Shown here: one piece after another, positions 1 to 64,000 of the stretch
Numbering within the stretch: position 1 is the first letter of the stretch
How the letters are laid out: each line of letters starts with the position of its first letter
NCBI RefSeq assembly: GCF_002286985.1
Contig: NZ_NSKC01000003.1
Span: 310,001 to 374,000, forward strand
Origin: Halorubrum salipaludis
GTDB lineage: Archaea > Halobacteriota > Halobacteria > Halobacteriales > Haloferacaceae
Length of the DNA stretch: 64,000 nt
Direction of reading: 5' to 3'
Notes under the pieces: generated by a model
Database searches by the model: none
The model's input: only the letters and a program-made list of their open reading frames with translations
What the model was told of the DNA's origin: nothing
Program-made: the position numbers and the translations under genes

Positions 1-949
1 CGGCCACCCGCGCGACGGCCCGTCCCGCCGGTCGCCCTCGCCCGACGACGTGGACGCGGCGCGGGTCGGTCTCGTCGTCTGGCTCTGCTCCGTTGTTCGC
101 CTCGCCCCCGTCGGTCGCGTCGAACGCGGTGACCGTCGGCGTCCCCGTCGCCGGGCTCTCGCCGACGAACGCCTCGGCGTCGAACGCGTCCCGGAGCGCG
201 TCCGCCGTCAGCACCTCCGCAGGGGGGCCGGCGGCCCGGACGCCGCCGTCCGCGAGGACGACGATCTCGTCGCAGTACCGCGCGGCCACGTCAAGGTCGT
301 GGATCGCCGCGAGCGCGGCCCGCCCGTCGTCGACGAGGTCCCTGACGAGTTCGAGGGTCCGGACCGCGTGGTTCACGTCGAGGCTCGCCGTCGGCTCGTC
401 GAGCAGCAGCGACGGGGTCGCCTGCGCCAGCGCTCGCGCCAGCAGGACGCGCTGGCGCTCGCCGCCGGAGACCTCCGTGATCGCCCGGTCGGCGAAGCGC
501 GCGACCCCGGCTGCGTCCATGGCCTCTCGGACCGCGCGCTCGTCGTCGGGCCCGTGGCCGTCGAACCGACCGAGGTGCGGCGTCCGGCCCATCTCGACGA
601 CCTGCCGCACCCGGAAGTCGAACGCGAGGCTCGTCTCCTGCGGGACGCTGGCGACCCGTCGGCCCGCCTCGCGCGCGGACAGCGAGTCGGCGTCGTCGCC
701 GTCGAGCCGGACCGCCCCGGCGTCGGGCGAGAGCGTTCCCTTGATCGCCCGGAGGACGGTCGTCTTCCCCGCGCCGTTGGGGCCGACGAGCCCCACGAGC
801 GAGCCGCGCTCGACCCGGAGGTCGACCCCCGAGACGACCGGGACGTCGCCGAAGGAGACCACGAGGTCGCGGACCTCGATCGGGGGGGTTTCGGGGTCGT
901 CGGCGTCGGGGGACTCCGGGCTTCCGACGACGGGCGATCCGGCGGTCAC
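1..949 (-). CDS. btuD: ABC transporter ATP-binding protein, BtuD/HmuV type (3' end beyond the window)
   Basis: ATPase of a metal-chelate importer (vitamin B12, heme or siderophore). About 316 residues are visible and the stop lies before base 1. Walker A (GPNGAGKTT) is at residues 56-64, the signature is VSGGERQR, Walker B is SLLLDEPTASLD, and the switch histidine is in AIHDLD. The GTG start at 949 overlaps the permease stop (GTGA), so the two are translationally coupled; no ATG lies nearby. An acidic N-terminal lead of about 22 residues precedes the first beta strand. After about residue 260 the protein continues into a region outside the ATPase core; haloarchaeal BtuD proteins often carry a C-terminal extension, but here its nature cannot be judged. 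The substrate is inferred from the neighbouring BtuC- and BtuF-like genes and is not certain. Confidence 0.9.
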   Translation of the reverse strand, partial: MTAGSPVVGSPESPDADDPETPPIEVRDLVVSFGDVPVVSGVDLRVERGSLVGLVGPNGAGKTTVLRAIKGTLSPDAGAVRLDGDDADSLSAREAGRRVASVPQETSLAFDFRVRQVVEMGRTPHLGRFDGHGPDDERAVREAMDAAGVARFADRAITEVSGGERQRVLLARALAQATPSLLLDEPTASLDVNHAVRTLELVRDLVDDGRAALAAIHDLDVAARYCDEIVVLADGGVRAAGPPAEVLTADALRDAFDAEAFVGESPATGTPTVTAFDATDGGEANNGAEPDDETDPRRVHVVGRGRPAGRAVARVA

Positions 950-2088
950 AGCTCGTCCACCTCCCGGGTCACGAGCAGGTAGACGAAGAAGGGCGCGCCG
1001 ACGGCGGCGGTGACGACCCCCACGGGGAGCTCCGTGCTCCCGGCCCGCGCAAGCGTGTCGGCGGCGACGAGGAACGACCCGCCGGCGAGCGCGGCGCTCG
1101 GGAGGAGGACGCGGTGGTCGGGTCCGACGACCAGCCGGAGCATGTGCGGGACGATCAGGCCGACGAAGCCGATGATCCCCGCGAAGGCGACGCCCGCGGC
1201 CGTGATCAGCGCCGAGGCGGCCAACAGGATCCGCTTCGTACGCTCGACCGCGATACCGAGCCCCTGAGCCTCCTCCTCGCCGAGCAGCATGACGTTGAGG
1301 TCGCGCGCGTACACCAGGAGGACGCCGAACAGCGGCGGGACCACGACCGCGGTGACCGCCACGTCGCTCCACGCGGCCCCCGACAGGTGGCCCATCAGCC
1401 ACGCGACGATCCGGCGGAGCGACTCGCCGGCCTGGAGCTGGAGGTACGAGATGACCGCGCCGAGGAACGTCTGGACGGCGACGCCGGCCAGCAGCAGGGT
1501 CGCGACCGGCGTCCGCCCGTGTCGGGTCGCGATGGCGTACACGCCGAAGGCGGCGGCGAGCGATCCGACGAACGCGAAGAGGCTGACGCCCGCGCCGTAC
1601 GAGATCCCAACGTCGACGGCGCCGACGAGGGGGAGCGTCAGCGTCGCCGACAGCGCGACGGGGAAGACGATGAACGCGACCGCGCCGACGGCCGCGCCCG
1701 AGGAGACGCCGATGATCGAGGGGTCCGCCATCGGGTTGCGGAAGAACCCCTGCATCACCGTGCCGGCGGCCGCGAGCGCGAACCCCACGAGCGCGGCCAT
1801 GAGGATCCGCGGGAGCCGAACGCCGACGACGATCTGCTGGTGCACGCGATCGACGGGGAACGCGAACGGGGACCGGTACGCGAGGTCGACGCCGGGCAGC
1901 GTGAGCGGCCCGACCCCCTGCGAGGTCGTCTCGATCCCGGCCGGGACGACCAGCGCGTTCAACACCGCCTTCACCACCTCCGCGGGCGGGATGCGGACGG
2001 GGCCGATCGCGGCGCTCACGACCACCGTGAGGCCAAGCGTCGCCGCTAACGCCGCGGACCACTTCGTCGAGCGCGTCCACGCACTCAT
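946..2088 (-). CDS. btuC: ABC transporter permease, BtuC/FecCD family
   Basis: Membrane subunit of the same importer, 380 aa with about ten hydrophobic segments, the normal size of the FecCD family. Family hallmarks include the region around GVRLPRILMAALVGFALAAAG (residues about 91-110) and the coupling-helix part near PVGVVTAAVGAPFFVYLL at the C-terminus. The ATG lies 62 bases from the divergently transcribed binding protein, so both genes share a promoter region. The stop overlaps the ATPase start. It would carry cobalamin, heme or a ferric siderophore across the cytoplasmic membrane; sequence alone does not separate these. Confidence 0.92.
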   Translation of the reverse strand: MSAWTRSTKWSAALAATLGLTVVVSAAIGPVRIPPAEVVKAVLNALVVPAGIETTSQGVGPLTLPGVDLAYRSPFAFPVDRVHQQIVVGVRLPRILMAALVGFALAAAGTVMQGFFRNPMADPSIIGVSSGAAVGAVAFIVFPVALSATLTLPLVGAVDVGISYGAGVSLFAFVGSLAAAFGVYAIATRHGRTPVATLLLAGVAVQTFLGAVISYLQLQAGESLRRIVAWLMGHLSGAAWSDVAVTAVVVPPLFGVLLVYARDLNVMLLGEEEAQGLGIAVERTKRILLAASALITAAGVAFAGIIGFVGLIVPHMLRLVVGPDHRVLLPSAALAGGSFLVAADTLARAGSTELPVGVVTAAVGAPFFVYLLVTREVDEL

Positions 2089-2150
2089 TCGTTCTCCAAC
2101 AAAACTTGTAGTAGGTAAGTACTTATTGGACGAGCGCCGTCGTCGATGCG
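2089..2150. promoter_or_regulatory. Shared divergent promoter with a 10-bp palindrome
   Basis: The 62-base gap between the permease (minus) and the binding protein (plus) is the only AT-rich stretch here. It contains the perfect palindrome TAAGTACTTA at 2116-2125, extended imperfectly to GTAAGTACTTAT. It lies 26-35 bases from the plus-strand ATG and 28-37 bases from the minus-strand ATG. It could therefore act as the TATA element for both directions, as a regulator site, or both. No experiment supports either role. Confidence 0.5.
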
Positions 2151-3359
2151 ATGCGAGACAGGTACGTCATCGCGATGGCCCTGCTCGTGACGACCGCCCT
2201 CGTGGGCGGCGTCGCGGGCCCGGCCGCGGGCGCACAGCCGACGACGATCGAGTCCCCGACCGACGGGCCGAGCGTCCACCAGACGGACGACGCGTGCGAC
2301 TTCCCCGTCGAGCTGACGGACGCCACGGGGACGACGATTACGCTCGACGAGCGGCCCGAGCGGATCACGACGATCAACCCCTCGGCCGCCCAGACCCTCT
2401 GGGAGCTCGGCGCCGAGGACCGGGTCGTCGGCGTGACCCAGTACGCCTTCTACCTCGACGGCGCCACGGAGAAGGCGAACGTCTCCGCCTCGTTCGGCGC
2501 GAGCGTCGAGCGCGTCGTCGACACCGAACCCGACCTCGTGTTGGCGCCGAACGCCTCCGCGTCAGACGTCGAGCCGCTCCGCGAGCAGGGGCTCACGGTC
2601 TACCACTTCCCGGCGGCGACCTCCGTCGACGACATCGCCGAGAAGACGGAGACGATCGGTCGCCTCGTCGGGAACTGCGAGGCGGCCGCCGCGACCAACG
2701 AGGAGATGTACGACGCCGTCGAGGAGGCTGAAGACCGTACCGCCGACGTGGACCGCCCGGCCGCGCTCTACCCGCTCGGCGACGGGTACGTGGCCGCGAA
2801 CAACACGTTCATCGACGAGATCATGCGGGTCGGCGGGACCGACAACGTCGCCGCCGCGGAGGGCGACGGCTACCCGCAGCTCTCGAACGAGGTGATCCTC
2901 CAGACCGATCCCGAACTCATCCTCGTGACCGACCCCGAGGCGCGGATCCTCGACGAGGAGCCGTACGCCAGCACGACCGCGGGGACCGAGGGGAACTACG
3001 TGGTGATGGACGTGAACTACCTCAACCAGCCGGCCCCGCGAAGCGTCATCGAGTCGACCGAGACGCTCTCAACCGCGGTCGCGGACCTCCAAGCGGAAGA
3101 CGGTGAGACCGCGGACGGCGAGGACGGGACGAGTGACGGTGAAGACGGAACGAGCGATGGCGGCGATGGAACGAGCGACGGTGAAGACGGGACGAGCGAC
3201 GGTGAAGACGGGACGAGCGACGGTGAAGACGGAACGAGCGACGGCGACGATGGGACGAGCGACGGTGATGACGGCTCGGAGAGTCAGGCACCCGGATTCG
3301 GCGTCGTGACCGCCCTGATCGCGGCGCTCGCGGCGGCGCTGATCGCGCGGCGGCGCTGA
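2151..3359 (+). CDS. btuF: PGF-CTERM-anchored ABC transporter substrate-binding protein, BtuF-like
   Basis: Extracellular receptor for the adjacent importer, 402 aa. Residues 1-28 form a Sec-type signal peptide ending near AGA. The periplasmic-binding domain (about residues 45-315) has TTINPSAAQTLWELGAEDRVVG and later the usual NEVILQTDPELILV strand. A Gly/Asp/Thr/Ser-rich linker made of eight 7-residue units follows. The last 22 residues begin with PGF, continue as a hydrophobic helix and end in RRR. That is the PGF-CTERM signal processed by archaeosortase, after which the protein is lipid-linked at the surface. The linker probably spans the S-layer. There is no lipobox, unlike the two other binding proteins in this window. 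The ligand is not proven. Confidence 0.9.
   Translation: MRDRYVIAMALLVTTALVGGVAGPAAGAQPTTIESPTDGPSVHQTDDACDFPVELTDATGTTITLDERPERITTINPSAAQTLWELGAEDRVVGVTQYAFYLDGATEKANVSASFGASVERVVDTEPDLVLAPNASASDVEPLREQGLTVYHFPAATSVDDIAEKTETIGRLVGNCEAAAATNEEMYDAVEEAEDRTADVDRPAALYPLGDGYVAANNTFIDEIMRVGGTDNVAAAEGDGYPQLSNEVILQTDPELILVTDPEARILDEEPYASTTAGTEGNYVVMDVNYLNQPAPRSVIESTETLSTAVADLQAEDGETADGEDGTSDGEDGTSDGGDGTSDGEDGTSDGEDGTSDGEDGTSDGDDGTSDGDDGSESQAPGFGVVTALIAALAAALIARRR
3117..3284 (+). repeat. Eight tandem 21-bp units encoding a (GEDGTSD)n linker
   Basis: In-frame array within the BtuF-like gene. The consensus unit GEDGTSD appears as GED, GED, GGD, GED, GED, GED and GDD followed by GTSD, ending in a variant GDDGSES. 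Near-identical units at DNA level (gacggtgaagacgggacgag) suggest recent expansion and make copy number likely to vary between strains. Confidence 0.9.
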
Positions 3360-3629
3360 CACCCGGCGACCCCCATCTCCGGCCCCTCTCCGGAGCCACG
3401 GCTACCGAACCTACTAGCGGCCGCCCACGCTGTGGACACGACTCCCAGTGACGCCGGTCCTGATCCGCCGCCGACGAATCTCCCGCTTTATTTCTCTTTC
3501 AATATTACATTCACAAATATTGGGTGAAATATATCAAAACTACTCTCATTACGGGGGATATTCACTCGACACCGAAATCGGGTGGCACCTGTATTTATAT
3601 TGAATGATTGATGAGGATTAGACACATCC
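3360..3629. promoter_or_regulatory. Intergenic region: inverted repeat and TATA box of the nucleoside importer
   Basis: No gene is visible. Bases 3480-3600 are strikingly AT-rich for this genome. CAATATT (3500-3506) and AATATTG (3516-3522) form an inverted repeat with a 9-base spacer, either a regulator site or a terminator for the upstream gene. TTTATAT at 3594-3600 is 30-36 bases before the ATG at 3630, right for a leaderless transcript. Confidence 0.55.
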
Positions 3630-4736
3630 ATGACAGAAGACGGCAAACTGATCGACGAGGCGGAGACGTTCAATCGGCGCGCGGTGCTCGCTTCGGGCGG
3701 CGCGCTCGCAACGGGAACCGTCTTGGCCGGTTGTCTCGGCGGGAACGGTGACGACGGCGGCGACGGCGGAGCCGGAACCGAAGTGGCGATCATCTCCAGT
3801 CCGGCCGGCTTCGACGACAACGCGTTTAACGACAACGCGGTGCAGGGGCTCGAAGAGGCGTCGAACGACTACGACCTGACATACACGACCGTCGAGGCGA
3901 CCGAGGAGGCACAGTACGAGTCGATACAGGCCGACACCGCAGAGAGCGACTACGACCTCATCGTCTGTGTGGGCGACAACCACACGGACCCGCTGTCGAC
4001 GAACGCGAGCGAGTATCCGGACCAGAACTGGATGCTCATCAACAACGTCATCGAGGGGGCCGACAACGTCTCCGGCTGGATCGAGATGAACAACGAGATG
4101 TCGTTCCTCGCCGGCGTCGCGGCGGGCGTGATGACCCAGCAGGACTTCGAGTACGAGGGAAGCTCCACCGACCCCGACGGGACGACCGTCGGGTTTGTCG
4201 GCGGCGAGGACATCCCGCTCATCAACGCCTTCGAGCAGTCGTACATTGAGGGCGTTGAGTGGGTTAACGACGGTATTGAGGTGCTCACCGGCTACGGCGG
4301 GAGCTTCTCGGACACCGGTGCCGCCAACGACGTGGCCGAGTCGCAGATCGACGACGGGGCCGACATCGTCTGGCACGCGGCGTCCGCGGCCGGCGGCGGC
4401 GTCTTCTCTGCGGCGCAGGACAACGGGCGTTTCGCGCTCGGCGTCGACGTCGACCAGTCAGTGACCGAAGACCAGTATCAGGACGTGATCCTCGGGTCGG
4501 CCGTGAAGGCGCTCAACGAGGCGACCTACACCGTCGCCGGCGCGGTTGTCGAGGGCGACTTCTCCGAGTACGTCGGCGAGCAGAACCTCAGCATCGCGCA
4601 GGGGAGTATCGACTTCGTCGTCGGACAGGCCTTCGAAGGCGAGCTCCCCGACGCGCTCACCCAAAACATCGAGGACGCGAAGACCGGCTTCGAGAACGGA
4701 GAGATCGACCTGACCTGCGGGCCGACCAGCTGCTGA
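3630..4736 (+). CDS. BMP-family (PnrA-like) lipoprotein, nucleoside importer binding protein
   Basis: Receptor of the import system encoded by the next three genes, 368 aa. The N-terminus has a twin-arginine region (NRRAVLAS) and a lipobox LAGC at about residues 32-35, so it is probably Tat-exported and lipid-anchored. A Gly/Asp spacer follows. The body shows the BMP fold: VAIISSPAGFDDNAFND for the first strand and ligand loop, YDLIVCVGDNHTD, then VGFVGGEDIPLINAFEQSYIEGVEWVN. Family members bind purine or other nucleosides. Close homologues act on other ligands, so nucleoside uptake is an inference from the family and the RbsA/NupO-type partners. Confidence 0.9.
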   Translation: MTEDGKLIDEAETFNRRAVLASGGALATGTVLAGCLGGNGDDGGDGGAGTEVAIISSPAGFDDNAFNDNAVQGLEEASNDYDLTYTTVEATEEAQYESIQADTAESDYDLIVCVGDNHTDPLSTNASEYPDQNWMLINNVIEGADNVSGWIEMNNEMSFLAGVAAGVMTQQDFEYEGSSTDPDGTTVGFVGGEDIPLINAFEQSYIEGVEWVNDGIEVLTGYGGSFSDTGAANDVAESQIDDGADIVWHAASAAGGGVFSAAQDNGRFALGVDVDQSVTEDQYQDVILGSAVKALNEATYTVAGAVVEGDFSEYVGEQNLSIAQGSIDFVVGQAFEGELPDALTQNIEDAKTGFENGEIDLTCGPTSC

Positions 4737-4760
4737 GCGCCGCCGCGGCGCTCCGTTGAG

Positions 4761-4768
4761 ATTTATAT
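4761..4768 (+). promoter_or_regulatory. Internal TATA box before the nucleoside ABC ATPase
   Basis: TTTATAT lies 20-26 bases before the ATG at 4788, in the 51-base gap after the binding-protein stop. This spacing fits a leaderless start, so ATPase and permeases can be transcribed apart from the binding protein. A competing upstream ATG at 4777 opens only a 4-codon frame. Confidence 0.5.
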
Positions 4769-4787
4769 CACCCACCATGAGAACACG

Positions 4788-6380
4788 ATGACGCGAAACG
4801 CACCTGCGGTCCGTCTCGACGGGATAACCAAGCGCTTCGGGGACGTGGTCGCGAACGACGCCGTCGACTTCACGCTGGAGTCCGGCTCGATCCACGCGCT
4901 CCTCGGCGAGAACGGTTCCGGTAAGACCACGCTGATGAGCGTCCTGTACGGGCTCTACGACCAGGACGAGGGGACGATTCGGATCGGCGGCGAGGAGCGG
5001 ACATTCGAGTCCCCGCGGGACGCGATGGACGCCGGGATCGGGATGATCCACCAGCACTTCCAGCTCGTCAAGCCGATGACCGTGCTCCAGAACATCGTTC
5101 TCGGCCACGAGCCGACCGCGAACGGGCTGGTCGACGAGGGCGACGCTCGGGCAGATGTCGAGGCGATCTGCGCGCGGTACGGGTTCGACGTCGACGACCA
5201 TCTCGACACTCCTGTCGAGGACCTCGACTTAGGGACCCAACAGCGGGTCGAGATCGTCAAGAGCCTGTATCGCGGCGCCGAGATACTGATCCTCGACGAG
5301 CCGACGGCAGTCCTCACGCCGCAAGAGGTCGACAGCCTGATGGCGGTGATGAACGACCTCCGCGAGGACGGTCGATCACTCATCTTCATCTCGCACAAAC
5401 TCGACGAGGCGCTCGAGATAGCAGACGATATCACGGTCCTCAGAGACGGTGAGGCGGTCGGAACCGTTTCCGCTACGAACGCGACCGAACAGGACCTAGC
5501 GCGGATGATGGTCGGCCGCGAGGTGCTCTTCGATCGGCTCGATCGCGAGGACGATCCTGGCGCTCCTGTCCTCGAAGCCGATGAGCTCCGAGTGACGGGG
5601 AACCGCGGCCGAGAACAGGTCTCGGGGATCGATCTCACGCTTCGTGAGGGCGAGATCCTCGGTGTCGCCGGCGTCCAGGGGAACGGACAGACCGAGCTCA
5701 TCGAGGGGATCACGGGCCTTCGCACCCCCGACTCGGGGACCGTCAGACTGCGGGGGACCGACATTACGGACCGCAGCCGGCGCGCCCGCATCGAAGCCGG
5801 GATCGCGTACGTCCCGGAGGACAGACAGACCGAGGGGCTGGTTCAAGAGTACAGCCTCCGACGGAACGCGCTCCTCGGCAACCAGACGATCGCCCCCTAC
5901 GCCGAGGGCGGGTTCATTGACTGGGACGCAGTCGGAGACCACGCCGAGAGCGTCATCGAGGAGTACGACGTTCAGCCGCCGAATCCGGACGCAGAGGCGC
6001 GGTCGCTCTCCGGAGGGAACCAACAGAAGTTCATCGTCGGCCGGGAGATCGGCCACGATCCCGACGTGCTCGTCGCCTCTCACCCCACCCGAGGGGTCGA
6101 CATCGGCTCGATCGAGTTCATTCACGAGCGACTAATGGAACTTCGGGACGGTGGTATCGGTATCCTCGTTGTCTCCTCCAAGCTTGAAGAGATCCAGAAG
6201 CTCGCCGACCGCATCGCCGTGATGTACGAGGGCGAGTTCATCGACGTCGTCGACCCGGACGCAGTTACCGAGTCCGATCTCGGGCTCCTGATGGCCGGGC
6301 AGTCGCTCACCGACCGCGGAAGCGACGACGGTTCCGACGATGGTACCGATTCCGACGCCGACGGAGGTGTCACGGCGTGA
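4788..6380 (+). CDS. Nucleoside/sugar ABC transporter, double ATP-binding protein
   Basis: A 530-aa ATPase with two fused nucleotide-binding domains, the layout of RbsA/NupO/YufO proteins. Domain 1 has Walker A GENGSGKTT, a modified signature DLGTQQRVEIVKSL and Walker B ILILDEPTAVLTP. Domain 2 has the degenerate P-loop GVQGNGQTE, signature SLSGGNQQKF and VASHPTRGVDIG in place of a canonical Walker B. This asymmetry is normal in the family: one competent and one weak site. The C-terminal 30 residues are an Asp/Ser/Gly-rich tail. The stop overlaps the GTG of the first permease. Confidence 0.95.
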   Translation: MTRNAPAVRLDGITKRFGDVVANDAVDFTLESGSIHALLGENGSGKTTLMSVLYGLYDQDEGTIRIGGEERTFESPRDAMDAGIGMIHQHFQLVKPMTVLQNIVLGHEPTANGLVDEGDARADVEAICARYGFDVDDHLDTPVEDLDLGTQQRVEIVKSLYRGAEILILDEPTAVLTPQEVDSLMAVMNDLREDGRSLIFISHKLDEALEIADDITVLRDGEAVGTVSATNATEQDLARMMVGREVLFDRLDREDDPGAPVLEADELRVTGNRGREQVSGIDLTLREGEILGVAGVQGNGQTELIEGITGLRTPDSGTVRLRGTDITDRSRRARIEAGIAYVPEDRQTEGLVQEYSLRRNALLGNQTIAPYAEGGFIDWDAVGDHAESVIEEYDVQPPNPDAEARSLSGGNQQKFIVGREIGHDPDVLVASHPTRGVDIGSIEFIHERLMELRDGGIGILVVSSKLEEIQKLADRIAVMYEGEFIDVVDPDAVTESDLGLLMAGQSLTDRGSDDGSDDGTDSDADGGVTA

Positions 6381-7510
6381 GCGGCGCGGACGGCGGGCGC
6401 CCGCGCGAGGCGCTCGAAGCGGCCGCCGATCGTCTGCTCCGAGCGAGCGTGCTCGAACGGATCGGGATCGGGATCGCGTCGACGACGGCGGCGCTGTGCA
6501 TCGGACTCATCATCGCGGCGGTCGCCGGCTACGACCCGATCCGATTCGCCGGGCAGTTGATCGCGGGGGCGTTCGGGAGCGAGCGGGCGATCGCTCGCAC
6601 GCTCCGGAGCACGACGCTGTTCGTGCTCACGGGCGTCGCCGTCGCGGTGGCGTTCCGCGCTGGCGTGTTCAACATCGGAGTGCAGGGGCAGTTCGTCGTC
6701 GGCGGGTTCACGACCGTCGTCGCGATCGTCTGGCTGGCGAACTTCGTTCCCGGCGGGACGCTCGGCGGGGTGACGCTGATGCTCGTCGGGAGCCTCGCGG
6801 GCGTGGTCGCCGGCGGGCTGTACGGGGCGCTCCCCGGCGTCATGAAGGCGTACGGGGACGCCAACGAGATCATCACGACGATCATGCTGAACTTCATCGC
6901 CACCGGGTTCGTGGGCTGGCTCGTCGCGGGCCCGTTCGGCGACCCCGAGGCGACGGCGACGCGGACCCGGCGGCTCCCGGACAACGTGGGGCTGCCGCGG
7001 GTGGTGTTCGACGACCCGAACCTGTCCGTCGTCGGCCTCCTCGTCATGGTCGCTGTCGTCGTCCTCGTCGCCGCGCTGATGGCCCGGACCCGCTTCGGCT
7101 ACGACATGGTGACGAGCGGGTACCAGGACGCCGCCGCGACGTACTCGGGCGTCGACGCGAAGCGGATGATCATCGCGACGATGACCCTGTCCGGCATGAT
7201 CGCCGGACTGACCGGAGCGCTGTTCGTGATCATGATTCAGGGCTACTACACCGACCCGTCCGGCATCGGCAACTACGGGTTCGACGCCATCGCCGTGAGC
7301 CTGCTGGCCGCCAACAACCCGCTCGGAGTCCTTCCGGCTGGGCTGCTGTTCGGGGGGCTCGAGTCGGCGAGCTCGCACGTACAGATCAACAGCGACGTTC
7401 CCGTCCAGCTGATCGACGGGATCGTCGGGCTGGTCGTCCTCTTCGTCGCCGCGCCGGAGCTCTTCCGGATGATCGCCGCCCGTACGGGGCTCGGAGGTGA
7501 GGGCGAATGA
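6377..7510 (+). CDS. Nucleoside ABC transporter permease 1
   Basis: A 377-aa membrane protein of the branched-chain/ribose/nucleoside permease family (BPD_transp_2). It has 8-10 hydrophobic helices and the conserved stretches RAGVFNIGVQGQFVVGGF and NEIITTIMLNFIATGFV, followed by GFDAIAVSLLAANNPLG near the end. The GTG start overlaps the ATPase stop by 4 bases, and its own stop overlaps the next ATG. It pairs with permease 2 to form the membrane channel. Confidence 0.93.
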   Translation: MSGADGGRPREALEAAADRLLRASVLERIGIGIASTTAALCIGLIIAAVAGYDPIRFAGQLIAGAFGSERAIARTLRSTTLFVLTGVAVAVAFRAGVFNIGVQGQFVVGGFTTVVAIVWLANFVPGGTLGGVTLMLVGSLAGVVAGGLYGALPGVMKAYGDANEIITTIMLNFIATGFVGWLVAGPFGDPEATATRTRRLPDNVGLPRVVFDDPNLSVVGLLVMVAVVVLVAALMARTRFGYDMVTSGYQDAAATYSGVDAKRMIIATMTLSGMIAGLTGALFVIMIQGYYTDPSGIGNYGFDAIAVSLLAANNPLGVLPAGLLFGGLESASSHVQINSDVPVQLIDGIVGLVVLFVAAPELFRMIAARTGLGGEGE

Positions 7511-8520
7511 GCCTCCTCGGCGGGACGCGGTCGTCCCGCCTGCGCCTCGGCGGCTTCGGGCTGTTGATCGCGGTGTTCGCCGGCGTGTTAGTGGCCGCCC
7601 CGACCGGCGGCGGGATCGACCGGATCCTCACGCCGGGGTTCGTCACCCGGTCGCTGGAGATGGCGACGCCGATCGCACTCGCGGCGGTCGGCGGGCTCTA
7701 CGCCGAGAAGAGCGGCGTGTTCAACATCGGGCTTGAGGGGTTCATGATCGTCGGCGCGTTCACCGCGGCCGGGACGATGTTCGCGCTCGGCGGCACCTCG
7801 CCGACGCAGGCACACATCTGGATCGCGATCGTCGTTTCGGTGCTGGTCACGGCGGTCCTGACGGTCCTCTTCGCCGTGCTACTCATCCGGTTCAAGGCCG
7901 ACCAGATCGTGGCCGGGCTGGCGGTGTGGTTCGTCGGGCTCGGGTTCGCCCCCTTCACCGCGGCACTGGTCTGGGGGAGCCGATCGAGTCCCGGCCTCGC
8001 GAGCGTCGACGCGGTCGCGTTCGGTCAGTCGCCGCTGGTGTTCCTCGCGGCGCTCCTCGTCGCGGCCGGCTGGGTCGTCCTCTACCGGACCCGGTACGGC
8101 TACTGGGTACAGGCCGCCGGCGAGAACCCGGAGGCGCTCGACACTGCCGGTGTCGACGTCAACCGCGTCCGCTACGCGACGGTGATCTTCTCCGGCGCGA
8201 TGGCGGGCCTCGGCGGCGCCGTGCTGCTCGCACACGCCGGGAACTTCGTCGGGACCGGGCAGACGATGGTCGACGGCCGCGGATGGATCGCGATCGTCGC
8301 GTACCTGTTTGGCAACTACAACCCGGTCGGCGCGGCGGGCGCGGCGCTGTTGTTCGGGGCGTTAGACATGCTGAACGTCCAGTTCCAGACCGTCGGAATC
8401 GACGTCCCTGCGCGCCTCGTCAACCTGCTCCCGTACGCCGCGGTGCTGCTGGTGCTCACGGCGTGGGGGAAGACGCGCGTTCCGTCGATGGTCGGCGAGC
8501 CGTACGAGACGGAGGAGTGA
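7507..8520 (+). CDS. Nucleoside ABC transporter permease 2
   Basis: A 337-aa permease of the same family, last gene of the operon. It carries EKSGVFNIGLEGFMIVGAF near residue 70, the equivalent of the motif in permease 1, and GWIAIVAYLFGNYNPVGAAGAAL near residue 260. The ATGA overlap shows coupling to permease 1. The following minus-strand gene ends only 38 bases away, so the two transcripts converge. Confidence 0.93.
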   Translation: MSLLGGTRSSRLRLGGFGLLIAVFAGVLVAAPTGGGIDRILTPGFVTRSLEMATPIALAAVGGLYAEKSGVFNIGLEGFMIVGAFTAAGTMFALGGTSPTQAHIWIAIVVSVLVTAVLTVLFAVLLIRFKADQIVAGLAVWFVGLGFAPFTAALVWGSRSSPGLASVDAVAFGQSPLVFLAALLVAAGWVVLYRTRYGYWVQAAGENPEALDTAGVDVNRVRYATVIFSGAMAGLGGAVLLAHAGNFVGTGQTMVDGRGWIAIVAYLFGNYNPVGAAGAALLFGALDMLNVQFQTVGIDVPARLVNLLPYAAVLLVLTAWGKTRVPSMVGEPYETEE

Positions 8521-8558
8521 ACCGGGGACTCACCCCTTTCGACCGCGGTGCCGTCGCG

Positions 8559-9293
8559 CTACTGATTCGCTGAGCGCGCGTCCAGCGCGACCGGGATCGA
8601 GCGCGCGGCCACGTCGCCCGCGAACGCCTCGCCGTCGGCCTCCAGCTGCTCGAAGGTGTCGTAGTGGATCGGGACGACGAGCTCCGGCTCCATCGCCTCC
8701 GCCAGCTCCGCGGCGGCGTGGCGGTCGGAGACGATCCCCCCGCCGCCGATGTTCGCGAGGAAGATCGAGACGTCGAGCTCCGCGAACCCGTCGAGCGCGT
8801 CTGAGTCGCCGGGCCAGAAGACGGTGCGGTCGCCGAGCCCGAGCAGGAACCCGCAGCCGAGCCCCGGCGGGTGCGTCACCGAGCCGTCCGGCCCGGCGTT
8901 TGGCCCCTCGGGGTCGTTGTGCGCGGCGACCGACCAGACGGCGACCTCGCCGGCGGGGGTCGCCACGTCCACGCGCCCCTCGTCGTCGACGCGGACCACG
9001 TCGTAGTCGTCCGCGAGCGACTCGATCGACTCCACGTCGCGGTCGATCCCGGCGGGGTCGACCGCCTCGTAGATCACGAGCGTCGCGTCCTCGCGCGCGA
9101 CCGACCGGATCCCCTCCGGGTCGTAGTGGTGGTCGTGGGTGACGACCACGAGGTCCCCGTCGCGGGCCCAGTAGTCGTCGAGGACCCCGTACCGCCCCGG
9201 ATCCGTGTAGGCGACGGGGCCGCCCTCCGGCTCCAGTCGCGCCGTCGCGTAGCCGAGCCACTCCACCGAGAAGCCGTCGTAGCGAACCGTCAT
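8559..9293 (-). CDS. MBL-fold metal-dependent hydrolase, UlaG-like
   Basis: A 244-aa metallo-beta-lactamase-fold protein. THDHHYDPEG near residue 52 is the metal-binding HxHxxD-type motif, SVAAHND near residue 121 and FWPGDSDALDG near residue 160 supply further ligands, and VPIHYDTF near residue 208 is the last conserved histidine. It has no signal peptide and should be cytoplasmic. UlaG-like proteins act on lactones, phosphodiesters or nucleotides; the substrate here cannot be stated. It is transcribed alone, convergent with the nucleoside importer. Confidence 0.88.
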   Translation of the reverse strand: MTVRYDGFSVEWLGYATARLEPEGGPVAYTDPGRYGVLDDYWARDGDLVVVTHDHHYDPEGIRSVAREDATLVIYEAVDPAGIDRDVESIESLADDYDVVRVDDEGRVDVATPAGEVAVWSVAAHNDPEGPNAGPDGSVTHPPGLGCGFLLGLGDRTVFWPGDSDALDGFAELDVSIFLANIGGGGIVSDRHAAAELAEAMEPELVVPIHYDTFEQLEADGEAFAGDVAARSIPVALDARSANQ

Positions 9294-9351
9294 ACGCGTG
9301 GCTCCGGTCGGGGGCGCCTTGAGGGTGGCTATCGGGTCCGCGTCGTCTCCT

Positions 9352-9410
9352 CATGCCTCGTCGCCTCCTCCCCACTCCGCTCCGTTGTCTCCCCATGCCT
9401 CGTCGCCTCC
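9352..9410. repeat. Short intergenic direct repeat
   Basis: CATGCCTCGTCGCCTCC occurs at 9352-9368 and again at 9394-9410, inside a pyrimidine-rich stretch between the hydrolase and the ligase; the flanks are similar, giving a unit of about 42 bases. It lies just past the ligase stop codon. No coding function is visible. Confidence 0.7.
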
Positions 9411-9414
9411 CCCA

Positions 9415-11316
9415 TCACTCCGTCCCGTCACCGGCGAGCCGCGCGACGCGCTCCAGCGAGTCGGCGTCGGCGACCGCCTTGTCGTCGCGCACGCCGACGA
9501 ACCGCGGGAACCGGAGGGCGTAGCCGGACGAGTAGGTCGGGGAAGTCTGGATCTCCTCGTACCCGACTTCGAGGACGACTTCGGGCCGGATCGCGATCTC
9601 GGTCCCGTCCTCGCTCACCACGTGGGGCTCCAGGCGCTCGGTGAGGTCGGCGAGCTCCTCGTCGGTGAGCCCGGTCGCGACCTTGCCGATCGTGGCGAAC
9701 TCGTCGCCGTCGCCGCCGGTCCGCACGCCGAGCAGGAACGTCCCGAACAGCTCCGCGCGGCGCCCCTCGCCCCACTCCGCGCCGACGACGACGGCGTCGA
9801 GCGTCTCCACGTCGGGCTTGCGCTTGAGCCAGTCCCGGCCCCGGTCGCCCGGGGTGTAGGCGGCCGCGGGGTTCTTCAGCATCACGCCCTCATGGCCCGC
9901 GTCGAGCGCGGCCGCCTCCGCCGCCTCGATCGCCGCGGGGTCGTCCGCGTACTCGACGCTCGCGGCCGCGTCCGGCAGGACCTCGACGAGCCGCTCGTGA
10001 CGGGCGCGGAGCGGCTCGTCGAGCAGGTCCGCGCCGTCCGCGTGGAGGCAGTCGAAGGCGTGGAGCCGCAGTCCGACCTCCTCGCGCATCCGGTCCACGT
10101 CGTGTTTCCGCCGGAAGCGACGCAGCACCTCCTGGAACGGGAGGGGGTCGCCGTCGTCGTCGACCGCGACGACCTCGCCGTCGAGGATGACCGGGACCGA
10201 GACGCGGGATTCGACGTACTCGACGACCTCCGGGAGCGCGTCGGTCACGTCGTCCATGTTGCGCGAGTAGATCCGCGGGCCGAGTCTGGCGTCGTCGCTC
10301 TCGGTGTCGCCCTCGCCGTCACAGCTCTCGCTGCCGCCACCCTCGCCGCCGTCGCCGCCCGACGCCGGCACGTAGTGGACCTGCACCCGCGCCCCGTCGA
10401 ACTTGGTCTCGACGGCGACCTCGCCGAACGCCTCGACCGCGTCGGTCGCCGTCCCGGCCTGCGCGAGCATCGCCTGCACCGGCCGCCCCACTTCCAGCCC
10501 CTCGGCGCGCAGTCCGGCGAGCCCCTCGTCGCGGGCGAGGGCCGCGACGCGGCCGTAGTCGTTTGTCACCTGCAGCGCGCGCTCGACCGCCGCGACCGCC
10601 TCGTCGCCGGCGCGGAGGGTCGGGTCCTCGCCGTCGCTGTCGTCGGCGTCGACCTCCTTATCGTCGCCATCGCCACTGTCCGCGAGGAAGGCCTCCGCGA
10701 TCGCGTCGCGGACGGCTCCTTCGCCGACACCGAGCCGCATCTCGCCGAGCACGAGCCGGGCGAGGAGCTTCGCCTCGGCCGGGTCGCATCGGTTGAACAA
10801 CCCGAACAGCGCGTCGCGCTTTCGGGACTCGCTGCCGTCGCCGGCGGCGGCCGCCAGCTCGCGCAGCTCCGCGTCGACCGCCGGGACGGTGAGCCGGTCG
10901 CGGCCCTCGCCGAAGGCCGCGAGGCCGCGCTGGCCGCCGAACTCGAAGCCGGCGGCGACCGCGCCGATCTCGCCCGCCTCGGCCAGCCGCTCCTCCACGT
11001 CGTCGGCCGTCACGTTCGGGCCGGCAGCGCGGGCGATCGCCTCGCGACAGAGGGCGGGCCCCACGTCGAGCGTCCGGGTGTCGTGGGCGGGGAAGACGCG
11101 CCCGAGCAGGAACCGGGTGACCGTCACGAGATCGTCGCCCTCGGCGTCTCTGCCGTCGTTCTCTCCGTCTCCGTGGCCGCCCTCGGCGTCTCCGTCGCCG
11201 TCCCCGGCGTCCCCTCCGGCCGCCGCGAGCAGGTCGGCGACGAGCAGGGTCGTCTCGATGTCGGCCGGCTCGGCGGCCAGCCCCTCCGCCCGGTCGGCGA
11301 GCGCTGCGAACTCCAT
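9415..11316 (-). CDS. ligA: ATP-dependent DNA ligase
   Basis: Joins nicks in DNA during replication and repair through an enzyme-adenylate, 633 aa. The N-terminal DNA-binding domain is followed by the adenylation motif ETKFDGAR, whose lysine takes AMP. Later motifs are LDGEVVAVDD, EGVMLKNPAAAYTPGDRGRDWLKRKP and the C-terminal OB-fold end. The open frame extends to 11625, but the conserved start is MEFAALADRAEG at 11316; the upstream part is shadowed by the divergent gshA promoter and is low-complexity. Two acidic inserts make it somewhat longer than usual (about residues 45-75 and around the Gly/Ser/Asp loop after the active lysine). Euryarchaeal-type ligase; single gene. Confidence 0.93.
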   Translation of the reverse strand: MEFAALADRAEGLAAEPADIETTLLVADLLAAAGGDAGDGDGDAEGGHGDGENDGRDAEGDDLVTVTRFLLGRVFPAHDTRTLDVGPALCREAIARAAGPNVTADDVEERLAEAGEIGAVAAGFEFGGQRGLAAFGEGRDRLTVPAVDAELRELAAAAGDGSESRKRDALFGLFNRCDPAEAKLLARLVLGEMRLGVGEGAVRDAIAEAFLADSGDGDDKEVDADDSDGEDPTLRAGDEAVAAVERALQVTNDYGRVAALARDEGLAGLRAEGLEVGRPVQAMLAQAGTATDAVEAFGEVAVETKFDGARVQVHYVPASGGDGGEGGGSESCDGEGDTESDDARLGPRIYSRNMDDVTDALPEVVEYVESRVSVPVILDGEVVAVDDDGDPLPFQEVLRRFRRKHDVDRMREEVGLRLHAFDCLHADGADLLDEPLRARHERLVEVLPDAAASVEYADDPAAIEAAEAAALDAGHEGVMLKNPAAAYTPGDRGRDWLKRKPDVETLDAVVVGAEWGEGRRAELFGTFLLGVRTGGDGDEFATIGKVATGLTDEELADLTERLEPHVVSEDGTEIAIRPEVVLEVGYEEIQTSPTYSSGYALRFPRFVGVRDDKAVADADSLERVARLAGDGTE

Positions 11317-11494
11317 GCGCGGAGTCGGCGATCGCTCGGCAAAAGCGCCGCGATACGGGGCTGTCCCGGGCCGGTTCCGAGCCGCTCCCGCGTCGGTCTC
11401 TGCCCGGAACCGGCCCGGGAGGCCGCGTGCCGACCGCTCCCACGCCGTCGATCGGCCGCAGACCTTTTTGCCGGGGGCGGTCGTCGACCGTTCC

Positions 11495-13054
11495 ATGAGC
11501 ACCGAGTCCGCCCTCGCCGACGGGGTCCGCGAGGCGCTCGCGGTCGACCCCGACGAGTTCGCCGCCCGCGCGGAGGAGGAGGCGGAAATCGTCAAGCAGG
11601 CGCTCCGAGACGGCGCCTTCGACAACCACCAGTCGATCGTCGGCTTCGAGTACGAGTTCTACGCGGTCGCCGACGGGCGGTGGAGCGAGGAGTCGCGGGC
11701 GGGCGAGTACGCCCTGATGCGAGTCCCCCGACGGCTGCTGGAGCTGATGGGGTTCGAGAAGGAGCTCGGGCTCCACAACGCCGAGATGTCGACGAGCCCG
11801 CAGCCGCTCTCCGACCACGGGCTCCGGGCGCAGCTCGCGGAGGTCCGGGCGCGGCTCGAGGCCGCGGAGAACACCGCCGGCGTCGAGGGGATGCGGCTCG
11901 TCTCCGACGGCCTCTGGACCATCCCGCCCGCGGGCGAGGCGGCCCGCGAGTACCTCACCGACAGCGTCGACGTCGACGGGATCACCGTCGCCGTCAACAT
12001 GAGCGACGCGGTGCGGTACCACGCGATGGCGAACGCGGGCGCCGACGAGAAGCGCGGGACGGTCGTCGAGGCGCCGGGGGTGTCGCTGTCGGCGGACACG
12101 GTGATGCCCGAGAGCCTCATCACCTCGATACAGCCGCACTACCAGGTCGCGCAGGCCCAGACCCTGCCGCGGCACTTCCGGTACGCGCTCCGGATCGCGG
12201 GCCCCCTGCTCGCGTTAGGGGTCAACTCCCCCTTCTTCCCCCCGGACCTGTACGAGGACGACTGGGACGGCGAGCGCGTCCTCGCGGAGGGCGCGACGGA
12301 AAACCGGATTCACGTGTTCGAGTCGGTGCTCAACGCCCGCACCGACAGGGGGAAGGTGCGGTTCCCGCGGGACGTTCACGACCTCGAGACCGCGGTCGAC
12401 CGGATCGTCGCCGACGAGACGCTGATCCCGATGCCGGAGCCCGACGGCACCGACCGGTTCGACGACGAGTTCGCGACGTTCCGGACGAAACACGGCAGCT
12501 ACTGGCGGTGGGTCCGCCCCGTCTTCGAGGGGGCGAGCCGGTCGAGCGCCAACGCCCGGATCGAGTTCCGGCCGATCCCCGGACAGCCCACCGTCCGTGA
12601 CTCGATCGCGTTTCAGGGGGCGTTCGCCGGACTGATGCAGGCGCTCCCCCAGCGCGAACACCCCGTCATCGGCCTCGACTGGGAGACCGCCCGCGACAAC
12701 TTCTACGCCGCGGTCGCCGACGGGCTCGACGCGGAGATCGAGTGGATCGGCCTCGACGGCGAACACACCACCGATACCGACGCGCTGTACGCGGACCTCC
12801 TCGATCACGCCGAGGCGGGCCTCCGGACCGCGGGCTGTCCCGAGGAGGAGGCCGCTGCGTGGCTCGCCCCGCTCCGGTGGCGGGTGGCGAACCGGACGAC
12901 GCCGGCCAGCTGGAAGCGCGAGCGGGTCCGCGAGCGCCTCGGCGACGGCGACGACTTCGAGACCGCCGTCCACGACACCCAGCGCGAGTACATCGACCGG
13001 CAGGCAGAGACGCTGATCGAGGGCGGCTTCTCGGCGTGGACGACCGACGACTGA
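11495..13054 (+). CDS. gshA: Glutamate-cysteine ligase (gamma-glutamylcysteine synthetase)
   Basis: Makes gamma-glutamylcysteine, the major low-molecular-weight thiol of haloarchaea, which lack glutathione. The protein is 519 aa and belongs to the GCS2-like family; FEYEFYAVADG near residue 50 carries the conserved acidic metal ligands, and SSANARIEFRPIPGQPTVRD near residue 350 is the family's C-terminal signature. The start at 11495 was chosen because conservation begins at MSTESALADG and CTTTTT-like AT-rich DNA lies about 30 bases upstream. The frame is open much further upstream only because it overlaps the ligase gene on the other strand. Confidence 0.88.
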   Translation: MSTESALADGVREALAVDPDEFAARAEEEAEIVKQALRDGAFDNHQSIVGFEYEFYAVADGRWSEESRAGEYALMRVPRRLLELMGFEKELGLHNAEMSTSPQPLSDHGLRAQLAEVRARLEAAENTAGVEGMRLVSDGLWTIPPAGEAAREYLTDSVDVDGITVAVNMSDAVRYHAMANAGADEKRGTVVEAPGVSLSADTVMPESLITSIQPHYQVAQAQTLPRHFRYALRIAGPLLALGVNSPFFPPDLYEDDWDGERVLAEGATENRIHVFESVLNARTDRGKVRFPRDVHDLETAVDRIVADETLIPMPEPDGTDRFDDEFATFRTKHGSYWRWVRPVFEGASRSSANARIEFRPIPGQPTVRDSIAFQGAFAGLMQALPQREHPVIGLDWETARDNFYAAVADGLDAEIEWIGLDGEHTTDTDALYADLLDHAEAGLRTAGCPEEEAAAWLAPLRWRVANRTTPASWKRERVRERLGDGDDFETAVHDTQREYIDRQAETLIEGGFSAWTTDD

Positions 13055-13212
13055 CCTCCGAATCGAGTCGGTGCGACGGGAATCGACCCGCACGGCCGGA
13101 ACAACCGGCAATCGGTTCCGGATTCCAGCACGGACGCTTTGGACCCGATGGACGGTCCGTTCGCGGCTCGCACAAACAGATCGCTCACAGCGGGCCTGAG
13201 CCGCCCGCTTCG

Positions 13213-13235
13213 AGTGTGATACTACTCATCACACT
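13213..13235. promoter_or_regulatory. Inverted repeat upstream of the sulfonate-type ABC operon
   Basis: AGTGTGAT (13213-13220) and ATCACACT (13228-13235) are perfect 8-base arms around 7 bases. The site lies 93 bases before the ATG at 13328 in a 273-base gap that is otherwise empty. It may be a regulator site, or a transcription end for gshA (AT-rich acaaattaataact follows). A TATA-like CTTATG at about 13294-13300 is suitably placed for the next gene. Confidence 0.5.
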
Positions 13236-13327
13236 GACAAATTAATAACTCAGGAACATCATAGGTGCGGCTGAATATTCTCGATAGCCATATCTCCTTA
13301 TGAGTAGGGCCGGTACGAGGTGGTACG

Positions 13328-14311
13328 ATGGAGCGAAGACAGTTCCTCAGCGGAACCGGCGCGGCGATCGGCGGCTCGCTGCTCGCCGGCTGCGTCGGTG
13401 GGGGAAGCAGTCGGACGGTGACGGTCGATTACGCCTACTACAACCCGGTCAGCCTCGTGTTACGCGAGAAGGGGTGGATGGCGGAGGCGTTCGCCGACAC
13501 CGACGCGGAGATCGAGTGGGTGTTGAGCCTCGGCAGCAACCAGGCCAACGAGTACTCGCAGAGCGGCGAGGCGGAGGTCGCCTCCACCGCCGGGATCGCG
13601 GCGCTGATGGCCCGGTCGAACGGCGTCCCGATCACGACGCCGTACATCTACTCCGAGCCCGAGTGGACCGCGCTCGTCACCTTCGAGGAGAGCGGCATCG
13701 AGACGGTCGCCGACCTGGAGGGCAAGCGGGTCGCCGCGACGCGGGGCACGGACCCGTACTTCTTCCTCCTGCAGGCGCTCGACGACGCCGGGCTGAGCGA
13801 GGACGACGTGGAGGTCGTCCACTTGCAACACCCGGAGGGGCAGTCCTCGCTGGTGCAGGGCGACGTGGACGCGTGGGCGGGGCTCGACCCGCACATGGCC
13901 GAACTGGAGCTGGAACACGACGGCGCGGAGCTGTTCTTCCGCGAGCCCGCGTACAACACGTACGGCTTCCTGAACTTCCTCGACGGGTTCCTCGCGGACC
14001 ACCCGGAGGACGCCCGACGCGTGATCGACGCCTACGAGCGCGGCCGCGAGTGGGCGACCGACAACCCCGAGGAGACCGCGTCGATCCTCGCGAGCGAGTC
14101 GGACATGTCCCAGCCGGTCGCGGAGCGAGTGTTCACCCAGCGGAACGACCTCTCGGGGCCGGTCCCGGGCGACGCCCACCGTGACCTGCTGTCAGACCTC
14201 GCGCCGATCCTCGAACGCGAGGGGCTCGTGAACGAGGGCGCCGACCCCGCGGGGAGCATCGGCGACCTGCTCGACTCGGAGTTCGCGGCCGGCGCCGCGG
14301 GAGGCGAGTGA
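13328..14311 (+). CDS. ABC transporter substrate-binding lipoprotein, SsuA/TauA/NrtA type
   Basis: A 327-aa receptor for a small anion importer. The N-terminus has RRQFLSGTGAA (Tat-type) and the lipobox LLAGC at residues 19-23. The NMT1/SsuA-like body includes TAGIAALMARSNGVPI, VADLEGKRVAATRGTDPYFFLLQALDDAGL and DVDAWAGLDPHMA, typical of aliphatic-sulfonate, taurine and nitrate binding proteins. The ligand is not decided by sequence; sulfonate is the usual annotation. The stop is 1 base before the permease ATG. Confidence 0.88.
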   Translation: MERRQFLSGTGAAIGGSLLAGCVGGGSSRTVTVDYAYYNPVSLVLREKGWMAEAFADTDAEIEWVLSLGSNQANEYSQSGEAEVASTAGIAALMARSNGVPITTPYIYSEPEWTALVTFEESGIETVADLEGKRVAATRGTDPYFFLLQALDDAGLSEDDVEVVHLQHPEGQSSLVQGDVDAWAGLDPHMAELELEHDGAELFFREPAYNTYGFLNFLDGFLADHPEDARRVIDAYERGREWATDNPEETASILASESDMSQPVAERVFTQRNDLSGPVPGDAHRDLLSDLAPILEREGLVNEGADPAGSIGDLLDSEFAAGAAGGE

Positions 14312-14312
14312 G

Positions 14313-15122
14313 ATGGCGACCACGCGGGAGACGGAGACCGGCGAGGGCGGGCTCGACCTCGCCGGGGCGTTCCCGGACCCCGACCGGTTCCGGTGGCTGC
14401 TTGGGCTCGTCGTGCCGGCGCTCCTCGTCGTCGTCTGGCACCTGCTGGTCGTGACGGGCGTGTTCGCGGCCCACCAGCTCCCGGAGCCGCTCCGCGTGGT
14501 CGAGACGCTGTACGGGATGGCGGCGACGGGCGAGCTGTGGGGACACGTCGCCATCACGCTCCAGCGCGTGTTCTTCGGCGTCGTCCTCGGCGTGAGCGTC
14601 GGAATCGTCTTCGGGACGGTCACGGGGCTGTACGGGCTCGCGAACGACCTGCTCGACCCGCTCTTACAGAGCCTCAAGAACATCCCCTCGCTGGCGTGGG
14701 TACCGCTGTTCCTGCTGTGGTTCGGGATCGGCGAGGGCGCGAAGGTGCTGCTCATCGCCGTCGGGGCGTTCTTCCCCGTCTACCTCAACCTCTCGACGGG
14801 GATCGGCAACGTGAGCGAGGACCTCCTGGAGGTCGCCGAGGTGTACGACCTCGGTCGGTTCGAGTCGCTCCGACGGGTCGTGTTCCCGGCCGCGGTGCCG
14901 AGCCTGCTCGTCGGGATCCGCGGCGGCGTCGGCCTGGCGTGGATGTTCGTCGTCGCCGCGGAGCTGATCGCGGCGGGTCAGGGGATCGGCTTCCTGATGA
15001 GCGACGGGCGGGTGCTCGCCCGGCCGGACATCATCGTGGGATCGATCCTGCTTTTCGCCTTCTTCGGGAACCTCTCGGATCTCGCGGTCAAGGGGGTGAA
15101 ACAGCGTGTCGTCGACTGGTGA
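14313..15122 (+). CDS. ABC transporter permease, SsuC/TauC type
   Basis: A 269-aa membrane subunit with six predicted helices. The cytoplasmic coupling motif appears as DLGRFESLRRVVFPAAVPSLLVGIRGGVGLAW, at about residues 180-211, matching the EAA loop of BPD_transp_1 permeases. Its 3' end overlaps the ATPase start by 17 bases, so the three genes form one unit. Confidence 0.92.
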   Translation: MATTRETETGEGGLDLAGAFPDPDRFRWLLGLVVPALLVVVWHLLVVTGVFAAHQLPEPLRVVETLYGMAATGELWGHVAITLQRVFFGVVLGVSVGIVFGTVTGLYGLANDLLDPLLQSLKNIPSLAWVPLFLLWFGIGEGAKVLLIAVGAFFPVYLNLSTGIGNVSEDLLEVAEVYDLGRFESLRRVVFPAAVPSLLVGIRGGVGLAWMFVVAAELIAAGQGIGFLMSDGRVLARPDIIVGSILLFAFFGNLSDLAVKGVKQRVVDW

Positions 15123-15933
15123 GGACGTGACCGACACGAGTTCCCCGGCGGACGATTCGCCGGAGTCGACGGGCGACTCCCCGGAATCGACGGACGACCC
15201 GGCCCTCGCCGTCCGCGGGCTCACGAAGCGGTACGGCGACACCGTCGCGCTCGAGGAGGTCGACCTCGCGGTCGACGACGGCGAGTTCGTGGCGGTCGTC
15301 GGCCCCTCCGGCTGCGGGAAGTCGACGCTGCTGCGCGTGCTCACCGGGTTAGAGGAGCGGTTCGAGGGACGCGCCGCCGTCGACGGGGTCGACGTGCGCG
15401 ACGGCGGCAGCGACGGGGTCGGCATGGTGTTCCAAGAGCCCCGCCTGCTCGCGTGGGCCGACGTGCGCGAGAACGTCGCGATCGGACTTCCGGGCGGCGT
15501 GGACCGCGACGACCCCGCCGCGCACGACCGCGTCGACGACCTGATCGAGACGGTCGGGCTCGACGGGTTCGCCGGGCACCGCCCCGGCGAGCTCTCGGGC
15601 GGGATGGCCCAGCGCGTCTCGCTGGCGCGCGGGCTCGCCTACGAGCCGGAGGTGCTGCTGTTGGACGAGCCGTTCTCCGCGCTCGACCAGCTGACGAAGT
15701 ACGAACAGCAGGACAACCTCCTCGACGTGTGGCGCGAGCGCGGGGCGACGGTCGCCCTCGTCACACACGACGTGGAGGAGGCGGCGTACCTCGCGGACCG
15801 CGTCGTCGTGCTCGGCGGGCAGCCGGGAACGGTCGAGGCCGTCGTCAACGTCGAGGCGGACCGCCCGCGCGAGCGGACCGACAAGGCGCTGCTCGCGGCC
15901 CGCCGTGAGATCACGGACGCGCTCGGGGTCTGA
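15106..15933 (+). CDS. ABC transporter ATP-binding protein, SsuB/TauB type
   Basis: A 275-aa ATPase energising the same importer. Walker A is GPSGCGKST, the signature is LSGGMAQRVSLARGLA, Walker B is VLLLDEPFSALD, and the switch is THDVEEA. The GTG at 15106 is the first start in frame; a GTG at 15127 is the alternative. Residues 1-30 are an acidic Ser/Thr/Asp-rich lead before the ABC core. Confidence 0.92.
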   Translation: MSSTGEDVTDTSSPADDSPESTGDSPESTDDPALAVRGLTKRYGDTVALEEVDLAVDDGEFVAVVGPSGCGKSTLLRVLTGLEERFEGRAAVDGVDVRDGGSDGVGMVFQEPRLLAWADVRENVAIGLPGGVDRDDPAAHDRVDDLIETVGLDGFAGHRPGELSGGMAQRVSLARGLAYEPEVLLLDEPFSALDQLTKYEQQDNLLDVWRERGATVALVTHDVEEAAYLADRVVVLGGQPGTVEAVVNVEADRPRERTDKALLAARREITDALGV

Positions 15934-16242
15934 GTCCGGACCGGACCGATCGGCCCCTGTTTTCGGGACCCGGCCGCCCCGCGTTCGTCCCGGTTGCGAC
16001 GCGCGCCGATCGCGCGCCAGCTTCGTACGGAACGAAACGAACGTCGATTCGGCTTATGAACCCGGTTCCGAAACCACAGCACCCCGATCGTCTCGGTGTG
16101 TGTATAATGTGTATAAGGGCATCTGATCTCGTTGGTGTCGTGCGATTTTCGGGATCGACGCTCGAACCGCGGACCCCGATCTGACGGGCCGTTTTTGCGA
16201 TCGGCACAAGTGTTAAGTTCTCGACCGTGTTTTCGTCAGTCG
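15934..16242. other. Gene-free region before the branched-chain amino-acid operon
   Basis: No coding frame is convincing. TATA-like sequences are present: gtgtataatgtgtataagg near 16102-16120, and tgttaag at 16211-16217, about 30 bases before the ATG at 16243 and therefore the better candidate for a leaderless start. Confidence 0.5.
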
Positions 16243-17464
16243 ATGACAGACATCACGGAGGCTTCGTCGGACACCCCGGCGGATCGAGTTCTTCCAGGGC
16301 ACGATAGCTTCTAACGTCGAAATCGGTCCTGTCAGGATCTTCGACACGACCCTGCGAGACGGAGAACAGTCACCACGTACTTCGTTCAGCTACGACGAGA
16401 AACGCCGCATAGCGGCGACGCTGGACGACATGAACACCCACGTCATCGAGGCTGGGTTCCCGGTGAACTCGGACGCGGAGTTCGAGGCCGTAAGCGACAT
16501 CGCCGCCGCGACGGACACCACCGTCTGCGGGCTGGCGCGGGTCGTCGAGGGCGACATCGACGCCGCGATCGACTCCGGCGTCGAGATGGTCCACGTGTTC
16601 GTCTCCACCAGCGACGTACAGCTGGAGGACTCGATGCACGCGACCCGGCAGGAGGCGAAACAGCGCGCCGTCGACGCCGTCGAGCAGGTGAAAGACGCCG
16701 GCGTCGAGTGCATGTTCTCGCCGATGGACGCGACGCGGACCGACCCCGACTACCTGCGGGAGATCGTCGAGGCGGTCAGCGACGCGGGCACCGACTGGAT
16801 CAACATCCCGGACACGTGCGGCGTGGCGATGCCGACCAGCTTCGGGAAGACGGTGAAGGCGGTCGTCGAGGCGACGGACGCCCGGGTCGACGTGCACACC
16901 CACGACGACTTCGGGATGGCCGCGGCGAACGCGGTCACCGGGTTCGAGAACGGGGCGGAGCAGGCGCAGGTGTCGGTCAACGGGATCGGCGAGCGCGCCG
17001 GCAACGCCGCCTATGAGGAGGTCGTGATGGCGGTCGAATCGGTGTACGGCGTCGACACCGGCATCGACACGACCCAGATCACCAAGCTGGCCCGGATCGT
17101 CGAGGAGGCCTCGGACATCCCCGTGCCGGCGAACAAGCCCGTCACCGGGCGGAACGCGTTCGCCCACGAGTCGGGCATCCACGCGGCGGGCGTCATCGAG
17201 AACGCCGACACGTTCGAGACCGGCGTGATGACCCCCGAGATGGTCGGCGCCGAACGCGAGTTCGTCTTGGGCAAACACACCGGTACCCACAGCGTGCGCA
17301 AGCACCTGGTGGAGGCCGGCTTCGACCCGAGCGACAGCGAGGTCCGGCGCATCACCAAGCGCGTCAAGGAGTACGGCTCCGGCAAGCGCCAGGTGACCGC
17401 CGGCGACGTCGAGCGGTTCGCCGAGGAGGCGGACGTCGACCGCGAGGAGGAGGTCCGGGTCTGA
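16243..17464 (+). pseudogene. (R)-citramalate / 2-isopropylmalate synthase with an N-terminal frameshift
   Basis: First enzyme of the isoleucine (citramalate) or leucine branch, HMGL-like family without the LeuA regulatory domain. The ATG at 16243 starts a plausible N-terminus (MTDITEASSDTPADR) but runs to a stop at 16312-16314. The rest of the enzyme (EFFQGT, then FDTTLRDGEQSP with catalytic Arg and metal Asp, then HVIEAGFP, HTHDDFGMA, NGIGERAGNA, FAHESGIHAAG) lies one frame over from about 16286 to 17464. That second frame has no ATG, GTG or TTG before 16430, which falls after the catalytic motif. The join can be explained by loss of 5 bases at 16280-16290 (one GATCG or CGAGT unit); restoring them gives about 408 aa, the normal length. 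Alternatives: a sequencing error, recoding, or a truly inactive allele with another synthase elsewhere. Confidence 0.8.
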
Positions 17465-17495
17465 TGGCCGCCTCCCTGCGCGGGGAGCCCGCCGA

Positions 17496-17514
17496 GCGAC
17501 CGCCGTGCGGTCGC
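17496..17514. terminator. Hairpin after the synthase gene
   Basis: GCGACCGC and GCGGTCGC pair around CGT, 32 bases after the stop at 17464. It is a strong short hairpin without a following T-run, so a terminator role is only possible. Confidence 0.3.
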
Positions 17515-17604
17515 GCGGGCGGAAGCGATCGCCCGGACCGGTCGGTTCGCCCGACCGGATCCGCGCTCTGGAACCGGCCGTCCGGTTCCGCTCCCCGACA
17601 GGGA

Positions 17605-17610
17605 TTTATA
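17605..17610 (+). promoter_or_regulatory. TATA box for the ilvB leader transcript
   Basis: TTTATA at 17605-17610, followed by CCCC, lies 26-31 bases before the ATG of the leader ORF at 17636. It would start transcription at or just before that ATG. The eight bases TATACCCC (17607-17614) recur in inverted form as GGGGTATA at 17702-17709, which suggests a shared regulator site as well. Confidence 0.55.
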
Positions 17611-17635
17611 CCCCGACCGCGTTGGTGGAGGCGAG

Positions 17636-17710
17636 ATGCGACGGCACGCCGCGATCCCGACGACAGCCGAGGTCGCCGGAGCCGTCGCGCCGATCATTGT
17701 AGGGGTATAA
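17636..17710 (+). CDS. Candidate leader peptide of the ilvB operon (24 aa)
   Basis: A 24-codon ORF whose ATG follows a TATA box at leaderless distance and also a GGAGG at 17627-17631, four bases before the ATG. Seven of 24 residues are Ile or Val, clustered at the end as PIIVGV just before the TAA at 17708-17710. The final codons use ATT and GTA (twice), which are scarce in this GC-rich genome. The last four codons run into an inverted repeat (17698-17719) upstream of ilvB, which starts 139 bases later. The layout resembles a bacterial attenuation leader for branched-chain amino acids. It may still be coincidence: Ala and Val are common in random GC-rich frames. Confidence 0.45.
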   Translation: MRRHAAIPTTAEVAGAVAPIIVGV

Positions 17711-17719
17711 CCCCCTACA
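17698..17719. promoter_or_regulatory. Inverted repeat around a TATA-like core upstream of ilvB
   Basis: TGTAGGGG (17698-17705) and CCCCTACA (17712-17719) are perfect 8-base arms around TATAAC. As DNA it could be a repressor site over a second TATA box; as RNA it is a GC-rich hairpin overlapping the end of the leader ORF. The region to 17849 contains no other convincing feature. Confidence 0.6.
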
Positions 17720-17849
17720 CCATCCCTTCCTCACCGACGCGACGCATCGACGAACGCCGACGGGCGAGTCCGCTCTCGTCCGGCGACTCGGCGTTCGGAC
17801 CGACCGACTCTCACACCCGCGAGATGCACCACCGAACACCACCACGACA

Positions 17850-19667
17850 ATGAGCGACACAGCAGCACAGCCACGAGACGACGAGGCGGAGGACCCGGAC
17901 GACGCGGCGAACTCGGACGGGTCGGCCGCGACAGACGCCGGCGACCCGACCGACGCCGACGGTCCCGCGGTGTCGACCGGCGCCGAGTCGGTCGTCGCCG
18001 CGCTGGAGGCCGCGGGCGCGGAGACCGCCTTCGGCGTGCAGGGCGGCGCGATCATGCCCGTCTACGACGCGCTGTACGACTCCTCGATCCGGCACGTGAC
18101 GATGGCCCACGAGCAGGGCGCGGCCCACGCCGCCGACGCCTACGGCGTCGTCTCGGGCGAGCCCGGGCTCTGCATGGCCACGTCGGGGCCGGGAGCGACC
18201 AACCTCGTCACCGGCATCGCCGACGCCGACATGGACTCCGACGCGATGCTGGCGCTGACAGGACAGGTCCCGACCGAGTTCGTCGGCAACGACGCGTTCC
18301 AGGAGACGGATACGGTCGGTGTCACCCGCCCGATCACGAAGCACAACTACTTCGCGCACGGCGCGGACACCGTCGGCGACACCGTCGGCGAGGCGTTCGA
18401 ACTGTCGCGCGCGGGGCGTCCCGGGCCGACGCTCGTCGACCTGCCGAAGGACGTGACACAGGACGAGACGGACGAGACGCCGGGGCCGGCGACGCCGCCG
18501 GCGGGGACCGACCCCGACCCGAACGCCGACCCGGACGCGGTCGAGGAGGCCGCCCGCGCGATCGAGGCCGCCGAACGACCGGTGTGCCTGTTCGGCGGCG
18601 GCGTGATCAAGGGGGACGCGAGCGACGCCGCGCGCACCTTCGCGCGGACGTACGGGATCCCGGTGACGACGACGATGCCGGGAATCGGCTCCTTCCCCGA
18701 GGACGACGACCTCTGTCTCTCGTGGGCGGGGATGCACGGCACCGGCTACGCCAACATGGCGATCACCCACACCGACTGCCTGATCGCGGTCGGCACCCGG
18801 TTCGACGACCGGCTGACGGGGGGGATCGACACGTTCGCGCCGGAGGCCGAGGTCGTCCACATCGACATCGACCCGGCCGAGATCTCGAAGAACGTCCACG
18901 CGGACTACCCCCTGATCGGCGACGCCGGGCGCGTCCTCGACCAGCTGACCGCCGCGGTCCGCGAGGCGCCCGACGCCGAGGCGTGGCGCGAGCGCTGCGC
19001 TGAGTGGAAGGAGACGTACCCCCTCACGTACGCGACCCCCGAGGACGAGCCGCTGAAGCCGCAGTTCGTCGTCGAGGCGTTCGACGAGGCGACGGACGAC
19101 GACACCATCGTCACCACGGGAGTCGGCCAACACCAGATGTGGGCCTCCCAGTTCTGGACGTACACGGAGCCCCGGACGTGGATCTCCTCGCACGGCCTGG
19201 GGACCATGGGCTACGGCGTGCCGGCCGCGGTCGGCGCGCGCGTCGCGGCCGACGCGATGGGCGAGCCCGACCGCGACGTGGTGTGTTTCGACGGCGACGG
19301 CTCCTTCCTGATGACCATGCAGGAGCTGTCGGTGGCGGTCCGCGAGGACCTCGATCTCACCATCGCCGTGTTGAACAACGAGTACATCGGCATGGTGCGC
19401 CAGTGGCAGGACGCCTTCTACGAGGGGCGTCACATGGCCTCCGACTACACGTGGATGCCCGAGTTCGACAAGCTCGCCGAGGCGTTCGGAGCACTTGGCC
19501 TCCGCGTCGACGACTACGACGAGGTCGCGCCCGCGGTTGAGGAGGCCCTCGAGTACGACGGCCCCGCCGTGATCGACTTCCACGTCGATCCCGAGGAGAA
19601 CGTCCTGCCGATGGTGCCGAGCGGCGGCGCGAACGGGAAGTTCGCCACCGCGGAGGACCAGCTATGA
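17850..19667 (+). CDS. ilvB: Acetolactate synthase large subunit
   Basis: Thiamine-diphosphate enzyme that condenses pyruvate with pyruvate or 2-oxobutyrate in valine, leucine and isoleucine synthesis; 605 aa. The first 45 residues are an acidic haloarchaeal lead. The catalytic glutamate region reads HVTMAHEQGAAHAADAYG (about residues 73-90). The FAD/central domain follows, then the ThDP motif GDGSFLMTMQELSV ending in NNEYIGMVRQWQ near residues 472-515. The stop overlaps ilvN by 4 bases. Confidence 0.96.
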   Translation: MSDTAAQPRDDEAEDPDDAANSDGSAATDAGDPTDADGPAVSTGAESVVAALEAAGAETAFGVQGGAIMPVYDALYDSSIRHVTMAHEQGAAHAADAYGVVSGEPGLCMATSGPGATNLVTGIADADMDSDAMLALTGQVPTEFVGNDAFQETDTVGVTRPITKHNYFAHGADTVGDTVGEAFELSRAGRPGPTLVDLPKDVTQDETDETPGPATPPAGTDPDPNADPDAVEEAARAIEAAERPVCLFGGGVIKGDASDAARTFARTYGIPVTTTMPGIGSFPEDDDLCLSWAGMHGTGYANMAITHTDCLIAVGTRFDDRLTGGIDTFAPEAEVVHIDIDPAEISKNVHADYPLIGDAGRVLDQLTAAVREAPDAEAWRERCAEWKETYPLTYATPEDEPLKPQFVVEAFDEATDDDTIVTTGVGQHQMWASQFWTYTEPRTWISSHGLGTMGYGVPAAVGARVAADAMGEPDRDVVCFDGDGSFLMTMQELSVAVREDLDLTIAVLNNEYIGMVRQWQDAFYEGRHMASDYTWMPEFDKLAEAFGALGLRVDDYDEVAPAVEEALEYDGPAVIDFHVDPEENVLPMVPSGGANGKFATAEDQL

Positions 19668-20347
19668 GCGGCGACTCCTCCGCCGCCGACGTCCCCGAGG
19701 CAGACTCCCGGCCCGCGCCGAGCGAGCAGCCCGCCCCCGAGGAGCGAGACCACCCCGAGGGGCGACGGAACCTCGAAGGGATCCGGATCGACCCAGTCCT
19801 CGAGGCGGAACACGAGTCGCGCCGCGCCGTCATCTCGGCGCTGGTGGAGGACGAGCCGGGGGTGCTCGCGCGCGTCTCCGGACTCGTCTCCCGTCGCCAG
19901 TTCAACATCGAGAGCCTGACCGTCGGCCCGACGACCGTGGAGGGCCACTCGCGGATCACCATGGTCGTCGAGGAGACGGACCCCGGCATCGACCAGATCG
20001 AAAAGCAGATGGCGAAGCTGAAGCCGGTGATCTCGGTCGGCGAGGTGTCCGGCGACGCGGTGACGGCCGAGCTGGTCCTGCTGAAGGTGGAGGCCGACGA
20101 CCCGGCGGCGGTCCACGCGGTCACGGAGATGTACGACGGCCGGACGCTCGACGCCGGACCCCGGACGATCACCGTCCAGCTCACCGGCGACGAGGCGCGG
20201 ATCGACGACGCGCTCGACGCGTTCCGCCAGTTCGGCATCATCGAGATCGCCCGGACGGGCCAGACCGCGCTCGCGCGCGGCGACACCCCGACGGCGCCCG
20301 GAGAGAAGCCCGGAACGGCCGGCGAACCGACCACGCACGACGACTGA
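19664..20347 (+). CDS. ilvN: Acetolactate synthase small (regulatory) subunit
   Basis: Regulatory partner of IlvB, 227 aa. An acidic, low-complexity N-terminus of about 45 residues precedes the ACT domain ([27 protein letters not shown]), which senses valine in known homologues. A C-terminal ALS_ss_C-type domain follows ([20 protein letters not shown]). It overlaps ilvB by 4 bases (ATGA) and is followed 28 bases later by ilvC. Confidence 0.95.
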
Positions 20348-20375
20348 CGCGAACACACGCGGACTCACAATACAC

Positions 20376-21431
20376 ATGACCGAAGACGACACCCAGACGT
20401 TCAACTCGACAGTATACTACGACGACGACGCGGACGAAGAGGCGATCGCTCACAAGACCGTGGCCGTGCTCGGCTACGGCTCGCAGGGCCACGCGCACGC
20501 CCAGAACCTCTCCGAGAGCGGGGTCGACGTGATCGTCGGCCTCCGCGAGGGCAGCTCCTCGCGGGCCGCCGCCGAGAGCGACGGGCTCCGCGTGGAGACC
20601 CCCGCGGACGCCGCCGCCGAGGCCGACATCGTGAGCGTGCTCGTGCCCGACACGGTCCAGCCGGACGTGTACGAGGCGGCGATCGAGCCGAACCTGGAGG
20701 CGGGCGACACGCTCCAGTTCGCGCACGGATTCAACATCCACTACAACCAGATCCAGCCGCCCGAGGACGTCGACGTGACGATGGTCGCACCGAAGTCGCC
20801 GGGCCACCTCGTCCGCCGCAACTACGAGAACGACGAGGGGACGCCGGGCCTGCTGGCGGTGTACCAGGACGCGACCGGCGACGCCCACGACGAGGGGCTC
20901 GCGTACGCGGCCGCGATCGGCTGTACCCGCGCCGGCGTCGTCGAGACGTCGTTCCGCGAGGAGACCGAGACCGACCTGTTCGGCGAGCAGGCCGTCCTCT
21001 GTGGCGGCGTCACCTCGCTCGTGAAGCAGGGGTACGAGACCCTCGTCGACGCCGGCTACTCCCCGGAGATGGCGTACTTCGAGTGTCTCAACGAGCTCAA
21101 GCTCATCGTCGACCTGATGTACGAGGGCGGGCTCGGCGAGATGTGGGACTCGGTGTCCGACACCGCCGAGTACGGCGGGCTCACACAGGGCGACGTGGTC
21201 GTCGACGAGCACGCCCGCGAGAACATGGAGGAGGTCTTAGAGAAGGTCCAGAACGGCGAGTTCGCCCGCGAGTGGATCTCCGAGAACCAGGCGGGACGGC
21301 CCTCCTACACCCAGCTCCGGACGGCCGAGAAGAACCACGAGATCGAGGCCGTCGGCGAGGAGCTGCGCGGCCTGTTCGCGTGGCAGGAGGAGGAAGAAGA
21401 CGAGGAGGAGTCGGCCGAGGTGACCGCCTGA
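20376..21431 (+). CDS. ilvC: Ketol-acid reductoisomerase
   Basis: Converts acetohydroxy acids to dihydroxy acids with NAD(P)H, 351 aa, class I. The cofactor loop is [18 protein letters not shown] at about residues 31-48. The metal-binding half contains [12 protein letters not shown] and [23 protein letters not shown] Glu-rich C-terminal tail is typical of halophiles. It ends with TGA overlapping an ATG of the next small ORF. Confidence 0.96.
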
Positions 21432-21505
21432 TGGGCGTACGCGGAGACGCGAACCGGCCCAGCGAGACCACGCGTCCCACGCGCCGCGCGGGTGATCCCC
21501 GATGA
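21431..21505 (+). CDS. 24-aa micro-ORF between ilvC and leuC
   Basis: The ATG shares its A with the ilvC stop (TGATG) and its TGA overlaps the leuC ATG (ATGA), so ribosomes could pass from ilvC through it to leuC. The product would be 24 aa, with six Arg and few acidic residues, against the acidic norm of this genome. I recall, without being able to check, that other haloarchaea also have a short hypothetical gene here. It may be a coupling device rather than a functional peptide. Confidence 0.45.
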
Positions 21506-22923
21506 GCGAGGGGACGCTGTACGACAAGGTGTGGGACAGACACAAGGTAACCCGGCTCCCCACCGGACAGGACCAGCTGTTCGTCGGGCTCCACCTCGTC
21601 CACGAGGTCACCAGTCCCCAGGCGTTCGGCATGCTGAAGGAGCGCGGCCAGGAGGTCGCGTTCCCGGAGCGCACGCACGCGACGGTTGACCACATCGTGC
21701 CGACCGGGAACCGCGACCGCCCCTACCAGGACGAGGCCGCCGAGAGCATGATGGCGGAGTTAGAGGAGAACGTCCGCGGCTCGGGGATCGACTTCTCCGA
21801 CCCGGACTCCGGTAACCAGGGGATCGTCCACGTCATCGGCCCGGAGCAGGGGCTCACCCAGCCGGGGATGACGATCGTCTGTGGCGACTCCCACACCTCG
21901 ACGCACGGCGCGTTCGGCGCGCTGGCGTTCGGCATCGGCACCTCGCAGATCCGGGACGTGCTGGCGACCGGCTGCGTCGCGATGGAGAAGCAAAAGGTCC
22001 GTAAGATCGAGGTCACGGGCGAGCTCGGCGAGGGCGTCACCGCGAAGGACGTCATCCTCACGATCATCGGGGAGCTCGGGACCGACGGCGGCGTCGGCTA
22101 CGTGTACGAGTACGCCGGCGAGGCTATCGAGGACCTCGGGATGGAGGGCCGGATGTCCATCTGTAACATGTCGATCGAGGGCGGCGCCCGCGCGGGCTAC
22201 GTCAACCCCGACGAGACCACCTACGAGTGGCTGAAGGAGACGGACGCCTTCGCGGACGACCCCGAGGAGTTCGAGCGGCTGAAACCCTACTGGGAGTCGA
22301 TCCGGACCGACGACGACGCCGAGTACGACGACGTGGTCACCATCGACGGCTCCGCGATCGAGCCGACCGTGACGTGGGGGACCACGCCCGGCCAGACGGC
22401 GGGCATTACCGAGCCGATCCCGGACCCCGACGACCTGCCCGAGGAGGACCGCGACACGGCGCGGCGCGCGCAGAAACACATGCGCGTCGAGCCCGGCGAC
22501 ACGATGGAGGGGTACGAGATCGACGTGGCGTTCCTCGGCTCGTGTACCAACGCGCGGCTGAAGGACCTCCGCGAGGCCGCGGCGTTCGTCGAGGGCCGCG
22601 AGGTCGACGACGACGTGCGCGCGATGGTCGTCCCCGGCAGCCAGCGCGTCCGCGACGCCGCGGAGGCGGAGGGGCTCGACGAGGTCTTCAAGGAGGCCGG
22701 CTTCGACTGGCGCGAGCCCGGCTGTTCGATGTGTCTCGGCATGAACGACGACCAGCTGGTGGGCGACGAGGCGAGCGCCTCGTCGTCGAACCGGAACTTC
22801 GTCGGCCGGCAGGGCTCGAAGGACGGGCGCACCGTGCTGATGAGTCCGATCATGGTCGCGGCCGCGGCGGTGACCGGGAAGGTCACCGACGTCCGCGAGA
22901 TGGAGGAGGTGGCGACCGTATGA
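21502..22923 (+). CDS. leuC: 3-isopropylmalate / citraconate (methylmalate) dehydratase large subunit
   Basis: Aconitase-family [4Fe-4S] subunit, 473 aa, acting with LeuD on isopropylmalate and probably on citramalate. Cluster cysteines are in [10 protein letters not shown] and in GCSMCLGMN (C-x2-C) near residues 410-416. The early conserved block is [28 protein letters not shown] overlaps on both sides show tight coupling to the micro-ORF and to leuD. Confidence 0.95.
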
Positions 22924-23576
22924 GCTCGCCCGAGTTCAGCGACGGCGAGGCGCCGGCCGAGAAGGTCACCGAGGTCTCCGGCACCGGGATCCCGGTCCGG
23001 GGCAACGACATCGACACCGACCAGATCATCCCGGCGCGGTTCATGAAGGTCGTCACCTTCGACGGGCTGGGCCAGTTCGCCTTCTTCGACCAGCGGTTCG
23101 ACGACGAGGACAACGAGAAGGACCACCCGTTCAACGAGGAGCAGTACCGGGGCGCGAACGTCTTAGTCGTCAACGCCAACTTCGGCTGCGGCTCCTCCCG
23201 TGAGCACGCCCCGCAGGCGCTGATGCGCTGGGGGATCGACGCGGTCGTCGGCGAGTCGTTCGCGGAGATCTTCGCGGGCAACTGCCTCGCGCTCGGGATC
23301 CCGACGGTCACGGCCGACCAGGAGGACATCGAGGCGCTGCAGGACTACGTCGAGGCCAACCCCGACGCCGAGGTCGACATCGACGTGGCCGAGGAGACGA
23401 TCACCTACGGCGACACCGTGATCGACGCGACGGTCCACGACGCCCAGCGGAAGGCGCTCGTCGAGGGCGTCTGGGACACCACCGCGCTGATGGGCGCCAA
23501 CGAGGGCGCGGTCCGCGAGACCGCCCGGTCGCTTCCCTACGTGCCGGCCGAGCACATTCCGGGGGACGAGGCGTGA
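22923..23576 (+). CDS. leuD: 3-isopropylmalate / citraconate dehydratase small subunit
   Basis: Swivel-domain partner of LeuC, 217 aa. It shows [13 protein letters not shown] near residue 29 and [17 protein letters not shown] near residue 82, both family hallmarks. The ATG at 22923 overlaps the leuC stop (ATGA). The open frame extends upstream inside leuC but is not conserved there. The stop overlaps the GTG start of leuB. Confidence 0.94.
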
Positions 23577-24571
23577 GCCACGAGGTCGTCGTCATCGAGG
23601 GCGACGGGATCGGCCGCGAGGTCGTCCCGGCCGCCGTCGACGTGCTGGAGGCGCTCCCGGTCGACTTCGAGTTCGTCTCGGCCGAGGCGGGCGACGCGGT
23701 AAAGGCGGAGACCGGCGAGGCGCTGCCCGCGGAGACGTACGATCTCGCGGCCGACGCGGACGCGACGCTGTTCGGCGCGGCCGGCGAGACGGCCGCCGAC
23801 GTCATCCTCCCGCTTCGCGAGGCGGTCGACTCGTTCGTCAACGTCCGACCGGCGAAGGCGTATCCCGGCGTCGACGCGGTCCGCCCGGAGACGGACGTGG
23901 TCTTCCTGCGGGAGAACACCGAGGGCGTCTACGCGGGCCACGAGGACCGGCTCTCCGACGACCTCTCGACGCTGACGCGGGTCGTCACCTCGTCGGCCTC
24001 CCGCGAGCTCGCCGAGTTCGCCTGCGAGTTCGTCGAGGACGGGCGCGGCCCGGCGGGCGACCCCGACGAGGGGTTCACCGTCGCGCACAAGGCGAACGTG
24101 ATGCGCGAGACGGACGGCCGGTTCCGCAAGGTGGTGCTCGCGGTCGCCGAGGAGCGCGGCGTCGACGCCGACGAGGAGCTGATGGACGCGTTCGCGACGA
24201 AGCTCCCGCTCGACCCGAGCCAGTACGGCGTGATCGTCTGCCCGAACCTCGCGGGCGACGTGCTCTCCGACCTGGCCGCCGGGCTCGTCGGCGGGCTCGG
24301 CCTGCTTCCGTCCGCGAACGTCGGCCACGACAACGCGCTGTTCGAGCCGGTCCACGGCACCGCGCCCGACATCGCTGGCGAGGGCGTCGCCAACCCGACC
24401 GCGGCGATCCTCTCGGCGGCCATGCTCGTCGAGTACTTCGGCCACGTCGAGGAGGGCCAGCGCGTCCGGGACGCCGTGGAGGGCGTGCTCTCCGACGGCC
24501 CGCGAACTGGGGACCTCGGCGGCGACGCGACGACCGAGGACGTCACGGCCGCGATCGTCGACCGGCTGTAG
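23573..24571 (+). CDS. leuB: 3-isopropylmalate dehydrogenase
   Basis: NAD-dependent oxidative decarboxylase of the same pathway, 332 aa. Motifs include [14 protein letters not shown] at the N-terminus, [12 protein letters not shown] for substrate contact, [17 protein letters not shown] for metal and substrate aspartates, and [19 protein letters not shown] for cofactor binding. The GTG start overlaps leuD (GTGA). It is the last gene of the operon; the following 92 bases are noncoding. Confidence 0.95.
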
Positions 24572-24663
24572 GCGTCGACCGTCGCCGACGCGTTTCCGCG
24601 ATCGACGCCCGCGACCGCGGGCGAACCACAAGACAAGAAACCCTGCGGCCCGTTGGGATCGGT

Positions 24664-25044
24664 ATGAGCAACTACGAAGTCGCGATGGAAGCAGCCTGGT
24701 TGGTCCGTGACGTCGAGGAGACCGACGACGCCATCGGCGTCGCGGTCAGCGAAGCCGGCAAGCGACTCAACGAGACGGACAAGCAGTACGTCGAGGTCGA
24801 GCCCGGCCTCACCGGCTGTCCGGCCTGCGGCGAGCCGTTCGACGCCGCGTTCCTCGCCGCGAACACCGCGCTCGTCGGCCTGCTCTTGGAGATCGACATC
24901 TTCAACGCCGACAGCGAGGAGCACGCCGAGCGGATCGCGAAAAGCGAGGTCGGCGGCGCGCTCCGCGACGTTCCCCTCGAGGTCATCGAGGTCGTCGAGA
25001 CGGAGGGCGACGAGGAGGACGCCGACGTCGACGCCGGGGAGTAA
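24664..25044 (+). CDS. UPF0212 (DUF555) family protein
   Basis: A 126-aa archaeal conserved protein of unknown function. It contains a single CPACG (residues about 56-60) and the family core EAAWLVRDVEETDDAIGVAVSEAGK, and ends in a long acidic tail. AT-rich aagacaagaaacc about 25 bases upstream may be its promoter. Monocistronic, between leuB and a regulator. Confidence 0.88.
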   Translation: MSNYEVAMEAAWLVRDVEETDDAIGVAVSEAGKRLNETDKQYVEVEPGLTGCPACGEPFDAAFLAANTALVGLLLEIDIFNADSEEHAERIAKSEVGGALRDVPLEVIEVVETEGDEEDADVDAGE

Positions 25045-25108
25045 GCGATCCGACGCGGCGTCCGCGACCGATCCGGCCGCGATATCGGTCGTTGCCGAAA
25101 CCTTTTCT

Positions 25109-25125
25109 AATAACCCTTGGTTATT
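25109..25125. promoter_or_regulatory. Palindromic operator next to the XRE-CBS start codon
   Basis: AATAACC (25109-25115) and GGTTATT (25119-25125) are perfect arms around CTT. The site ends 7 bases before the ATG, which in a leaderless gene covers the region between TATA box and transcription start. It is well placed for autorepression by the HTH protein encoded next. Confidence 0.6.
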
Positions 25126-25131
25126 TGGGGT

Positions 25132-25671
25132 ATGGAACTCCCGACGCCACAGGACCTCCGCGAGCAGCGGACGACGCTGGAGCTGACGCAGAGCGAGCTC
25201 GCGGACGCCGCGGACGTCTCGCAGCCCCTCATCGCGCGGATCGAGGGCGGCGACGTCGACCCGCGGCTCTCGACGCTCCGCCGGATCGTCAACGCGTTAC
25301 AGGAGGCGGAGGGCGAAGTCGTCCGCGCGAGCGACCTGATGAACGAGACGGTGATAAGCGTCGCGCCCGACGACGCGGTGCGCGAGGCGGTCGACCTGAT
25401 GGAGGAGGAGGCGTACTCGCAGCTCCCAGTGCTCCAGAACGGCGTTCCGGTCGGCTCGATCAGTCAGGGCGACGTGGTCCACGCCGGCGAGAACGTCGGC
25501 GACCACCCGGTCAGCGATGTGATGAGCGAATCGTTCCCCACCGTCGCGCCGGGCGCGACCGTCGACGAGGTCCGGAACCTGCTCGACCACTACAAGGCGG
25601 TGATGGTGACTGACGGCGGCGAGACGGTCGGGATCATCACCGAGGCCGACATCGCCGCGCACCTGTCGTAA
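25132..25671 (+). CDS. XRE-type HTH regulator with two CBS domains
   Basis: A 179-aa DNA-binding regulator. Residues about 7-55 are a Cro/XRE helix-turn-helix (LREQRTTLELTQSELADAADVSQPLIARIEGG). Two CBS domains follow, starting near MNETVISVAPDDAV and MSESFPTVAPGATV, and would bind an adenosyl ligand. The ATG at 25132 is used because conservation begins at MELPTP; an ATG at 25117 falls inside the palindrome. This HTH-CBS combination is common in archaea; the regulated genes are unknown. Confidence 0.9.
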   Translation: MELPTPQDLREQRTTLELTQSELADAADVSQPLIARIEGGDVDPRLSTLRRIVNALQEAEGEVVRASDLMNETVISVAPDDAVREAVDLMEEEAYSQLPVLQNGVPVGSISQGDVVHAGENVGDHPVSDVMSESFPTVAPGATVDEVRNLLDHYKAVMVTDGGETVGIITEADIAAHLS

Positions 25672-25731
25672 GGAGGGGTCCGGCGGTTCCCGAGGCGCTC
25701 GTCCGAGCGGTACGGGCCGCGCTCGGCGGTC

Positions 25732-25926
25732 TTACCCCTCCCTGCGCTCCGAGAGCCGCTCCCAGATCTCCGTGCAGCCGGCGCCGTCCTCGATGTCGTC
25801 GAGGTGGCCCGTGCCGTCGTCGGGCTCGGCGTCCGTTTCGTCGCTCGGGTCCGCCCCCCTCCGCGGGTCGGCCTCGGCCGCTTCTTCCTCCTCGTCGGCC
25901 GCTTGCGTGTCTGCTCGCTCGGTCAT
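25732..25926 (-). CDS. Small acidic haloarchaeal protein (64 aa)
   Basis: I do not recognise a named family. The product is 64 aa, about one third Asp or Glu, and ends in a short conserved-looking tail around DIEDGAGCTEIWERLSERREG with one cysteine. GGAGG stands 5 bases before the ATG at 25926, and that ATG overlaps the stop of the upstream mini-gene. The frame runs further upstream but only through the neighbouring gene. Confidence 0.7.
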   Translation of the reverse strand: MTERADTQAADEEEEAAEADPRRGADPSDETDAEPDDGTGHLDDIEDGAGCTEIWERLSERREG

Positions 25927-26045
25927 CGTTCCTCCTGGGCGTCGCCGAAGAGCTCGGGCGCCACGTCCGCGGACGCGTGCTGTCTGTACTCGCCGTCGTC
26001 GTCCGAGTTGGTTGGCGGGGCGGGGTCGGGAACCGTATCGGTCAT
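25923..26045 (-). CDS. Mini-protein (40 aa) coupled to the next acidic protein
   Basis: A 40-codon ORF too short for standard calling. It starts MTDTVPDPAPP and ends ELFGDAQEER. Its TGA overlaps the next ATG (ATGA), and a TATA box stands at leaderless distance upstream. The pair therefore looks like a small two-gene operon. The function is unknown. Confidence 0.6.
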   Translation of the reverse strand: MTDTVPDPAPPTNSDDDGEYRQHASADVAPELFGDAQEER

Positions 26046-26070
26046 CACACCACCGTAGGCGCGCACGAGC

Positions 26071-26079
26071 CATAAGTAC
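26071..26079 (-). promoter_or_regulatory. TATA box of the mini-protein operon
   Basis: On the minus strand GTACTTATG lies 26-34 bases before the ATG at 26045, the normal spacing for a leaderless haloarchaeal gene. Confidence 0.6.
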
Positions 26080-26113
26080 CCTCACACATGTAAATCGAAC
26101 CACCACTCTCGGA

Positions 26114-26134
26114 TACCGGATTTCGTGTCCGGTA
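26114..26134. other. Hairpin in the divergent gap
   Basis: TACCGGA and TCCGGTA pair around tttcgtg in the 216-base gap between the mini-protein operon and the next plus-strand gene. An AT-rich aattttatg follows at about 26146. It may be regulatory for either side. Confidence 0.35.
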
Positions 26135-26261
26135 CTCCGGAAGCTAATTTTATGCGGTACCGCCTTGCAGTCGGGCGGTTTCCCGATATCCCGGCGTCAT
26201 CGAAACGGTCGCCGATTGCGACCACCGCCACCCATTGGGTCGTCGCGGGCGAACGAGGAGT

Positions 26262-26567
26262 GTGACCACTCGACTGCGCGTCCTTGACGACGGGGCGTGG
26301 ATCTCCGTCAACGACGCCCGAAAAGTCCGCGTCAGCGAACTGTGGCGGCTCGACGCGCCGGATCTCTGTGAGTGCGAACTCACCGATCTGGTCGTCGAGA
26401 ACTTCCAGTCGGTCGGCGTCGACGGCTCGACCGTGGAGGTGCGGGTCTACGGGCAGTGCATCGCGTGCGGGGCGGCGGGGACCACCGGCTGGATCCCCGT
26501 CGGGCGGGTACGCGGGGGTGAGTTCGCCGAACTCGACAGATCCGCGGTCCGCCGCGTGCGGCGGTGA
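26262..26567 (+). CDS. Uncharacterised cysteine-motif protein (about 101 aa)
   Basis: No family recognised. The body includes DAPDLCECELTDLVVENF and VYGQCIACGAAGTTGWIPVGRV, that is CxC and CxxC pairs that could bind zinc or a cluster. A GTG at 26262 preceded by GAGGAG is preferred; an in-frame ATG at 26235 would add nine Arg-rich residues. It ends 92 bases before the siroheme reductase, on the same strand, so a functional link is possible but unproven. Confidence 0.65.
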   Translation: MTTRLRVLDDGAWISVNDARKVRVSELWRLDAPDLCECELTDLVVENFQSVGVDGSTVEVRVYGQCIACGAAGTTGWIPVGRVRGGEFAELDRSAVRRVRR

Positions 26568-26659
26568 GGGTAGCGGCAACACGTGCCACCTCGGTGGGGC
26601 ACCGGGGAAGGTTGACACCACGCTGTCAGCTATGTGGGTGTCGGGTGTATGCCGGATCG

Positions 26660-28417
26660 ATGCCAACGGACGTAGAGAACTGGAAGTCGGAGGTCTACGG
26701 GTCGGAGATCCGCGATCGCCTCTTCGAGTTCGCCGAGCAGGGGTTCGACTCGATCCCCGACGACGAGCGGGACGCATGGTTCGAGCGCTTCAAGTGGTGG
26801 GGCCTGTACCACCAGCGGAACGGACAGGAGGGGTACTTCATGATGCGGATCGGGACGCCGAACGGCGTGCTCGAACCCGGACAGCTCCGGGTCGTCGGCG
26901 AGATCGCCGACGAGTACGCCCGCGGTCCCGGAACGAACCCGATCTTCGGCGACGCCTACGCCGACTTCACCACCCGGCAGTCGATCCAGCTCCACTGGAT
27001 CGAGCTGTCGGACGTGCCGGCGATCTTCGAGAAACTGGAGGAAAACGGCCTCTCGACCCAGCAGGCCTGCGGCGACTCGTGGCGCAACATCGTCGGGAAC
27101 CCCGTCGCGGGCAAGGACGGACAGGAGGTGATCGACGCGTGGCCCGTGATCTCCGACCTCAACGAGCGGTTCAAGGGGAACGACGACCATTCGAACCTCC
27201 CCCGGAAGTGGAAGGTCTCCGTGACCGGCTCCGCCGACGGCTCCGGCCAGGGCGACATCAACGACCTCGCGTTCGAGCCCGCGTACAGGGAGGTCGACGG
27301 CGAGGACGTCGTCGGCTTCAACGTCCGCGTCGGCGGCGGCCTCTCGCGCAACGAGCCGCGCCTGGCCCGCGACATCGACGTGTGGGTCTCCCCGGAACGC
27401 GTCCCCGACGTGGCCGGCGGGCTCTCGGCGCTGTTCCGCGACTACGGCGACCGCGAGGACCGGTACAACGCCCGGATCAAGTTCCTCGTCGACGAGTGGG
27501 GCCCGGAGAAGGTCCGGGAGACCCTCCAGGAGGAGTACGTCGACTTCGAACTCGAATCCGCCGGCCGCGACGTGCGCGAGGAGTACACCTACAACACCGG
27601 CGCGGGCGAGCGCAACGACCTCGTCGGCGTCCACGACCAGAAGGACGGCGCGAACTTCGTCGGCCTCAACGTCCTCGTCGGGCGGATGGGCGCGGCCGAC
27701 GTGCTCGATCTGGCGGATCTGGCCGCGGAGTACGGCTCTGGCGAGGTCCGGATCTCGCAGCGCCAGAACGTCATCGTCACCGACGTGCCCGACGACGCGC
27801 TCGACGAGTTCCTCGCCGAGCCGCTCTTGGAGCACTACTCGCCCGAGCCGTCGCCGTTCATGCGCGGCTCGGTCGCGTGTACGGGCACCGAGTTCTGCTC
27901 GCTGTCGATCGTCGAGACGAAGAACCGGCAGGTCCGGTTCGCTCGCTGGCTGAAGGCCAACGTCGACCTCCCCGAGGGGGTCGACGAGTTCCACATCCAC
28001 CTCTCCGGCTGTACGGCCTCCTGCGCGCAGCCCCAGATCGCCGACGTGAGCCTGCGCGGGATGAAGACCCGGAAGGACGGGGACCCGGTCGAGGCGCTCG
28101 ACGTGGGCCTCGGCGGCGGGCTCGGCGACGAGCCGCAGTTCGCCCGGTGGGTCACCCAGCGCGTGCCCGTCGACGAGGTGCCGGGCGCGATCGCGAACCT
28201 CGTCGAGAGCTTCGCCGCCGAGCGCGACGAGGGCGAGTCGTTCCGCGCGTTCGTCGCCCGCCACGACGACGACGAGCTCGACGCGTTCGTCGAGCCGGAG
28301 GAGACCGACTACGAGGACCCGATGATGCACAACACGAAGCGCACCTGGTACCCGTACGCCGAGGAGGACGCCATGGAGGACGCGCCGGGGGTGCCGGGAT
28401 CGCCGGCCGGCGACTGA
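26660..28417 (+). CDS. Ferredoxin-dependent nitrite/sulfite reductase
   Basis: A 585-aa enzyme with siroheme and a [4Fe-4S] cluster. Two ferredoxin-like/NIR-SIR half repeats are visible: FTTRQSIQLHWIELSDV and VRISQRQNVIVTDV. The cluster ligands are CTGTEFC (C-x5-C) and GCTASC (C-x3-C), about 40 residues apart. Members reduce nitrite or sulfite by six electrons; haloarchaeal copies are generally called nitrite reductase (NirA/NasD), but no nitrate reductase gene is nearby, so assimilatory sulfite reduction remains possible. The start MPTDVENW at 26660 was chosen because the upstream codons are Arg/Cys-rich and atypical. Confidence 0.9.
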   Translation: MPTDVENWKSEVYGSEIRDRLFEFAEQGFDSIPDDERDAWFERFKWWGLYHQRNGQEGYFMMRIGTPNGVLEPGQLRVVGEIADEYARGPGTNPIFGDAYADFTTRQSIQLHWIELSDVPAIFEKLEENGLSTQQACGDSWRNIVGNPVAGKDGQEVIDAWPVISDLNERFKGNDDHSNLPRKWKVSVTGSADGSGQGDINDLAFEPAYREVDGEDVVGFNVRVGGGLSRNEPRLARDIDVWVSPERVPDVAGGLSALFRDYGDREDRYNARIKFLVDEWGPEKVRETLQEEYVDFELESAGRDVREEYTYNTGAGERNDLVGVHDQKDGANFVGLNVLVGRMGAADVLDLADLAAEYGSGEVRISQRQNVIVTDVPDDALDEFLAEPLLEHYSPEPSPFMRGSVACTGTEFCSLSIVETKNRQVRFARWLKANVDLPEGVDEFHIHLSGCTASCAQPQIADVSLRGMKTRKDGDPVEALDVGLGGGLGDEPQFARWVTQRVPVDEVPGAIANLVESFAAERDEGESFRAFVARHDDDELDAFVEPEETDYEDPMMHNTKRTWYPYAEEDAMEDAPGVPGSPAGD

Positions 28418-28508
28418 CGGCTCGCCGGTCGACGGTTGACCGCCCACTGGTCGACGGCTGACGGCTCGCCGGCGACGACTGCCAGCTCCCGGCGACCCGA
28501 ACTGCGTC

Positions 28509-29546
28509 TTACAGCTCCAGCCCGCGGATCGCGACCGACCCGTCTCCCTCATTCTCTTCTACCCGCCCGATCACGCGCCCGTCGGTCTCGTCAGCCAGCG
28601 ACTCGGCCGCGTCGGGGTCGACGGCGGCGACGAAGCCGGTCCCCATGTTGAACGTCCGGTGCATCTCCTCGTCGGAGACGCTTCCCGCCGACTGCACGAA
28701 CTCGAAGACGGGCTGGGGGTCGAACGCGTCGTCGATCACGTACCGGTTCGCGCCGAGCCGCGTCAGGTTGGTCCACCCGCCGCCGGTGACGTGGGCCGCG
28801 CCGCGCACGCCGTGGTCGCGCATCGGATCGAGCAGGTCTGTGTAGATCCGGGTCGGCTCCAAGAGCGCCTCGCCGACCGTCTCGTACCCCTCGAACGGAC
28901 AGGGATCGGTGTACGCGTGCTCGCGGGTCGCGGCCTCTCGGGCGAGCGTGAGCCCGTTGGAGTGGATCCCCGACGACTCCCAGCCGACCAGGGCGTCGCC
29001 CGGCTCGGCCGCGCCGTCGAACACCGCGTCCTTCGCGGCGAGCCCCGCGCAGGTCCCGGCCAGGTCGAGCCCGGAGATCACGTCGGGCATCACCGCGGTC
29101 TCGCCGCCGACGAGCTCCATGTCGGCGAGCTCGGCGCCGCGCGCGAGCCCCTCGCCGACCTGCTCGGCGAACCGCTCGTCGGGCTCGTCGACCGCGAGGT
29201 AGTCGACGAACGCGACCGGGCGCACCCCGGCGGCGACCAGGTCGTTGACGTTCATCGCGATGCAGTCGATGCCGACCGTCGAGTAGTCGCCGAGCGCCTC
29301 CGCGACGAGGAGCTTCGTCCCGACCCCGTCGGTCGCCAGCGCGAGGTACCGGTCGCCGATGTCGAGCAGGCCGGCGTAGTCGCCCTCGCCCTCGCCGACC
29401 GCGCCGATCAGCGCCGCGGTCGCCGCCTCGCTGGCGCCGATGTCGACGCCGGCGTCCGCGTAGGTGAGTTCGTCGTCGTCGTCCCCCGTCGGTCCCTCGT
29501 CGCCCCCGCTCGCGGTCCCGTCGTCTCCGCCGTCGCCCTCGGTCAT
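28509..29546 (-). CDS. purM: Phosphoribosylformylglycinamidine cyclo-ligase (AIR synthase)
   Basis: Fifth step of purine synthesis, closing the imidazole ring with ATP; 345 aa. The start MTEGDGGDDG at 29546 gives an acidic N-terminal lead of about 25 residues, then TYADAGVDIGASEAATAALIGAV. ATDGVGTKLLVAEALG and MNVNDLVAAGVRPVAFVDYLA are the family signatures, with GGETAVMPDVI after them and HVTGGGWTNLTR near residue 250. It is followed 75 bases downstream by no co-directional gene; upstream is a membrane protease on the same strand. Confidence 0.94.
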   Translation of the reverse strand: MTEGDGGDDGTASGGDEGPTGDDDDELTYADAGVDIGASEAATAALIGAVGEGEGDYAGLLDIGDRYLALATDGVGTKLLVAEALGDYSTVGIDCIAMNVNDLVAAGVRPVAFVDYLAVDEPDERFAEQVGEGLARGAELADMELVGGETAVMPDVISGLDLAGTCAGLAAKDAVFDGAAEPGDALVGWESSGIHSNGLTLAREAATREHAYTDPCPFEGYETVGEALLEPTRIYTDLLDPMRDHGVRGAAHVTGGGWTNLTRLGANRYVIDDAFDPQPVFEFVQSAGSVSDEEMHRTFNMGTGFVAAVDPDAAESLADETDGRVIGRVEENEGDGSVAIRGLEL

Positions 29547-29621
29547 GTGTGTCGAGGGACGCCGGCGGAGCAAAAGCGCACCGTTCCCCGCGAGTCGGCG
29601 GGGCACATATTGGCAGACGGA

Positions 29622-30290
29622 TCAGAACGGTCCGTTGAATCCGAGCCGGCCGACGAACACGAGCCCGACCGTGAGCAGCGCGGAGAGGGCGAAGAAGCCG
29701 GCCCACACCGGCTTGCTCCACCCGATCACGGTCTTCCCGTCGAGGGGGCCGTAGGGGATCATGTTGAACGCCGCGAGGAAGACGTTGATCGCGATCCCGC
29801 GGGAGCCGATCAGGGTGATCACCGGGCTCCCGATCGCGGGACCGAGAAGCAGCGCCGGCAGGAACGCGAGCGTCAAGAGGAGGTTGACGACCGGGCCGGC
29901 GAGCGCGATGTGACCGTGCTCCTCGGGCGTCAGCCGGCCGCGGTGGTGGACCGCGCCGGGCGCGGCGAAGATGAAGCCGAGAAGCGAGCTCATCACGGCC
30001 AAAAAGAGCATGCCGTTGTCCGCGCGGAACTCGGCCACTTGGTCGTAGTGGACCGCGACGACCTTGTGGGCGATCTCGTGGAGGAGGAACGCGACGCCCG
30101 CGGTGAGCAGCGCGACCAGCAGCGGCGGGACGACCCCCGCCGCGAGCAGCCGACCGAGGCCGGCGGTGCCGTTCACGAAGAAGAACGTGAACGCGACGCC
30201 GAGCGCGAGCCACGCGACGAGCAGGTCGCGGATCTCGGTCCCGCTGAAGTAGAGGCCGGCGATCCGGCGGCCCTGAAAGGTTCCGCTCAT
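29622..30290 (-). CDS. Site-2-protease-like membrane metalloprotease (M50 family)
   Basis: A 222-aa integral membrane protein with about six helices. LLHEIAHKVVAVHY carries the HExxH zinc motif, and AFNMIPYGPLDGKTV is the matching NxxPxxxxDG-type motif with the third ligand. Such proteases cleave membrane-embedded substrates. The ATG at 30290 (MSGTFQGRR) is preferred; a longer frame from 30323 would overlap the upstream gene by 11 bases. Confidence 0.88.
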   Translation of the reverse strand: MSGTFQGRRIAGLYFSGTEIRDLLVAWLALGVAFTFFFVNGTAGLGRLLAAGVVPPLLVALLTAGVAFLLHEIAHKVVAVHYDQVAEFRADNGMLFLAVMSSLLGFIFAAPGAVHHRGRLTPEEHGHIALAGPVVNLLLTLAFLPALLLGPAIGSPVITLIGSRGIAINVFLAAFNMIPYGPLDGKTVIGWSKPVWAGFFALSALLTVGLVFVGRLGFNGPF

Positions 30291-30312
30291 TCGCTCACCC
30301 CGAGGCTCGCTC

Positions 30313-32127
30313 TCATGCGCCACCCGTGACCGCGCTCCGGATCAGCTCTGCGCCGGTACTCGCGCCCTCGATCATGAGCCGCCCCACCTCGTCGACGCCG
30401 CCCACGTCGCCGAACATCGCGGGGATGACGTACACCGCGAACAGGAAGCTCGCGACGATGCTGCCGATGTTCGTCATCGCGACGACGACGATGAGCTTGA
30501 ACAGGGGTACGTCGAGCATCGACGAGACCAGCTCGGACGGCGACAGCGTCTCGTCGCCGAGCAGCTCGTTGAGCCGCCCGATGTCGCCGACGTTCACCGT
30601 CAGGCTCCGGAGCTCGACGTAGCCGGTGAACCAGCCGGGCGCGAGCATCGGGTTGATTGAGGTCATCCACGCGACCGCCCCGCCGACGCCGGCCGAGGTC
30701 CAGCGCGCGCCGGCGAGCTTCGCGAACGCGAACGCGAACGCGCCGTTGATCAGGAACCACGCGCCGAACAGCCGGAACAGGAACGCGTTCTCCACGCCGG
30801 CGAGCGCGAGCAGGACGAAGAAGCCGACGAAGCCGACCGTGATCGCGTAGCCGATCGCCTTCTTCCACGGGAGCCCGCGCCCGCGCTCCTTCCCGACGAG
30901 GTCCTCCATCGGCGGGAGCGACGCGGGGTCGGCGAGGTACCCCTCGATCCCCGCGCGGTGGCCCGCGCCGACGACGGCGACCACGTCGTGGCCCGCCTCG
31001 CGGAGGGCGACCAGCCGGTGGGCGATGAAGGCGTCGCGCTCGTCGATGAGCGCCTCCGCGCCGCCCGGGGAGAACTGCCGGAACTCCTCCATCATCATCG
31101 TCACCACGTCGGTGTCGGTCAGGTCGTCCATCCCGAGCTCCTCGATCCCGCCGTGTTCGGGCTCGCCGCCGCCCCGTCCGAGGGCGCCCATCGCGAGCGA
31201 CGCGAGCACGCCGAGGGTCAGACCGAGCGATATCCCGAGCCCGAGACTGCCGATCGCCGTTACGGCGAAGCCGCCGAGATACGTCGCGACGAGCCCGTCG
31301 AGCGCACCGACCGCGGCGGCGGCGATCCCGGACGCGACGCCCAGTGTGGCCGCGGCGTAGAGGCGGCCGTCGGGCGAGAGCGCGAGCTTCCCGACCTGAT
31401 CGACGGCGACGGCGACGGCGACCGCGGCGAGCACGCCGCCGGTGACGGTCGTCAACAGCGCGTCGGTCACGCCGACGCTGCCGCCGAAGAGGCCGATCAC
31501 GGGGCCGGCGAGGATCCCGACGAACAGCCCGACCAACACCCCGACCACGCGCGAGTCGGTGACGCCGAACGCGAGCCCGCCGACCATCCGCAGCTTCTCG
31601 GTGACCGACATCCTCGCCCAGAAGCGCTGGATCGTCGTCTGGATGTCCCGGTCGACTAACGCTACGTCGATGCCGAGCCCCTCGGCGACGTCGATGGCGG
31701 CCCGCATGTCGGCGCCGGGCTCGATGTCGAAGCGGTCGCCGAGCTGGGTCTGGACGTACGAGAGCATCCAGTAGGCGAGGAACTGGAAGACGGTGTTGCC
31801 CCGCAGCAGGTCGCTCGCGTCGAGGTCCTCGGGGCTCTCGCCGTTCAGCTGGCGGTACCGCCCCTCGTCGAGCTCGACGGCGACCACGTCGGGTCGCTCG
31901 CGCTCGATCGTCTCCTCGACCTCGTCGACCGACTGCTCGGAGACGTGCGCGGTTCCGACCACGGTCACCGATCCGGGTTCGCCGTCGGAAGGCGCTCCGA
32001 CCGCGCCGCTCGCAGGGGCACCCTCGCCGCCGGCGGCCGACGAGTCGCTCGCCGTCGGCGCCGGATCGCTCGCCGTCGGGGGCGAGGACGCGCCGTCGGA
32101 TCCCCCTGGCGTCTCTGTCATTGCCAC
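30313..32127 (-). CDS. TraB/PrgY-family membrane protein
   Basis: A 604-aa protein. An acidic/Ser-rich lead of about 45 residues precedes VTVVGTAHVSEQSVDEVEETIERERPDVVAVELDEGRY, the TraB/PrgY core with the GTAH motif. A second GXXXH-type element is VAVVGAGHRAGIEGYL near residue 385. Central and C-terminal parts contain about eight hydrophobic helices, and NINPMLAPGWF-like TSINPMLAPGWFTGYVE is a family block. PrgY limits pheromone activity in enterococci; the archaeal role is not known. The gene is divergent from an HTH regulator. Confidence 0.85.
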   Translation of the reverse strand: MAMTETPGGSDGASSPPTASDPAPTASDSSAAGGEGAPASGAVGAPSDGEPGSVTVVGTAHVSEQSVDEVEETIERERPDVVAVELDEGRYRQLNGESPEDLDASDLLRGNTVFQFLAYWMLSYVQTQLGDRFDIEPGADMRAAIDVAEGLGIDVALVDRDIQTTIQRFWARMSVTEKLRMVGGLAFGVTDSRVVGVLVGLFVGILAGPVIGLFGGSVGVTDALLTTVTGGVLAAVAVAVAVDQVGKLALSPDGRLYAAATLGVASGIAAAAVGALDGLVATYLGGFAVTAIGSLGLGISLGLTLGVLASLAMGALGRGGGEPEHGGIEELGMDDLTDTDVVTMMMEEFRQFSPGGAEALIDERDAFIAHRLVALREAGHDVVAVVGAGHRAGIEGYLADPASLPPMEDLVGKERGRGLPWKKAIGYAITVGFVGFFVLLALAGVENAFLFRLFGAWFLINGAFAFAFAKLAGARWTSAGVGGAVAWMTSINPMLAPGWFTGYVELRSLTVNVGDIGRLNELLGDETLSPSELVSSMLDVPLFKLIVVVAMTNIGSIVASFLFAVYVIPAMFGDVGGVDEVGRLMIEGASTGAELIRSAVTGGA

Positions 32128-32194
32128 GACCTACTCCGTCGCCGCGTTTAGGGTTTGTGAGTCGGCGAGTCCGCGTCGGCGCCTCGGGGATCCA

Positions 32195-32204
32195 ACAAAT
32201 TTGT
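32195..32204. promoter_or_regulatory. Palindrome at the TATA position of the HTH regulator
   Basis: ACAAATTTGT is a perfect 10-base palindrome 26-35 bases before the ATG at 32230, in the 102-base divergent gap. It may be both the core promoter and the operator. Confidence 0.45.
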
Positions 32205-32229
32205 ATCCTCACGGCGCGGAGGGGCTCGT

Positions 32230-32928
32230 ATGTCGCGGCTCTTGCCCTCCCTCCCCGACGCGACCCCCGAGGACCGCGAACCTCGGGTGGTCGGCGTCGA
32301 CGACGACGACGCGGACGAGCTCATCGCCGCGCTCGGCTCCGAGACGGCGCGCGAGATCCTCACGACGCTCCACGACGAGCCGGCGACGAAATCCGAGCTC
32401 GCCGACGCCGTCGACACCTCCCTCCAGAACGTCCAGTACCACCTCTCGAAGCTCGACGGCGCCGACCTCGTCGACGTCGTCGACACGACCTACTCCGAGA
32501 AGGGCCGAGAGATGGACGTGTACGCGGCCGCGGACGAGCCCCTCGTGCTGTTCGCCGGCGGCTCGGAGGCCTCGAGCGGGATCAAGTCGGCCCTGATGCG
32601 GCTGCTCGGCGGCTACGGGCTCATCGGGCTGGCGGCGGTCGCGGCCCAACGGGTCCTCTCCGTGGCTGGACCGACCGCCCGCGTGACGACGACCACGGGC
32701 GGGGGAGACGGCGGCGGCGCCGCGACCGAAGACGCCGCGGACGGCCCCTCGATCGAGGCGAGTCCCGACGGCGGCGGGGGCGGCGAGATCGACGGGACCG
32801 TCGAGTACGTCGTCGACCCGCTCGCGGACTACGCCGTCTCGCTGCTCGAGCCGGGCGTCGTCTTCTTCCTCGGCGCCGCGCTCGTGTTCACCGTCGTCTG
32901 GGCCTACTGGTACTGGGGCGACCGTTGA
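32230..32928 (+). CDS. Winged-HTH (ArsR-like) regulator with membrane segments
   Basis: A 232-aa protein. Residues about 27-95 form a winged helix (DELIAALGSETAREILTTLHDEPATKSELADAVDTSLQNVQYHLSKLDGADLVDVV). The C-terminal half has two hydrophobic segments (GGYGLIGLAAVAAQRV and ALVFTVVWAYWYW) around a Gly/Asp-rich loop. Membrane-tethered HTH proteins of this kind recur in haloarchaea; the signal and targets are unknown. The palindrome at 32195 may be its own operator. Confidence 0.85.
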   Translation: MSRLLPSLPDATPEDREPRVVGVDDDDADELIAALGSETAREILTTLHDEPATKSELADAVDTSLQNVQYHLSKLDGADLVDVVDTTYSEKGREMDVYAAADEPLVLFAGGSEASSGIKSALMRLLGGYGLIGLAAVAAQRVLSVAGPTARVTTTTGGGDGGGAATEDAADGPSIEASPDGGGGGEIDGTVEYVVDPLADYAVSLLEPGVVFFLGAALVFTVVWAYWYWGDR

Positions 32929-33017
32929 CGGGGTGATCCGGCGCGACCGGGGCGGACGACCGCCCCGCCTCGGTCCGCGTGGGACAGCTATTCATGCCGC
33001 CGCCGCCACGGTCCGGT

Positions 33018-33470
33018 ATGGAACACGAAGCCGAGGTCGTCGGGGTCGGAGCGGGCTCCGCACCCGGCGGCGACGTGCCGGCGGTCATCCTGTCCGCGCG
33101 CGGCGAGTACGTCCCAATCTTCGTCAGCGCCGACCAGGCGCAGTCGATCGGGATGGCGCTCGAGGGCGAGCCGTTCGACCGCCCGCTGACGCACGACCTC
33201 CTCGTCGACATCCTCACCGAGTTCGGAGGCGCGATCGACCGCGTCCGGGTCGACGACCTCCGGGACGGCACCTTCTACGCGAAGGTCGACGCGGAGCGGT
33301 ACGAGGACGGCGAGCCGGAGCGGTTCGTCTTCGACGCGCGCCCCTCCGACGCGCTCGCGCTCGCCGTCCGGGTCGACTGTCCGATCGTCGTCTCGGACGC
33401 GGTGGTCGACGAGGCGGGGCGCCCGCAGGACTCGGTCCGGTTCGACGACGGTTCTCAAGAAGGGGTCTGA
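33018..33470 (+). CDS. Bifunctional nuclease (DUF151) family protein
   Basis: A 150-aa protein with the BFN core: PAVILSARGEYVPIFVSADQAQSIGMALEGEPFDRPLTHDLL, then FVFDARPSDALALAVRVDCPIVVSDAVVDEAG. Plant and bacterial members have nuclease activity; the archaeal role is undefined. The ATG at 33018 follows an otherwise empty 90-base gap. Confidence 0.88.
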   Translation: MEHEAEVVGVGAGSAPGGDVPAVILSARGEYVPIFVSADQAQSIGMALEGEPFDRPLTHDLLVDILTEFGGAIDRVRVDDLRDGTFYAKVDAERYEDGEPERFVFDARPSDALALAVRVDCPIVVSDAVVDEAGRPQDSVRFDDGSQEGV

Positions 33471-33598
33471 ACCCGGTCCGCCGGGCGGCGGGGGTTCGTC
33501 GCTCGCCTGCGGTCGGTCGTGCGCCGATGGCCCGTCCCGCCTGCGGTCCGTCGTCCGCCGGTCAGGGGGTTCAAGTCGGCCGGCGTCCCACCGCCGAC

Positions 33599-34081
33599 AT
33601 GGACGAGACGGCGACGGTCGCGGAGTCGTACACTGAGATGACCGAACTGCTCTTGCCGAACGACACGAACAACCTCGGGCGGGCGCTCGGGGGCGCGGTC
33701 CTCCACTGGATGGACATCTGCGGCGCCATCGCCGGGATGCGCTTTGCGAACAGACAGGTCGTCACCGCCTCGATGGACCACGTCGACTTCATTTCGGCCA
33801 TCGAGATGGGCGAGGTCGCCGTCATCGAGGGATACGTCTTCAACGTGGGGACGACGAGCCTCGACGTGAAGGTCGACGTGCGCGCGGAGGACCCCCGGAC
33901 CGACGAGGAGCGGCGCACGACGACCTCCTACTTCACCTTCGTCGCGCTCGACGACGAGGGGACCCCGGCGAGCGTTCCGGAGCTGACCTGTCCGACGCCG
34001 GAGGAGGAGGCGCTCCGCGACGAGGCGATCGAGGGGCGCCGCGAACAGCTCACCGACATCGTCGAGCGGTACGACCTGTAG
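33599..34081 (+). CDS. Acyl-CoA thioesterase, hotdog fold
   Basis: A 160-aa YciA/BFIT-type thioesterase. It shows NNLGRALGGAVLHWMDICGAIAG, with the catalytic Asp, then ASMDHVDFISAIEMGEV and TTTSYFTFVALDDEG. It hydrolyses acyl-CoA; chain-length preference cannot be told. A short TTCAAG-rich promoter region precedes the ATG. It stands alone, convergent with the next minus-strand gene. Confidence 0.9.
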   Translation: MDETATVAESYTEMTELLLPNDTNNLGRALGGAVLHWMDICGAIAGMRFANRQVVTASMDHVDFISAIEMGEVAVIEGYVFNVGTTSLDVKVDVRAEDPRTDEERRTTTSYFTFVALDDEGTPASVPELTCPTPEEEALRDEAIEGRREQLTDIVERYDL

Positions 34082-34126
34082 ATCGGCGGTCGCGTCGGCG
34101 GTCGGACCGTCGAGGGGCTCCCGGCG

Positions 34127-34669
34127 TCACCGGGTCGCGCTCGCGCTCCCGCCGTCGCCGTTGACCCCCTCCGCCGATCCGGCGACCACGTCGACGGAGC
34201 CGTCGGTTCCCGCGACCGCGGCCTCGTGCGCCTCGCGGACCAGCGCGGCGAACTCGTCGAGCGATGCCCCCTCGCCGGACGCGGCGAGGTGGCTCCCGCA
34301 GTCGCAGTCGGACGCGCCGAAGCCGTCGACCGGACCCGCCGGGAGCCGGTCGGCGACCGCGCACTCGGCGTCGGCGCCGACGCTCCGCACGACGCGGTCG
34401 ATCCGAGCGTCGGGGTGACCGAGCAGGTGGTCGACGTGCCAGTGGCGCACGTCGTGGTCGCCGCGGGCGGTCCGGCGGTGGCGGTCGACGCGGGAGAACC
34501 CGCCGGCGCCGAGCGCGCTGCCCGTGTACGCGTAGACGCCGGGGTCGAACCGGTGCGCGCCGAGGGCGCCGACCTCGATCGTCGCCGGCGCCACGAGCTC
34601 GACGAGGAGGGTGTAGGTGCCGCCGGCGGTGGAGTCGTCGGAATCTCTCCGTTCCTCGCCCCCGCTCAC
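34127..34669 (-). CDS. DUF123 / GIY-YIG nuclease-like protein
   Basis: A 180-aa protein. GTYTLLVELVAPATIEVGALG and GVYAYTGSALGAGGFSRVDRH match the DUF123 GIY-YIG-like domain, followed by HWHVDHLLGHPDARI and SDCDCGSHL with possible metal-binding His and Cys. In some archaea this domain is fused to endonuclease III, which hints at DNA repair. The C-terminal 60 residues are less conserved. The GTG at 34669 overlaps the stop of the upstream DCC gene (GTGA). Confidence 0.8.
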   Translation of the reverse strand: MSGGEERRDSDDSTAGGTYTLLVELVAPATIEVGALGAHRFDPGVYAYTGSALGAGGFSRVDRHRRTARGDHDVRHWHVDHLLGHPDARIDRVVRSVGADAECAVADRLPAGPVDGFGASDCDCGSHLAASGEGASLDEFAALVREAHEAAVAGTDGSVDVVAGSAEGVNGDGGSASATR

Positions 34670-35100
34670 GACAGCGCCTCCGGTCGCTCGCTCGCCGCGG
34701 GGCGGAGGTCGTCCACGAGCCCGCTCGCGGCGTCGGTCAGCTCGTAGGTGTCGTGCACGTCGGCGGGGTCGCGGCCGCGCCCGGACAGCGTTCCGACGAC
34801 GCCGGCGATCCGGTCGTAGTTGTCGCGGACGAGCCCGCCGACGATCCCCGGCGTGCCGGCGCGATCGGCCAGCTCCTCGGCCGCCGAGCGACCGGCGTAC
34901 ACCCGTCCCTCGCCGGGGTCGACGAGCACCATCGCGAACGGGCGCGAGCCGAACTGCGCGTCGAGGAACGGCCCGACGGGATCGGCCTCCCACGGGACCG
35001 CGACGACGCCCTCCAGCCGCCGGAGCGCGACGGCCGCCACCGAGCAGTACGGGCAGTCGCCGTCGAAGATCAGCACCGGCGCGTCCGGGTCGGTGTCCAT
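34666..35100 (-). CDS. DCC-family thiol-disulfide oxidoreductase-like protein (DUF393)
   Basis: A 144-aa protein with the defining motif LIFDGDCPYCSVAAVALRR at residues 10-28: DxDCPxC with a thioredoxin-like CxxC. The role is presumed redox, but activity is not established for the family. It is co-transcribed with the DUF123 gene through a 4-base overlap. Its ATG borders the long gene-free region with repeat copy 1. Confidence 0.88.
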   Translation of the reverse strand: MDTDPDAPVLIFDGDCPYCSVAAVALRRLEGVVAVPWEADPVGPFLDAQFGSRPFAMVLVDPGEGRVYAGRSAAEELADRAGTPGIVGGLVRDNYDRIAGVVGTLSGRGRDPADVHDTYELTDAASGLVDDLRPAASERPEALS

Positions 35101-35288
35101 ACCGATAGTACGCGCTCCGGGGGTTTAAGCGGCCGGCCGAGGCGGACGCCGCGACTGGAAACAGAACGGTCCGGCTTTGTACAGATGCAGCGATGAGCGA
35201 CTTCGGGAGTGAGTGTTGCAGATCGGTAGGGGCGAGACGGTATTTAAACAGCCGTGAGCGGCGTCGACGACTACTTATAAAAACGGCG

Positions 35289-35544
35289 CGGTGGCGCGTG
35301 CCTCCGAGGCCGCTTCGCGGCCGAGGAGCACGCGCGAGGGAGTCGCTGGCGCCTTATAAGGCGCCAGCGACGAGGCTGGGGAGGCGTGAGGCTGCGGTTG
35401 CAGTGTGGGTGGGACTCAAAGGGGCAGCCGCGAGGCCAGCTTAGGCGACGCTAAGCACCGCAGAGAGCGAGTGAAACGAGCGACCGAGGAGCGAAGCGAG
35501 CGTAAGCTGGCCTCGCGGCTGGGGCTTTGGAGGTCTTCACCGCG
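35289..35544 (+). repeat. Structured dispersed repeat, copy 1 (R1)
   Basis: About 256 bases that share blocks with two other copies in this window. Blocks in order: GGTGGCGCG near the start; stem A with arms GCGCGTGC (35294-35301) and GCACGCGC (35328-35335) around GGCCGC-TTC-GCGGCC; a 30-bp palindrome; the invariant GAGGCTGGGGAGGCGTGAGG; GGGACTCAAAGGGGCAG; an 18-bp stem C, AGCCGCGAGGCCAGCTTA (35426-35443) with its exact complement at 35503-35520; then CTGGGGCTTTGGAGG and TTCACCGCG. Inside stem C a short hairpin CTTAG...CTAAG (35440-35455) takes the place of the two long hairpins of copy 2. TACTTATAAA at 35272-35281 could be its promoter. Frames through it encode only Arg/Ser-rich nonsense. 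It is either a small structured RNA gene or a non-autonomous mobile element. Confidence 0.8.
35342..35371. repeat. Perfect 30-bp palindrome inside R1
   Basis: Arms GTCGCTGGCGCC and GGCGCCAGCGAC meet at TTATAA with no unpaired base. It sits where copies 2 and 3 have a different, imperfect nested stem. Confidence 0.95.
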
Positions 35545-35741
35545 GGCACATCGATCACTTATAAACAGCCGACAGCAACACCAAAATCAGACTTATAAAC
35601 AACCGAACAGCCAATTTGCTATACCCACTCCCGCTATCGATCAAGAAGCGGCCCTCTTCAGCCGGCGGGTTCAGAGACAGCTATGTCTGAAGAAGGGGAG
35701 TTCAACAGAGCCAAAGATCCGTATCGGACCGGGTGGACCGA
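35545..35741. other. Rest of the gene-free region after R1
   Basis: No gene is visible. It holds repeated TATA-like modules: ACTTATAAACAGCC at 35557-35570 and ACTTATAAACAACC at 35591-35604, similar to TATTTAAACAGCC at 35241-35253 before R1. A GTTCAGAGACAGC/ATGTCTGAAG partial inverted repeat lies near 35669-35696. Confidence 0.5.
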
Positions 35742-36026
35742 TTAGTGCGAGTGACCGAGCGCGTCCTCAAGCGACTGCCCGAAGCGCTCCTCGAACAGCT
35801 CCGCGGCGGTGTCGTTCATCTCCGCGATGTCGTCGGGCACCTCGCCCTCGCTGTGGTGCGCGATGACGTGCGCCTGCTGGGCCATCGCCTGCACGACCAC
35901 GTCGCTGACGACGCGGGTCGGCTCCTCGCCCTGCTGGCTGAGCACGTCGACGAGGCCGGCGGGCAGTTCGAAGGACTCCTCGTTGCCGTCGGGATCGGTG
36001 ACGGTGTAGGTCTCGGTGTCTCCCAT
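35742..36026 (-). CDS. Small haloarchaeal conserved protein (94 aa)
   Basis: The product begins MGDTETYTVTDPDGNEESFELPAGL and ends GQSLEDALGHSH. It has a beta-rich start and a helical, His-containing middle (QAMAQQAHVIAHHSEGE). I cannot attach a function; it resembles a haloarchaeal DUF. The ATG at 36026 is chosen over 36050 because conservation-like sequence begins there. It lies 84 bases after the end of the zinc importer operon in genome order and is transcribed in the same direction. Confidence 0.7.
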   Translation of the reverse strand: MGDTETYTVTDPDGNEESFELPAGLVDVLSQQGEEPTRVVSDVVVQAMAQQAHVIAHHSEGEVPDDIAEMNDTAAELFEERFGQSLEDALGHSH

Positions 36027-36110
36027 ACCCGATGGACGGGACCGGTACATAAGGGTCTGTGGAAAACGGGCGGGCAGTCGCAGATCTCGTCCGCGTCGCG
36101 CTGGCCGCCC

Positions 36111-37169
36111 TCACCCGTGCGCGGAGATCGCCTTCACCGAGAAGCCGGAGCCGACGATGCTCGCGAGGTACACGGCGATGGCCGTCACGACGATCGAGCC
36201 GCCGGATGGGAGCCCGAAGCCGATCGAGACCGCGAAGCCGCCGATCACCGACAGCTGCCCGAATATCACCGCGAGGTACATCGTCTCGCGGAAGCTCCGG
36301 GCGATCTGGGAGGCGGCCGCGACCGGGACGACCAGCATCGCGGCGACGAGGATGACGCCGAGCACCTGCATCGCGCCGACGACGACGACCGCGGTCAACA
36401 CCACGAGCAGGGTGTTGTAGCCGGTGACGTTGAGCTGCGCGACCCGCGCGGCCTGCTCGTCGAAGGTGATGAACAGGAGCTGTTTGTACGTCAGCGCGAC
36501 GCCCGCGACGACGATCAGCGAGAGCGCGCCCATCAGCCGCGCGCCCTCCGGCGTGACGACGGCGAGGTTCCCGAACAGGTACCCCCTGACGTTGATCCCG
36601 GTGAGCCCGTCGCCGTAGCTGATGATCAGCGTGCCGACCGCGAAGCTCCCGCTGAGCATGATCGCGATCGGCACGTCGCCGTAGGCGTCGGTGCGCTCCG
36701 TGAGCCACTGGACCACTAAGGCGCCGACGATGCCGACCGCGAGCGCGACCAACAGCAGGGAGCCGTCCCACCCTGTCGAGGAGGTGACGAGGATCCCGAT
36801 CGCGACGCCGGCGAACGCGGTGTGCGCGAGCGTCTCGCCGATCAGCGCCATCTCGCGGTGGACGAGGAACGAGCCGACGAGGGGGGCGACGACCCCGACG
36901 AGCACGCCGGTCGCCATCGACTGCCACATGATCGGGTGCCGGAACACGTTCGTGCCGAGCGCGGCGTCCATCCCGCGTCCGAACAATCGGAACGCGGCGT
37001 ACAGGTCGCTCGCCACCGGGAGGTCCTGCGCCCAGTAGAGCAGCACGAACCCGAGCATGGCGACCGCGACGACGCCCGTGATCCCGATGCCGACGAGTTC
37101 GGCGGTCCGACGGAGTCCTCGGTCGGGTCGGGTGGCGGTCCGGGCTTCGGTGACGGATTCCTCGCTCAT
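36111..37169 (-). CDS. znuB: Zinc/manganese-type ABC transporter permease
   Basis: Membrane subunit of the metal importer, 352 aa, ABC-3 family. About nine helices are visible; EMALIGETLAHTAFAGVAIG and AMLVVPVAAASQIARSF are family blocks. The start MSEESVTEAR at 37169 overlaps the ZnuC stop (ATGA). The open frame continues upstream within znuC in another frame and is not used. Confidence 0.92.
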   Translation of the reverse strand: MSEESVTEARTATRPDRGLRRTAELVGIGITGVVAVAMLGFVLLYWAQDLPVASDLYAAFRLFGRGMDAALGTNVFRHPIMWQSMATGVLVGVVAPLVGSFLVHREMALIGETLAHTAFAGVAIGILVTSSTGWDGSLLLVALAVGIVGALVVQWLTERTDAYGDVPIAIMLSGSFAVGTLIISYGDGLTGINVRGYLFGNLAVVTPEGARLMGALSLIVVAGVALTYKQLLFITFDEQAARVAQLNVTGYNTLLVVLTAVVVVGAMQVLGVILVAAMLVVPVAAASQIARSFRETMYLAVIFGQLSVIGGFAVSIGFGLPSGGSIVVTAIAVYLASIVGSGFSVKAISAHG

Positions 37170-37909
37170 CAGTGGTGGTGGTGGACGACCTGTCCGGCCG
37201 TGCCGTACGCCTCCGCGAGGGCGTCGCTCTCGACGAACGACTCGGTGTCCCCGTGGTGGTACAGCTCGGTGTTGACACAGGCGATGCGGTTCGCGCGGTC
37301 GGTGACGACGCCGATGTCGTGCTCGATGAGGATGATGGTGATCCCGTCGTCGTTCAGCTCGTCGAGGAGGGCGTAGAAGGCGTCGCGCGACTCGGCGTCG
37401 ACGCCGACCGTCGGCTCGTCGAGCGCGAGGAGGTCGGCGTCGCTCGCGAGGGCGCGGGCGATGTACGCTCGCTGTTTCTGCCCGCCCGACAGCTCCGAGA
37501 CGAGCCGGTCGGCGAGGTCGCCGATGCCGACCGTCTCGATCGCGTCGGCGACGGCGGCGCGGTCGGCGTCGGAGAGCCGCCCGCGCCCGGCGTGCGCGAA
37601 CCGCCCCATCGTGATGCACTCGCGGACGGTGACGGGCATCGCGCCGCCCCGGCTCGTCGCCTTCTGCGAGACGTAGCCGATCCGGCCGCCGTCGTCGAAC
37701 TCGTCGACCGGGCGGCCGAACAGCTCGACGGTCCCCTCGTCGGGCTCGTGGAGCCCGAGCATGAGGTGGAGCAGGGTGGTCTTCCCGGAGCCGTTCGGTC
37801 CGACCAGTCCGAGGAAGTCGCCCTCCTCGACCGTGAGAGAGACGTCTCTCACGGCGACGGTGTCGCCGTAGGCGAACGTTACGCCGTCGAGGTCGACGAT
37901 CGCGGTCAC
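37169..37909 (-). CDS. znuC: Zinc-type ABC transporter ATP-binding protein
   Basis: A 246-aa ATPase with Walker A GPNGSGKTT, signature LSGGQKQRAYIARALA, Walker B LLALDEPTVGVD and switch IEHDIG. The last residues are VVHHHH, a natural histidine cluster that may bind the transported metal. The GTG at 37909 is used, overlapping the end of a small upstream ORF. Confidence 0.93.
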   Translation of the reverse strand: MTAIVDLDGVTFAYGDTVAVRDVSLTVEEGDFLGLVGPNGSGKTTLLHLMLGLHEPDEGTVELFGRPVDEFDDGGRIGYVSQKATSRGGAMPVTVRECITMGRFAHAGRGRLSDADRAAVADAIETVGIGDLADRLVSELSGGQKQRAYIARALASDADLLALDEPTVGVDAESRDAFYALLDELNDDGITIILIEHDIGVVTDRANRIACVNTELYHHGDTESFVESDALAEAYGTAGQVVHHHH

Positions 37910-38046
37910 TGCGTGTCTCCGATCTGGGTCGCCCGCACGTTTAGCTCTTTTAGTCCGTCGGCGTCGCGTCGCCGGCCGTGCGGTCGCAGTTCGGCCGCCG
38001 TCTCGCTCACCGTGGCCGTCTCGCTCACCGTGGCCGTCTCGCTCAC
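37906..38046 (-). CDS. Possible 46-aa ORF coupling znuA and znuC
   Basis: The GTG at 38046 overlaps the znuA stop (GTGA), and the TGA at 37906-37908 overlaps the znuC GTG. The product starts with three tandem SETATV-type hexamers and continues into a basic stretch (RPHGRRRDADG). It bridges what would otherwise be a 133-base gap. The same DNA has an AT-rich CTAAAAGAG that could instead be a znuC promoter, so coding is uncertain. Confidence 0.35.
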   Translation of the reverse strand: MSETATVSETATVSETAAELRPHGRRRDADGLKELNVRATQIGDTQ

Positions 38047-38047
38047 T
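37995..38047. repeat. 18-bp tandem repeat, about three copies, at the znuA 3' end
   Basis: GTGGCCGTCTCGCTCACC occurs at 38012-38029 and, with one change, at 38030-38047; a partial unit precedes it from about 37995. On the minus strand each unit carries GTGAGC, so the znuA stop and candidate GTG starts are repeated. Confidence 0.85.
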
Positions 38048-39068
38048 GCGCGTCGAACGCCCGCTCGAAGGCGGGGACGTTGATCTCGGTCATCTGTTCG
38101 AGGTAGCCGTACCCGGCGTCGTTCCACTCGCGGGTCGTCCCCCCCGCGGGCGAGACGGGGAGCGCCTCGGTGGCGTCGCTGTTCTCGACGATCGACTCGG
38201 CGAGGGTGGGCGACTCGAACCGGTCGTACAGCACCGCGTCGATCCCCTCCGCGTTCACCAGCTCGATCGTGTCGGCGATCTCGCTCTGCGTCGGCTCGTT
38301 CTGCGGCGAGACGCCGACGGGCGAGTGGAGCCGGAACCCGTACCGCGCCTCCAGGTACTGGAAGGAGTTGTGGCCCGCCATGACCGCCACGTCGCGCGCG
38401 GCCTCGTCGGCGATCGACTGAAAGGCGGCGTCGACCGCGTCGAGCTCCTCGATGTAGGCGTCGGCGTTGGCCGCGTAGGCGTCGGCGTTGTCCGGGTCCG
38501 CCTCGCCCAACCCCGTCGCGATCGTGTCGACGATGTCGGCGGCGAGGACCGGATCGACCCAGACGTGGGGGTCGTACTGCGCCTCGTCGCTCCCGTCCTC
38601 GTGGTCGTGTTCGTCTTCCTCCTCGTGGTCGTGTTCCTCGTCGTTTCCCCCTTCTTCCTCGTGGCTGTGGTCCCACTCCAAGAGGTCGTCTTCCACGTCG
38701 GCGAGCCCGTCGATCACGGCCACGGTGTCGTAGTCGTTCTCCAGCGTCGCGGCCAGGTCCTGGGCCCACCGGAACTCCGAGCTGTCGAGGTAGACGAACG
38801 CGTCCGTCGACGCCACGTCTGCGGCGAGGTTCCCGTCCGGCGTCCAGCCGTGTCCGAGCTGGCCGACGTCGACCGGGTCCTCGAAGCTCGCGTGCTCGCC
38901 GGCGACCTGGTTCGCCCAGTCGTTGAGGGTGAAAAACGCCGCGTAGCCCGCGTCGAACTCGGCGGACCCGCCGGGCGCGGCGTCGGAGCAGCCGGCCAGC
39001 GACGCCGCGGTTCCCGCGGCCGCGAGGCCGGCGCCACGCCGCAGCACCGACCGCCGTGTGTGAGTCAT
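38043..39068 (-). CDS. znuA: Zinc-type substrate-binding lipoprotein
   Basis: Receptor of the metal importer, 341 aa. The N-terminus has RRSVLRRGAGLAA (Tat) and the lipobox SLAGC. The cluster A-I fold shows QLGHGWTPDGN, DPHVWVDPVLAADIVD and VMAGHNSFQYLEARYGF with metal-ligand histidines. Between about residues 133 and 165 lies a His/Asp/Glu-rich loop (EEEGGNDEEHDHEEEDEHDH), the marker of zinc receptors. The ligand could also be manganese, but the loop favours zinc. Confidence 0.92.
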   Translation of the reverse strand: MTHTRRSVLRRGAGLAAAGTAASLAGCSDAAPGGSAEFDAGYAAFFTLNDWANQVAGEHASFEDPVDVGQLGHGWTPDGNLAADVASTDAFVYLDSSEFRWAQDLAATLENDYDTVAVIDGLADVEDDLLEWDHSHEEEGGNDEEHDHEEEDEHDHEDGSDEAQYDPHVWVDPVLAADIVDTIATGLGEADPDNADAYAANADAYIEELDAVDAAFQSIADEAARDVAVMAGHNSFQYLEARYGFRLHSPVGVSPQNEPTQSEIADTIELVNAEGIDAVLYDRFESPTLAESIVENSDATEALPVSPAGGTTREWNDAGYGYLEQMTEINVPAFERAFDAQ

Positions 39069-39115
39069 ACCGATCGGTACTGCTGATTAACAGAAAAAGG
39101 TTGTTATTTCACAAC
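39068..39115. promoter_or_regulatory. znuA promoter region with two inverted repeats
   Basis: TACCGATCGGTA (39068-39079) is a perfect 12-base palindrome touching the start codon. GTTGT (39100-39104) and ACAAC (39111-39115) pair around TATTTC at the TATA position. The layout suits a metal-sensing repressor; none is encoded next to it. Confidence 0.5.
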
Positions 39116-39195
39116 TCTAAATTAATAAACCGGCCGCGGAGAGCCGCCTCGATTAACAACTCGGTCCCGTGCTTCGGATCCAGTCCCCGCCCGGC

Positions 39196-39735
39196 TCACT
39201 CGGTGAGATCGACGACCGTCGCGTCCGCGAGGGCCGTCAGGGACTCCGGATCGATCGGGAACAGCGCGCTCGGCGTCCCAGCCGCGCCGTAGACGGTGTC
39301 GTACCCCGTGAGCGTCGGATCGAGGACGGTCGGGACCGCGGCGTCGTGGCAGATCGGCGGGACGCCGCCGATGCTCCACCCGACGACCTCGCGGATCCGC
39401 TCCGGGTCCGCCATCGCGGCCGACGCGGCGCCGAACCGCTCCGCGACCGCGTCCAGGTCGAGCCGGTTCGCGCCGCTCGTGATCGCCGCGACGAGCGCCT
39501 CGTCGGCGCCTTGGCCGGCGTCGCCGACCCCACCGGCGTCGCCGGCGTCATCGGCATCGTCATCCACCCCCGAGAGCGACACCACGATCGTGGAGGCGAT
39601 CGCGGCGGTGTCACAGCCGACTGCGTCGGCAGCCGCGGCCGCCGTCTCCGTCCCCGCGTCGAACTCCACCACGTCGAGGTCGACGCCGTGTCGGTCCCGG
39701 GCCCGTTCCGCGAACTCCGTCGCGCGCTCGTGCAT
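39196..39735 (-). CDS. YbaK/ProRS-associated-domain protein (aminoacyl-tRNA deacylase-like)
   Basis: A 179-aa YbaK/EbsC-type protein that would hydrolyse mischarged tRNA. Core motifs are VEFDAGTETAAAAADAVG, IASTIVV, GWSIGGVPPICH and DPTLTGYDTVYGAAGTPSALFPI. An acidic Asp/Ala/Gly insert of about 20 residues follows the first strand. The target amino acid is not evident. Confidence 0.87.
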   Translation of the reverse strand: MHERATEFAERARDRHGVDLDVVEFDAGTETAAAAADAVGCDTAAIASTIVVSLSGVDDDADDAGDAGGVGDAGQGADEALVAAITSGANRLDLDAVAERFGAASAAMADPERIREVVGWSIGGVPPICHDAAVPTVLDPTLTGYDTVYGAAGTPSALFPIDPESLTALADATVVDLTE

Positions 39736-39845
39736 GCGGAGAAAGAGGCTCGCCGCCGGGTATCAATCCCTCGGCCGCGGCACGTCTGGCGCTCAGACGG
39801 CGGCCGCGACACACCGGCTCGTCGACGAGACCGGCGCGATCGGGC

Positions 39846-40571
39846 CTACCGCGTTCGCAGCTCGTCTTTGTCCTTGATCACGCGGGCGTCGCCCTCGCCG
39901 GAGGTGACCTCGTTGACGAGGTCGTACAGGTCGTTCTGGAGCCCGGCGGGGAAGGTCAACACGCCCACCCACGAGCCGTCGTTCTGCCACTCCTCGCGTT
40001 CGAGGTCGCCGAACTCGCGGATCTGCGCCTGTCCGGAGCCCGCGTAGTCGGCGGGGAGCTGAACCGCCATCGTCACCTCCTCGAAGCGGATCGGGATGAC
40101 GGGCCGGAGCGCCTCGAGCGCGTCGTCGACCTGGTTCTCGACCGGCTCCATCGGGTCGACCTGGAAGCCCGCCTCCTCGAGGGCGCGCTCGATGCGCTCG
40201 GGGGGATGCGGCGAGTCGTCCATCTGCGGGTTCACGGCGTTGCGCGTGATGGTGGTGACGAGCTGGTTGTGCTTCCGCTCCATCATCTCCTCGCGCTGCT
40301 CGGCCGTGATCTGGATCTCCCCGCGCTCGACGACCTGGGGGATGATCTCCAGCGGATCGGTCGTGCCGAACACGGTCTCTAAGTCCTCCTCGGCCGGACG
40401 GTCGCCGCGCGACGCGTTTTCGAACACGTCCTCGGCGGCGATCACGTCCTCTAGGTCCCCCTCGAACTCGCCTCGCTTCATTGCGAGCGCGGCGTCGGGA
40501 TCGATGAGCACCTCGAACCGTTCGCCGTGCGACTCCAGTCGGGCCGTCACGGCCTCGTCGAGCGATATCAT
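39846..40571 (-). CDS. Ribosome maturation protein SBDS/Sdo1
   Basis: A 241-aa archaeal SBDS protein that, with aIF6 (encoded at 61995) and an elongation-factor-like GTPase, takes part in large-subunit maturation. The N-terminal FYSH domain reads ESHGERFEVLIDPDAALAMKRGE, and ITRNAVNPQMDDSPHPPERIERALEEAGFQVDP marks the second domain. The C-terminal ferredoxin-like part follows. The ATG at 40571 is preferred because the frame further upstream is low complexity. Confidence 0.9.
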   Translation of the reverse strand: MISLDEAVTARLESHGERFEVLIDPDAALAMKRGEFEGDLEDVIAAEDVFENASRGDRPAEEDLETVFGTTDPLEIIPQVVERGEIQITAEQREEMMERKHNQLVTTITRNAVNPQMDDSPHPPERIERALEEAGFQVDPMEPVENQVDDALEALRPVIPIRFEEVTMAVQLPADYAGSGQAQIREFGDLEREEWQNDGSWVGVLTFPAGLQNDLYDLVNEVTSGEGDARVIKDKDELRTR

Positions 40572-40690
40572 ACCCCCCGCTACCACCCCTACGGTGAAAA
40601 AGCCTCCCGCGGCGCGCCGCGATCGCGGCCCGACCAGGCTGTCGTTTGGTCGTTCGGCCCCTCGGTCCCTCGGTCTCTCGATCCCTCCGA

Positions 40691-40891
40691 TCAGCCGTCG
40701 GCCGAGGGTCGCTCGTCCGTCCACTCGTCTCGACAGGCCTGCGAGCAGAACTGTCGGTGCACCGCGTCGTCGCCGTCGACCCACGTCACCGTCCGGCGGC
40801 CGGTGCCGAGCGCCGGTTCCCCACAGGTCGCACAGCGCGGCGCGGACTCCTCGTCGACGTCCTCCTCGAGGCCGGAAGTCGGATCTACCAT
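40691..40891 (-). CDS. Zinc-finger mini-protein (66 aa)
   Basis: CATCGEP and FCSQACRDEW give four cysteines in a TRASH/MYM-like arrangement, with an acidic lead of about 18 residues. Haloarchaea encode many such small two-CxxC proteins with unknown or regulatory roles. The start at 40891 fits a leaderless ATG. Confidence 0.75.
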   Translation of the reverse strand: MVDPTSGLEEDVDEESAPRCATCGEPALGTGRRTVTWVDGDDAVHRQFCSQACRDEWTDERPSADG

Positions 40892-40958
40892 ACTCGCCCG
40901 TGCACCTCCGGACACTTGAACCCGCGAAGGCCGGCAGTTATGTCCGTTCGATCCGCGC

Positions 40959-42437
40959 TCACCGCCCGACCGGGTAACCGTCGGCCTCCTCGTTCCACCG
41001 GCCCCCGTCGCCCCGTCCGCGTCCCCGCCGTCCGTCGGTCGACGCGGCGACCCGCGAGGGGTGTTCGACCGCGAGCTCCGCGTTCGCCGCTGGGTCGGCG
41101 ACGGTCCGCTCGCGGCCGTCCGGCCACCGCACCGCGACCCGGACCGGGGTCGACCCGCCGAGCCCGAAGTGCGCGACCGGCTCCGTCTGGCAGAGGCAGC
41201 CGCCGCCGGCGTCGACGGTGCGGCGCTGGACCCCGTCGGTCGTCTCGAGCCTGACCACGGCCCCCCTGGCCGGCGCGCCGTGACGCGTTGTCGGACGGAT
41301 CCGGACCCACCCGGCGGCGCGCGCCGTCGGGTCCTTGTACACCGCGATCGGCTGGGCCGCGACCTCGCCGTGGACGACGATCAGTTCGAGGATACCGTCG
41401 CCGTCGATGTCGGCCGCAACCGCCCCGGTCCCGAACCCGTCCGGCTCGGCGGCCGGTCCCGGATCGACCCGGTGCCAGCGCGCGGCGTCGCTCTCGCCGT
41501 CGTCGCTCTCGTCACCGCGCGCGAAGAGCCGGTTGGGCTCGCCCGAGGCGTTGAAAAACAGCTCCTCGCGGCCGTCGTTGTCGAAGTCGGCGGCGACCAC
41601 GGTCCGGACGCGGCCGGTGTCGCGGAGCGCGGGCGGCGCGGCGTCGGCGAACCCGCCGTCGGGCGCTCGGCGGAGGAGTCGGTTCGGCCCGCTCTCGTTG
41701 CCGACCGCGAACGCGAATCGACCGCCCTCGTCGACGAGGGCGGCCCCGCGCGTGTCGCCCGCCGGATCCGAGAGCGCCGTTCCGCCGTCGGCGGCGTCGT
41801 AGTGGCCGCCGTCGTTCCGGAACAGCCGGTTCGGCCCGCGTTCGACCCCGGCGAACAGGTCGCCCTCGCCCGAGCAGTGCGGGACCGCGAGCAGCGACCG
41901 ACAGCCGCCGTCGACCTCCAGTCCGACCGCGTCGGCCATGTCCGTGATCTCGCCGTCGTCGCCGATCTCGTAGAAGGCGAGGGGCGCGGCGTAGCCGGAG
42001 ACGGCAACGCCGTACCGCCCGGTTCCGAGGCGGTCGAGCGCGGCGACGGACCGGCCCGCGCGCACGGCGAGCCGGTCGGCGTTCACGTCGAGCGCGAACA
42101 GGTCGGTCCAGCGGTAGCGCTCGGACTCGAGCCGGTTCAGGAGGAGGTCCGGGTCGCCGCCGCCGTCGACGCCCTTGGTGCAGTTGTGGACGTACACCTC
42201 CTCGCAGCCGTCGGCGTCGAGGTCGGCCGCACACACCCCCATCCCGTGTCTGGTCCCGTCGGCGACGATGCCGCAGGCCGTGTCGACGAATTGATCGCCA
42301 TCGCGGGCGTACAGCCGGTTCGGCTCCCCGTAGCCCGCGACGAACACGAGCGGTCCCTCCCGGCCGGGCGTCACCGCGACGCCGTAGCCCCGAACCGGGT
42401 CGTCGTCAGCGACGATGTCGGACCGCTCCGTGAACAT
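40959..42437 (-). CDS. CRTAC1-like FG-GAP/VCBS repeat protein with ASPIC/UnbV end
   Basis: A 492-aa predicted beta-propeller. Repeats with DxDxDG-type calcium loops are visible: AADLDADGCEEVYVHN, AADFDNDGREELFFN and AADIDGDGILELIVV, each followed by a GEPNRLF-like strand. The last 90 residues match the ASPIC/UnbV domain (GAVVRLETTDGVQRRTVDAGGG...). It has no signal peptide or membrane segment, unlike most proteins of this type, which are secreted. A cysteine pair (CLC) lies in the last domain. The function is unknown. Confidence 0.82.
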   Translation of the reverse strand: MFTERSDIVADDDPVRGYGVAVTPGREGPLVFVAGYGEPNRLYARDGDQFVDTACGIVADGTRHGMGVCAADLDADGCEEVYVHNCTKGVDGGGDPDLLLNRLESERYRWTDLFALDVNADRLAVRAGRSVAALDRLGTGRYGVAVSGYAAPLAFYEIGDDGEITDMADAVGLEVDGGCRSLLAVPHCSGEGDLFAGVERGPNRLFRNDGGHYDAADGGTALSDPAGDTRGAALVDEGGRFAFAVGNESGPNRLLRRAPDGGFADAAPPALRDTGRVRTVVAADFDNDGREELFFNASGEPNRLFARGDESDDGESDAARWHRVDPGPAAEPDGFGTGAVAADIDGDGILELIVVHGEVAAQPIAVYKDPTARAAGWVRIRPTTRHGAPARGAVVRLETTDGVQRRTVDAGGGCLCQTEPVAHFGLGGSTPVRVAVRWPDGRERTVADPAANAELAVEHPSRVAASTDGRRGRGRGDGGRWNEEADGYPVGR

Positions 42438-42540
42438 GGCCGTCCGTCACCGCTCGGGGAATAAGAACTCACGGGTCTGTGCGACGACGATCTTATAAAA
42501 ACTGTCGCGGCCCGGCACCTATCGCCCACCGCGCGCCGCG

Positions 42541-44328
42541 CTAGCCGAGCACGAACACGAACAGCGCGACCCCGGCGGCGAGCGTTAAGAAGAGGACGCT
42601 CCGGCCGATCCCGGTCCGGATCTCGACGTCGACGCCGGCGCGTCCGAGCGCCTCCCGCGGGTGCATCGCGGTCCACTCGACGGCCGCGACGGCGTTCATC
42701 ACCGCGCGGTCGACGGCGGCCCACAGTTCGGTGACGCCCCAGATCGAGCCGCGGGCGAGGTAGAACACGGCGGGGTACGTCACCGCGTCGGCGTCGGGCA
42801 TCCGGTGGGCGAGCCAGCCGAGGGGGCGCTTCAGCGCGAAGAAGCCGACGAAGCCGGCCCCCATCAGCCACGCCGACTCGGTCAGGTGGCTCGTGCTGTA
42901 GGGGTGGAGCTCCGACGCGACCTCGGCGGTGAACGGCATCAGGTCGATGAGGTAGCCGTAGGTGAACGGCGTGCCGAAGAAGACGCACGCGCCGCCCGCG
43001 AGCAGCATGCCGGCGGTCTGGAACGGCGTGGCGTCCTTCGGCGACAGCGTCGCCGAGCCGTGGAAGAACATGTAGTAGCCGAGCTTGATGAACGACATGA
43101 ACGTCCCCACGCCGCCGAGGATGAGCAGCCACCAGAGCAGTCCCTCCCCGAACAGCAGCTCGTAGTTGTGGACCTCATGGGCGGAGTCGATCACCATCCC
43201 CTTCGAGATGAACCCGTTGAACCCCGGCACGGCCGTAATCGAGGCTGCGCCGACGAGGTAGACGAGGAAGGTGACCGGCATCACCCGCCACAGTCCGCCC
43301 ATGTCCCGGATATCCTCGACGCCCGTGCGGTAGATCACGACGCCGACCGCCATGAACAGCAAGCTCTTGTAGAGGACGTTGTTGAACAGGTGCGCGAAGC
43401 CGCCGGTGACCGCGAACTCGCCGACGTAGGTCGCGAGCCCGAACCCGGCGAGCATGTAGCCGAGCTGCGCCTGGATGTGGTACGACAGCAGGCGCCGCGG
43501 GTTGTACTGCAACAGCGCGAAGAAGGCGCCGTAGACGGCCATGAACCCGCCGAGGTACGCGAGCCACATCCCCCCTTCAGGGAACGCGCGGTACATCACG
43601 TACGCGGCCGTCTTCGTCGTGAACACCGAGAGGAACACCGACGCCGCGACGTGCGGGCGCGGGTAGGTGTCCGGCAGCCACGTGTGCAGGAAGATGAACC
43701 CGCAGTTGATTCCGATCCCGATCGCCGCGAGCAGCGTCGCAGAGGCGTGGATCCCCGTCGTCGACGAGAACAGGAAGATCTCGGCGGCCGGCACGCTGCC
43801 GAGCATCGACGCCCCGTGGACGACGACGGCGCCGAGGAAGAACGTCCCGCCGATCCCGTGGAACAGCGCGTAGCGGTAGCCGGCCCGGACCGCCTCCCCG
43901 CCGTACTGCCACACCAGCAGCGTCGAGGTGACGGCCATCAGCTCCCAGAAGAAGATCAGGGTGAGCCAGTCGCCGGCGTAGATCGTCGCGACCGTCGAGG
44001 AGACGTAGATCAGCGCGAACGCGGTCACCCACGTCGGCGCCTCCGTGCCGTACGCGTACAGCACGGCCGCGGTCGCGAGGAACCCAACGACGACCCCCAT
44101 CAGCAGCGAGAACTGGTCGACGTTGAAGAAGACCACGTCGAAGCCGAACAGCTGCGTCGCGAGGTGCGCGCCCGTCCCCCCGTCGTCGAGCAGGACGGCC
44201 TGGACGAACGTGAAGGCGGTCGCCAGCGCGGCCGCCGCGTGGCCGAGCCGGCGCGGGAGCGCGAGCACGGCGAGCGCGGCGACGGCGAGCAGCACGTACG
44301 GCGGCACCGAGGTGAGGACCGAGTTCAT
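42541..44328 (-). CDS. Mrp-type cation/proton antiporter, NuoL/MnhD-like subunit 3
   Basis: A 595-aa membrane protein with about 16 helices, last gene of the Mrp operon. It contains the proton-pump signature MAVTSTLLVWQYGGEAVRAGYRYALFHGIGGTFFLG with the key Glu and Lys/His positions, then WLPDTYPRPHVAASVFLSVFTTKTAAYVMYR. It is the least MnhD-like of the three and might stand in for the N-terminal part of MrpA, since no full-length mnhA is present. Its ATG overlaps the stop of the preceding gene. Confidence 0.85.
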   Translation of the reverse strand: MNSVLTSVPPYVLLAVAALAVLALPRRLGHAAAALATAFTFVQAVLLDDGGTGAHLATQLFGFDVVFFNVDQFSLLMGVVVGFLATAAVLYAYGTEAPTWVTAFALIYVSSTVATIYAGDWLTLIFFWELMAVTSTLLVWQYGGEAVRAGYRYALFHGIGGTFFLGAVVVHGASMLGSVPAAEIFLFSSTTGIHASATLLAAIGIGINCGFIFLHTWLPDTYPRPHVAASVFLSVFTTKTAAYVMYRAFPEGGMWLAYLGGFMAVYGAFFALLQYNPRRLLSYHIQAQLGYMLAGFGLATYVGEFAVTGGFAHLFNNVLYKSLLFMAVGVVIYRTGVEDIRDMGGLWRVMPVTFLVYLVGAASITAVPGFNGFISKGMVIDSAHEVHNYELLFGEGLLWWLLILGGVGTFMSFIKLGYYMFFHGSATLSPKDATPFQTAGMLLAGGACVFFGTPFTYGYLIDLMPFTAEVASELHPYSTSHLTESAWLMGAGFVGFFALKRPLGWLAHRMPDADAVTYPAVFYLARGSIWGVTELWAAVDRAVMNAVAAVEWTAMHPREALGRAGVDVEIRTGIGRSVLFLTLAAGVALFVFVLG

Positions 44329-46442
44329 GGCCGCATCACCTCCTCCGGAAGCCGCGTGTCGACGATGAGCTCGATCAGCTCCAGGAAGCCCATCTCGTAG
44401 GGGATCACGCCGAGCAGCACCGCGAGGCTCATCGCGGTGAGGATCGGAGCGAGCATGAACCAGGTGGACTCGCGCCCGCGGAGGGCGTCGAGACCGGCGA
44501 CGTGCTCCCAGCCGCCCGCGGGCGGTCCGCCGGCGTGGCCGTGGTCGGCGTGGTCTGCGTGGGTCGTGTCGTCGTGGGCGGTTTCACCGCGACCGGCGTC
44601 ATCGCCGACGCGGTCCGGCTCGCTGCCGCCCCCGTCATGGTCGTCGCTCCGACCCACGCCGAACGGCACGTCCGCGTCCGACGGGCGCTGGTCGACCGCG
44701 TAATCACCCGTGTCGACGCGCTCCGCGGGCTCGGAGAAGTCCCGGTCGCTCGTGTCGAAGTCCGGGCGGACGACCCCGTCCTCGTCGGTCGGGAGGTCGT
44801 CCATCTCCGCGTCGGGGATGTCGGAGTCGTCCGGCACCTCGGCGTCGTCGGACTCCGCGTCCCCGGCGTCGACCGCCGAGTCGCCCTCGGCGCTCTCGAC
44901 GACCTCGTCGATGTCGGCCTCGTCGTCTTCTTCTCCGTCTTCGTCCTCTGGTCGGCCCCCGTCTGTCGCCGCGTCATCAGCTTCGCGACCCCCATCGGTC
45001 GCCGCCAGCGTCGACCGCGACTCCCCGCCCATCCGGAAGTCGACGAGCGGCTTCGCGTCGTGGGCGTCCTCCGCCTCGAAGAAGGCGGTGTAGATCACCG
45101 GCCAGAAGTACGCGATGTTGAGGACGCCGGAGAGCAGCAGCGCCCCGACGAGGTAGTAGGCGACCGGCGTCAGCTCGGCGCCCATCCGGACCCCGCCGAT
45201 CAGCATGTAGTACTTGCTGACGAACCCGGCGAGCAGCGGGATCCCCGCCATCCCGAGCGAGGCGACGGTAAAGGCCCCCATCGTCAGGGGCATCCGCTTG
45301 CCGATCCCCGCCATCTCGGAGATGTAGTCGGTGTGCGTCGAGACGTGGAGGTTCCCCGCACAGAAGAACAGGGTGAGCTTCATGAACGCGTGCGCCGGGA
45401 TGTGCAGCAGCGCGCCGACGAGCCCGTACCAGCCGAACAGCCCGAGTCCGAGGATGATGTAGCTCAGCTGGCTCACCGTCGAGTAGGCGAGGCGCTGTTT
45501 CAGGTGGTCCTTCCGCAGCGCGATGATGGAGGCCGCGGTGAGCGTGATCGCGCCGATCGTCGAGAGGACGAGCCCGGCCGAGAAGCCGAAGGGGAGCGAG
45601 AGATCGAAGACGAGCTCCGGCCCGAACACGTCGAGGACGACGCGCGAGACGCCGAACGCGCCGGACTTGACGACCGCGACCGCGTGGAGCAGCCCGGAGA
45701 CGGGCGTCGGCGCGACCATCGCCTCGGGGAGCCACTGGTGAAGCGGCATGATGCCGGCCTTCACGCCGAACCCGATCGCGAGGAGGAAGAAGGCGAGCAT
45801 CGCGAGGCCGGGGTCCGCGTTCGCCAGCTCCTGAATACCGCCGGCGGTGAACGAGACGTTGCCGGCGATCAGGTAGACGAGCGCGGTTCCGGCGAGGACG
45901 AGCACGCCGCCGCCGAACATCGTGTACGCGAGATACTTCCGGCCCGCCGCGCGGGCCTCGTCGGTCTCGTCGTGGGCGACGAGCGGGTACGTCGCGATCG
46001 AGAGGATCTCGTAGAACACGAAGATCGTCACGAGGTTGCCCGCGAACGCGATCCCCATCGTCGCCGACAGCGACACCGCGAACGCGGCGAAGTACCGCGT
46101 CTGGTTCGTCTCGTCGTTCCCGCGCATGTAGCCGATGCTGTAGAACGACGTGACGATCCAGAGCCCGCTCGCGAGGAACGCGAACAGCATGCCCAGCGCG
46201 TCGGCGCGCAGCACGAACTCGATGCCGGGCAGGAACGCCCCGAGCGACCACTCGAAGACGGCGCCGTCGAGGACGGCCGGCAGCATCGAGGCAACGATCG
46301 CGAACTTCGCGACCGCCGCCGCGATCGTCCACCCCTCGCGGACGTTCGGGGAACGGTACGACGCGACGATGAAGAACGCCGCGACGAACGAGACCAGGAC
46401 CGCCAGTAGGGGTCGTAGATCGGTTATGGGTACGTCAGTCAT
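44325..46442 (-). CDS. Mrp-type antiporter, MnhD-like subunit 2 with a long acidic insert
   Basis: A 705-aa subunit. The first 460 residues are the usual NuoN/MnhD membrane core (FFVFYEILSIATYPLVAHDETDEARAAGRKYLAYTMFGGG; WLPEAMVAPTPVSGLLHAVAVVKSGAFG). About residues 470-660 are a hydrophilic, Asp/Glu-rich insert, and a final pair of helices follows (LAPILTAMSLAVLLG). The usual length is about 500-550 aa, so the insert of about 190 residues stands out. The ATG at 46442 overlaps the previous stop (ATGA). Confidence 0.85.
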   Translation of the reverse strand: MTDVPITDLRPLLAVLVSFVAAFFIVASYRSPNVREGWTIAAAVAKFAIVASMLPAVLDGAVFEWSLGAFLPGIEFVLRADALGMLFAFLASGLWIVTSFYSIGYMRGNDETNQTRYFAAFAVSLSATMGIAFAGNLVTIFVFYEILSIATYPLVAHDETDEARAAGRKYLAYTMFGGGVLVLAGTALVYLIAGNVSFTAGGIQELANADPGLAMLAFFLLAIGFGVKAGIMPLHQWLPEAMVAPTPVSGLLHAVAVVKSGAFGVSRVVLDVFGPELVFDLSLPFGFSAGLVLSTIGAITLTAASIIALRKDHLKQRLAYSTVSQLSYIILGLGLFGWYGLVGALLHIPAHAFMKLTLFFCAGNLHVSTHTDYISEMAGIGKRMPLTMGAFTVASLGMAGIPLLAGFVSKYYMLIGGVRMGAELTPVAYYLVGALLLSGVLNIAYFWPVIYTAFFEAEDAHDAKPLVDFRMGGESRSTLAATDGGREADDAATDGGRPEDEDGEEDDEADIDEVVESAEGDSAVDAGDAESDDAEVPDDSDIPDAEMDDLPTDEDGVVRPDFDTSDRDFSEPAERVDTGDYAVDQRPSDADVPFGVGRSDDHDGGGSEPDRVGDDAGRGETAHDDTTHADHADHGHAGGPPAGGWEHVAGLDALRGRESTWFMLAPILTAMSLAVLLGVIPYEMGFLELIELIVDTRLPEEVMRP

Positions 46443-48106
46443 GCGAACACCTCCGTGAGGAACGGGTCGAACCACTCGAACAGCGCGTAGCCGGCGAACC
46501 CGAGCGCGACGGTCGCGAGCGCCGCGAGGACCAAGATCACGAGCGGGGCCGAGGGCACGCGGTCGGGAACGAACCGCGATCGCGGCGCCCCCTCGACCGG
46601 CGTGAGGGGGGCGTCGCTTTCGGTCCCGGATCCGGCGGCGGCCGCCGGTTCGCGGCCGCCGTCGGCAGCGACGCCGGTGCCGTGGGCGTCTTGGTGGCCG
46701 TCGTCACCGTGACCGTCCTCGTCGTGCCCGTCACCGTGGTCGCCTTCGCCGTGACCGTCGGAGAGCCCGACGCCGGCGAAGTAGAACCGCTCTATCACCC
46801 GCGCGACGTACGACAGCGTGAACAGCGTGCTGACGAAGATCACGGCCGCGATCCCGATCCCGGCCGGGTCACCGCCGTCCAGGCTCGCCTCGACCGCGCC
46901 GACGCCGATGTACCACTTCCCGAGGAAGCCGATCGACGGCGGGATCCCGACGAGGCCGAGCCCGAGCAGGGCGACCGCGCCGGCCGTGTACGGCGCGGAC
47001 CGGGCCGCGCTCGCGAGGTCGTCGAGCTCGCGGGCGCCGTAGCCGAGCGCCAGCAGCCCGATCCCGAGGAACAGTCCGAACTTCAGGAGTCCGTGGCCGA
47101 CGAGGTGGACGATCCCGCCGAGCAGCGCGGTCTCGTTCGCGAGCGCGACCGCGGCGACGATCATCCCGAACTGGGCGACCGAGGAGTACGCGAACATCCG
47201 CTTGAGGTCGGACTGCATCGCCGCGAGCGCGGAGCCCGCGAGGATCGACGCGCCGGCGACGATCAGCATGACCGTCGTGATCGCGTCGTTGGCCGCGAGG
47301 AAGTCGACCGTGAAGACGGTGTACGACACCCGGATCAGCGCGTACGCGCTCGCGGTCGACACGAGCGCGGCGACGATCGTCGTCACCGCGTCCGGCGCGC
47401 GCTGGTACGCGTCCGGCTGCCACGCGTGGATCGGGAACACGGCGATCTTCAGGCCGAGCCCGGCGACGATCAGCGCGTAGCTCGCGCGGATCAGCGGGTC
47501 GGCGTAGCTCGCCTGCTCGACGATCTGGACCTGCATGTCGAGCATGTTGAGCGTCCCCGTCGCGAGGAACGCGTAGCCGACGCCCAGCAGGTACAGCGAG
47601 GCGCCGACCGTCCCCACCACGAGGTACTTCAGGGAGGCGTACGCGCTCGCCCCGGATCGGTCCGCCGCGATGAGCGCGTACGTCGAGATCCCGACGATCT
47701 CGAGGAAGACGAACATGTTGAACAGGTCGCCCGTGAGCACGAGCCCGGTGAGCCCGCCGACCAAGAGCAGGTAGCCGCTGTAAAACGAGTTGCCGCGCGG
47801 CCCGGCGACGCGCGCGAACGCGAGCGTCGCCAGCGAGACGGCGGCGACGAGGGCGAGCACCGCGACCGACAGCTCGTCGGCCACCAGCTCGATCCCGATC
47901 GGCGGCTCGTACGTGCCGAGCGCGTGCGAGAGCGGCCCGTTTCGGGCCACCTCGACGCCGATCGCCGTCGCGAGCCCGGCGAGGGCGGTCGTCGCGACCG
48001 CCGCCACCGGCCAGCCCGCGCGCTCGTACTTCAGGCCGAGCGCGAGCGGGAGCGTCGCGGCGACGAGCGGGAGGGCGATGGCGACCGGGAGGAGCACGTC
48101 ACTCAT
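46439..48106 (-). CDS. mnhD: Mrp-type antiporter subunit D (MnhD-like 1)
   Basis: A 555-aa proton-conducting subunit with about 14 helices. DLFNMFVFLEIVGISTYALIA and HAWQPDAYQRAPDAVTTIVAALVSTASAYALIR are the conserved lysine/glutamate helices. A His/Asp-rich cytoplasmic loop (GHGEGDHGDGHDEDGHGDDGHQD, residues about 455-480) precedes the last helix and may bind metal. The ATG at 48106 is backed by a GGAGG 8 bases upstream and overlaps the mnhC end by 8 bases. Confidence 0.88.
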   Translation of the reverse strand: MSDVLLPVAIALPLVAATLPLALGLKYERAGWPVAAVATTALAGLATAIGVEVARNGPLSHALGTYEPPIGIELVADELSVAVLALVAAVSLATLAFARVAGPRGNSFYSGYLLLVGGLTGLVLTGDLFNMFVFLEIVGISTYALIAADRSGASAYASLKYLVVGTVGASLYLLGVGYAFLATGTLNMLDMQVQIVEQASYADPLIRASYALIVAGLGLKIAVFPIHAWQPDAYQRAPDAVTTIVAALVSTASAYALIRVSYTVFTVDFLAANDAITTVMLIVAGASILAGSALAAMQSDLKRMFAYSSVAQFGMIVAAVALANETALLGGIVHLVGHGLLKFGLFLGIGLLALGYGARELDDLASAARSAPYTAGAVALLGLGLVGIPPSIGFLGKWYIGVGAVEASLDGGDPAGIGIAAVIFVSTLFTLSYVARVIERFYFAGVGLSDGHGEGDHGDGHDEDGHGDDGHQDAHGTGVAADGGREPAAAAGSGTESDAPLTPVEGAPRSRFVPDRVPSAPLVILVLAALATVALGFAGYALFEWFDPFLTEVFA

Positions 48107-48656
48107 CCGTCTCACCTCCGTCTGCGACCGCGGACTCGTCGGCCGGAGTCCCGCCGGCGCCGGCGCCGCCGAGCGCCGGCCGCTCGGGGAGCGACCCCTC
48201 GTCGCGCAGCAGGTCGCGGAGCACGTCGGTGCGGAGCGTCCCGTACTCGTCGTAGATGCGGATACAGAGCGCGAGCCCCACCGCGGTGAGGCTCACGCCG
48301 ACGACGATGGCGGTGAGCACGATCACGTGCGGGAGCGGGCTGACGAACGTCTGCGTCTCGGCTGCCCCCTCGGGAATGATCGGGATCGCGCCGCCCTCAA
48401 CGTACGCCGAGGTGATGAAAAGCAGGAATATGGCCGTCTGAAACAGGTTGAGACCGATTATCTTCTTCACGAGGTTGGGGTTGGCGATCATCATGTAGAG
48501 GCCGATACACAACAGGAGCGCGAACGCGACGTACGCGTGTCTCGTCGTCAACACGTCGACCGCCGAGGCGGCCGCCGTCCCGGAGGCGAGGACCGAGACG
48601 AGGGCGGACGCGGGGGCCGAGGCGGCGCCGACCGCGGCGTCGAGAGCGCCCGTCAT
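48099..48656 (-). CDS. mnhC: Mrp-type antiporter subunit C (NuoK-like)
   Basis: A 185-aa subunit whose middle part is the NuoK/MnhC core of three helices: YVAFALLLCIGLYMMIANPNLVKKIIGLNLFQTAIFLLF and PLPHVIVLTAIVVGVSLTAVGLALCIRIYDEYG. Both ends carry low-complexity extensions (Ala/Ser-rich at the start, Gly/Glu-rich at the end). It overlaps mnhB by 4 bases. Confidence 0.9.
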   Translation of the reverse strand: MTGALDAAVGAASAPASALVSVLASGTAAASAVDVLTTRHAYVAFALLLCIGLYMMIANPNLVKKIIGLNLFQTAIFLLFITSAYVEGGAIPIIPEGAAETQTFVSPLPHVIVLTAIVVGVSLTAVGLALCIRIYDEYGTLRTDVLRDLLRDEGSLPERPALGGAGAGGTPADESAVADGGETDE

Positions 48657-49342
48657 CGGTCACCCCCGGCGTCGGCCGACTCCCCGTCGAGCGAGCCGTC
48701 CTCATCGAGCGAGCCGTCCTCATCGAGCGATCCGTTTCCGAACCCGCCGTTCTCGGTGGCGAAGCCGTTCGCCAACAGGAAGAACAGCCCCATGAGCACG
48801 CCGGCGACGATGGGCGCGATCCCAATCACCTCCACGCCCTCCATCCCGTACTTGACGGGGTCGAGGATCGGGATCGGCAGCAGGTCGTACTGGAGGAACG
48901 CCCCGCCGAGCGCGACCGGGACGAGCCCGATCCCGGCGAACGCGAGGGCGCCGCCGACCGCGAGTGCGACGACGACGGTGTTCGCGAGCCAGTCGCGCGT
49001 CGACTCGATGCCGAACGCGAACGCGATCATGAACACCACGGCGGCCATGATCGCGCCGCCCTGAAACCCGCCGCCGGGCGAGCCGCTCCCGTGGAAGGTG
49101 ATGAAGAGGCCGAAGGTGAACGCGAACGGCGCGACCACCTTCACGGTCGGCATGATCACCTGGCTCTCGGTGTAGGGCGTCCCCTGCCGCGCGTCCGAGT
49201 CGAGCCGCCCCGACCGGGGGGCGGCGCGGTGCGGCGGGAGCTCCTCGCCGGCCCCCTCGTCCGTCGAGGCGTCGGCGGTCGCGTCGACCGGGTCGTCGGT
49301 TGCTGTGTCGGTCATGTCGGTGTCGTCGACGGCGTCGCTCAT
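48653..49342 (-). CDS. mnhB: Mrp-type antiporter subunit B
   Basis: A 229-aa subunit. The acidic N-terminus of 65 residues is followed by MPTVKVVAPFAFTFGLFITFHGSGSPGGGFQGGAIMAAVVFMIAFAFG, the MnhB signature with HG..PGGGFQ. The C-terminal tail holds three copies of the hexamer GSLDED or a variant, from an 18-bp tandem repeat near 48690-48735. The ATG at 49342 overlaps the previous stop. Confidence 0.9.
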   Translation of the reverse strand: MSDAVDDTDMTDTATDDPVDATADASTDEGAGEELPPHRAAPRSGRLDSDARQGTPYTESQVIMPTVKVVAPFAFTFGLFITFHGSGSPGGGFQGGAIMAAVVFMIAFAFGIESTRDWLANTVVVALAVGGALAFAGIGLVPVALGGAFLQYDLLPIPILDPVKYGMEGVEVIGIAPIVAGVLMGLFFLLANGFATENGGFGNGSLDEDGSLDEDGSLDGESADAGGDR

Positions 49343-49965
49343 GCGAACACCTCCCGGTGGAGCACGAGCAGCGCGGCGATTCCGCCGGCGAAGACGACGA
49401 CCGCCTCGCCGAAGGTGTCGAATCCGCGGAACGCCGCCAGCACGGCCATCACGGTGTTTTCCACGTGGGTCTGTGCGTACGTCTCCGCGAGGTACCACTG
49501 CGTCACGTCCGGGTTCGACCAGACCGGCGCGTCCGGCGAGCCGATCGCCGGGATGTCTCCCATGGTGAGCAACAGCCCGGCGAAGAGGAACCCGGCGGCG
49601 CCGGCGGCGGGGAGGTTCACCGATTCGAACGCCGCCTCGTGGTCGATCCGGGTCGTCTTCGCGAGCGTCAACAGCAGGAGGACCGTCGTCACGCCGGCGG
49701 AGATCGCGGCCTCCGTCAGCGCCACGTCGGGCGCGCGGTAGAACGTGTACAGTGCGGCCATCCCGAGGCTGTACGCCCCGAAGACGATGACCGCCGCGAG
49801 CACGTCCCGGGCGAACGCGGTCGCGAGCGCCGTGAGCACGACGAACGCGAGCAGGCTCGCCTCGATCGCGGTGACCTGCGCGACGACCGGGGCGGCGGAG
49901 AGGGGGCCCGCGGAGGCGGGGACCGCGGCGGCCGACCCGCCCGCGAGGGAGAGCGCGCCCGTCAT
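49339..49965 (-). CDS. Mrp-type antiporter, MbhD/DUF4040 subunit (MnhA C-terminal-like)
   Basis: A 208-aa membrane protein. ARDVLAAVIVFGAYSLGMAALYTFYRAPDVALTEAAISAGVTTVLLL is the DUF4040 core, equivalent to part of the C-terminal half of bacterial MrpA. A further helix at the C-terminus resembles the MbhE-like piece (AVLAAFRGFDTFGEAVVVFAGGIAALLVL). The ATG at 49965 fits the overlap with the MnhG stop. Confidence 0.86.
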   Translation of the reverse strand: MTGALSLAGGSAAAVPASAGPLSAAPVVAQVTAIEASLLAFVVLTALATAFARDVLAAVIVFGAYSLGMAALYTFYRAPDVALTEAAISAGVTTVLLLLTLAKTTRIDHEAAFESVNLPAAGAAGFLFAGLLLTMGDIPAIGSPDAPVWSNPDVTQWYLAETYAQTHVENTVMAVLAAFRGFDTFGEAVVVFAGGIAALLVLHREVFA

Positions 49966-50291
49966 CGGCGCTCGTCCCCCTCGGTCCACGGCACGGTCCC
50001 TTCCTCGAAGGCGGCCCGGGCGATCGCGTGGGCCGCCGTCGGGTTCGTCACGAAGATGAAGAACAGCAGGAGCACGCTCTTGACTCCGGCCGCCTCCCAG
50101 CCGATCGTGAGCGCGACCGCCGCCAGCCCGAAGCCGGCGCCGAGCGTGTCCGCCTGCGAGGCGGTGTGCGCCCGCGAGTACACGTCCGGAAGCCGGAGGA
50201 CGCCCGTCATCGAGACGAACGTGAAGAACAGCCCGAGCAGCGTGAACGCGACGACGAGCGCCACGCGGGCGGTCCCGAGCGCGTCGATCAC
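49962..50291 (-). CDS. mnhG: Mrp-type antiporter subunit G
   Basis: A 109-aa subunit with three helices and the MnhG block GVLRLPDVYSRAHTASQADTLGAGFGL. The GTG start overlaps the mnhF stop (GTGA). The C-terminal tail is short and charged. Confidence 0.9.
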   Translation of the reverse strand: MIDALGTARVALVVAFTLLGLFFTFVSMTGVLRLPDVYSRAHTASQADTLGAGFGLAAVALTIGWEAAGVKSVLLLFFIFVTNPTAAHAIARAAFEEGTVPWTEGDERR

Positions 50292-50593
50292 AGCACACCA
50301 CCCCGCTCGACGGTGAACTTCGAGATGGCGATCGCCATCAGGAAGTTCAACAGCGCGTACACTAAGGCGATGTCGAGGAACGTCGGCTCCGAGAGCGCGG
50401 CGCTCAGGATGGCGAGGATGACGACGGTGTTCGTCCCGAGGACGTTCACCGCGAGCACTCGGTCCTGCATCGTCGGCCCCTTCACGGCCCGGTAGAGCAT
50501 CCCGATCGCGAGCACGGTGAACCCCGCGGCCGCGAGAAGCAGGAAGTCGCCGACGGTGTAGCCGGCGACGAGCGCGGCGTCGACGACGCTCAT
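50288..50593 (-). CDS. mnhF: Mrp-type antiporter subunit F
   Basis: A 101-aa subunit with three helices. MLYRAVKGPTMQDRVLAVNVLGTNTVVILAILS is the MnhF signature, including the conserved RxxxGP..DR segment. It is coupled to mnhE and mnhG by 4-base overlaps. Confidence 0.9.
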   Translation of the reverse strand: MSVVDAALVAGYTVGDFLLLAAAGFTVLAIGMLYRAVKGPTMQDRVLAVNVLGTNTVVILAILSAALSEPTFLDIALVYALLNFLMAIAISKFTVERGGVL

Positions 50594-51864
50594 CCGTCGG
50601 TCACCTCCGGCGTCGCGGCGTCGCTCCCTTCGTCCGGTTCGGGCGGCGTCTCACCGCTCTCAGAGGGCTCCGCGCCGCCGTCGGCCGCGGCGATCGGCAG
50701 CTCCTCGGTCGCGTCCGGCCCCTGCAGGATCGCGCAGTCGTCGCGCTCGCGCGGGGTCGGGAGCCGCGCCGACGCCCGCCCGTAGTAGACGAACCGCGTC
50801 CAGCGCTCCAGGGACCCGTCGAAGAGCCCGTCGCGGGCGGACGGGATGAGCGAGTGGACGTACAGGTCGCTGTCGCGAGCGCGGACCGTCAGGGTCCCGG
50901 GCGTCAGCGTGATCGAGTTCGCGAGCGTCATCAGCGGGAGCCCGCTGCCGACGATCACGCGCATCCGGTTCAGCGTCGGCTCGATCGGGAGCCGCGGGTC
51001 CAGTATCACCCGGGCGATCTCGACGTTCGCCTTGACGATCTCGAAGAGGAGGACGGGGACGTAGATCACGCCGCGAACCACCCGCATCGGTGTCCGCGGA
51101 ATCGCCGGTTCGGTGTCGATGCTGACCCGCGAGAGGGTGATCGAGACGATCGCCGCGGTCGCGATACCCGTCACCCAGTCGAACCAGTAGAACGGGTCGC
51201 CGAGCAGGAGGTAGAAGGCGAGCGAGAAGCCGAACATCGCGACGAACCGGCCCCCGGTCGCCTCGCTCCGGAGCCGCTCGCGCCGGGTCGGTCGGGTCAC
51301 CGGCGCCGTCTCGACGGTCAGTGAGGTGTTCGACAGCGCGAACTCCAGCGGCTGGAGCAGGGTGGTGTTGCCGACGGGCGTGTACTCCGGGTCGAGCAGC
51401 ACCGCGCCGGCGTCGTGCTCCTTCGCGTAGGCGGCGAGCACGCGGACGTAGTCGTCCGGCCCGAACAGGTACTCGTCGGCCCCGATGAGCTCCGTCGCCA
51501 CCGTCACCGGGGGACGGTCCCCGTCGAGGTCGTCGAGGTCGGAGTTCGCCCACGCCTCGGCGCGTTCGAGGACGCGCTCGGCCTTGGCCGCCCGACTGTC
51601 GGCGTCGGGGTCGCCGTTCCGCCACGACGCGATCTCCACGAGGTGGATCGTGGAGAAGCCGTCGTCGACCGCCGCCTCGACCGCGTACGCGATCGTCGCC
51701 CGGAGGGTGGGCGTCGGTTCGACGGGCACGACGAGTCCCCCGGTCGGCGCGGCCGGAGCGCCGCGATCCGCGTCGTCGCCGGAGCGGTCGGCGGCGTCGC
51801 CGCCGGCGGTCCCGCTGCCGGCCCCCTCGTCGTCGGCGTCGCCGGCGGCGTCGGTGTCAGCCAC
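50590..51864 (-). CDS. mnhE: Mrp-type antiporter subunit E with an N-terminal UspA-like domain
   Basis: First gene of the operon, 424 aa. Residues about 40-190 resemble a universal-stress domain (GLVVPVEPTPTLRATIAYAVEAAVDDGFSTIHLVEI ... HDAGAVLLDPEYTP) and would be cytosolic. The MnhE part follows (FVAMFGFSLAFYLLLGDPFYWFDWVTG; RVVRGVIYVPVLLFEIVKANVEIARVILDPRLPIEPTLNRM). The GTG at 51864 is 8 bases after GGAGG; a GTG at 51873 is the alternative. The fusion suggests nucleotide or stress sensing coupled to the antiporter, an inference from the domain only. Confidence 0.87.
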   Translation of the reverse strand: MADTDAAGDADDEGAGSGTAGGDAADRSGDDADRGAPAAPTGGLVVPVEPTPTLRATIAYAVEAAVDDGFSTIHLVEIASWRNGDPDADSRAAKAERVLERAEAWANSDLDDLDGDRPPVTVATELIGADEYLFGPDDYVRVLAAYAKEHDAGAVLLDPEYTPVGNTTLLQPLEFALSNTSLTVETAPVTRPTRRERLRSEATGGRFVAMFGFSLAFYLLLGDPFYWFDWVTGIATAAIVSITLSRVSIDTEPAIPRTPMRVVRGVIYVPVLLFEIVKANVEIARVILDPRLPIEPTLNRMRVIVGSGLPLMTLANSITLTPGTLTVRARDSDLYVHSLIPSARDGLFDGSLERWTRFVYYGRASARLPTPRERDDCAILQGPDATEELPIAAADGGAEPSESGETPPEPDEGSDAATPEVTDG

Positions 51865-52018
51865 CCACCACACCTCCGACGGAGCCGAGTTTCGCCGTCT
51901 CTATGCACATGTGTATCTCTGTCCCGATCCTTTCTCTACCGCCTCAAAACAGTTTGTATCCGCGACGGTTTCGGGGCGAGCGAGGGGTGCGGACCCGTCG
52001 CCGCGGATCGGCCGGTCG

Positions 52019-53188
52019 CTACGCCGACCGACCGAGCTCCGCGGCCAGCCGGTCGGCGATCCGGCCGGCGACGGCGTCCTTCGAGCCGACCGCCTCCTCG
52101 GGCTCGGTCCCCTCCTCGCCGACGAGGAGGACGCGCGTCTCCTCGGCGCCCATCACGCTCGCGTCGTTGGCGACGACGAACGCGAGGCCGACCCGATCGC
52201 GGATCCGCGCCGCCTCGGCGATCATCGCGTCGTCGTCGCCGGACGTCTCGGCTTTGAACCCGACGATCGGGAGGTCCGGGTACGCCTCCCGCACCGAGTC
52301 GATCAGCTTCGGCGTCGGCTCCAGGTCGACCGACAGCGGCGACCCGGACCGGATCTTCTGATCGACCGCGTCGGCGGTGAAGTCGGAGATGGCCGCCGCG
52401 GAGATCAGCGCGTCGGCGGTGGCCGCGGTTCGGCGGCACGCCTCCATCATCTCCGCCGCGGTCTCGACAGCGACCACGTCGGCGTAGGGGACCTCGGGCC
52501 CGTCCTGCACCAGCGTCACGGTCGCGCCCCGGACGTACAGCGCCCGGGCGACGGCCCGGCCGGTCTTCCCCGACGCGCGGTTCGTTAAGATTCGGATCGG
52601 GTCGATCCGCTCTTTCGTCGCGCCCGCGGTGACGACGACGTGGGCCCCCGAGAGCGACCCCGGCGTCGCCGCGCGGGCGACCTCGGTCACGATGTCGTCC
52701 TCGGCGGCAATCTTCGCCTTCCCCTCCTCGATCCGGGGGTCCGCGAACCGGACGCCCCAGTCCTCCAGCCGGTCGAGCGCATCCAGCACGCCCGGGTGGT
52801 CGTACATCGGTTCGTGCATCGCCGGTGCCATCACGACCGGCACGTCGGCGCCGAGCGCGGTCGTCGCGCAGGTCGTGACAGGGGTGTCGTCGATCGCGGC
52901 CGCGACCTTCCCCGCGGTGTTCGCGGTCGCGGGCGCGAGGAGGAGCACGTCGGCCCACCCCTCGCGGCCGCACAGCTCGACGTGTTCCACGCTCCCGGTG
53001 ATCTCGGTGACGACGGGCTCGTCGGTCGCGAAGTCGACCGCCCACGGGTGGACGATGTTCGTCGCCGCCGGGGACATGACGGCGCGGACGCTCGCCCCGT
53101 GGCGGCGCAGCTCGTGGGCGAGTTCGACGACCTTCACCGCCGCGATGCTCCCCGAGACGCCGAGCGCGACGTTGACCCCCTGTAGCAT
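52019..53188 (-). CDS. coaBC: Bifunctional phosphopantothenoylcysteine decarboxylase / phosphopantothenate-cysteine ligase
   Basis: Two consecutive steps of coenzyme A synthesis; 389 aa. The flavin-binding CoaC half shows ALGVSGSIAAVKVVELAHELRRHGA and later PAMHEPMYDHP. The CoaB half shows VVTAGATKERIDPIRILTNRASGKTGRAVA and VGFKAE. It ends 154 bases before the Mrp operon on the same strand. TTATAAG (53215-53221) about 30 bases before the ATG serves as TATA box. Confidence 0.94.
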   Translation of the reverse strand: MLQGVNVALGVSGSIAAVKVVELAHELRRHGASVRAVMSPAATNIVHPWAVDFATDEPVVTEITGSVEHVELCGREGWADVLLLAPATANTAGKVAAAIDDTPVTTCATTALGADVPVVMAPAMHEPMYDHPGVLDALDRLEDWGVRFADPRIEEGKAKIAAEDDIVTEVARAATPGSLSGAHVVVTAGATKERIDPIRILTNRASGKTGRAVARALYVRGATVTLVQDGPEVPYADVVAVETAAEMMEACRRTAATADALISAAAISDFTADAVDQKIRSGSPLSVDLEPTPKLIDSVREAYPDLPIVGFKAETSGDDDAMIAEAARIRDRVGLAFVVANDASVMGAEETRVLLVGEEGTEPEEAVGSKDAVAGRIADRLAAELGRSA

Positions 53189-53280
53189 TACCGAGAGGGT
53201 TCCGGCCCCGGCGGCTTATAAGGTGTCGTTGCGGAACGCCGTCCCTCCGCGGTCGCCGCGCCGCCGGAGAGCCGGCGGCG

Positions 53281-53346
53281 TCGGCGGCGAGCTACTCCTC
53301 GGCTTCGGCGGCGAACTACTCCTCGGCGTCGGCCGCGGGCTACTCC
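53281..53346. repeat. 24-bp tandem repeat over the end of the DUF5797-type gene
   Basis: Three copies of a unit ending CTACTCC (53292-53298, 53316-53322, 53340-53346). On the minus strand each unit reads GGAGTAG in the reading frame of the gene, so its stop codon is followed by two more in-frame stops at 24-base intervals, with GCCGAGG-like spacers. Confidence 0.85.
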
Positions 53347-53846
53347 GCGATCTCGACGGTGATCTCGTCGCGCTCGACGGCCAGTTTAAACGTCGGAACG
53401 GTCCGGTACACCACCTCGACCACGTTCTTCCGTTCGAGGCTCCGGAGGGCGCGCCGAACCTCGTCCACGTCTGGGTCGAGGTCGAACGCCTCGCGGACCG
53501 CGTTGAGCACGGCCACGACCGACTGCGACCGCTCGTCTGGGCCCGCCACGACCTCGAACACCCGGGCCTCCAGCTCGGGGACGCGGATCGTCTCCGGCGC
53601 GCCGCCCTTGGCGACGGCGTCGGCCTCGATCCCGGGCTCGACGTCGACGAGGTCGTTCGCCTCCGCGGTCGACCGGATCAGGCTGTCGTCGTCGCGGTAG
53701 TAGTACTCCTTGAGGTGGTTCTCGAGGTACTGGTGGACCTCGCTGCCGCTCTCCAGGTCCCACGCGTCCTGCAGCTCGCCGTTCTTCGTCGGCTGGAGGC
53801 GGACGACGTCGGCGAGCCGGCTCCGCTCCTCGTCGGTCAGCGCCAT
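53340..53846 (-). CDS. Haloarchaeal HTH-like conserved protein (probably DUF5797)
   Basis: A 168-aa protein. The first 45 residues (LTDEERSRLADVVRLQPTKNGELQDAWDLESGSEVHQYLENHL) look like a winged-helix domain. The second half (ALRSLERKNVVEVVYRTVPTFKLAVERDEITVEI) looks like a dimerising wing. A DNA-binding role is likely but not shown. The stop codon lies in the tandem repeat just described. Confidence 0.75.
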   Translation of the reverse strand: MALTDEERSRLADVVRLQPTKNGELQDAWDLESGSEVHQYLENHLKEYYYRDDDSLIRSTAEANDLVDVEPGIEADAVAKGGAPETIRVPELEARVFEVVAGPDERSQSVVAVLNAVREAFDLDPDVDEVRRALRSLERKNVVEVVYRTVPTFKLAVERDEITVEIAE

Positions 53847-53975
53847 ACGTGGTCGTTCACCGGGGCGGGTATGGACGTTCCGGATCGCGATCCGGGCCGA
53901 CGAGGTAGAATAAGGGGTCGGCCGCCGCCGTCATGATCGGTTCGGCCGACCGGTCCAGTCGATCACCGGTCCGAG

Positions 53976-54746
53976 TCAGGAGCTCGTCGAGTCGTCCGCG
54001 CTCTCGTCGGCCGCGCTCTTGTCGTGCGCGTCTCCGGACTCGTCGTCGACGCCCCATCGCTCTCCGATCGAGTGGCCCTGCGAGCCGGCCGCGTCGATCG
54101 CGGTGGGCCCATCAGCGTCCGTGGGCGCGTCCGCGGATTCGCCGGGGTCATCACCGGCCGACGGCTCCGCCCCGTCCGCGTCTGTACCCGGGCCGTCGGC
54201 GTCTTCAGTCGGGTCGTCTCCCGCCGATTCGGACCCGGAAACCCGGTCGGCGACGAGCTCCGAGAGCGGGTCGACGGTCACGGTCAGCCGGGCCACGACG
54301 AAGACGAGCGGGACGAACGACGCGACCAGGAACGCCGCGTCGTACGCCCACGCGAACCCGTCGATCAGGGGGACGACCGCGCCGGCGAGCCCGCGGTGGG
54401 CGACCAGCACGGCTGCCAGCACGACGAGCCAGTAGGCCAATGCGCCGGCGTTCTCGGCGATGCGCTCCACGTGGTCGGCGGCGTCGGTCCGGTGGAGTGC
54501 GGTGCGCGTCAGCGAGGCGACCTTCGGCGCGGCGAACAGGAGGAGGGCGACGACCGCGACCGTCACCACCGCGCTGGCGACCGCGGCGAAGGTGACCGGC
54601 GTGAGCGGGACCAGCCGGTCGACGCCCGGCAGCAGCGTGAACAGGTACAGAACGCCCACCAGCGCGAGCGCCGCGATGGCGATCCGACTGGCGGAGCGAA
54701 CGCTCTCACGATCGAACGCGTCCGTCGTCGATTCGGTTTCGGTCAT
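53976..54746 (-). CDS. Membrane protein with an acidic C-terminal tail
   Basis: A 256-aa protein with five hydrophobic helices between residues about 20 and 160 (IAIAALALVGVLYLFTLLPG, AAVASAVVTVAVVALLLF and others). The last 95 residues are Asp/Ser/Gly-rich. No named family recognised. The ATG at 54746 is preferred over 54797. It lies alone, next to gatA on the same strand. Confidence 0.8.
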   Translation of the reverse strand: MTETESTTDAFDRESVRSASRIAIAALALVGVLYLFTLLPGVDRLVPLTPVTFAAVASAVVTVAVVALLLFAAPKVASLTRTALHRTDAADHVERIAENAGALAYWLVVLAAVLVAHRGLAGAVVPLIDGFAWAYDAAFLVASFVPLVFVVARLTVTVDPLSELVADRVSGSESAGDDPTEDADGPGTDADGAEPSAGDDPGESADAPTDADGPTAIDAAGSQGHSIGERWGVDDESGDAHDKSAADESADDSTSS

Positions 54747-54836
54747 GATGCGCTCGGGAGGAGGGGCGGGAGGCACATAACCTGACGAGACGCTCAACGC
54801 GGTTTTAGGCGGATTAAGAGCCGGCGGAAGCGACGT

Positions 54837-56144
54837 TCAGCTGGCGTCTTCGACCGCGCTCGCGGCGCGGATCACCGTCTCCTCGTCGAACTTCGGCCCG
54901 ACCAGCTGGAGGCCGACGGGCAGGCTGTCGGCCTCGCCGGCGGGCACCGAAATCGCGGGGAGGTTCGCGAGGTTCACGGGCGTCGTGTTCGCGTCCGCGA
55001 GGTACATCCGGAGCGGGTCGTCGAGGCTCTCGCCGAGTTCGAAGGGGAGCACCGGCATCGTCGGCGACGCGATCACGTCCACGTCCGCGAACGCCTCCTC
55101 GAAGTCCTCTCGGACCCACGCGCGGGCGTCCTGCGCCTTCTTGTAGTACTTGTCGTGGTACCCCGCCGAGAGCGCGTACGTGCCGAGCAGGATCCGGCGT
55201 TTGACCTCCGCGCCGAACCCCTCCTCGCGCGTCTCCGCGAACGACTCGTTCCAGTTGCCGTCCGACTCGGCGCGATTCCCGTACCGCACGCCGTCGAAGC
55301 GCGCGAGGTTCGAGGACGCCTCCGCCATCGCGATGACGTAGTACGCCTGCACCGCGTGCTCGACCGAGGGCAGCGATATCTCGGTCGTCTCCGCGCCCCG
55401 GTCTTCCAGGTCCGCGATCGCGGCCTCGACCGTCTCGACGACGCGCTCGTCGGCGCCCTCGAACAGCTCGGTGGGGACGCCCACCGTCAGCCCGTCGACG
55501 TCGCCGTCGGCGGCCGCGGCGTAGCTCGCGTCGGGGTCCGCGCCCTCGACCTCGCTCAGGTCGCGCGTGGTCCCGTCGTTGGGGTCGTCGCCGGCGATGG
55601 CGTCGAGCGCGGCCGCGGCCTCCTCGACGGTGCCCGCGATCGGGCCGATCTGTTCTAAGGAGTTCGCGTACGCGACGAGCCCGTACCGCGAGACGAGCCC
55701 GTAGGTGGGCTTGATGCCGACGACGCCGCAGAAGGCGGCCGGACACCGCACGGAGCCGCCCGTGTCGGAGCCGAGCGCGACGTCCGCGTCTCCCGCGGCG
55801 ACCGCGGCCGCCGATCCGCCGGAGGAGCCGCCGGGGACGCGCTCCGGGTCGGCCGGGTTCTTCGTGGGGCCGAACGCCGAGGTCTCCGTCGTCGTGCCCA
55901 TCCCGAACTCGTCCATGTTCGTCTTGCCGACCACCGTCGCGCCCGCCGCCGTGAGGCGATCGACGACCGTCGCGGAGTACGGCGGGACGTAGTCCGCGAG
56001 CATCTCGGAGCCGCAGGTCGTCCGGATCCCCTCGGTGGAGATGTTGTCCTTGACCGCGACGGTCTTGTCCGCGAGGGGGCCGTCGGCGTCCGCGTCGCCC
56101 TCGATCGTCGCCTCCGTGATGAAGGCGTTGTAGTCGGCCGCCAT
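54837..56144 (-). CDS. gatA: Aspartyl/glutamyl-tRNA amidotransferase subunit A
   Basis: Glutaminase subunit that supplies ammonia for conversion of Glu-tRNA(Gln) and/or Asp-tRNA(Asn), 435 aa. The catalytic triad is visible: Lys in VAVKDN, cis-Ser in GGSSGGSAAAVAAG and the nucleophile Ser in GSDTGGSVRCPA. It begins immediately after the gatC stop, with no gap. GatB is not in the window. It is somewhat shorter than bacterial GatA, as in other archaea. Confidence 0.93.
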   Translation of the reverse strand: MAADYNAFITEATIEGDADADGPLADKTVAVKDNISTEGIRTTCGSEMLADYVPPYSATVVDRLTAAGATVVGKTNMDEFGMGTTTETSAFGPTKNPADPERVPGGSSGGSAAAVAAGDADVALGSDTGGSVRCPAAFCGVVGIKPTYGLVSRYGLVAYANSLEQIGPIAGTVEEAAAALDAIAGDDPNDGTTRDLSEVEGADPDASYAAAADGDVDGLTVGVPTELFEGADERVVETVEAAIADLEDRGAETTEISLPSVEHAVQAYYVIAMAEASSNLARFDGVRYGNRAESDGNWNESFAETREEGFGAEVKRRILLGTYALSAGYHDKYYKKAQDARAWVREDFEEAFADVDVIASPTMPVLPFELGESLDDPLRMYLADANTTPVNLANLPAISVPAGEADSLPVGLQLVGPKFDEETVIRAASAVEDAS

Positions 56145-56480
56145 CTACGACACCTTCGGCCCCACGAAGAAGCCGTCTTCGGTCTCTTCGGCGTTCGACA
56201 GCGCTTCCTCCTGGGAGAGCCCCTTCTCGACCTCGTCGGGGCGCATCACGTTGACGAGCTCCTCCTCGCGGTCCGTCTCGGGCACCTCGTCGAGCGCCTC
56301 GAAGTAGTCGAGGATGTCGCCGAACTGGTCGGCGAACGCCGCGACCTCGTCGTCGTCGAGCCGCACCCTCGCGAGCTCCGCGACGTGTCGGACCTCCTCG
56401 GCGTCGACGGCGCTCGCGGCGTCGTCGCCCCCGTCGGGCGCCGCCTCCGCGTCATCCGTCGACTCGGACGTATCGCTCAT
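56145..56480 (-). CDS. gatC: Aspartyl/glutamyl-tRNA amidotransferase subunit C
   Basis: A 111-aa subunit stabilising GatA-GatB. The core is EEVRHVAELARVRLDDDEVAAFADQFGDILDYFEALDEV, followed by MRPDEVEKGLSQEEALSNAEETEDGFFVGPKV. The acidic lead of 28 residues is typical of haloarchaea. Operon partner of gatA. Confidence 0.92.
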   Translation of the reverse strand: MSDTSESTDDAEAAPDGGDDAASAVDAEEVRHVAELARVRLDDDEVAAFADQFGDILDYFEALDEVPETDREEELVNVMRPDEVEKGLSQEEALSNAEETEDGFFVGPKVS

Positions 56481-56559
56481 ACGCGGAGGTGTCGCGCTCC
56501 GGGAGTAAGGGTTTCGGAACGCCGCATGGGCTGGCACCTCCCGCTGAAAAATCCGGGGT

Positions 56560-57072
56560 TCAGTCGCCCTCGTCGGCTCGGACCGTCACCACCGGCGGGT
56601 CCGCCAGCCGAACCACCTTCTCCGCGACGCTGCCGAGCAGGTATCGCTCGACGCCGGTCCGGCCGTGCGTCCCCATCACCACGAGATCGGCCCCGTTCTC
56701 GTCGGCGTACTTCAGGATGGCCGAGTGCGGGGTCCCGTGTTCGACGGCGGTCACCGTCTCGACGTCGCCGAGGGCCGACGCCGCCTCCTCGACGACCTCT
56801 TCGGCGCGGTCGGAGAGCACAGCGCGGCGCTCCTCGACGTCGCTCCGGTCGCCGACCATCCCCCGCTCGCTCCCCTCGACGCCCTCTCCGCTCAGTCCCG
56901 ACCCCTCGTCGGCGAGGAAGGCGCCCGCCATCCCCGCACCGAGATGCGTCGTATCGACGACGTACAGGACGTGAACCGCCGCGTCGAACGCGGACGCGAG
57001 TTCGCGGACGTGCCTCGCCGCCGTCTCCGACCCGGTGCTCCCGTCCGTCGGATACAGTATGGTGTCGTACAT
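56560..57072 (-). CDS. Universal stress protein, UspA family
   Basis: A 170-aa single-domain protein. TILYPTDGSTGSETAARHV is the first strand and loop, and MGTHGRTGVERYLLGSVAEKV is the ATP-binding Gly motif (G-x2-G-x9-GS). An insert of about 20 residues in the middle is Gly/Asp/Glu-rich. Its target is unknown. Confidence 0.9.
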   Translation of the reverse strand: MYDTILYPTDGSTGSETAARHVRELASAFDAAVHVLYVVDTTHLGAGMAGAFLADEGSGLSGEGVEGSERGMVGDRSDVEERRAVLSDRAEEVVEEAASALGDVETVTAVEHGTPHSAILKYADENGADLVVMGTHGRTGVERYLLGSVAEKVVRLADPPVVTVRADEGD

Positions 57073-57193
57073 CCAACCACCAAGTCGGAATTTCGGACAG
57101 TGTCGGCAAAAAACCCCCGCAGATCCTCGATATCGCGCGATTCACCCGACTGCGCGACGATCCCTCGCAAAACGGGCGCCGCGCTGGCCGATG

Positions 57194-58348
57194 TTATAAG
57201 AGGTCGTTCGACACCAGCCGGTCGACCGCCTCGCGGAGGCGCTCCTCGCTCGCGGCGTAGGAGATCCGAGCGTACCCAGGCGCGTTGAACGCGCTGCCGG
57301 GGACGCAGGCGACGGACGCCTCCTCGATGGCGGCCTCGCACCAGGCCTGGTCGTCGTCGTCGACGGGGATCATCATGTAGAAGGCGCCGTCGCCAACGTC
57401 GACGTCGACGCCGTGCTCGTCGAACAGGTCGACGAGGAGGTCGCGGCGGTCCCGGAACGCGTCGCGCATCTCCGTCACCGACTCGTCGGTGTTCTCCAGC
57501 GCCTCGACGCCCGCGCGCTGGACGAAGTTGACCGCACAGGAGACCGAGTGGGAGTGGAGCTTGCCGGCCTGCCCGACGAACTCCTCGGTCGCGTGGAGGT
57601 AGCCGAGCCGCCAGCCGGTCATCGAGTACGCCTTCGAGAAGCCGTTGACGGTGATCGTGCGGTCCGCCATCCCGTCAAGGCTCGCCAGCGAGACGTGGTC
57701 GGCGTCGTAGACGATCTGCTGGTAGATCTCGTCCGAGATCACGGCCACGTCGTGTTCGACCGCGAGGTCGCGGACGCCCTCCAGGGCCGTCTCCGAGAAG
57801 ACGGCTCCCGTGGGGTTCGACGGGGAGTTGACGACGAGCAGCTCGGTGTCGTCGGAGACCGCCTCCGCGAGCGCGTCGAGCGCCGGCTCGAGCTGGAAGC
57901 CGTGCGGCGCCAGGTCGATCCGCGAGAGGTCGGCGCCGGCGAGCTTCGCCATCGCCTCGTAGGAGACCCACGCCGGATCGAGGAGGACGACCTCGTCGCC
58001 GTCGTCGATCAGGGTCTGGAACGTCTCGTACAGCGCCTGCTTGCCGCCGGGGGTGACGACGACCTCGTCGGCGTCGGCGTCGATCCCGTCGTCGCGGAGC
58101 TTCGCCGCGATCGCCTCCTTGAGCTCGGGGATCCCGTTCGAGGAGGTGTAGCCGGTGTGGCCGGCGTCGAGGGCGTCCTTGCCCGCCTCGACGACGTTCG
58201 CCGGCGTGTCGAAGTCGGGCTCGCCGACGGAGAGGTCGACGATGTCGGCGCCCTCGGCCTCCTTCTCCGCCGCGAGGTTCGATATCGCCAGCGTGGCGCT
58301 GGGCTCTACGCGTCCGATCCGCTCTGAGAAGTCGTATGCGTCGCTCAT
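57194..58348 (-). CDS. Class I aminotransferase (aspartate aminotransferase-like)
   Basis: PLP-dependent transaminase, 384 aa. The Schiff-base lysine is in VNGFSKAYSMTGWRLGYLHA. NSPSNPTGAVFSE and the C-terminal PGSAFNAPGYARISYA with the substrate-carboxylate arginine are also clear. The usual annotation is aspartate aminotransferase, but aromatic and other substrates are common in this subfamily. It follows ribH after 27 bases, so both are probably co-transcribed. Confidence 0.9.
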   Translation of the reverse strand: MSDAYDFSERIGRVEPSATLAISNLAAEKEAEGADIVDLSVGEPDFDTPANVVEAGKDALDAGHTGYTSSNGIPELKEAIAAKLRDDGIDADADEVVVTPGGKQALYETFQTLIDDGDEVVLLDPAWVSYEAMAKLAGADLSRIDLAPHGFQLEPALDALAEAVSDDTELLVVNSPSNPTGAVFSETALEGVRDLAVEHDVAVISDEIYQQIVYDADHVSLASLDGMADRTITVNGFSKAYSMTGWRLGYLHATEEFVGQAGKLHSHSVSCAVNFVQRAGVEALENTDESVTEMRDAFRDRRDLLVDLFDEHGVDVDVGDGAFYMMIPVDDDDQAWCEAAIEEASVACVPGSAFNAPGYARISYAASEERLREAVDRLVSNDLL

Positions 58349-58375
58349 TGTGATGTGGTGAATCGTGGGTGCCGG

Positions 58376-58780
58376 TCAGTCGAGCTCCTCCGCGAGGTCG
58401 ATCGCCGCCTCGGCGGCGTCCGCGCCCTTGTCGATGCGCTCGCGCGCCTCCGCGCCGGACATCCCCGGCCCGCTCACGCCGAACGTGACGGGGGTGTCGC
58501 GGTCGAGGCTCACCTGCGTGAGCTTGTCGGCGGTCGCGTTCGCGATCACGTGATCGTGGTCGGTGTCGCCGGTGACGATGGCGCCGACCACCGCGACGGC
58601 GTCGACGTCGTCGCGTCGCGCGAGCCGGTCGGCGGCCAGCGGGCTGTCGTACGCTCCCGGCACGCTCAGTTCGTCGACGACGACGGCGTCGCGGTCGGCG
58701 GCCGCCTCTCGGGCGGCCTCGGCCATCGGCTCCGTGACGGAGTCGTTGAACCGCGCCACCACCAGTCCCAGCGAGACCAT
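58376..58780 (-). CDS. ribH: 6,7-dimethyl-8-ribityllumazine synthase
   Basis: Penultimate step of riboflavin synthesis, 134 aa. It shows LGLVVARFNDSVTEPMAEAA, VPGAYDSPLAADRLA and VAVVGAIVTGDTDHDHVIANATADKL with the catalytic histidine. The length fits the archaeal type. The gene lies about 110 bases from repeat copy 2. Confidence 0.92.
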   Translation of the reverse strand: MVSLGLVVARFNDSVTEPMAEAAREAAADRDAVVVDELSVPGAYDSPLAADRLARRDDVDAVAVVGAIVTGDTDHDHVIANATADKLTQVSLDRDTPVTFGVSGPGMSGAEARERIDKGADAAEAAIDLAEELD

Positions 58781-58892
58781 ACGCTCGCTCGCATCGGGGA
58801 CGGCAAAGGTCTACCGTTCGACCGCAGGGTTGCCGGTCGAATGCGATCGAGAGAGATGAACATGACTGAATGTACTTATAAACGGCCAATAG

Positions 58893-59215
58893 CGGTGGCG
58901 CGCGCCTCCGAGCAGCCGACAGGCCGCGAGGAGCGCGTGCGAGGGACGCGGCGAACGCGAGCGGCGAAGCCGCGAGCCGTGAGCCGCGAGGCTGGGGAGG
59001 CGTGAGGCTGTGCGGTGCCGTGCGGGGTGGGATTCAAAGGGGCAGCCGCGAGGCGGACAGAGGCGTTCACGAGAGCTCCGCTCTCGTGAGCCAATCAGAA
59101 CGCTTCGCGTTCTGATGACGACGCAAGCACCGCAGGGAACGAGCGGAGCGAGTGACGAGGAGCGCAGCGAGCGTCTGTCCGCCTCGCGGCTGGGGCTTTG
59201 GAGGAGTTCACCGCG
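58893..59215 (+). repeat. Structured dispersed repeat, copy 2 (R2)
   Basis: About 323 bases, the longer form of the element. Stem A has GCGCGCGC (58898-58905) against GCGCGTGC (58933-58940) with one G-U pair. A nested stem follows, then the invariant GAGGCTGGGGAGGCGTGAGG and GGGATTCAAAGGGGCAG. Stem C is AGCCGCGAGGCGGACAGA (59044-59061) with its exact complement at 59174-59191. Inside stem C are two hairpins, CACGAGAGC-TCC-GCTCTCGTG (59068-59088) and TCAGAACGC-TTC-GCGTTCTGA (59095-59115). GCGGTGC upstream can pair with GCACCGC near 59127. The end is CTGGGGCTTTGGAGG and TTCACCGCG. TACTTATAAA at 58873-58882 may be a promoter. Putative proteins through it are Arg-rich and not credible. Confidence 0.85.
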
Positions 59216-59271
59216 AGGTAACAGACGCAGTCGGTCGATGGTCGAGAAAGAACGACAGCGACCCGGACGCC

Positions 59272-59808
59272 TTAGTTCGCGACCTTCGCCTCGAACTTCT
59301 CGCGCACCTTCTCCATCTTCGGCTTCGCGTGGAAGGTGCAGTAGGCGTCGTCGGGGTTCTTCGCGAAGTAGTCCTGGTGTTTCTCCTCGGCGCGGTAGAA
59401 CGTCTCCAGCGGCTCGATCTCGGTCACCACGTCGTCGTCGTACTCCTCGTCGAGCGCGTCGACGTACGCCTCAACGATTTCGCGCTGCGCCTCGTCGTGG
59501 GTGAGGACGATCGAGCGGTACTGGCTCCCCACGTCCGGGCCCTGGCGGTTGAGCTGGGTGGGGTCGTGGATCTCGAAGAAGGCCTCCAGCACCTCGTCGT
59601 AGGCGATGACGTCGGGGTCAAACTCCACCTGGACGACCTCGGCGTGGCCGGTGTTCCCGGAGCAGACCTGCCTGTAGGTGGGGTCGTCGACGTGACCGCC
59701 GGCGTAGCCGGAGGTGACCGACTCGACGCCGGCGAGCTGTTCGAGCGCCGCCTCGACGCACCAGAAGCACCCGCCGCCGAGCGTCGCGGTTTCGAACTGA
59801 TCGGACAT
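59272..59808 (-). CDS. msrA: Peptide methionine-S-sulfoxide reductase
   Basis: Repairs oxidised methionine, 178 aa. The catalytic cysteine is in ATLGGGCFWCVEAALEQL near residue 14. GYAGGHVDDPTYRQVCSGNTGHAEVVQVEFDP and DPTQLNRQGPDVGSQYRS are the other family blocks. It stands between inverted repeat copies R2 and R3 and is the only gene in that interval. Confidence 0.94.
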   Translation of the reverse strand: MSDQFETATLGGGCFWCVEAALEQLAGVESVTSGYAGGHVDDPTYRQVCSGNTGHAEVVQVEFDPDVIAYDEVLEAFFEIHDPTQLNRQGPDVGSQYRSIVLTHDEAQREIVEAYVDALDEEYDDDVVTEIEPLETFYRAEEKHQDYFAKNPDDAYCTFHAKPKMEKVREKFEAKVAN

Positions 59809-59913
59809 ACTCGTCGCAAGGGCTCGGAGACGTATTAATCACGCGCGCTTATGCGCGATCAGTGGTCGATTCAGAGAGTTCCTGTACATAAGCTGGTGAC
59901 TTTGGATCGACGA

Positions 59914-60285
59914 TGAAGACCTCCAAAGCCCCAGCCGCTCGGTGATACGCGGTTGTCGTCGAGCTAACTGCGAAGGCCCCCAAAGCCCCAGTCGCGAGGC
60001 GGACAGACGCTCGCTGCGCTCCTCGTCACTCGCTCCGCTCGTTCCCTGCGGTGCTTACGTCGTCATCAGAACGCGAAGCGTTCTGATTGGCTCACGAGAG
60101 CGGAGCTCTCGTGAACGCCTCTGTCCGCCTCGCGACTGCCCCTTTGAGTCCCGCCCTGACAGCACCGCAGCCTCACGCCTCCCCAGCCTCGCGGCTCACG
60201 GCTCGCGGCTTCGCCGCTCGCGTTCGCCGCGTCCCTCGCACGCGCTCCTCGCGGCCTGTCGGCCGCTCGGAGGCGCGCGCCACCG
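59914..60285 (-). repeat. Structured dispersed repeat, copy 3 (R3), inverted relative to R2
   Basis: The core, 59978-60285, is almost the reverse complement of R2. Stem C is AGTCGCGAGGCGGACAGA (59990-60007) and its exact complement (60120-60137); one base pair differs from R2 on both sides, so pairing is kept. Stem A is perfect here: GCGGCC-TGTC-GGCCGC at 60251-60266. The two internal hairpins are unchanged. A second terminal module (CTCCAAAGCCCCAGCCGC at about 59921-59938) lies beyond the end, as if an additional copy was truncated. No TTATAAA box precedes it on its own strand; GGTTAAAAA near 60320 is the nearest AT-rich site. Confidence 0.85.
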
Positions 60286-60349
60286 GGATCGCTTGTTACG
60301 AACCCTCTTCGGACTCAGTTTTTAACCCACCGAGCCACCATCCAGTCCT

Positions 60350-61465
60350 ATGGACGAACTCGCGGACCTGACCGAGACGCTGGTCGCGATCCCGTCGCAC
60401 GAGGACGAGACCGCCGCCGGCGACGCGATCGCAGAGTGGCTCCGCGCGGAGACCGACGCGCGGGTCGACCGGGACGCGGTCGGCAACGTCATCGCGTATA
60501 AAGGCGCGACCGACGACCCCGACGCCGACACGCTCGCCTTCGTCGGCCACCACGACGTGGTCCCGCCCGCGGACCGCCAGACAGCGGGGGACGGAAACGC
60601 CGGCGACTATGTCGTCAACCGTCGCGACGGTCGGATCTACGGGCGCGGCGCGGCCGACATGAAGGGCGCGGTGGCGGCCTGCATGCTCGCGTTCCGCGAC
60701 GCGGAGCCGCCGGCCGGGCGCGAGCTCGCGGTCGCCTCGTTCGTCGGCGAGGAGGTTGGCGGGACCGGCGCGCGCCACGCGATCGACGAGGGGTTCGTCC
60801 CCGACCGCGCGGTCGTCGCCGAGGGGTCGACGGACTACTCGAAGCCGGGCGTCACCGACGTGGCGGTCGCGCACAAGGGCCGGCGCGCGTCGACGCTCGT
60901 CGCGAGCGGGACCGCGGCGCACGCCTCCGAGCCCGCGGCCGGCGAGAACGCGATCTACCGCGCGAGCGACGCGATCGACGAGGTCCGCGGGCTCGACGCC
61001 CCGGAGTCCACCGTCTTCGGCGAGCGCGTCTCCGGGTCGCTCGCGGTGACGATGGTCCACGGCGGCGAGACGTGGAACGTGATCCCGGAGCGCTGCGAGG
61101 TGACGATCGACGAGCGCACGGTCCCCGGCGACCGCGCCGACATCGGCCGCGCCGCCGACGCGGTCGAGGGGGTCGCGTGGGAGGTCGATCAGGACCTCCC
61201 GCCCATGGCCTGCGGCGACGACGCCTTCGCCGACGCCGCGCTCGCGGCGGCCCGCGAGGTCCACGACGACCTGGGCCTCGACGCGCCCGAACACGTCGTC
61301 AAGCCGCACGCGACCGACGCGGGGTGGCTCGCCGAGGCCGGCGCGGACTGCCTCGTCTGCGGGGCCTCCGAGCCCGGCGAGGCGCACACCGACACCGAGA
61401 GCGTCGGAATTGACGTGCTGGAGCGCTGCTACCGGATCTACCGGGCGATCGCGGACCGCGAGTGA
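60350..61465 (+). CDS. M20-family deacylase, DapE-like
   Basis: A 371-aa zinc hydrolase annotated in haloarchaea as succinyl-diaminopimelate desuccinylase. Metal ligands are in AFVGHHDVVPPAD, YGRGAADMKGAVAA and SFVGEEVGGTGARHAI, and HKGRRASTLVASGTAAHASEPAAGENAIYRA is the dimerisation domain. The role in lysine synthesis is inferred, because M20 members act on many N-acyl amino acids. It follows repeat copy 3; AGTTTTTAAC about 30 bases before the ATG is the promoter. Confidence 0.87.
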   Translation: MDELADLTETLVAIPSHEDETAAGDAIAEWLRAETDARVDRDAVGNVIAYKGATDDPDADTLAFVGHHDVVPPADRQTAGDGNAGDYVVNRRDGRIYGRGAADMKGAVAACMLAFRDAEPPAGRELAVASFVGEEVGGTGARHAIDEGFVPDRAVVAEGSTDYSKPGVTDVAVAHKGRRASTLVASGTAAHASEPAAGENAIYRASDAIDEVRGLDAPESTVFGERVSGSLAVTMVHGGETWNVIPERCEVTIDERTVPGDRADIGRAADAVEGVAWEVDQDLPPMACGDDAFADAALAAAREVHDDLGLDAPEHVVKPHATDAGWLAEAGADCLVCGASEPGEAHTDTESVGIDVLERCYRIYRAIADRE

Positions 61466-61561
61466 CGAGGCGACGACCCCCGTCGGGGCGGTCCGCTCGG
61501 CGCGGGGGATCGGGCCCGTATGGAAGGGGTTTTATGCGGGCCGGAGATAGTGTGCGCCACT

Positions 61562-61714
61562 ATGGGAGACAAGTCGAAGGCTCAAAAGAAGCGTCTGGCG
61601 AAGGCGGAACGCCAGAACACCCGCGTCCCCGCGTGGGTCATGATGAAGACCGACATGAACGTCACGCGAAACCCCAAGCGGCGCAACTGGCGCCGGAACG
61701 ACCTGGACGAGTAA
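61562..61714 (+). CDS. rpl39e: Ribosomal protein L39e
   Basis: Small basic ribosomal protein of 50 aa, complete: [20 protein letters not shown], and [14 protein letters not shown] at the end. It is the first gene of the archaeal L39e-L31e-aIF6 cluster. TTTTATG about 30 bases upstream is the likely TATA box. The longer frame from 61520 is not used. Confidence 0.95.
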
Positions 61715-61993
61715 ATGTCGACGAGTGATTTCGAGGAGCGCGTCGTCACCGTCCCGCTCCGCGACGCCAACGACAAGCCGGTCCAGGAACGCGCCGACTT
61801 CGCGATGAAGATCGTCCGCGAACACCTCGCGCAGCACTTCTCCGTCGACGAGGAGGAAGTCGTCATCGACACCTCGGTCAACGAGGCCGTCTGGGCGAAC
61901 GGGCGCCAGAACCCGCCGAGCAAGGTCCGCGTCCGCGCGGCCCGGTTCGTCGAGGACGGCGAGCCCGTCGTCGAAGCCGAGCACGCCGAGTAA
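61715..61993 (+). CDS. rpl31e: Ribosomal protein L31e
   Basis: A 92-aa large-subunit protein: [70 protein letters not shown]. It starts directly after the L39e stop, without gap, and one base precedes the aIF6 GTG. Confidence 0.95.
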
Positions 61994-61994
61994 C

Positions 61995-62660
61995 GTGTTA
62001 CGGGCGACCTTCACCGGCTCGTCGTACGTGGGCGTGTTCGCCCGCGCGATCGACGACACCCTGTTGGTCCGGCCGGACGTCGACGAGGACCTCGCCGAGG
62101 CGCTCGGCGAGGAACTGGGCGCCGAGCCCCTCCTCACGACGGTCGGCGGCTCCAACACCGTCGGCTCCCTCGCGACGGGTAACGAGAACGGGATTCTCGT
62201 CTCCGCGCGGGTCAGAGAGCGCGAGAAGTCGCGGATCGCCGAGGCCGCCGACCGCGAGGTGGGCGAGCTTCCCGGCGAGATCAACGCGGCCGGGAACGTC
62301 GTCCTCGCGAACGACTACGGCGCCTACGTCCATCCGGACCTCCCGCGCGAGTCGATCGTGACGATCAGAGAGGCCCTCGACGTCCCCGTGGTCCGCGGCG
62401 ACCTCGGCGACGTGCGGACGGTCGGCACCGCCGCGGTGGCCAACAACACGGGCGTGCTCTGTCACCCCCAGTCGACCGAGTCGGAGCTGCAGGCCGTCGA
62501 GGAGGCGCTCGACGTGCGCGCCGACCTCGGCACGATCAACTACGGCGCCCCGCTCGTCGGCTCGGGGCTCGTCGCCACCGACGAGGGGTACGTCGTCGGC
62601 GAGGACACCACCGGCCCCGAGCTGGGCCGGATCGAGGAGACGCTCGGCTTCATCGACTGA
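61995..62660 (+). CDS. tif6: Translation initiation factor aIF6
   Basis: Anti-association factor of the large subunit, 221 aa, with the repeated five-fold fold: [68 protein letters not shown] and [21 protein letters not shown]. The GTG at 61995 is the natural start (VLRATF). In many archaea L20a/LX, prefoldin and ftsY follow; here an unrelated exporter does. Confidence 0.94.
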
Positions 62661-62749
62661 GCGGGCGTTCGGTACTCTCGCAGTTCGATCCGCGCTTCGT
62701 ACCGCGATCTTCCCTCCATTTTAAGGCTCGACGCCGAGTTGCGGGCGGT

Positions 62750-63730
62750 ATGCCCGCCATCGAGTGCCGGAGTCTGACCAAGTACTACGGCGACGTCCGC
62801 GGGATCGAAGACGTGTCGTTCACCGTCGCGGACGGCGAGGTGTTCGGCTTCCTCGGGCCGAACGGCGCCGGGAAGACGACCGCGATCCGCACCCTCCTCG
62901 GGTTCCTGTCGCCGACGAGCGGCGGAGCGACGCTCCTGGGTCACGACGCGACGAACCCGGGAGAGTCCCGCGCCGCCCGCGAACGGATCGGTTACCTCCC
63001 GGGCGATCCGGGGCTCGACGAGGACCGAACCGCCGAGGCGTTCCTCGACCATCAGGCCGCGCTCCGCGGGTCGGGGAGCCGCGAGGCGCTGGTCGAGCGG
63101 TTCGGGCTCGACGAGTCGCGGCGGATCGGCGACCTCTCGCGGGGGAACCGCCAGAAGGTCGCCTTGGTCGCCGCGTTCATGCACGACCCCGATCTGCTCC
63201 TCCTCGACGAGCCGACCTCCGGGCTCGATCCCCTCTTACAGGAGGAGTTCGCCGCGCTGGTGCGCGAGCGCGTCGACGACGGCGCGAGCGTGCTTCTCTC
63301 CTCGCACGTGCTCGGCGAGGTGGCCGCCCTCTGCGACCGCGTCGGCGTGCTCCGGGAGGGTCGCCTCGCCGCGGTCGAGACGGTCGAAGATCTCCGGTCG
63401 CGCGGCGGCAAGCAGGTCCGCGTCCGGGTCGCCGAGGACGCCGCCCGCGACGCCTTCGAGGTCCGCGGCGCGATGAACCTCCGGGTCGGCGACACCGTCT
63501 CGTTCACGTGGACCGGCGAGTACGACGCGCTGATCGATCTGCTCGACCGGTTCACCGTCCGCGACCTGGAGGTCGTCGACGCCCCGCTCGAAGAGGCGTT
63601 CATGACCTTCTACGACGGGGACGTGCCGGGACCGGGGCGGCGGCATCAGGGGCGGACCGGAGGAGGGGACCGCGGCGCCGAGCAGGCGGCGCCAGCCGCC
63701 GACGCGGACGCCGACGGGGGCGAGCGATGA
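62750..63730 (+). CDS. ABC-2-type exporter ATP-binding protein
   Basis: A 326-aa ATPase of the CcmA/NatA type. Walker A is GPNGAGKTT, the signature is LSRGNRQKVALVAAFM, Walker B is LLLLDEPTSGLDPLL, and the switch is SSHVLGE. The C-terminal 90 residues form the usual regulatory region plus a Gly/Ala/Asp-rich tail. It overlaps the following permease by 4 bases. Confidence 0.93.
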   Translation: MPAIECRSLTKYYGDVRGIEDVSFTVADGEVFGFLGPNGAGKTTAIRTLLGFLSPTSGGATLLGHDATNPGESRAARERIGYLPGDPGLDEDRTAEAFLDHQAALRGSGSREALVERFGLDESRRIGDLSRGNRQKVALVAAFMHDPDLLLLDEPTSGLDPLLQEEFAALVRERVDDGASVLLSSHVLGEVAALCDRVGVLREGRLAAVETVEDLRSRGGKQVRVRVAEDAARDAFEVRGAMNLRVGDTVSFTWTGEYDALIDLLDRFTVRDLEVVDAPLEEAFMTFYDGDVPGPGRRHQGRTGGGDRGAEQAAPAADADADGGER

Positions 63731-64000
63731 GCGATCGCTCCGCCCCGTGGCTAGCGATCGCGCGGTACGAGGCGGCGGGGAGGGCCCGCGGCTCGGTCGT
63801 CCTGACCGGGTTGCTGTCGGGGTTCCTCCTGCTGTTTCTGGCCTTCTTCCCGTCGATGTCGAGCGCCGGGATCGACCTCGACGCCTACGTCGAGTCGTTC
63901 CCGCCGGCGTTTCAGGAGGCGTTCGGGATCATCTCCATCTCCACGATCGAGGGGTTCCTCGCGGTGGAGTTCTACCAGTTCGCGTGGCTGCTCTTGGTCG
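63727..64000 (+). CDS. ABC-2-type exporter permease (cut by the window end)
   Basis: The first 91 codons are visible. After MSDRSAPWLAIARYEAAGRARGS comes a strong helix (GLLSGFLLLFLAFFPSM), then an extracellular segment and the start of a second helix, as in ABC-2/NatB permeases. The ATGA overlap with the ATPase gene proves the frame. The exported substrate is unknown. Confidence 0.85.
   Translation, partial: MSDRSAPWLAIARYEAAGRARGSVVLTGLLSGFLLLFLAFFPSMSSAGIDLDAYVESFPPAFQEAFGIISISTIEGFLAVEFYQFAWLLLV

Follow-up and report, generated by a model that had tools for sequence, protein, structure and literature searches.

Attenuation by translation of a leader is textbook bacterial regulation. In E. 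coli, for example, the Phe-rich leader pheM lies 5′ of the Phe-tRNA synthetase genes pheST. The T-box leaders of Gram-positive bacteria control ilv genes and aminoacyl-tRNA synthetases by way of tRNA charging; they bind uncharged tRNA directly and require no translation of the leader. Bacterial attenuators (ilvGMEDA, ilvBN, leuABCD, trp, and pheA, as well as ilvBNC of C. glutamicum; PMC11857589) combine a short leader ORF carrying codons for the end product with RNA hairpins that overlap this ORF or lie behind it, 5′ of the matching biosynthetic gene. The haloarchaeal element described here, found 5′ of ilvB, is built likewise. Unlike its bacterial counterparts, however, it has a leaderless ORF, a stem that begins at the start codon, and a stop codon placed within a hairpin loop, with few control codons, no visible antiterminator, and usually no U-run. 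An initial annotation of the locus proposed a ribosome-mediated attenuator and knew of no established archaeal example; we found none in the open-access literature either, an absence that is no proof. Comparison among relatives strongly supports the proposal. On sequence grounds, we consider it very probable that ilvB-ilvN-ilvC is under cis-acting leader-peptide control (ribosome-mediated attenuation), sensing charged tRNA-Ile and tRNA-Val.

Anatomy of the ilvB Leader

The window, the whole stretch of DNA that was analysed, comprises 64,000 nucleotides. Its ilvB product has its best matches, 94–98% identical, within its own genus, and the named loci with the same protein belong to Halorubrum. 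The features of the region are as follows.

17605–17610, forward strand: TATA box (TTTATA) of a predicted leaderless promoter, 31 nt 5′ of the ORF1 ATG.
17636–17710, forward strand: leader ORF1, 24 codons (MRRHAAIPTTAEVAGAVAPIIVGV, then stop); frame, stop, and terminal Ile-Val-Gly are conserved, codons 4–14 drift.
17638–17645, forward strand: 5′ arm of stem A, GCGACGGC, from the third base of the ORF1 start codon (RNAalifold, 15 Halorubrum leaders; pairing of own versus permuted arms).
17681–17688, forward strand: 3′ arm of stem A, GCCGTCGC, just 5′ of the Ile codons (RNAalifold; arm-permutation test).
17693–17701, forward strand: proposed sensing codons Ile20 (ATC)-Ile21 (ATT)-Val22 (GTA); Ile21 is found in 98 of 99 ilvB leaders with free wobble.
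17698–17705, forward strand: 5′ arm of hairpin B, TGTAGGGG, overlapping the Val22-Gly23 codons (inverted repeat; fold z-scores).
17708–17710, forward strand: ORF1 stop codon TAA, within the 6-nt loop of hairpin B; TAA, TAG, and TGA interchange in relatives.
17712–17719, forward strand: 3′ arm of hairpin B, CCCCTACA (inverted repeat; compensatory changes in relatives).
17720–17739, forward strand: G-depleted, pyrimidine-rich tract behind hairpin B, the putative site of premature termination (base composition, 99 leaders).
17751–17797, forward strand: stem C, CGAACGCC / GGCGTTCG, a large leader hairpin of close relatives in Halorubrum (RNAalifold, 15 sequences, little covariation).
17850–19667, forward strand: ilvB, acetolactate synthase large subunit (TIGR00118, 695 bits), the proposed regulated gene, followed by ilvN and ilvC.

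The positions first assigned to the TATA box (17605), ORF1, the inverted repeat, and ilvB, which starts 139 nt after the ORF1 stop, proved exact on recheck, and the stop does lie inside the repeat, its TAA falling in the loop of TGTAGGGG/CCCCTACA. This repeat occurs once in the window (0.08 expected by chance), and hairpin B folds at −13.5 kcal/mol (z −3.3), with none of 200 shuffles equally good. In their target genes, ilv and synthetases, haloarchaeal leaders resemble T-box leaders; yet the window holds no T-box match. An Rfam search gave no gathering-level match in the window and nothing relevant around the element at E values up to 5, and identity with the T-box riboswitch or another Rfam family was rejected.

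Two further features flank the element. A second short frame, ORF2 (MHHRTPPRQ, 17824–17853), ends as ATGA over the ilvB start; such overlaps also occur in several Halorubrum, Haloarcula, and Halobellus loci and are absent from other Halorubrum species (e.g. L026, L028). Just 3′ of the leuA stop, a G+C-rich inverted repeat, CTCCCTGCGCGGGGAG (17465–17500), is perhaps a leuA terminator.

Conservation across Halobacteria

Loss of the leader ORF among close relatives had been named beforehand as a refuting observation; instead, the ORF is kept across families f1–f4 and f6–f10 of the Halobacteria. Upstream sequence is available for 78 of the 80 named ilvB loci from haloarchaea, and each of these has a short ORF that ends in (I)-V-G-(V/A..) and whose stop lies within or next to a hairpin. 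A covariance model built on the ORF1 end and hairpin B matched 315 of 341 Halobacteria genomes, representing 72 of 81 genera; in the window's own genome the ilvB leader is the single match. When 20 further loci from families f2–f4 and f6–f10 were read, the element stood 5′ of ilvB in every one. Among 20 model-negative genomes examined, 16 hold a diverged version, one a leuA-type leader instead, two deep-branching ones none, and one ends at a contig boundary. In the deep-branching families f5 and f11, leuA and ilvB are direct neighbors and no leader separates them. The leuA-type leader before ilvB is that of L176 (genome G161): it ends in PADRVLPRAA, its TGA lying in the loop of GAGCCG-CCTGA-CGGCTC.

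Ile/Val codons, hairpin, frame, and stop are kept, while the remainder of the peptide drifts freely and its length is anything between 16 and 56 codons. Loci also differ widely in how far the hairpin stands from ilvB. In a few f4 genomes (L166–L170) the stop lies just 3′ of the hairpin rather than in its loop, which counts against the proposed arrangement.

Start, Frame, and RNA Structure

The promoter spacing first noticed at this locus extends to the whole set: in 99 leaders the best AT-rich 7-mer begins 28–38 nt 5′ of the start codon, with a mode of 32. An ATG some 32 nt after an AT-rich box implies a leaderless transcript. With start codons chosen by promoter spacing alone, 96 of 99 leaders (37/37 in Halorubrum, 59/62 in others) have their best ATG in the frame of the Ile/Val codons, p about 8e-25 against an expectation of 1/3 (binomial; shared ancestry ignored). 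Among 34 distinct, equally long Halorubrum leaders, all positions of codons 4–14 drift, Ile21 is ATC in 20 and ATT in 14, Val24 alternates between GTA, GTC, and GTT, and the stop is TAA in 19 and TGA in 15. Val22-Gly23, on the other hand, is always GTA-GGG, its wobble bases being frozen because they form the 5′ arm of hairpin B. Over the 99 ilvB leaders, the Ile before GTA is present in 98 (ATT 60, ATC 38). The scarcity of ATT and GTA codons, to which the initial annotation had drawn attention, thus has no apparent functional meaning: the Ile wobble is free, and GTA-GGG is held as a hairpin arm. On these features, ORF1 is a translatable leader ORF of the kind that ribosome-mediated attenuators carry. 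Nonetheless, at the sensing position most members offer just one or two codons each for Ile and Val, whereas many bacterial leaders have more, and this counts against the reading.

Hairpin B has a mean z of −3.07 over the 99 leaders. Its arms covary, as GGGCC/GGCCC in L078 and L173 and as a U-A pair in L048, and in L174 and L175 an entirely different stem, CGGGCC/GGCCC, takes the place of the hairpin. In stem A, the first ORF1 codons pair with the stretch just 5′ of the Ile codons (RNAalifold, 15 Halorubrum leaders); across genera, own arms pair at −22.1 kcal/mol versus −19.1 for permuted arms (sd 0.42, 0/2000), an effect not seen in a control region. Both structures are mutually compatible in the RNAalifold fold, with no 2:3 pairing. 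Pairing of the stem A 3′ arm with sequence 3′ of hairpin B, sought by eye, was not conserved, and no alternative antiterminator pairing was found, which counts against attenuation. By its geometry, hairpin B would depend on ribosome position, as expected of a ribosome-mediated attenuator. Behind its 3′ arm, G content is 3% at +0 to +9 and 9% at +10 to +19, with T at 21–33% (99 leaders). A T-run of at least 4 within 40 nt of hairpin B occurs in only 21 of 99 leaders, so that most show no recognizable terminator of the standard archaeal kind; L164 and L165 have TTTTT 8 nt behind the hairpin.

Proposed Control Codons and Target Genes

The strongest and, in our reading of the sequences, decisive evidence for Ile/Val sensing is that the codons follow the enzyme. 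Fourteen genomes with a second covariance-model match were taken (L348–L361), and all 14 matches lie shortly 5′ of valS, at 92–152 nt, except for one at 27 nt whose longest frame starts earlier; the identity of two of these valS genes was checked by NCBIfam. A 15th valS leader came from L257. These leaders end in VFVGAS, VVVGAF, VRVGAS, VFVGPA, or PVVGAH, with the hairpin as in ilvB leaders and with Val codons but no Ile, the Ile21 position holding Val, Phe, or Arg. Ile is thus absent from 15/15 valS leaders versus present in 98/99 ilvB leaders (Fisher p 8e-18, ancestry ignored). A diverged ilvB leader, L177, which ends in GIIGIIGIIGAPQ, has six Ile codons, and its hairpin differs.

The leader ORFs of pheS in Halorubrum and two other families end in Phe runs such as FGFFFA, FGFVFG, and FGFFFN (L210, from contig C22 of the window's own genome, L207, L208, L211–L214, L216, and L217), and the RNA structure behind them is unlike the ilvB hairpin. 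They share with pheM a Phe-rich leader but differ from it in sequence and structure, and an independent origin is likely. A list of uORF-bearing 5′ UTRs of H. volcanii includes pheS, with a uORF of 26 residues in its mapped 5′ UTR; ilvB is missing from it, a point against the present reading, although the list spans UTRs of 150–250 nt only (PMC4983044). Read as control codons of ribosome-mediated attenuators, the leader ends match their genes: Ile and Val for ilvB, Val only for valS, Phe for pheS, and six Ile in L177.

Halorubrum valS lacks a hairpin leader of this type, and upstream of trpS/tyrS and ileS/leuS there were just a few chance ORFs and no amino-acid-matched leader. Within the window's own genome, of which about 1.69 Mb was covered, 39 promoter-spaced short ORFs have their stop in a hairpin; among these candidates no convincing amino-acid run was found except that of ilvB. 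A trpC leader was also considered and rejected, the only structure there being a palindrome at the promoter: in Halorubrum (L195–L205) a conserved palindrome-like GTGCATTAGTGTACACTAATG, probably an operator, lies at the trpC start.

Model and Alternatives

With Ile/Val codons at its end and a stop in the hairpin, ORF1 is where the ribosome probably senses Ile and Val. From this anatomy we infer that ORF1 is translated and its ribosome can stall, in which direction expression responds, and that the output is termination, in the following manner. Transcription would start at or beside the ORF1 ATG, and a ribosome would load on the leaderless mRNA and translate behind RNA polymerase. When Ile and Val are plentiful, it would reach the stop in the hairpin B loop and leave; hairpin B would then form beside the G-poor, C/U-rich tract, and most transcripts would stop short of ilvB. 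Under a shortage of Ile- or Val-tRNA, the ribosome would halt at Ile20-Ile21-Val22, covering the 5′ arm of hairpin B, which then could not form, and RNA polymerase would proceed into ilvB. As a guess, stem A within ORF1 may delay the polymerase or restrict the loading of additional ribosomes, so that each transcript registers a single ribosome. Against the scheme, a ribosome at the ORF1 stop would likewise cover hairpin B until its release.

Given the rest of this scheme, we hold termination to be the somewhat more probable output. In H. volcanii in vivo, termination reached 59% of transcripts at an RNA hairpin and 95% at a T-stretch (PMC7237163), so termination at hairpin B is possible. The U-run missing from most members leaves hairpin-plus-factor termination, mRNA decay, and re-initiation via ORF2 as candidate outputs. 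It is accordingly conceivable, if rather unlikely, that the leader ribosome senses as proposed while hairpin B acts on mRNA stability or, through re-initiation, on ilvB translation; the ATGA overlap of ORF2 in the window and in loci of three genera fits re-initiation, yet ORF2 is missing in L026 and L028, and the highly variable hairpin-ilvB distance and the T5 runs of L164 and L165 speak against any output other than termination.

That the IVG(A/V) end itself arrests the ribosome as a nascent peptide, perhaps tuned by a metabolite, would explain why this end is nearly invariant (98/99), but the frozen GTA-GGG wobble places much of that conservation at the RNA level. Moreover, the ends vary among leaders (VFVG, VVVG, or VRVG in valS, GIIG in L177, IRVR in L174, Phe runs in pheS), so that the codons go with the enzyme rather than with a single arrest motif; we regard arrest as improbable. 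Still less credible is a transcription-factor operator to which ORF1 would be incidental. The repeat is a perfect 8+8 palindrome with arms near-invariant in many genomes, and the promoter of haloarchaeal trpC bears a palindrome that looks genuine; the ilvB repeat, however, lies about 90 nt 3′ of the TATA box, and its palindrome is not conserved independently of translation, the arms being swapped with compensation (L078, L173, L174, L175) while frame and codons stay, the in-frame stop is nearly always kept in the loop, and Ile, Val, or Phe codons track the enzyme. Equally implausible is that ORF1, albeit a complete leaderless gene, encodes a small functional protein with the hairpin as its own terminator and ilvB read from another promoter, for the peptide body drifts, its length is 16–56 codons, no AT-rich promoter is apparent by eye in 17720–17850, and synteny with ilvB is fixed.

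Related Leaders and Implications

The neighboring leuA presents a different problem, one already known for Haloferax leuA2 (HVO_1510), whose gene neighborhood is common to the window (PMC8305020). The accessible part of that report advances a frameshift idea for leuA and describes no hairpin in an ilvB leader. At the 5′ end of the window's leuA (16244–16330) there is no in-frame ATG, GTG, or TTG before the catalytic N-terminus, and on the promoter side the sole ATG (16244) begins a frame that overlaps, MTDITEASSDTPADRVLPGHDSF. Most of the 80 loci show almost no variation in CCGGCGG[AG]TCGAGTTCTTCCAGGGCAC, a stretch that is read in both frames, which hints at a programmed +1 shift close to a CTT Leu codon.

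In ilvB upstream regions from other classes, no leader was found in 19 of 20, and the single match led to family f17 of the same phylum. There, Ile/Leu/Val-rich peptides lie directly 5′ of ilvB in 21/21 genomes (L310, L314–L333), some followed by a hairpin and T-run, e.g. AAAGGCGTTCTGCCTTTTTT in L318. That f17 are methanogens was rejected, mcrA being absent in six of its genomes. Since sequence and layout are unlike the haloarchaeal element, this is apparently an independent use of the principle.

Overall, we think it reasonably probable that haloarchaea possess a small regulon of ribosome-sensing leaders (Ile/Val for ilvB, Val for valS, Phe for pheS, and perhaps leuA via +1 frameshifting that depends on Leu). 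In this regulon, early termination would be governed by a leaderless ORF whose stop lies in a hairpin loop, with no U-run of the bacterial type, and f17 would have its own branched-chain-rich ilvB leaders. The element would work like a bacterial leader-peptide attenuator, as a variant in a domain for which we found no established example. With a conserved set of enzyme-matched leaders in genetically tractable, Haloferax-like organisms, two questions become testable: whether archaeal transcription-translation coupling is tight enough for a ribosome to steer a eukaryotic-type RNA polymerase, and whether conditional termination in archaea is brought about by hairpins or by the termination factor FttA/aCPSF1. 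If this picture is true, archaea too would have attenuation by translation of a leader as an established strategy, acting on a eukaryote-like RNA polymerase.

Follow-up and report, generated by a model that had tools for sequence, protein, structure and literature searches.

The SMRs and MITEs of Haloquadratum walsbyi are short, non-coding haloarchaeal sequences present in tens of copies; the SMRs have terminal inverted repeats, a length of around 110 bp and no transposase of their own, with target duplication not seen, and are highly conserved within a type, commonly at >95% identity (PMC3119063). 'SwitchRepeats' at one site have also been reported for Haloquadratum (PMC3119063). In bacteria, bcr1 of Bacillus cereus and the REP families are high in copy number, folded and mobile-like (PMC6542083, PMC3733652, PMC2267715). 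The OLE, ROOL, GOLLD and raiA RNAs have complex conserved folds and an unknown task, and occur in few copies per genome. The 64,000 nucleotides of Halorubrum salipaludis DNA analyzed here (the window) contain three copies, R1, R2 and R3, of an element that has something in common with each of these. Like the SMRs and MITEs it is haloarchaeal, short and non-coding, with inverted ends on a subset of its copies, no target duplication noticed by eye and no transposase of its own; however, more than half of its copies lack terminal repeats, and at its core is a two-domain fold that covaries and occurs in many genera. Core-less elements of about 145 bp are similar to SMRs, whereas the core-bearing elements with two ends are larger, at 323–625 bp. 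Unlike bcr1 and the REPs, the element is archaeal, larger than REPs, and has stems punctuated by G-A pairs, exchangeable arms and conserved unpaired blocks, and no RAYT gene lies beside its copies. Unlike OLE, ROOL, GOLLD and raiA, it is present in more than 100 copies and has no match in Rfam 15. On balance, and by a modest margin, we favor the view that R1–R3 belong to a dispersed, gene-like element that specifies a structured RNA and has at least 128 copies; this is inferred from sequence, without transcript data.

A sequence-only reading of the window had described a perfect 30-bp palindrome with a TTATAA centre in R1, replaced in R2 and R3 by a longer, imperfect nested stem of unrelated sequence between the same invariant blocks. 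Both the palindrome and its replacement held on checking. Positions 35342–35371 (+ strand) read GTCGCTGGCGCC-TTATAA-GGCGCCAGCGAC with no mismatch, and no perfect even palindrome of the window is longer; the 16 bases at the centre of this one, with up to one mismatch allowed, have a single occurrence in the window and none in 100 shuffles. The sole other palindrome of at least 18 bp is a perfect one of 22 bp at 41722–41743. R2 and R3 carry a 41-nt interrupted stem of different sequence (58947–58987 and 60191–60231, respectively), bounded by CGAGGGA and GAGGCTGGGGAGGCGTGAGG as in R1. The description of this stem as imperfect and nested required correction: it is a helix punctuated by G-A loops. 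As its interruptions are mostly tandem GA/GA, the distinction between a perfect and an imperfect stem does not reflect a difference in structural quality.

The sequence shows the palindrome to be one arm, hairpin B, of an RNA-like fold that has two domains and a length of around 245 nt, and for which neither transcription nor function is shown. Folding, alignment and a covariance model place the R1 core, comprising the 5′ and 3′ domains, at 35287–35533 on the + strand. It begins with hairpin A (35294–35335; folding and pair counts), whose stem is in parts separated by a GA/GA internal loop, followed by the spacer GAGGGA and hairpin B, identified as an exchangeable arm by its palindrome and by comparison of copies. 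The G-rich block GAGGCTGGGGAGGCGTGAGG (35372–35391) is conserved in the alignment; the part of that alignment from other genomes was collected by the GAGGCTGGGGAGGCGTGAGG pattern, which bears on the conservation of the block. Beyond a loose G-rich stretch lie the 5′ strand of the closing helix, CAAAG (35417–35421), the 5′ side of a GGG/GGG internal loop (35422–35424), stem C (35425–35521; folding and alignment), whose apical part is variable, and the GGG and CTTTG that complete the internal loop and closing helix (35522–35529), all on the + strand; the loop and helix are supported by arm counts. Taken together, the + strand folds into hairpins A and B, a conserved G-rich block depicted without pairing, and a 3′ domain in which a 5-bp closing helix is followed by a GGG/GGG loop and by a long stem whose apical hairpins vary. 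The R2 core spans 58891–59204 (+), with two extra hairpins in stem C, and the R3 core 59977–60287 (−); no terminal repeats were found for either, and msrA (59272–59808, −; PF01625, E 9.8e-66) lies between them. Fold z-scores against dinucleotide shuffles are −6.9, −5.2 and −6.7 for R1, R2 and R3.

The sequence-only reading had also proposed that the stem persists even where its sequence has been replaced completely, and that other copies without pairing at this position would refute this. Comparison of copies upholds the proposal. In 120 copies of the same genome with both bounding blocks, small variants accepted, there are 77 distinct B segments, and 77/77 have at least 60% of their bases paired, against 487/1540 flank segments and 366/1540 shuffles. 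This set excludes nine of 129 pattern hits in which the upstream block was absent (five with an exact block, one with a single change and three chance-like). The mean minimum free energy per nucleotide is −0.72 for B segments, −0.29 for flank segments and −0.34 for shuffles, and the first 42 copies already hold 23 distinct B segments, all of which fold. Among the 2×2 internal loops of the distinct segments, 35/38 are tandem G-A (GA/GA), compared with 1.45 per shuffled set. The arms are constrained in shape and not in sequence.

The arms also combine with one another as cassettes. The exact 30-mer of R1 is present in 9/120 copies of its genome, where it is joined to six different A segments, and 111 copies give 103 distinct A–B combinations. 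At the msrA site of this genome and its relatives, 18 B segments could be parsed, 15 of them distinct, and 18/18 fold to a stem; four further copies at this site were not parsable for B. The exceptions to exchange at msrA are the R3 of the nearest relative (L326), which has the B of our own genome, and the two copies of L329, which share one B. A given B cassette is thus found beside several A cassettes, and the B at a shared site varies from species to species. That the replacement of arms proceeds by gene conversion or recombination is an inference from these combinations, made without a formal recombination test.

Covariation supports the fold. RNAalifold applied to 33 of 39 cores found changes on both sides in 27/56 pairs. 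An alignment of the 5′ domains of 45 copies (45 of 95 short domains, out of 116 unique) has 95.0% of its cells paired, against 77.1% when shuffled, with changes on both sides in 17/27 pairs. Two model-fitted alignments, of 104 and 92 matches, have 95.3% and 92.8% of cells paired, against 73.7% and 67.5% when shuffled. For these three alignments slid registers pair only 19–49% of cells, the observed pair counts exceed all slid registers, and 0/500 shuffles are as high by any measure. The reference structure for the pair counts was the R1 fold; as the model-fitted sets were aligned to the model and their structure taken from that fold, their counts lean towards the model. The closing helix was counted in 251 elements with both arms, from which double copies had been removed and for which the search had pre-selected AAAG-like motifs: CAAAG/CUUUG occurs in 180, CGAAG/CUUCG in 32 and GAAAG/CUUUC in 19, and all five pairs form in 234/251. 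A further 22 5′ motifs have no closing arm.

Several measures distinguish the strands. Core folding favors the + strand in 39/39 cases, and folding of the B segments favors + in 61/77 and − in 8/77. G-T pairs outnumber A-C by 34 to 11 in the pairs of the 45-copy alignment and by 45 to 14 in stem C. The 39 cores contain 106 GA/GA loops, and those of the B segments would read TC/TC on the complementary strand. The excess of G-T over A-C, the GA/GA loops (35/38) and the covarying closing helix indicate that the + strand carries the fold. The criterion of covariation on one strand, expected of a structured RNA, is met; transcription is not shown.

The family extends far beyond the window, and the notion of three local repeats, implied in the sequence-only reading, was too small. 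A covariance model of the 5′ domain, trained on 45 copies, identified at least 128 dispersed copies in the genome (E≤0.001, among 150 scored candidates), which at about 245 nt each represent about 0.9% of its 3.5 Mb; a BLAST search of the same genome with the R1 region returned 65 match rows (40/201 candidates scored). Copies were detected by their conserved blocks or by the model, which favors intact ones, and the absence of decayed copies is therefore partly a threshold effect. Two contigs (C23:1–317 and C27:1–317) begin inside very similar copies, so that breaks in the assembly fall within the element. In one single-contig relative 150/150 scored candidates match, and as 150 is a ceiling this genome has at least 150 copies. 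All 52 searched genomes of the genus match by BLAST, and the model finds 40 matches in a genome of another genus of the family and 14 in another family of the order. Across the class, 67/292 genomes and 19/77 genera match the 5′-domain model (13 candidates scored per genome, strict filters), and in a sample of the phylum 19/392 genomes match, all within the same order (10 candidates scored each). The 3′-domain motif GGACTSAAAGGGGC is found in 187/292 class genomes and 50/77 genera, with zero or one match per genome for the reversed motif among the genomes listed. A pattern scan of named genomes recovered at least Halorubrum, Haloparvum, Halorussus, Halosimplex, Halobellus and unclassified haloarchaea. 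Of 15 occurrences of the 3′ motif inspected in further genera, most belong to a 3′ domain of this kind, which in L362 and L367 is clearly preceded by a diverged 5′ domain. The conserved 20-mer has no exact match in viral contigs, phage records gave no matches to the element, and plasmids gave two partial hits.

Part of the copies, R1 included, are enclosed by inverted terminal repeats of around 35 bp. Those of R1 lie at 35204–35229 (+; CGGGAGTGAGTGTTGCAGATCGGTAG, with similarity extending outward to about 35193) and at 35608–35633 (−; placed by comparison of terminal repeats). A mismatch-tolerant pattern applied to 126 copies of the genome found such ends on both sides in 26 (one, L264, doubtful), on one side in 30, some of these being truncated by contig ends, and on neither in 70. 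The lengths of two-ended core-bearing elements given above refer to 25/26, with the doubtful case excluded, and those of core-less elements to L293 and L294; five loci with lone ends, where only the DNA around the ends was inspected, are short core-less or core-deleted elements. No target-site duplication was noticed by eye in the two-ended copies, without statistics. The R1 site is empty in 14/14 relatives in which both flanks align, and the element is likewise absent from three more with one aligned flank, so that R1 is most simply read as a recent insertion. Around msrA, parts of the element occur on at least one side in 12/23 relatives, with cores on both sides in nine and the other three truncated by contig ends; no core is present in 11/23, one of which has a lone arm. 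As a separate observation, msrA is flipped relative to the ribH side in L337, L339 and L340 compared with L325, as expected from inversion between facing R2 and R3 copies; the flip is also seen in the element-free L335, L336 and L341.

Only 1/126 copies overlaps a predicted gene; the rest are intergenic. The 123 copies with two neighbors lie in 65 convergent, 45 tandem and 13 divergent gaps, whereas 466 background gaps of at least 60 nt without the element comprise 44 convergent, 279 tandem and 143 divergent ones. Convergent gaps are enriched (65/123 against 44/466; Fisher p 6e-24), with gap lengths not matched and the background drawn from the window and from named loci chosen for holding the element. 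In other genomes 45/111 element gaps are convergent. Genes were called with a purpose-written codon scorer; a Pfam check of five neighbors of R1–R3 returned DUF7545, lumazine synthase, MsrA and peptidase M20, the fifth having no family. Copies without terminal repeats lie at a median of 55 nt behind the upstream gene. In tandem gaps the sense direction is not favored (19 ++ against 26 −−), and neither R2 nor R3 follows a codirectional gene. A simple terminator scan of R1 gave one weak − strand site outside the core (35664–35649; 0.3 expected).

The 50 nt upstream contain a TTATAA-like box in 40/66 copies without terminal repeats (3/588 background windows) and in 40/48 with them (3/432 background windows); three copies in each group were skipped for lack of a recognised start of hairpin A. 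In R1 the TATA-like box (35275–35280; sequence and enrichment, strand not assigned) starts 18 nt before the GGCGCG of hairpin A. The box mostly starts 17–21 nt before hairpin A; in coding genes of these genomes its commonest distance to the start codon is 28–30 nt (20/65), and it lies at 26–32 nt in 34/65. A simple promoter reading agrees with the enrichment of the box but conflicts with its spacing: if the box set the start, the transcript would lack the base of hairpin A. The box may represent a promoter whose start is unusual, or it may mark recombination or insertion. We also note that the R1 core has such boxes on both sides, the two downstream ones at 35559–35564 and 35593–35598 (from sequence, strand not assigned), and that the core-less L293 and L294 seemingly have only one TTATAA box at the corresponding junction.

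Within the libraries and literature searched, the family matches none described. No Rfam 15 family reached its gathering score anywhere in the window. At E≤5 there were five weak matches, of which the best, to SNORA76, covers hairpins A and B and stays below the cut-off of that family (E 0.013; 27 bits against the 37 required). H/ACA guide RNAs have two hairpins with an ANANNA hinge and an ACA box; the hinge GAGGGA and the bases after hairpin B (GAGG) do not fit these boxes. The REP/REPIN systems with RAYT, which have palindromes of 20–40 bp and a Y1 transposase, are not matched by an element of around 245 nt, and the one Y1_Tnp gene in the genome is on contig C3, where no copy is listed. A retron, group II intron or DGR was rejected with 0 RVT_1 matches in the genome, 3/14 control genomes being positive. 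We recognised no description of the element in the open-access literature searched (mostly titles and abstract openings), PMC2841640 and PMC3119063 included.

These data are best read as a multi-copy, partly mobile family that specifies a structured RNA and whose arms are exchangeable cassettes; transcription and function remain to be shown. In this model whole arms would be replaced by gene conversion or recombination among the numerous copies, with the invariant blocks as anchors, and point changes between replacements would be compensatory. The RNA would be made, a common but unidentified partner, either a protein or an RNP, would hold the conserved unpaired blocks, and the arms may serve as rigid spacers in a cellular task as yet unknown. 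Against this reading, single-stranded DNA could also yield the strand bias, conserved loops and covariation, the 5′-domain model matches only 67/292 class genomes, and the TATA-like box is mis-spaced (17–21 nt against 28–30 nt).

The most serious rival, which remains possible, is a purely selfish small mobile repeat of the MITE or SMR kind, whose fold serves its own spread, for example as a DNA hairpin recognised by a transposase acting in trans, and whose site bias reflects tolerated insertions. It is supported by inverted ends on at least one side in 56/126 copies, with no target duplication noticed by eye, by the empty R1 site in relatives, by the scarcity of divergent (promoter) gaps (13/123 against 143/466), by the core-less elements with such ends, and by the Haloquadratum SMRs, which have these properties (PMC3119063). 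However, the 70/126 copies without ends keep the fold, the 3′ motif occurs in 50/77 sampled genera (the ends are not part of that count), elements adjoin msrA in 12/23 relatives, and the bias of G-T over A-C is not given by double-stranded cruciforms. We consider it unlikely that the element acts in cis at 3′ ends, with a fold in the 3′ UTR or between convergent transcripts that stops read-through or blocks a 3′ exonuclease, as for REP/BIME. The convergent excess (65/123 against 44/466; 45/111 in other genomes) and the median of 55 nt behind the upstream gene in copies without terminal repeats speak for this; the even tandem orientation (19 ++, 26 −−), the absence of a codirectional gene before R2 and R3, and the terminator scan of R1, with its one weak − strand site outside the core, speak against it, and the gene calls rest on our own codon scorer.

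A structure in single-stranded DNA, serving replication, recombination or site-specific integration in place of an RNA, is also doubtful. C(GAA)G mini-loops and tandem G-A pairs are stable in DNA as well as in RNA, and the inverted inner segment of stem C in L029 and L340 indicates events at the DNA level. Conserved unpaired blocks and wobble-tolerant helices retained across an order are, on the other hand, usual for RNA and point to it, and the single Y1 transposase gene lies on a contig (C3) without a listed copy. Chance palindromes with ordinary divergence of a GC-rich repeat can be all but ruled out: GC-rich sequence folds readily, and 366/1540 shuffles reach 60% paired, but this reading is refuted by the pairing of 77/77 B segments and by 0/500 shuffles reaching the observed value by any measure.

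A bolder version of the structured-RNA reading can be entertained, which we hold to be rather less probable than its negation. The family would be an ancient, order-wide haloarchaeal structured RNA, of which Halorubrum-type genomes have more than 100 recombining genes that trade arms as cassettes, and would evolve like a library of RNA shapes that is shuffled while the contact blocks stay fixed; it would parallel, in archaea, the SINE-type RNA repeats and have a cellular RNP as its partner. Whichever version applies, when a conserved RNA-like fold recurs at least 128 times and is absent from RNA family libraries, a sizeable part of these genomes is unannotated. The arms offer a natural experiment on the pace at which stems are replaced with structure retained, at known sites, and a search for a common RNA-binding partner should succeed if the element is transcribed.

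The 3′ domain shows some further peculiarities. The two hairpins inserted in stem C of R2 and R3 are near-perfect and recur almost unchanged in other species (R3-like copies of L337 and L340). In L029 (core 1045–1294, −) and the R2-like copy of L340, stem C carries its inner segment in reverse-complement form; the flipped stretch sits inside an otherwise normal stem, as if inverted between its two arms. The 3′ arm of R3 is followed by a second, tandem copy (59911–59938, −), and tandem 3′ arms also lie downstream in L041, L033, L042, L082 (Halosimplex), L063 (Haloparvum) and L360; in L041 they form 57-bp units with TTTATAA, and the period differs in other loci. In another family of the order (L355, L356) the 3′ motif occurs in opposite-strand pairs, as two 3′ domains back to back, and in several places the motifs of such pairs start 47–48 bp apart.
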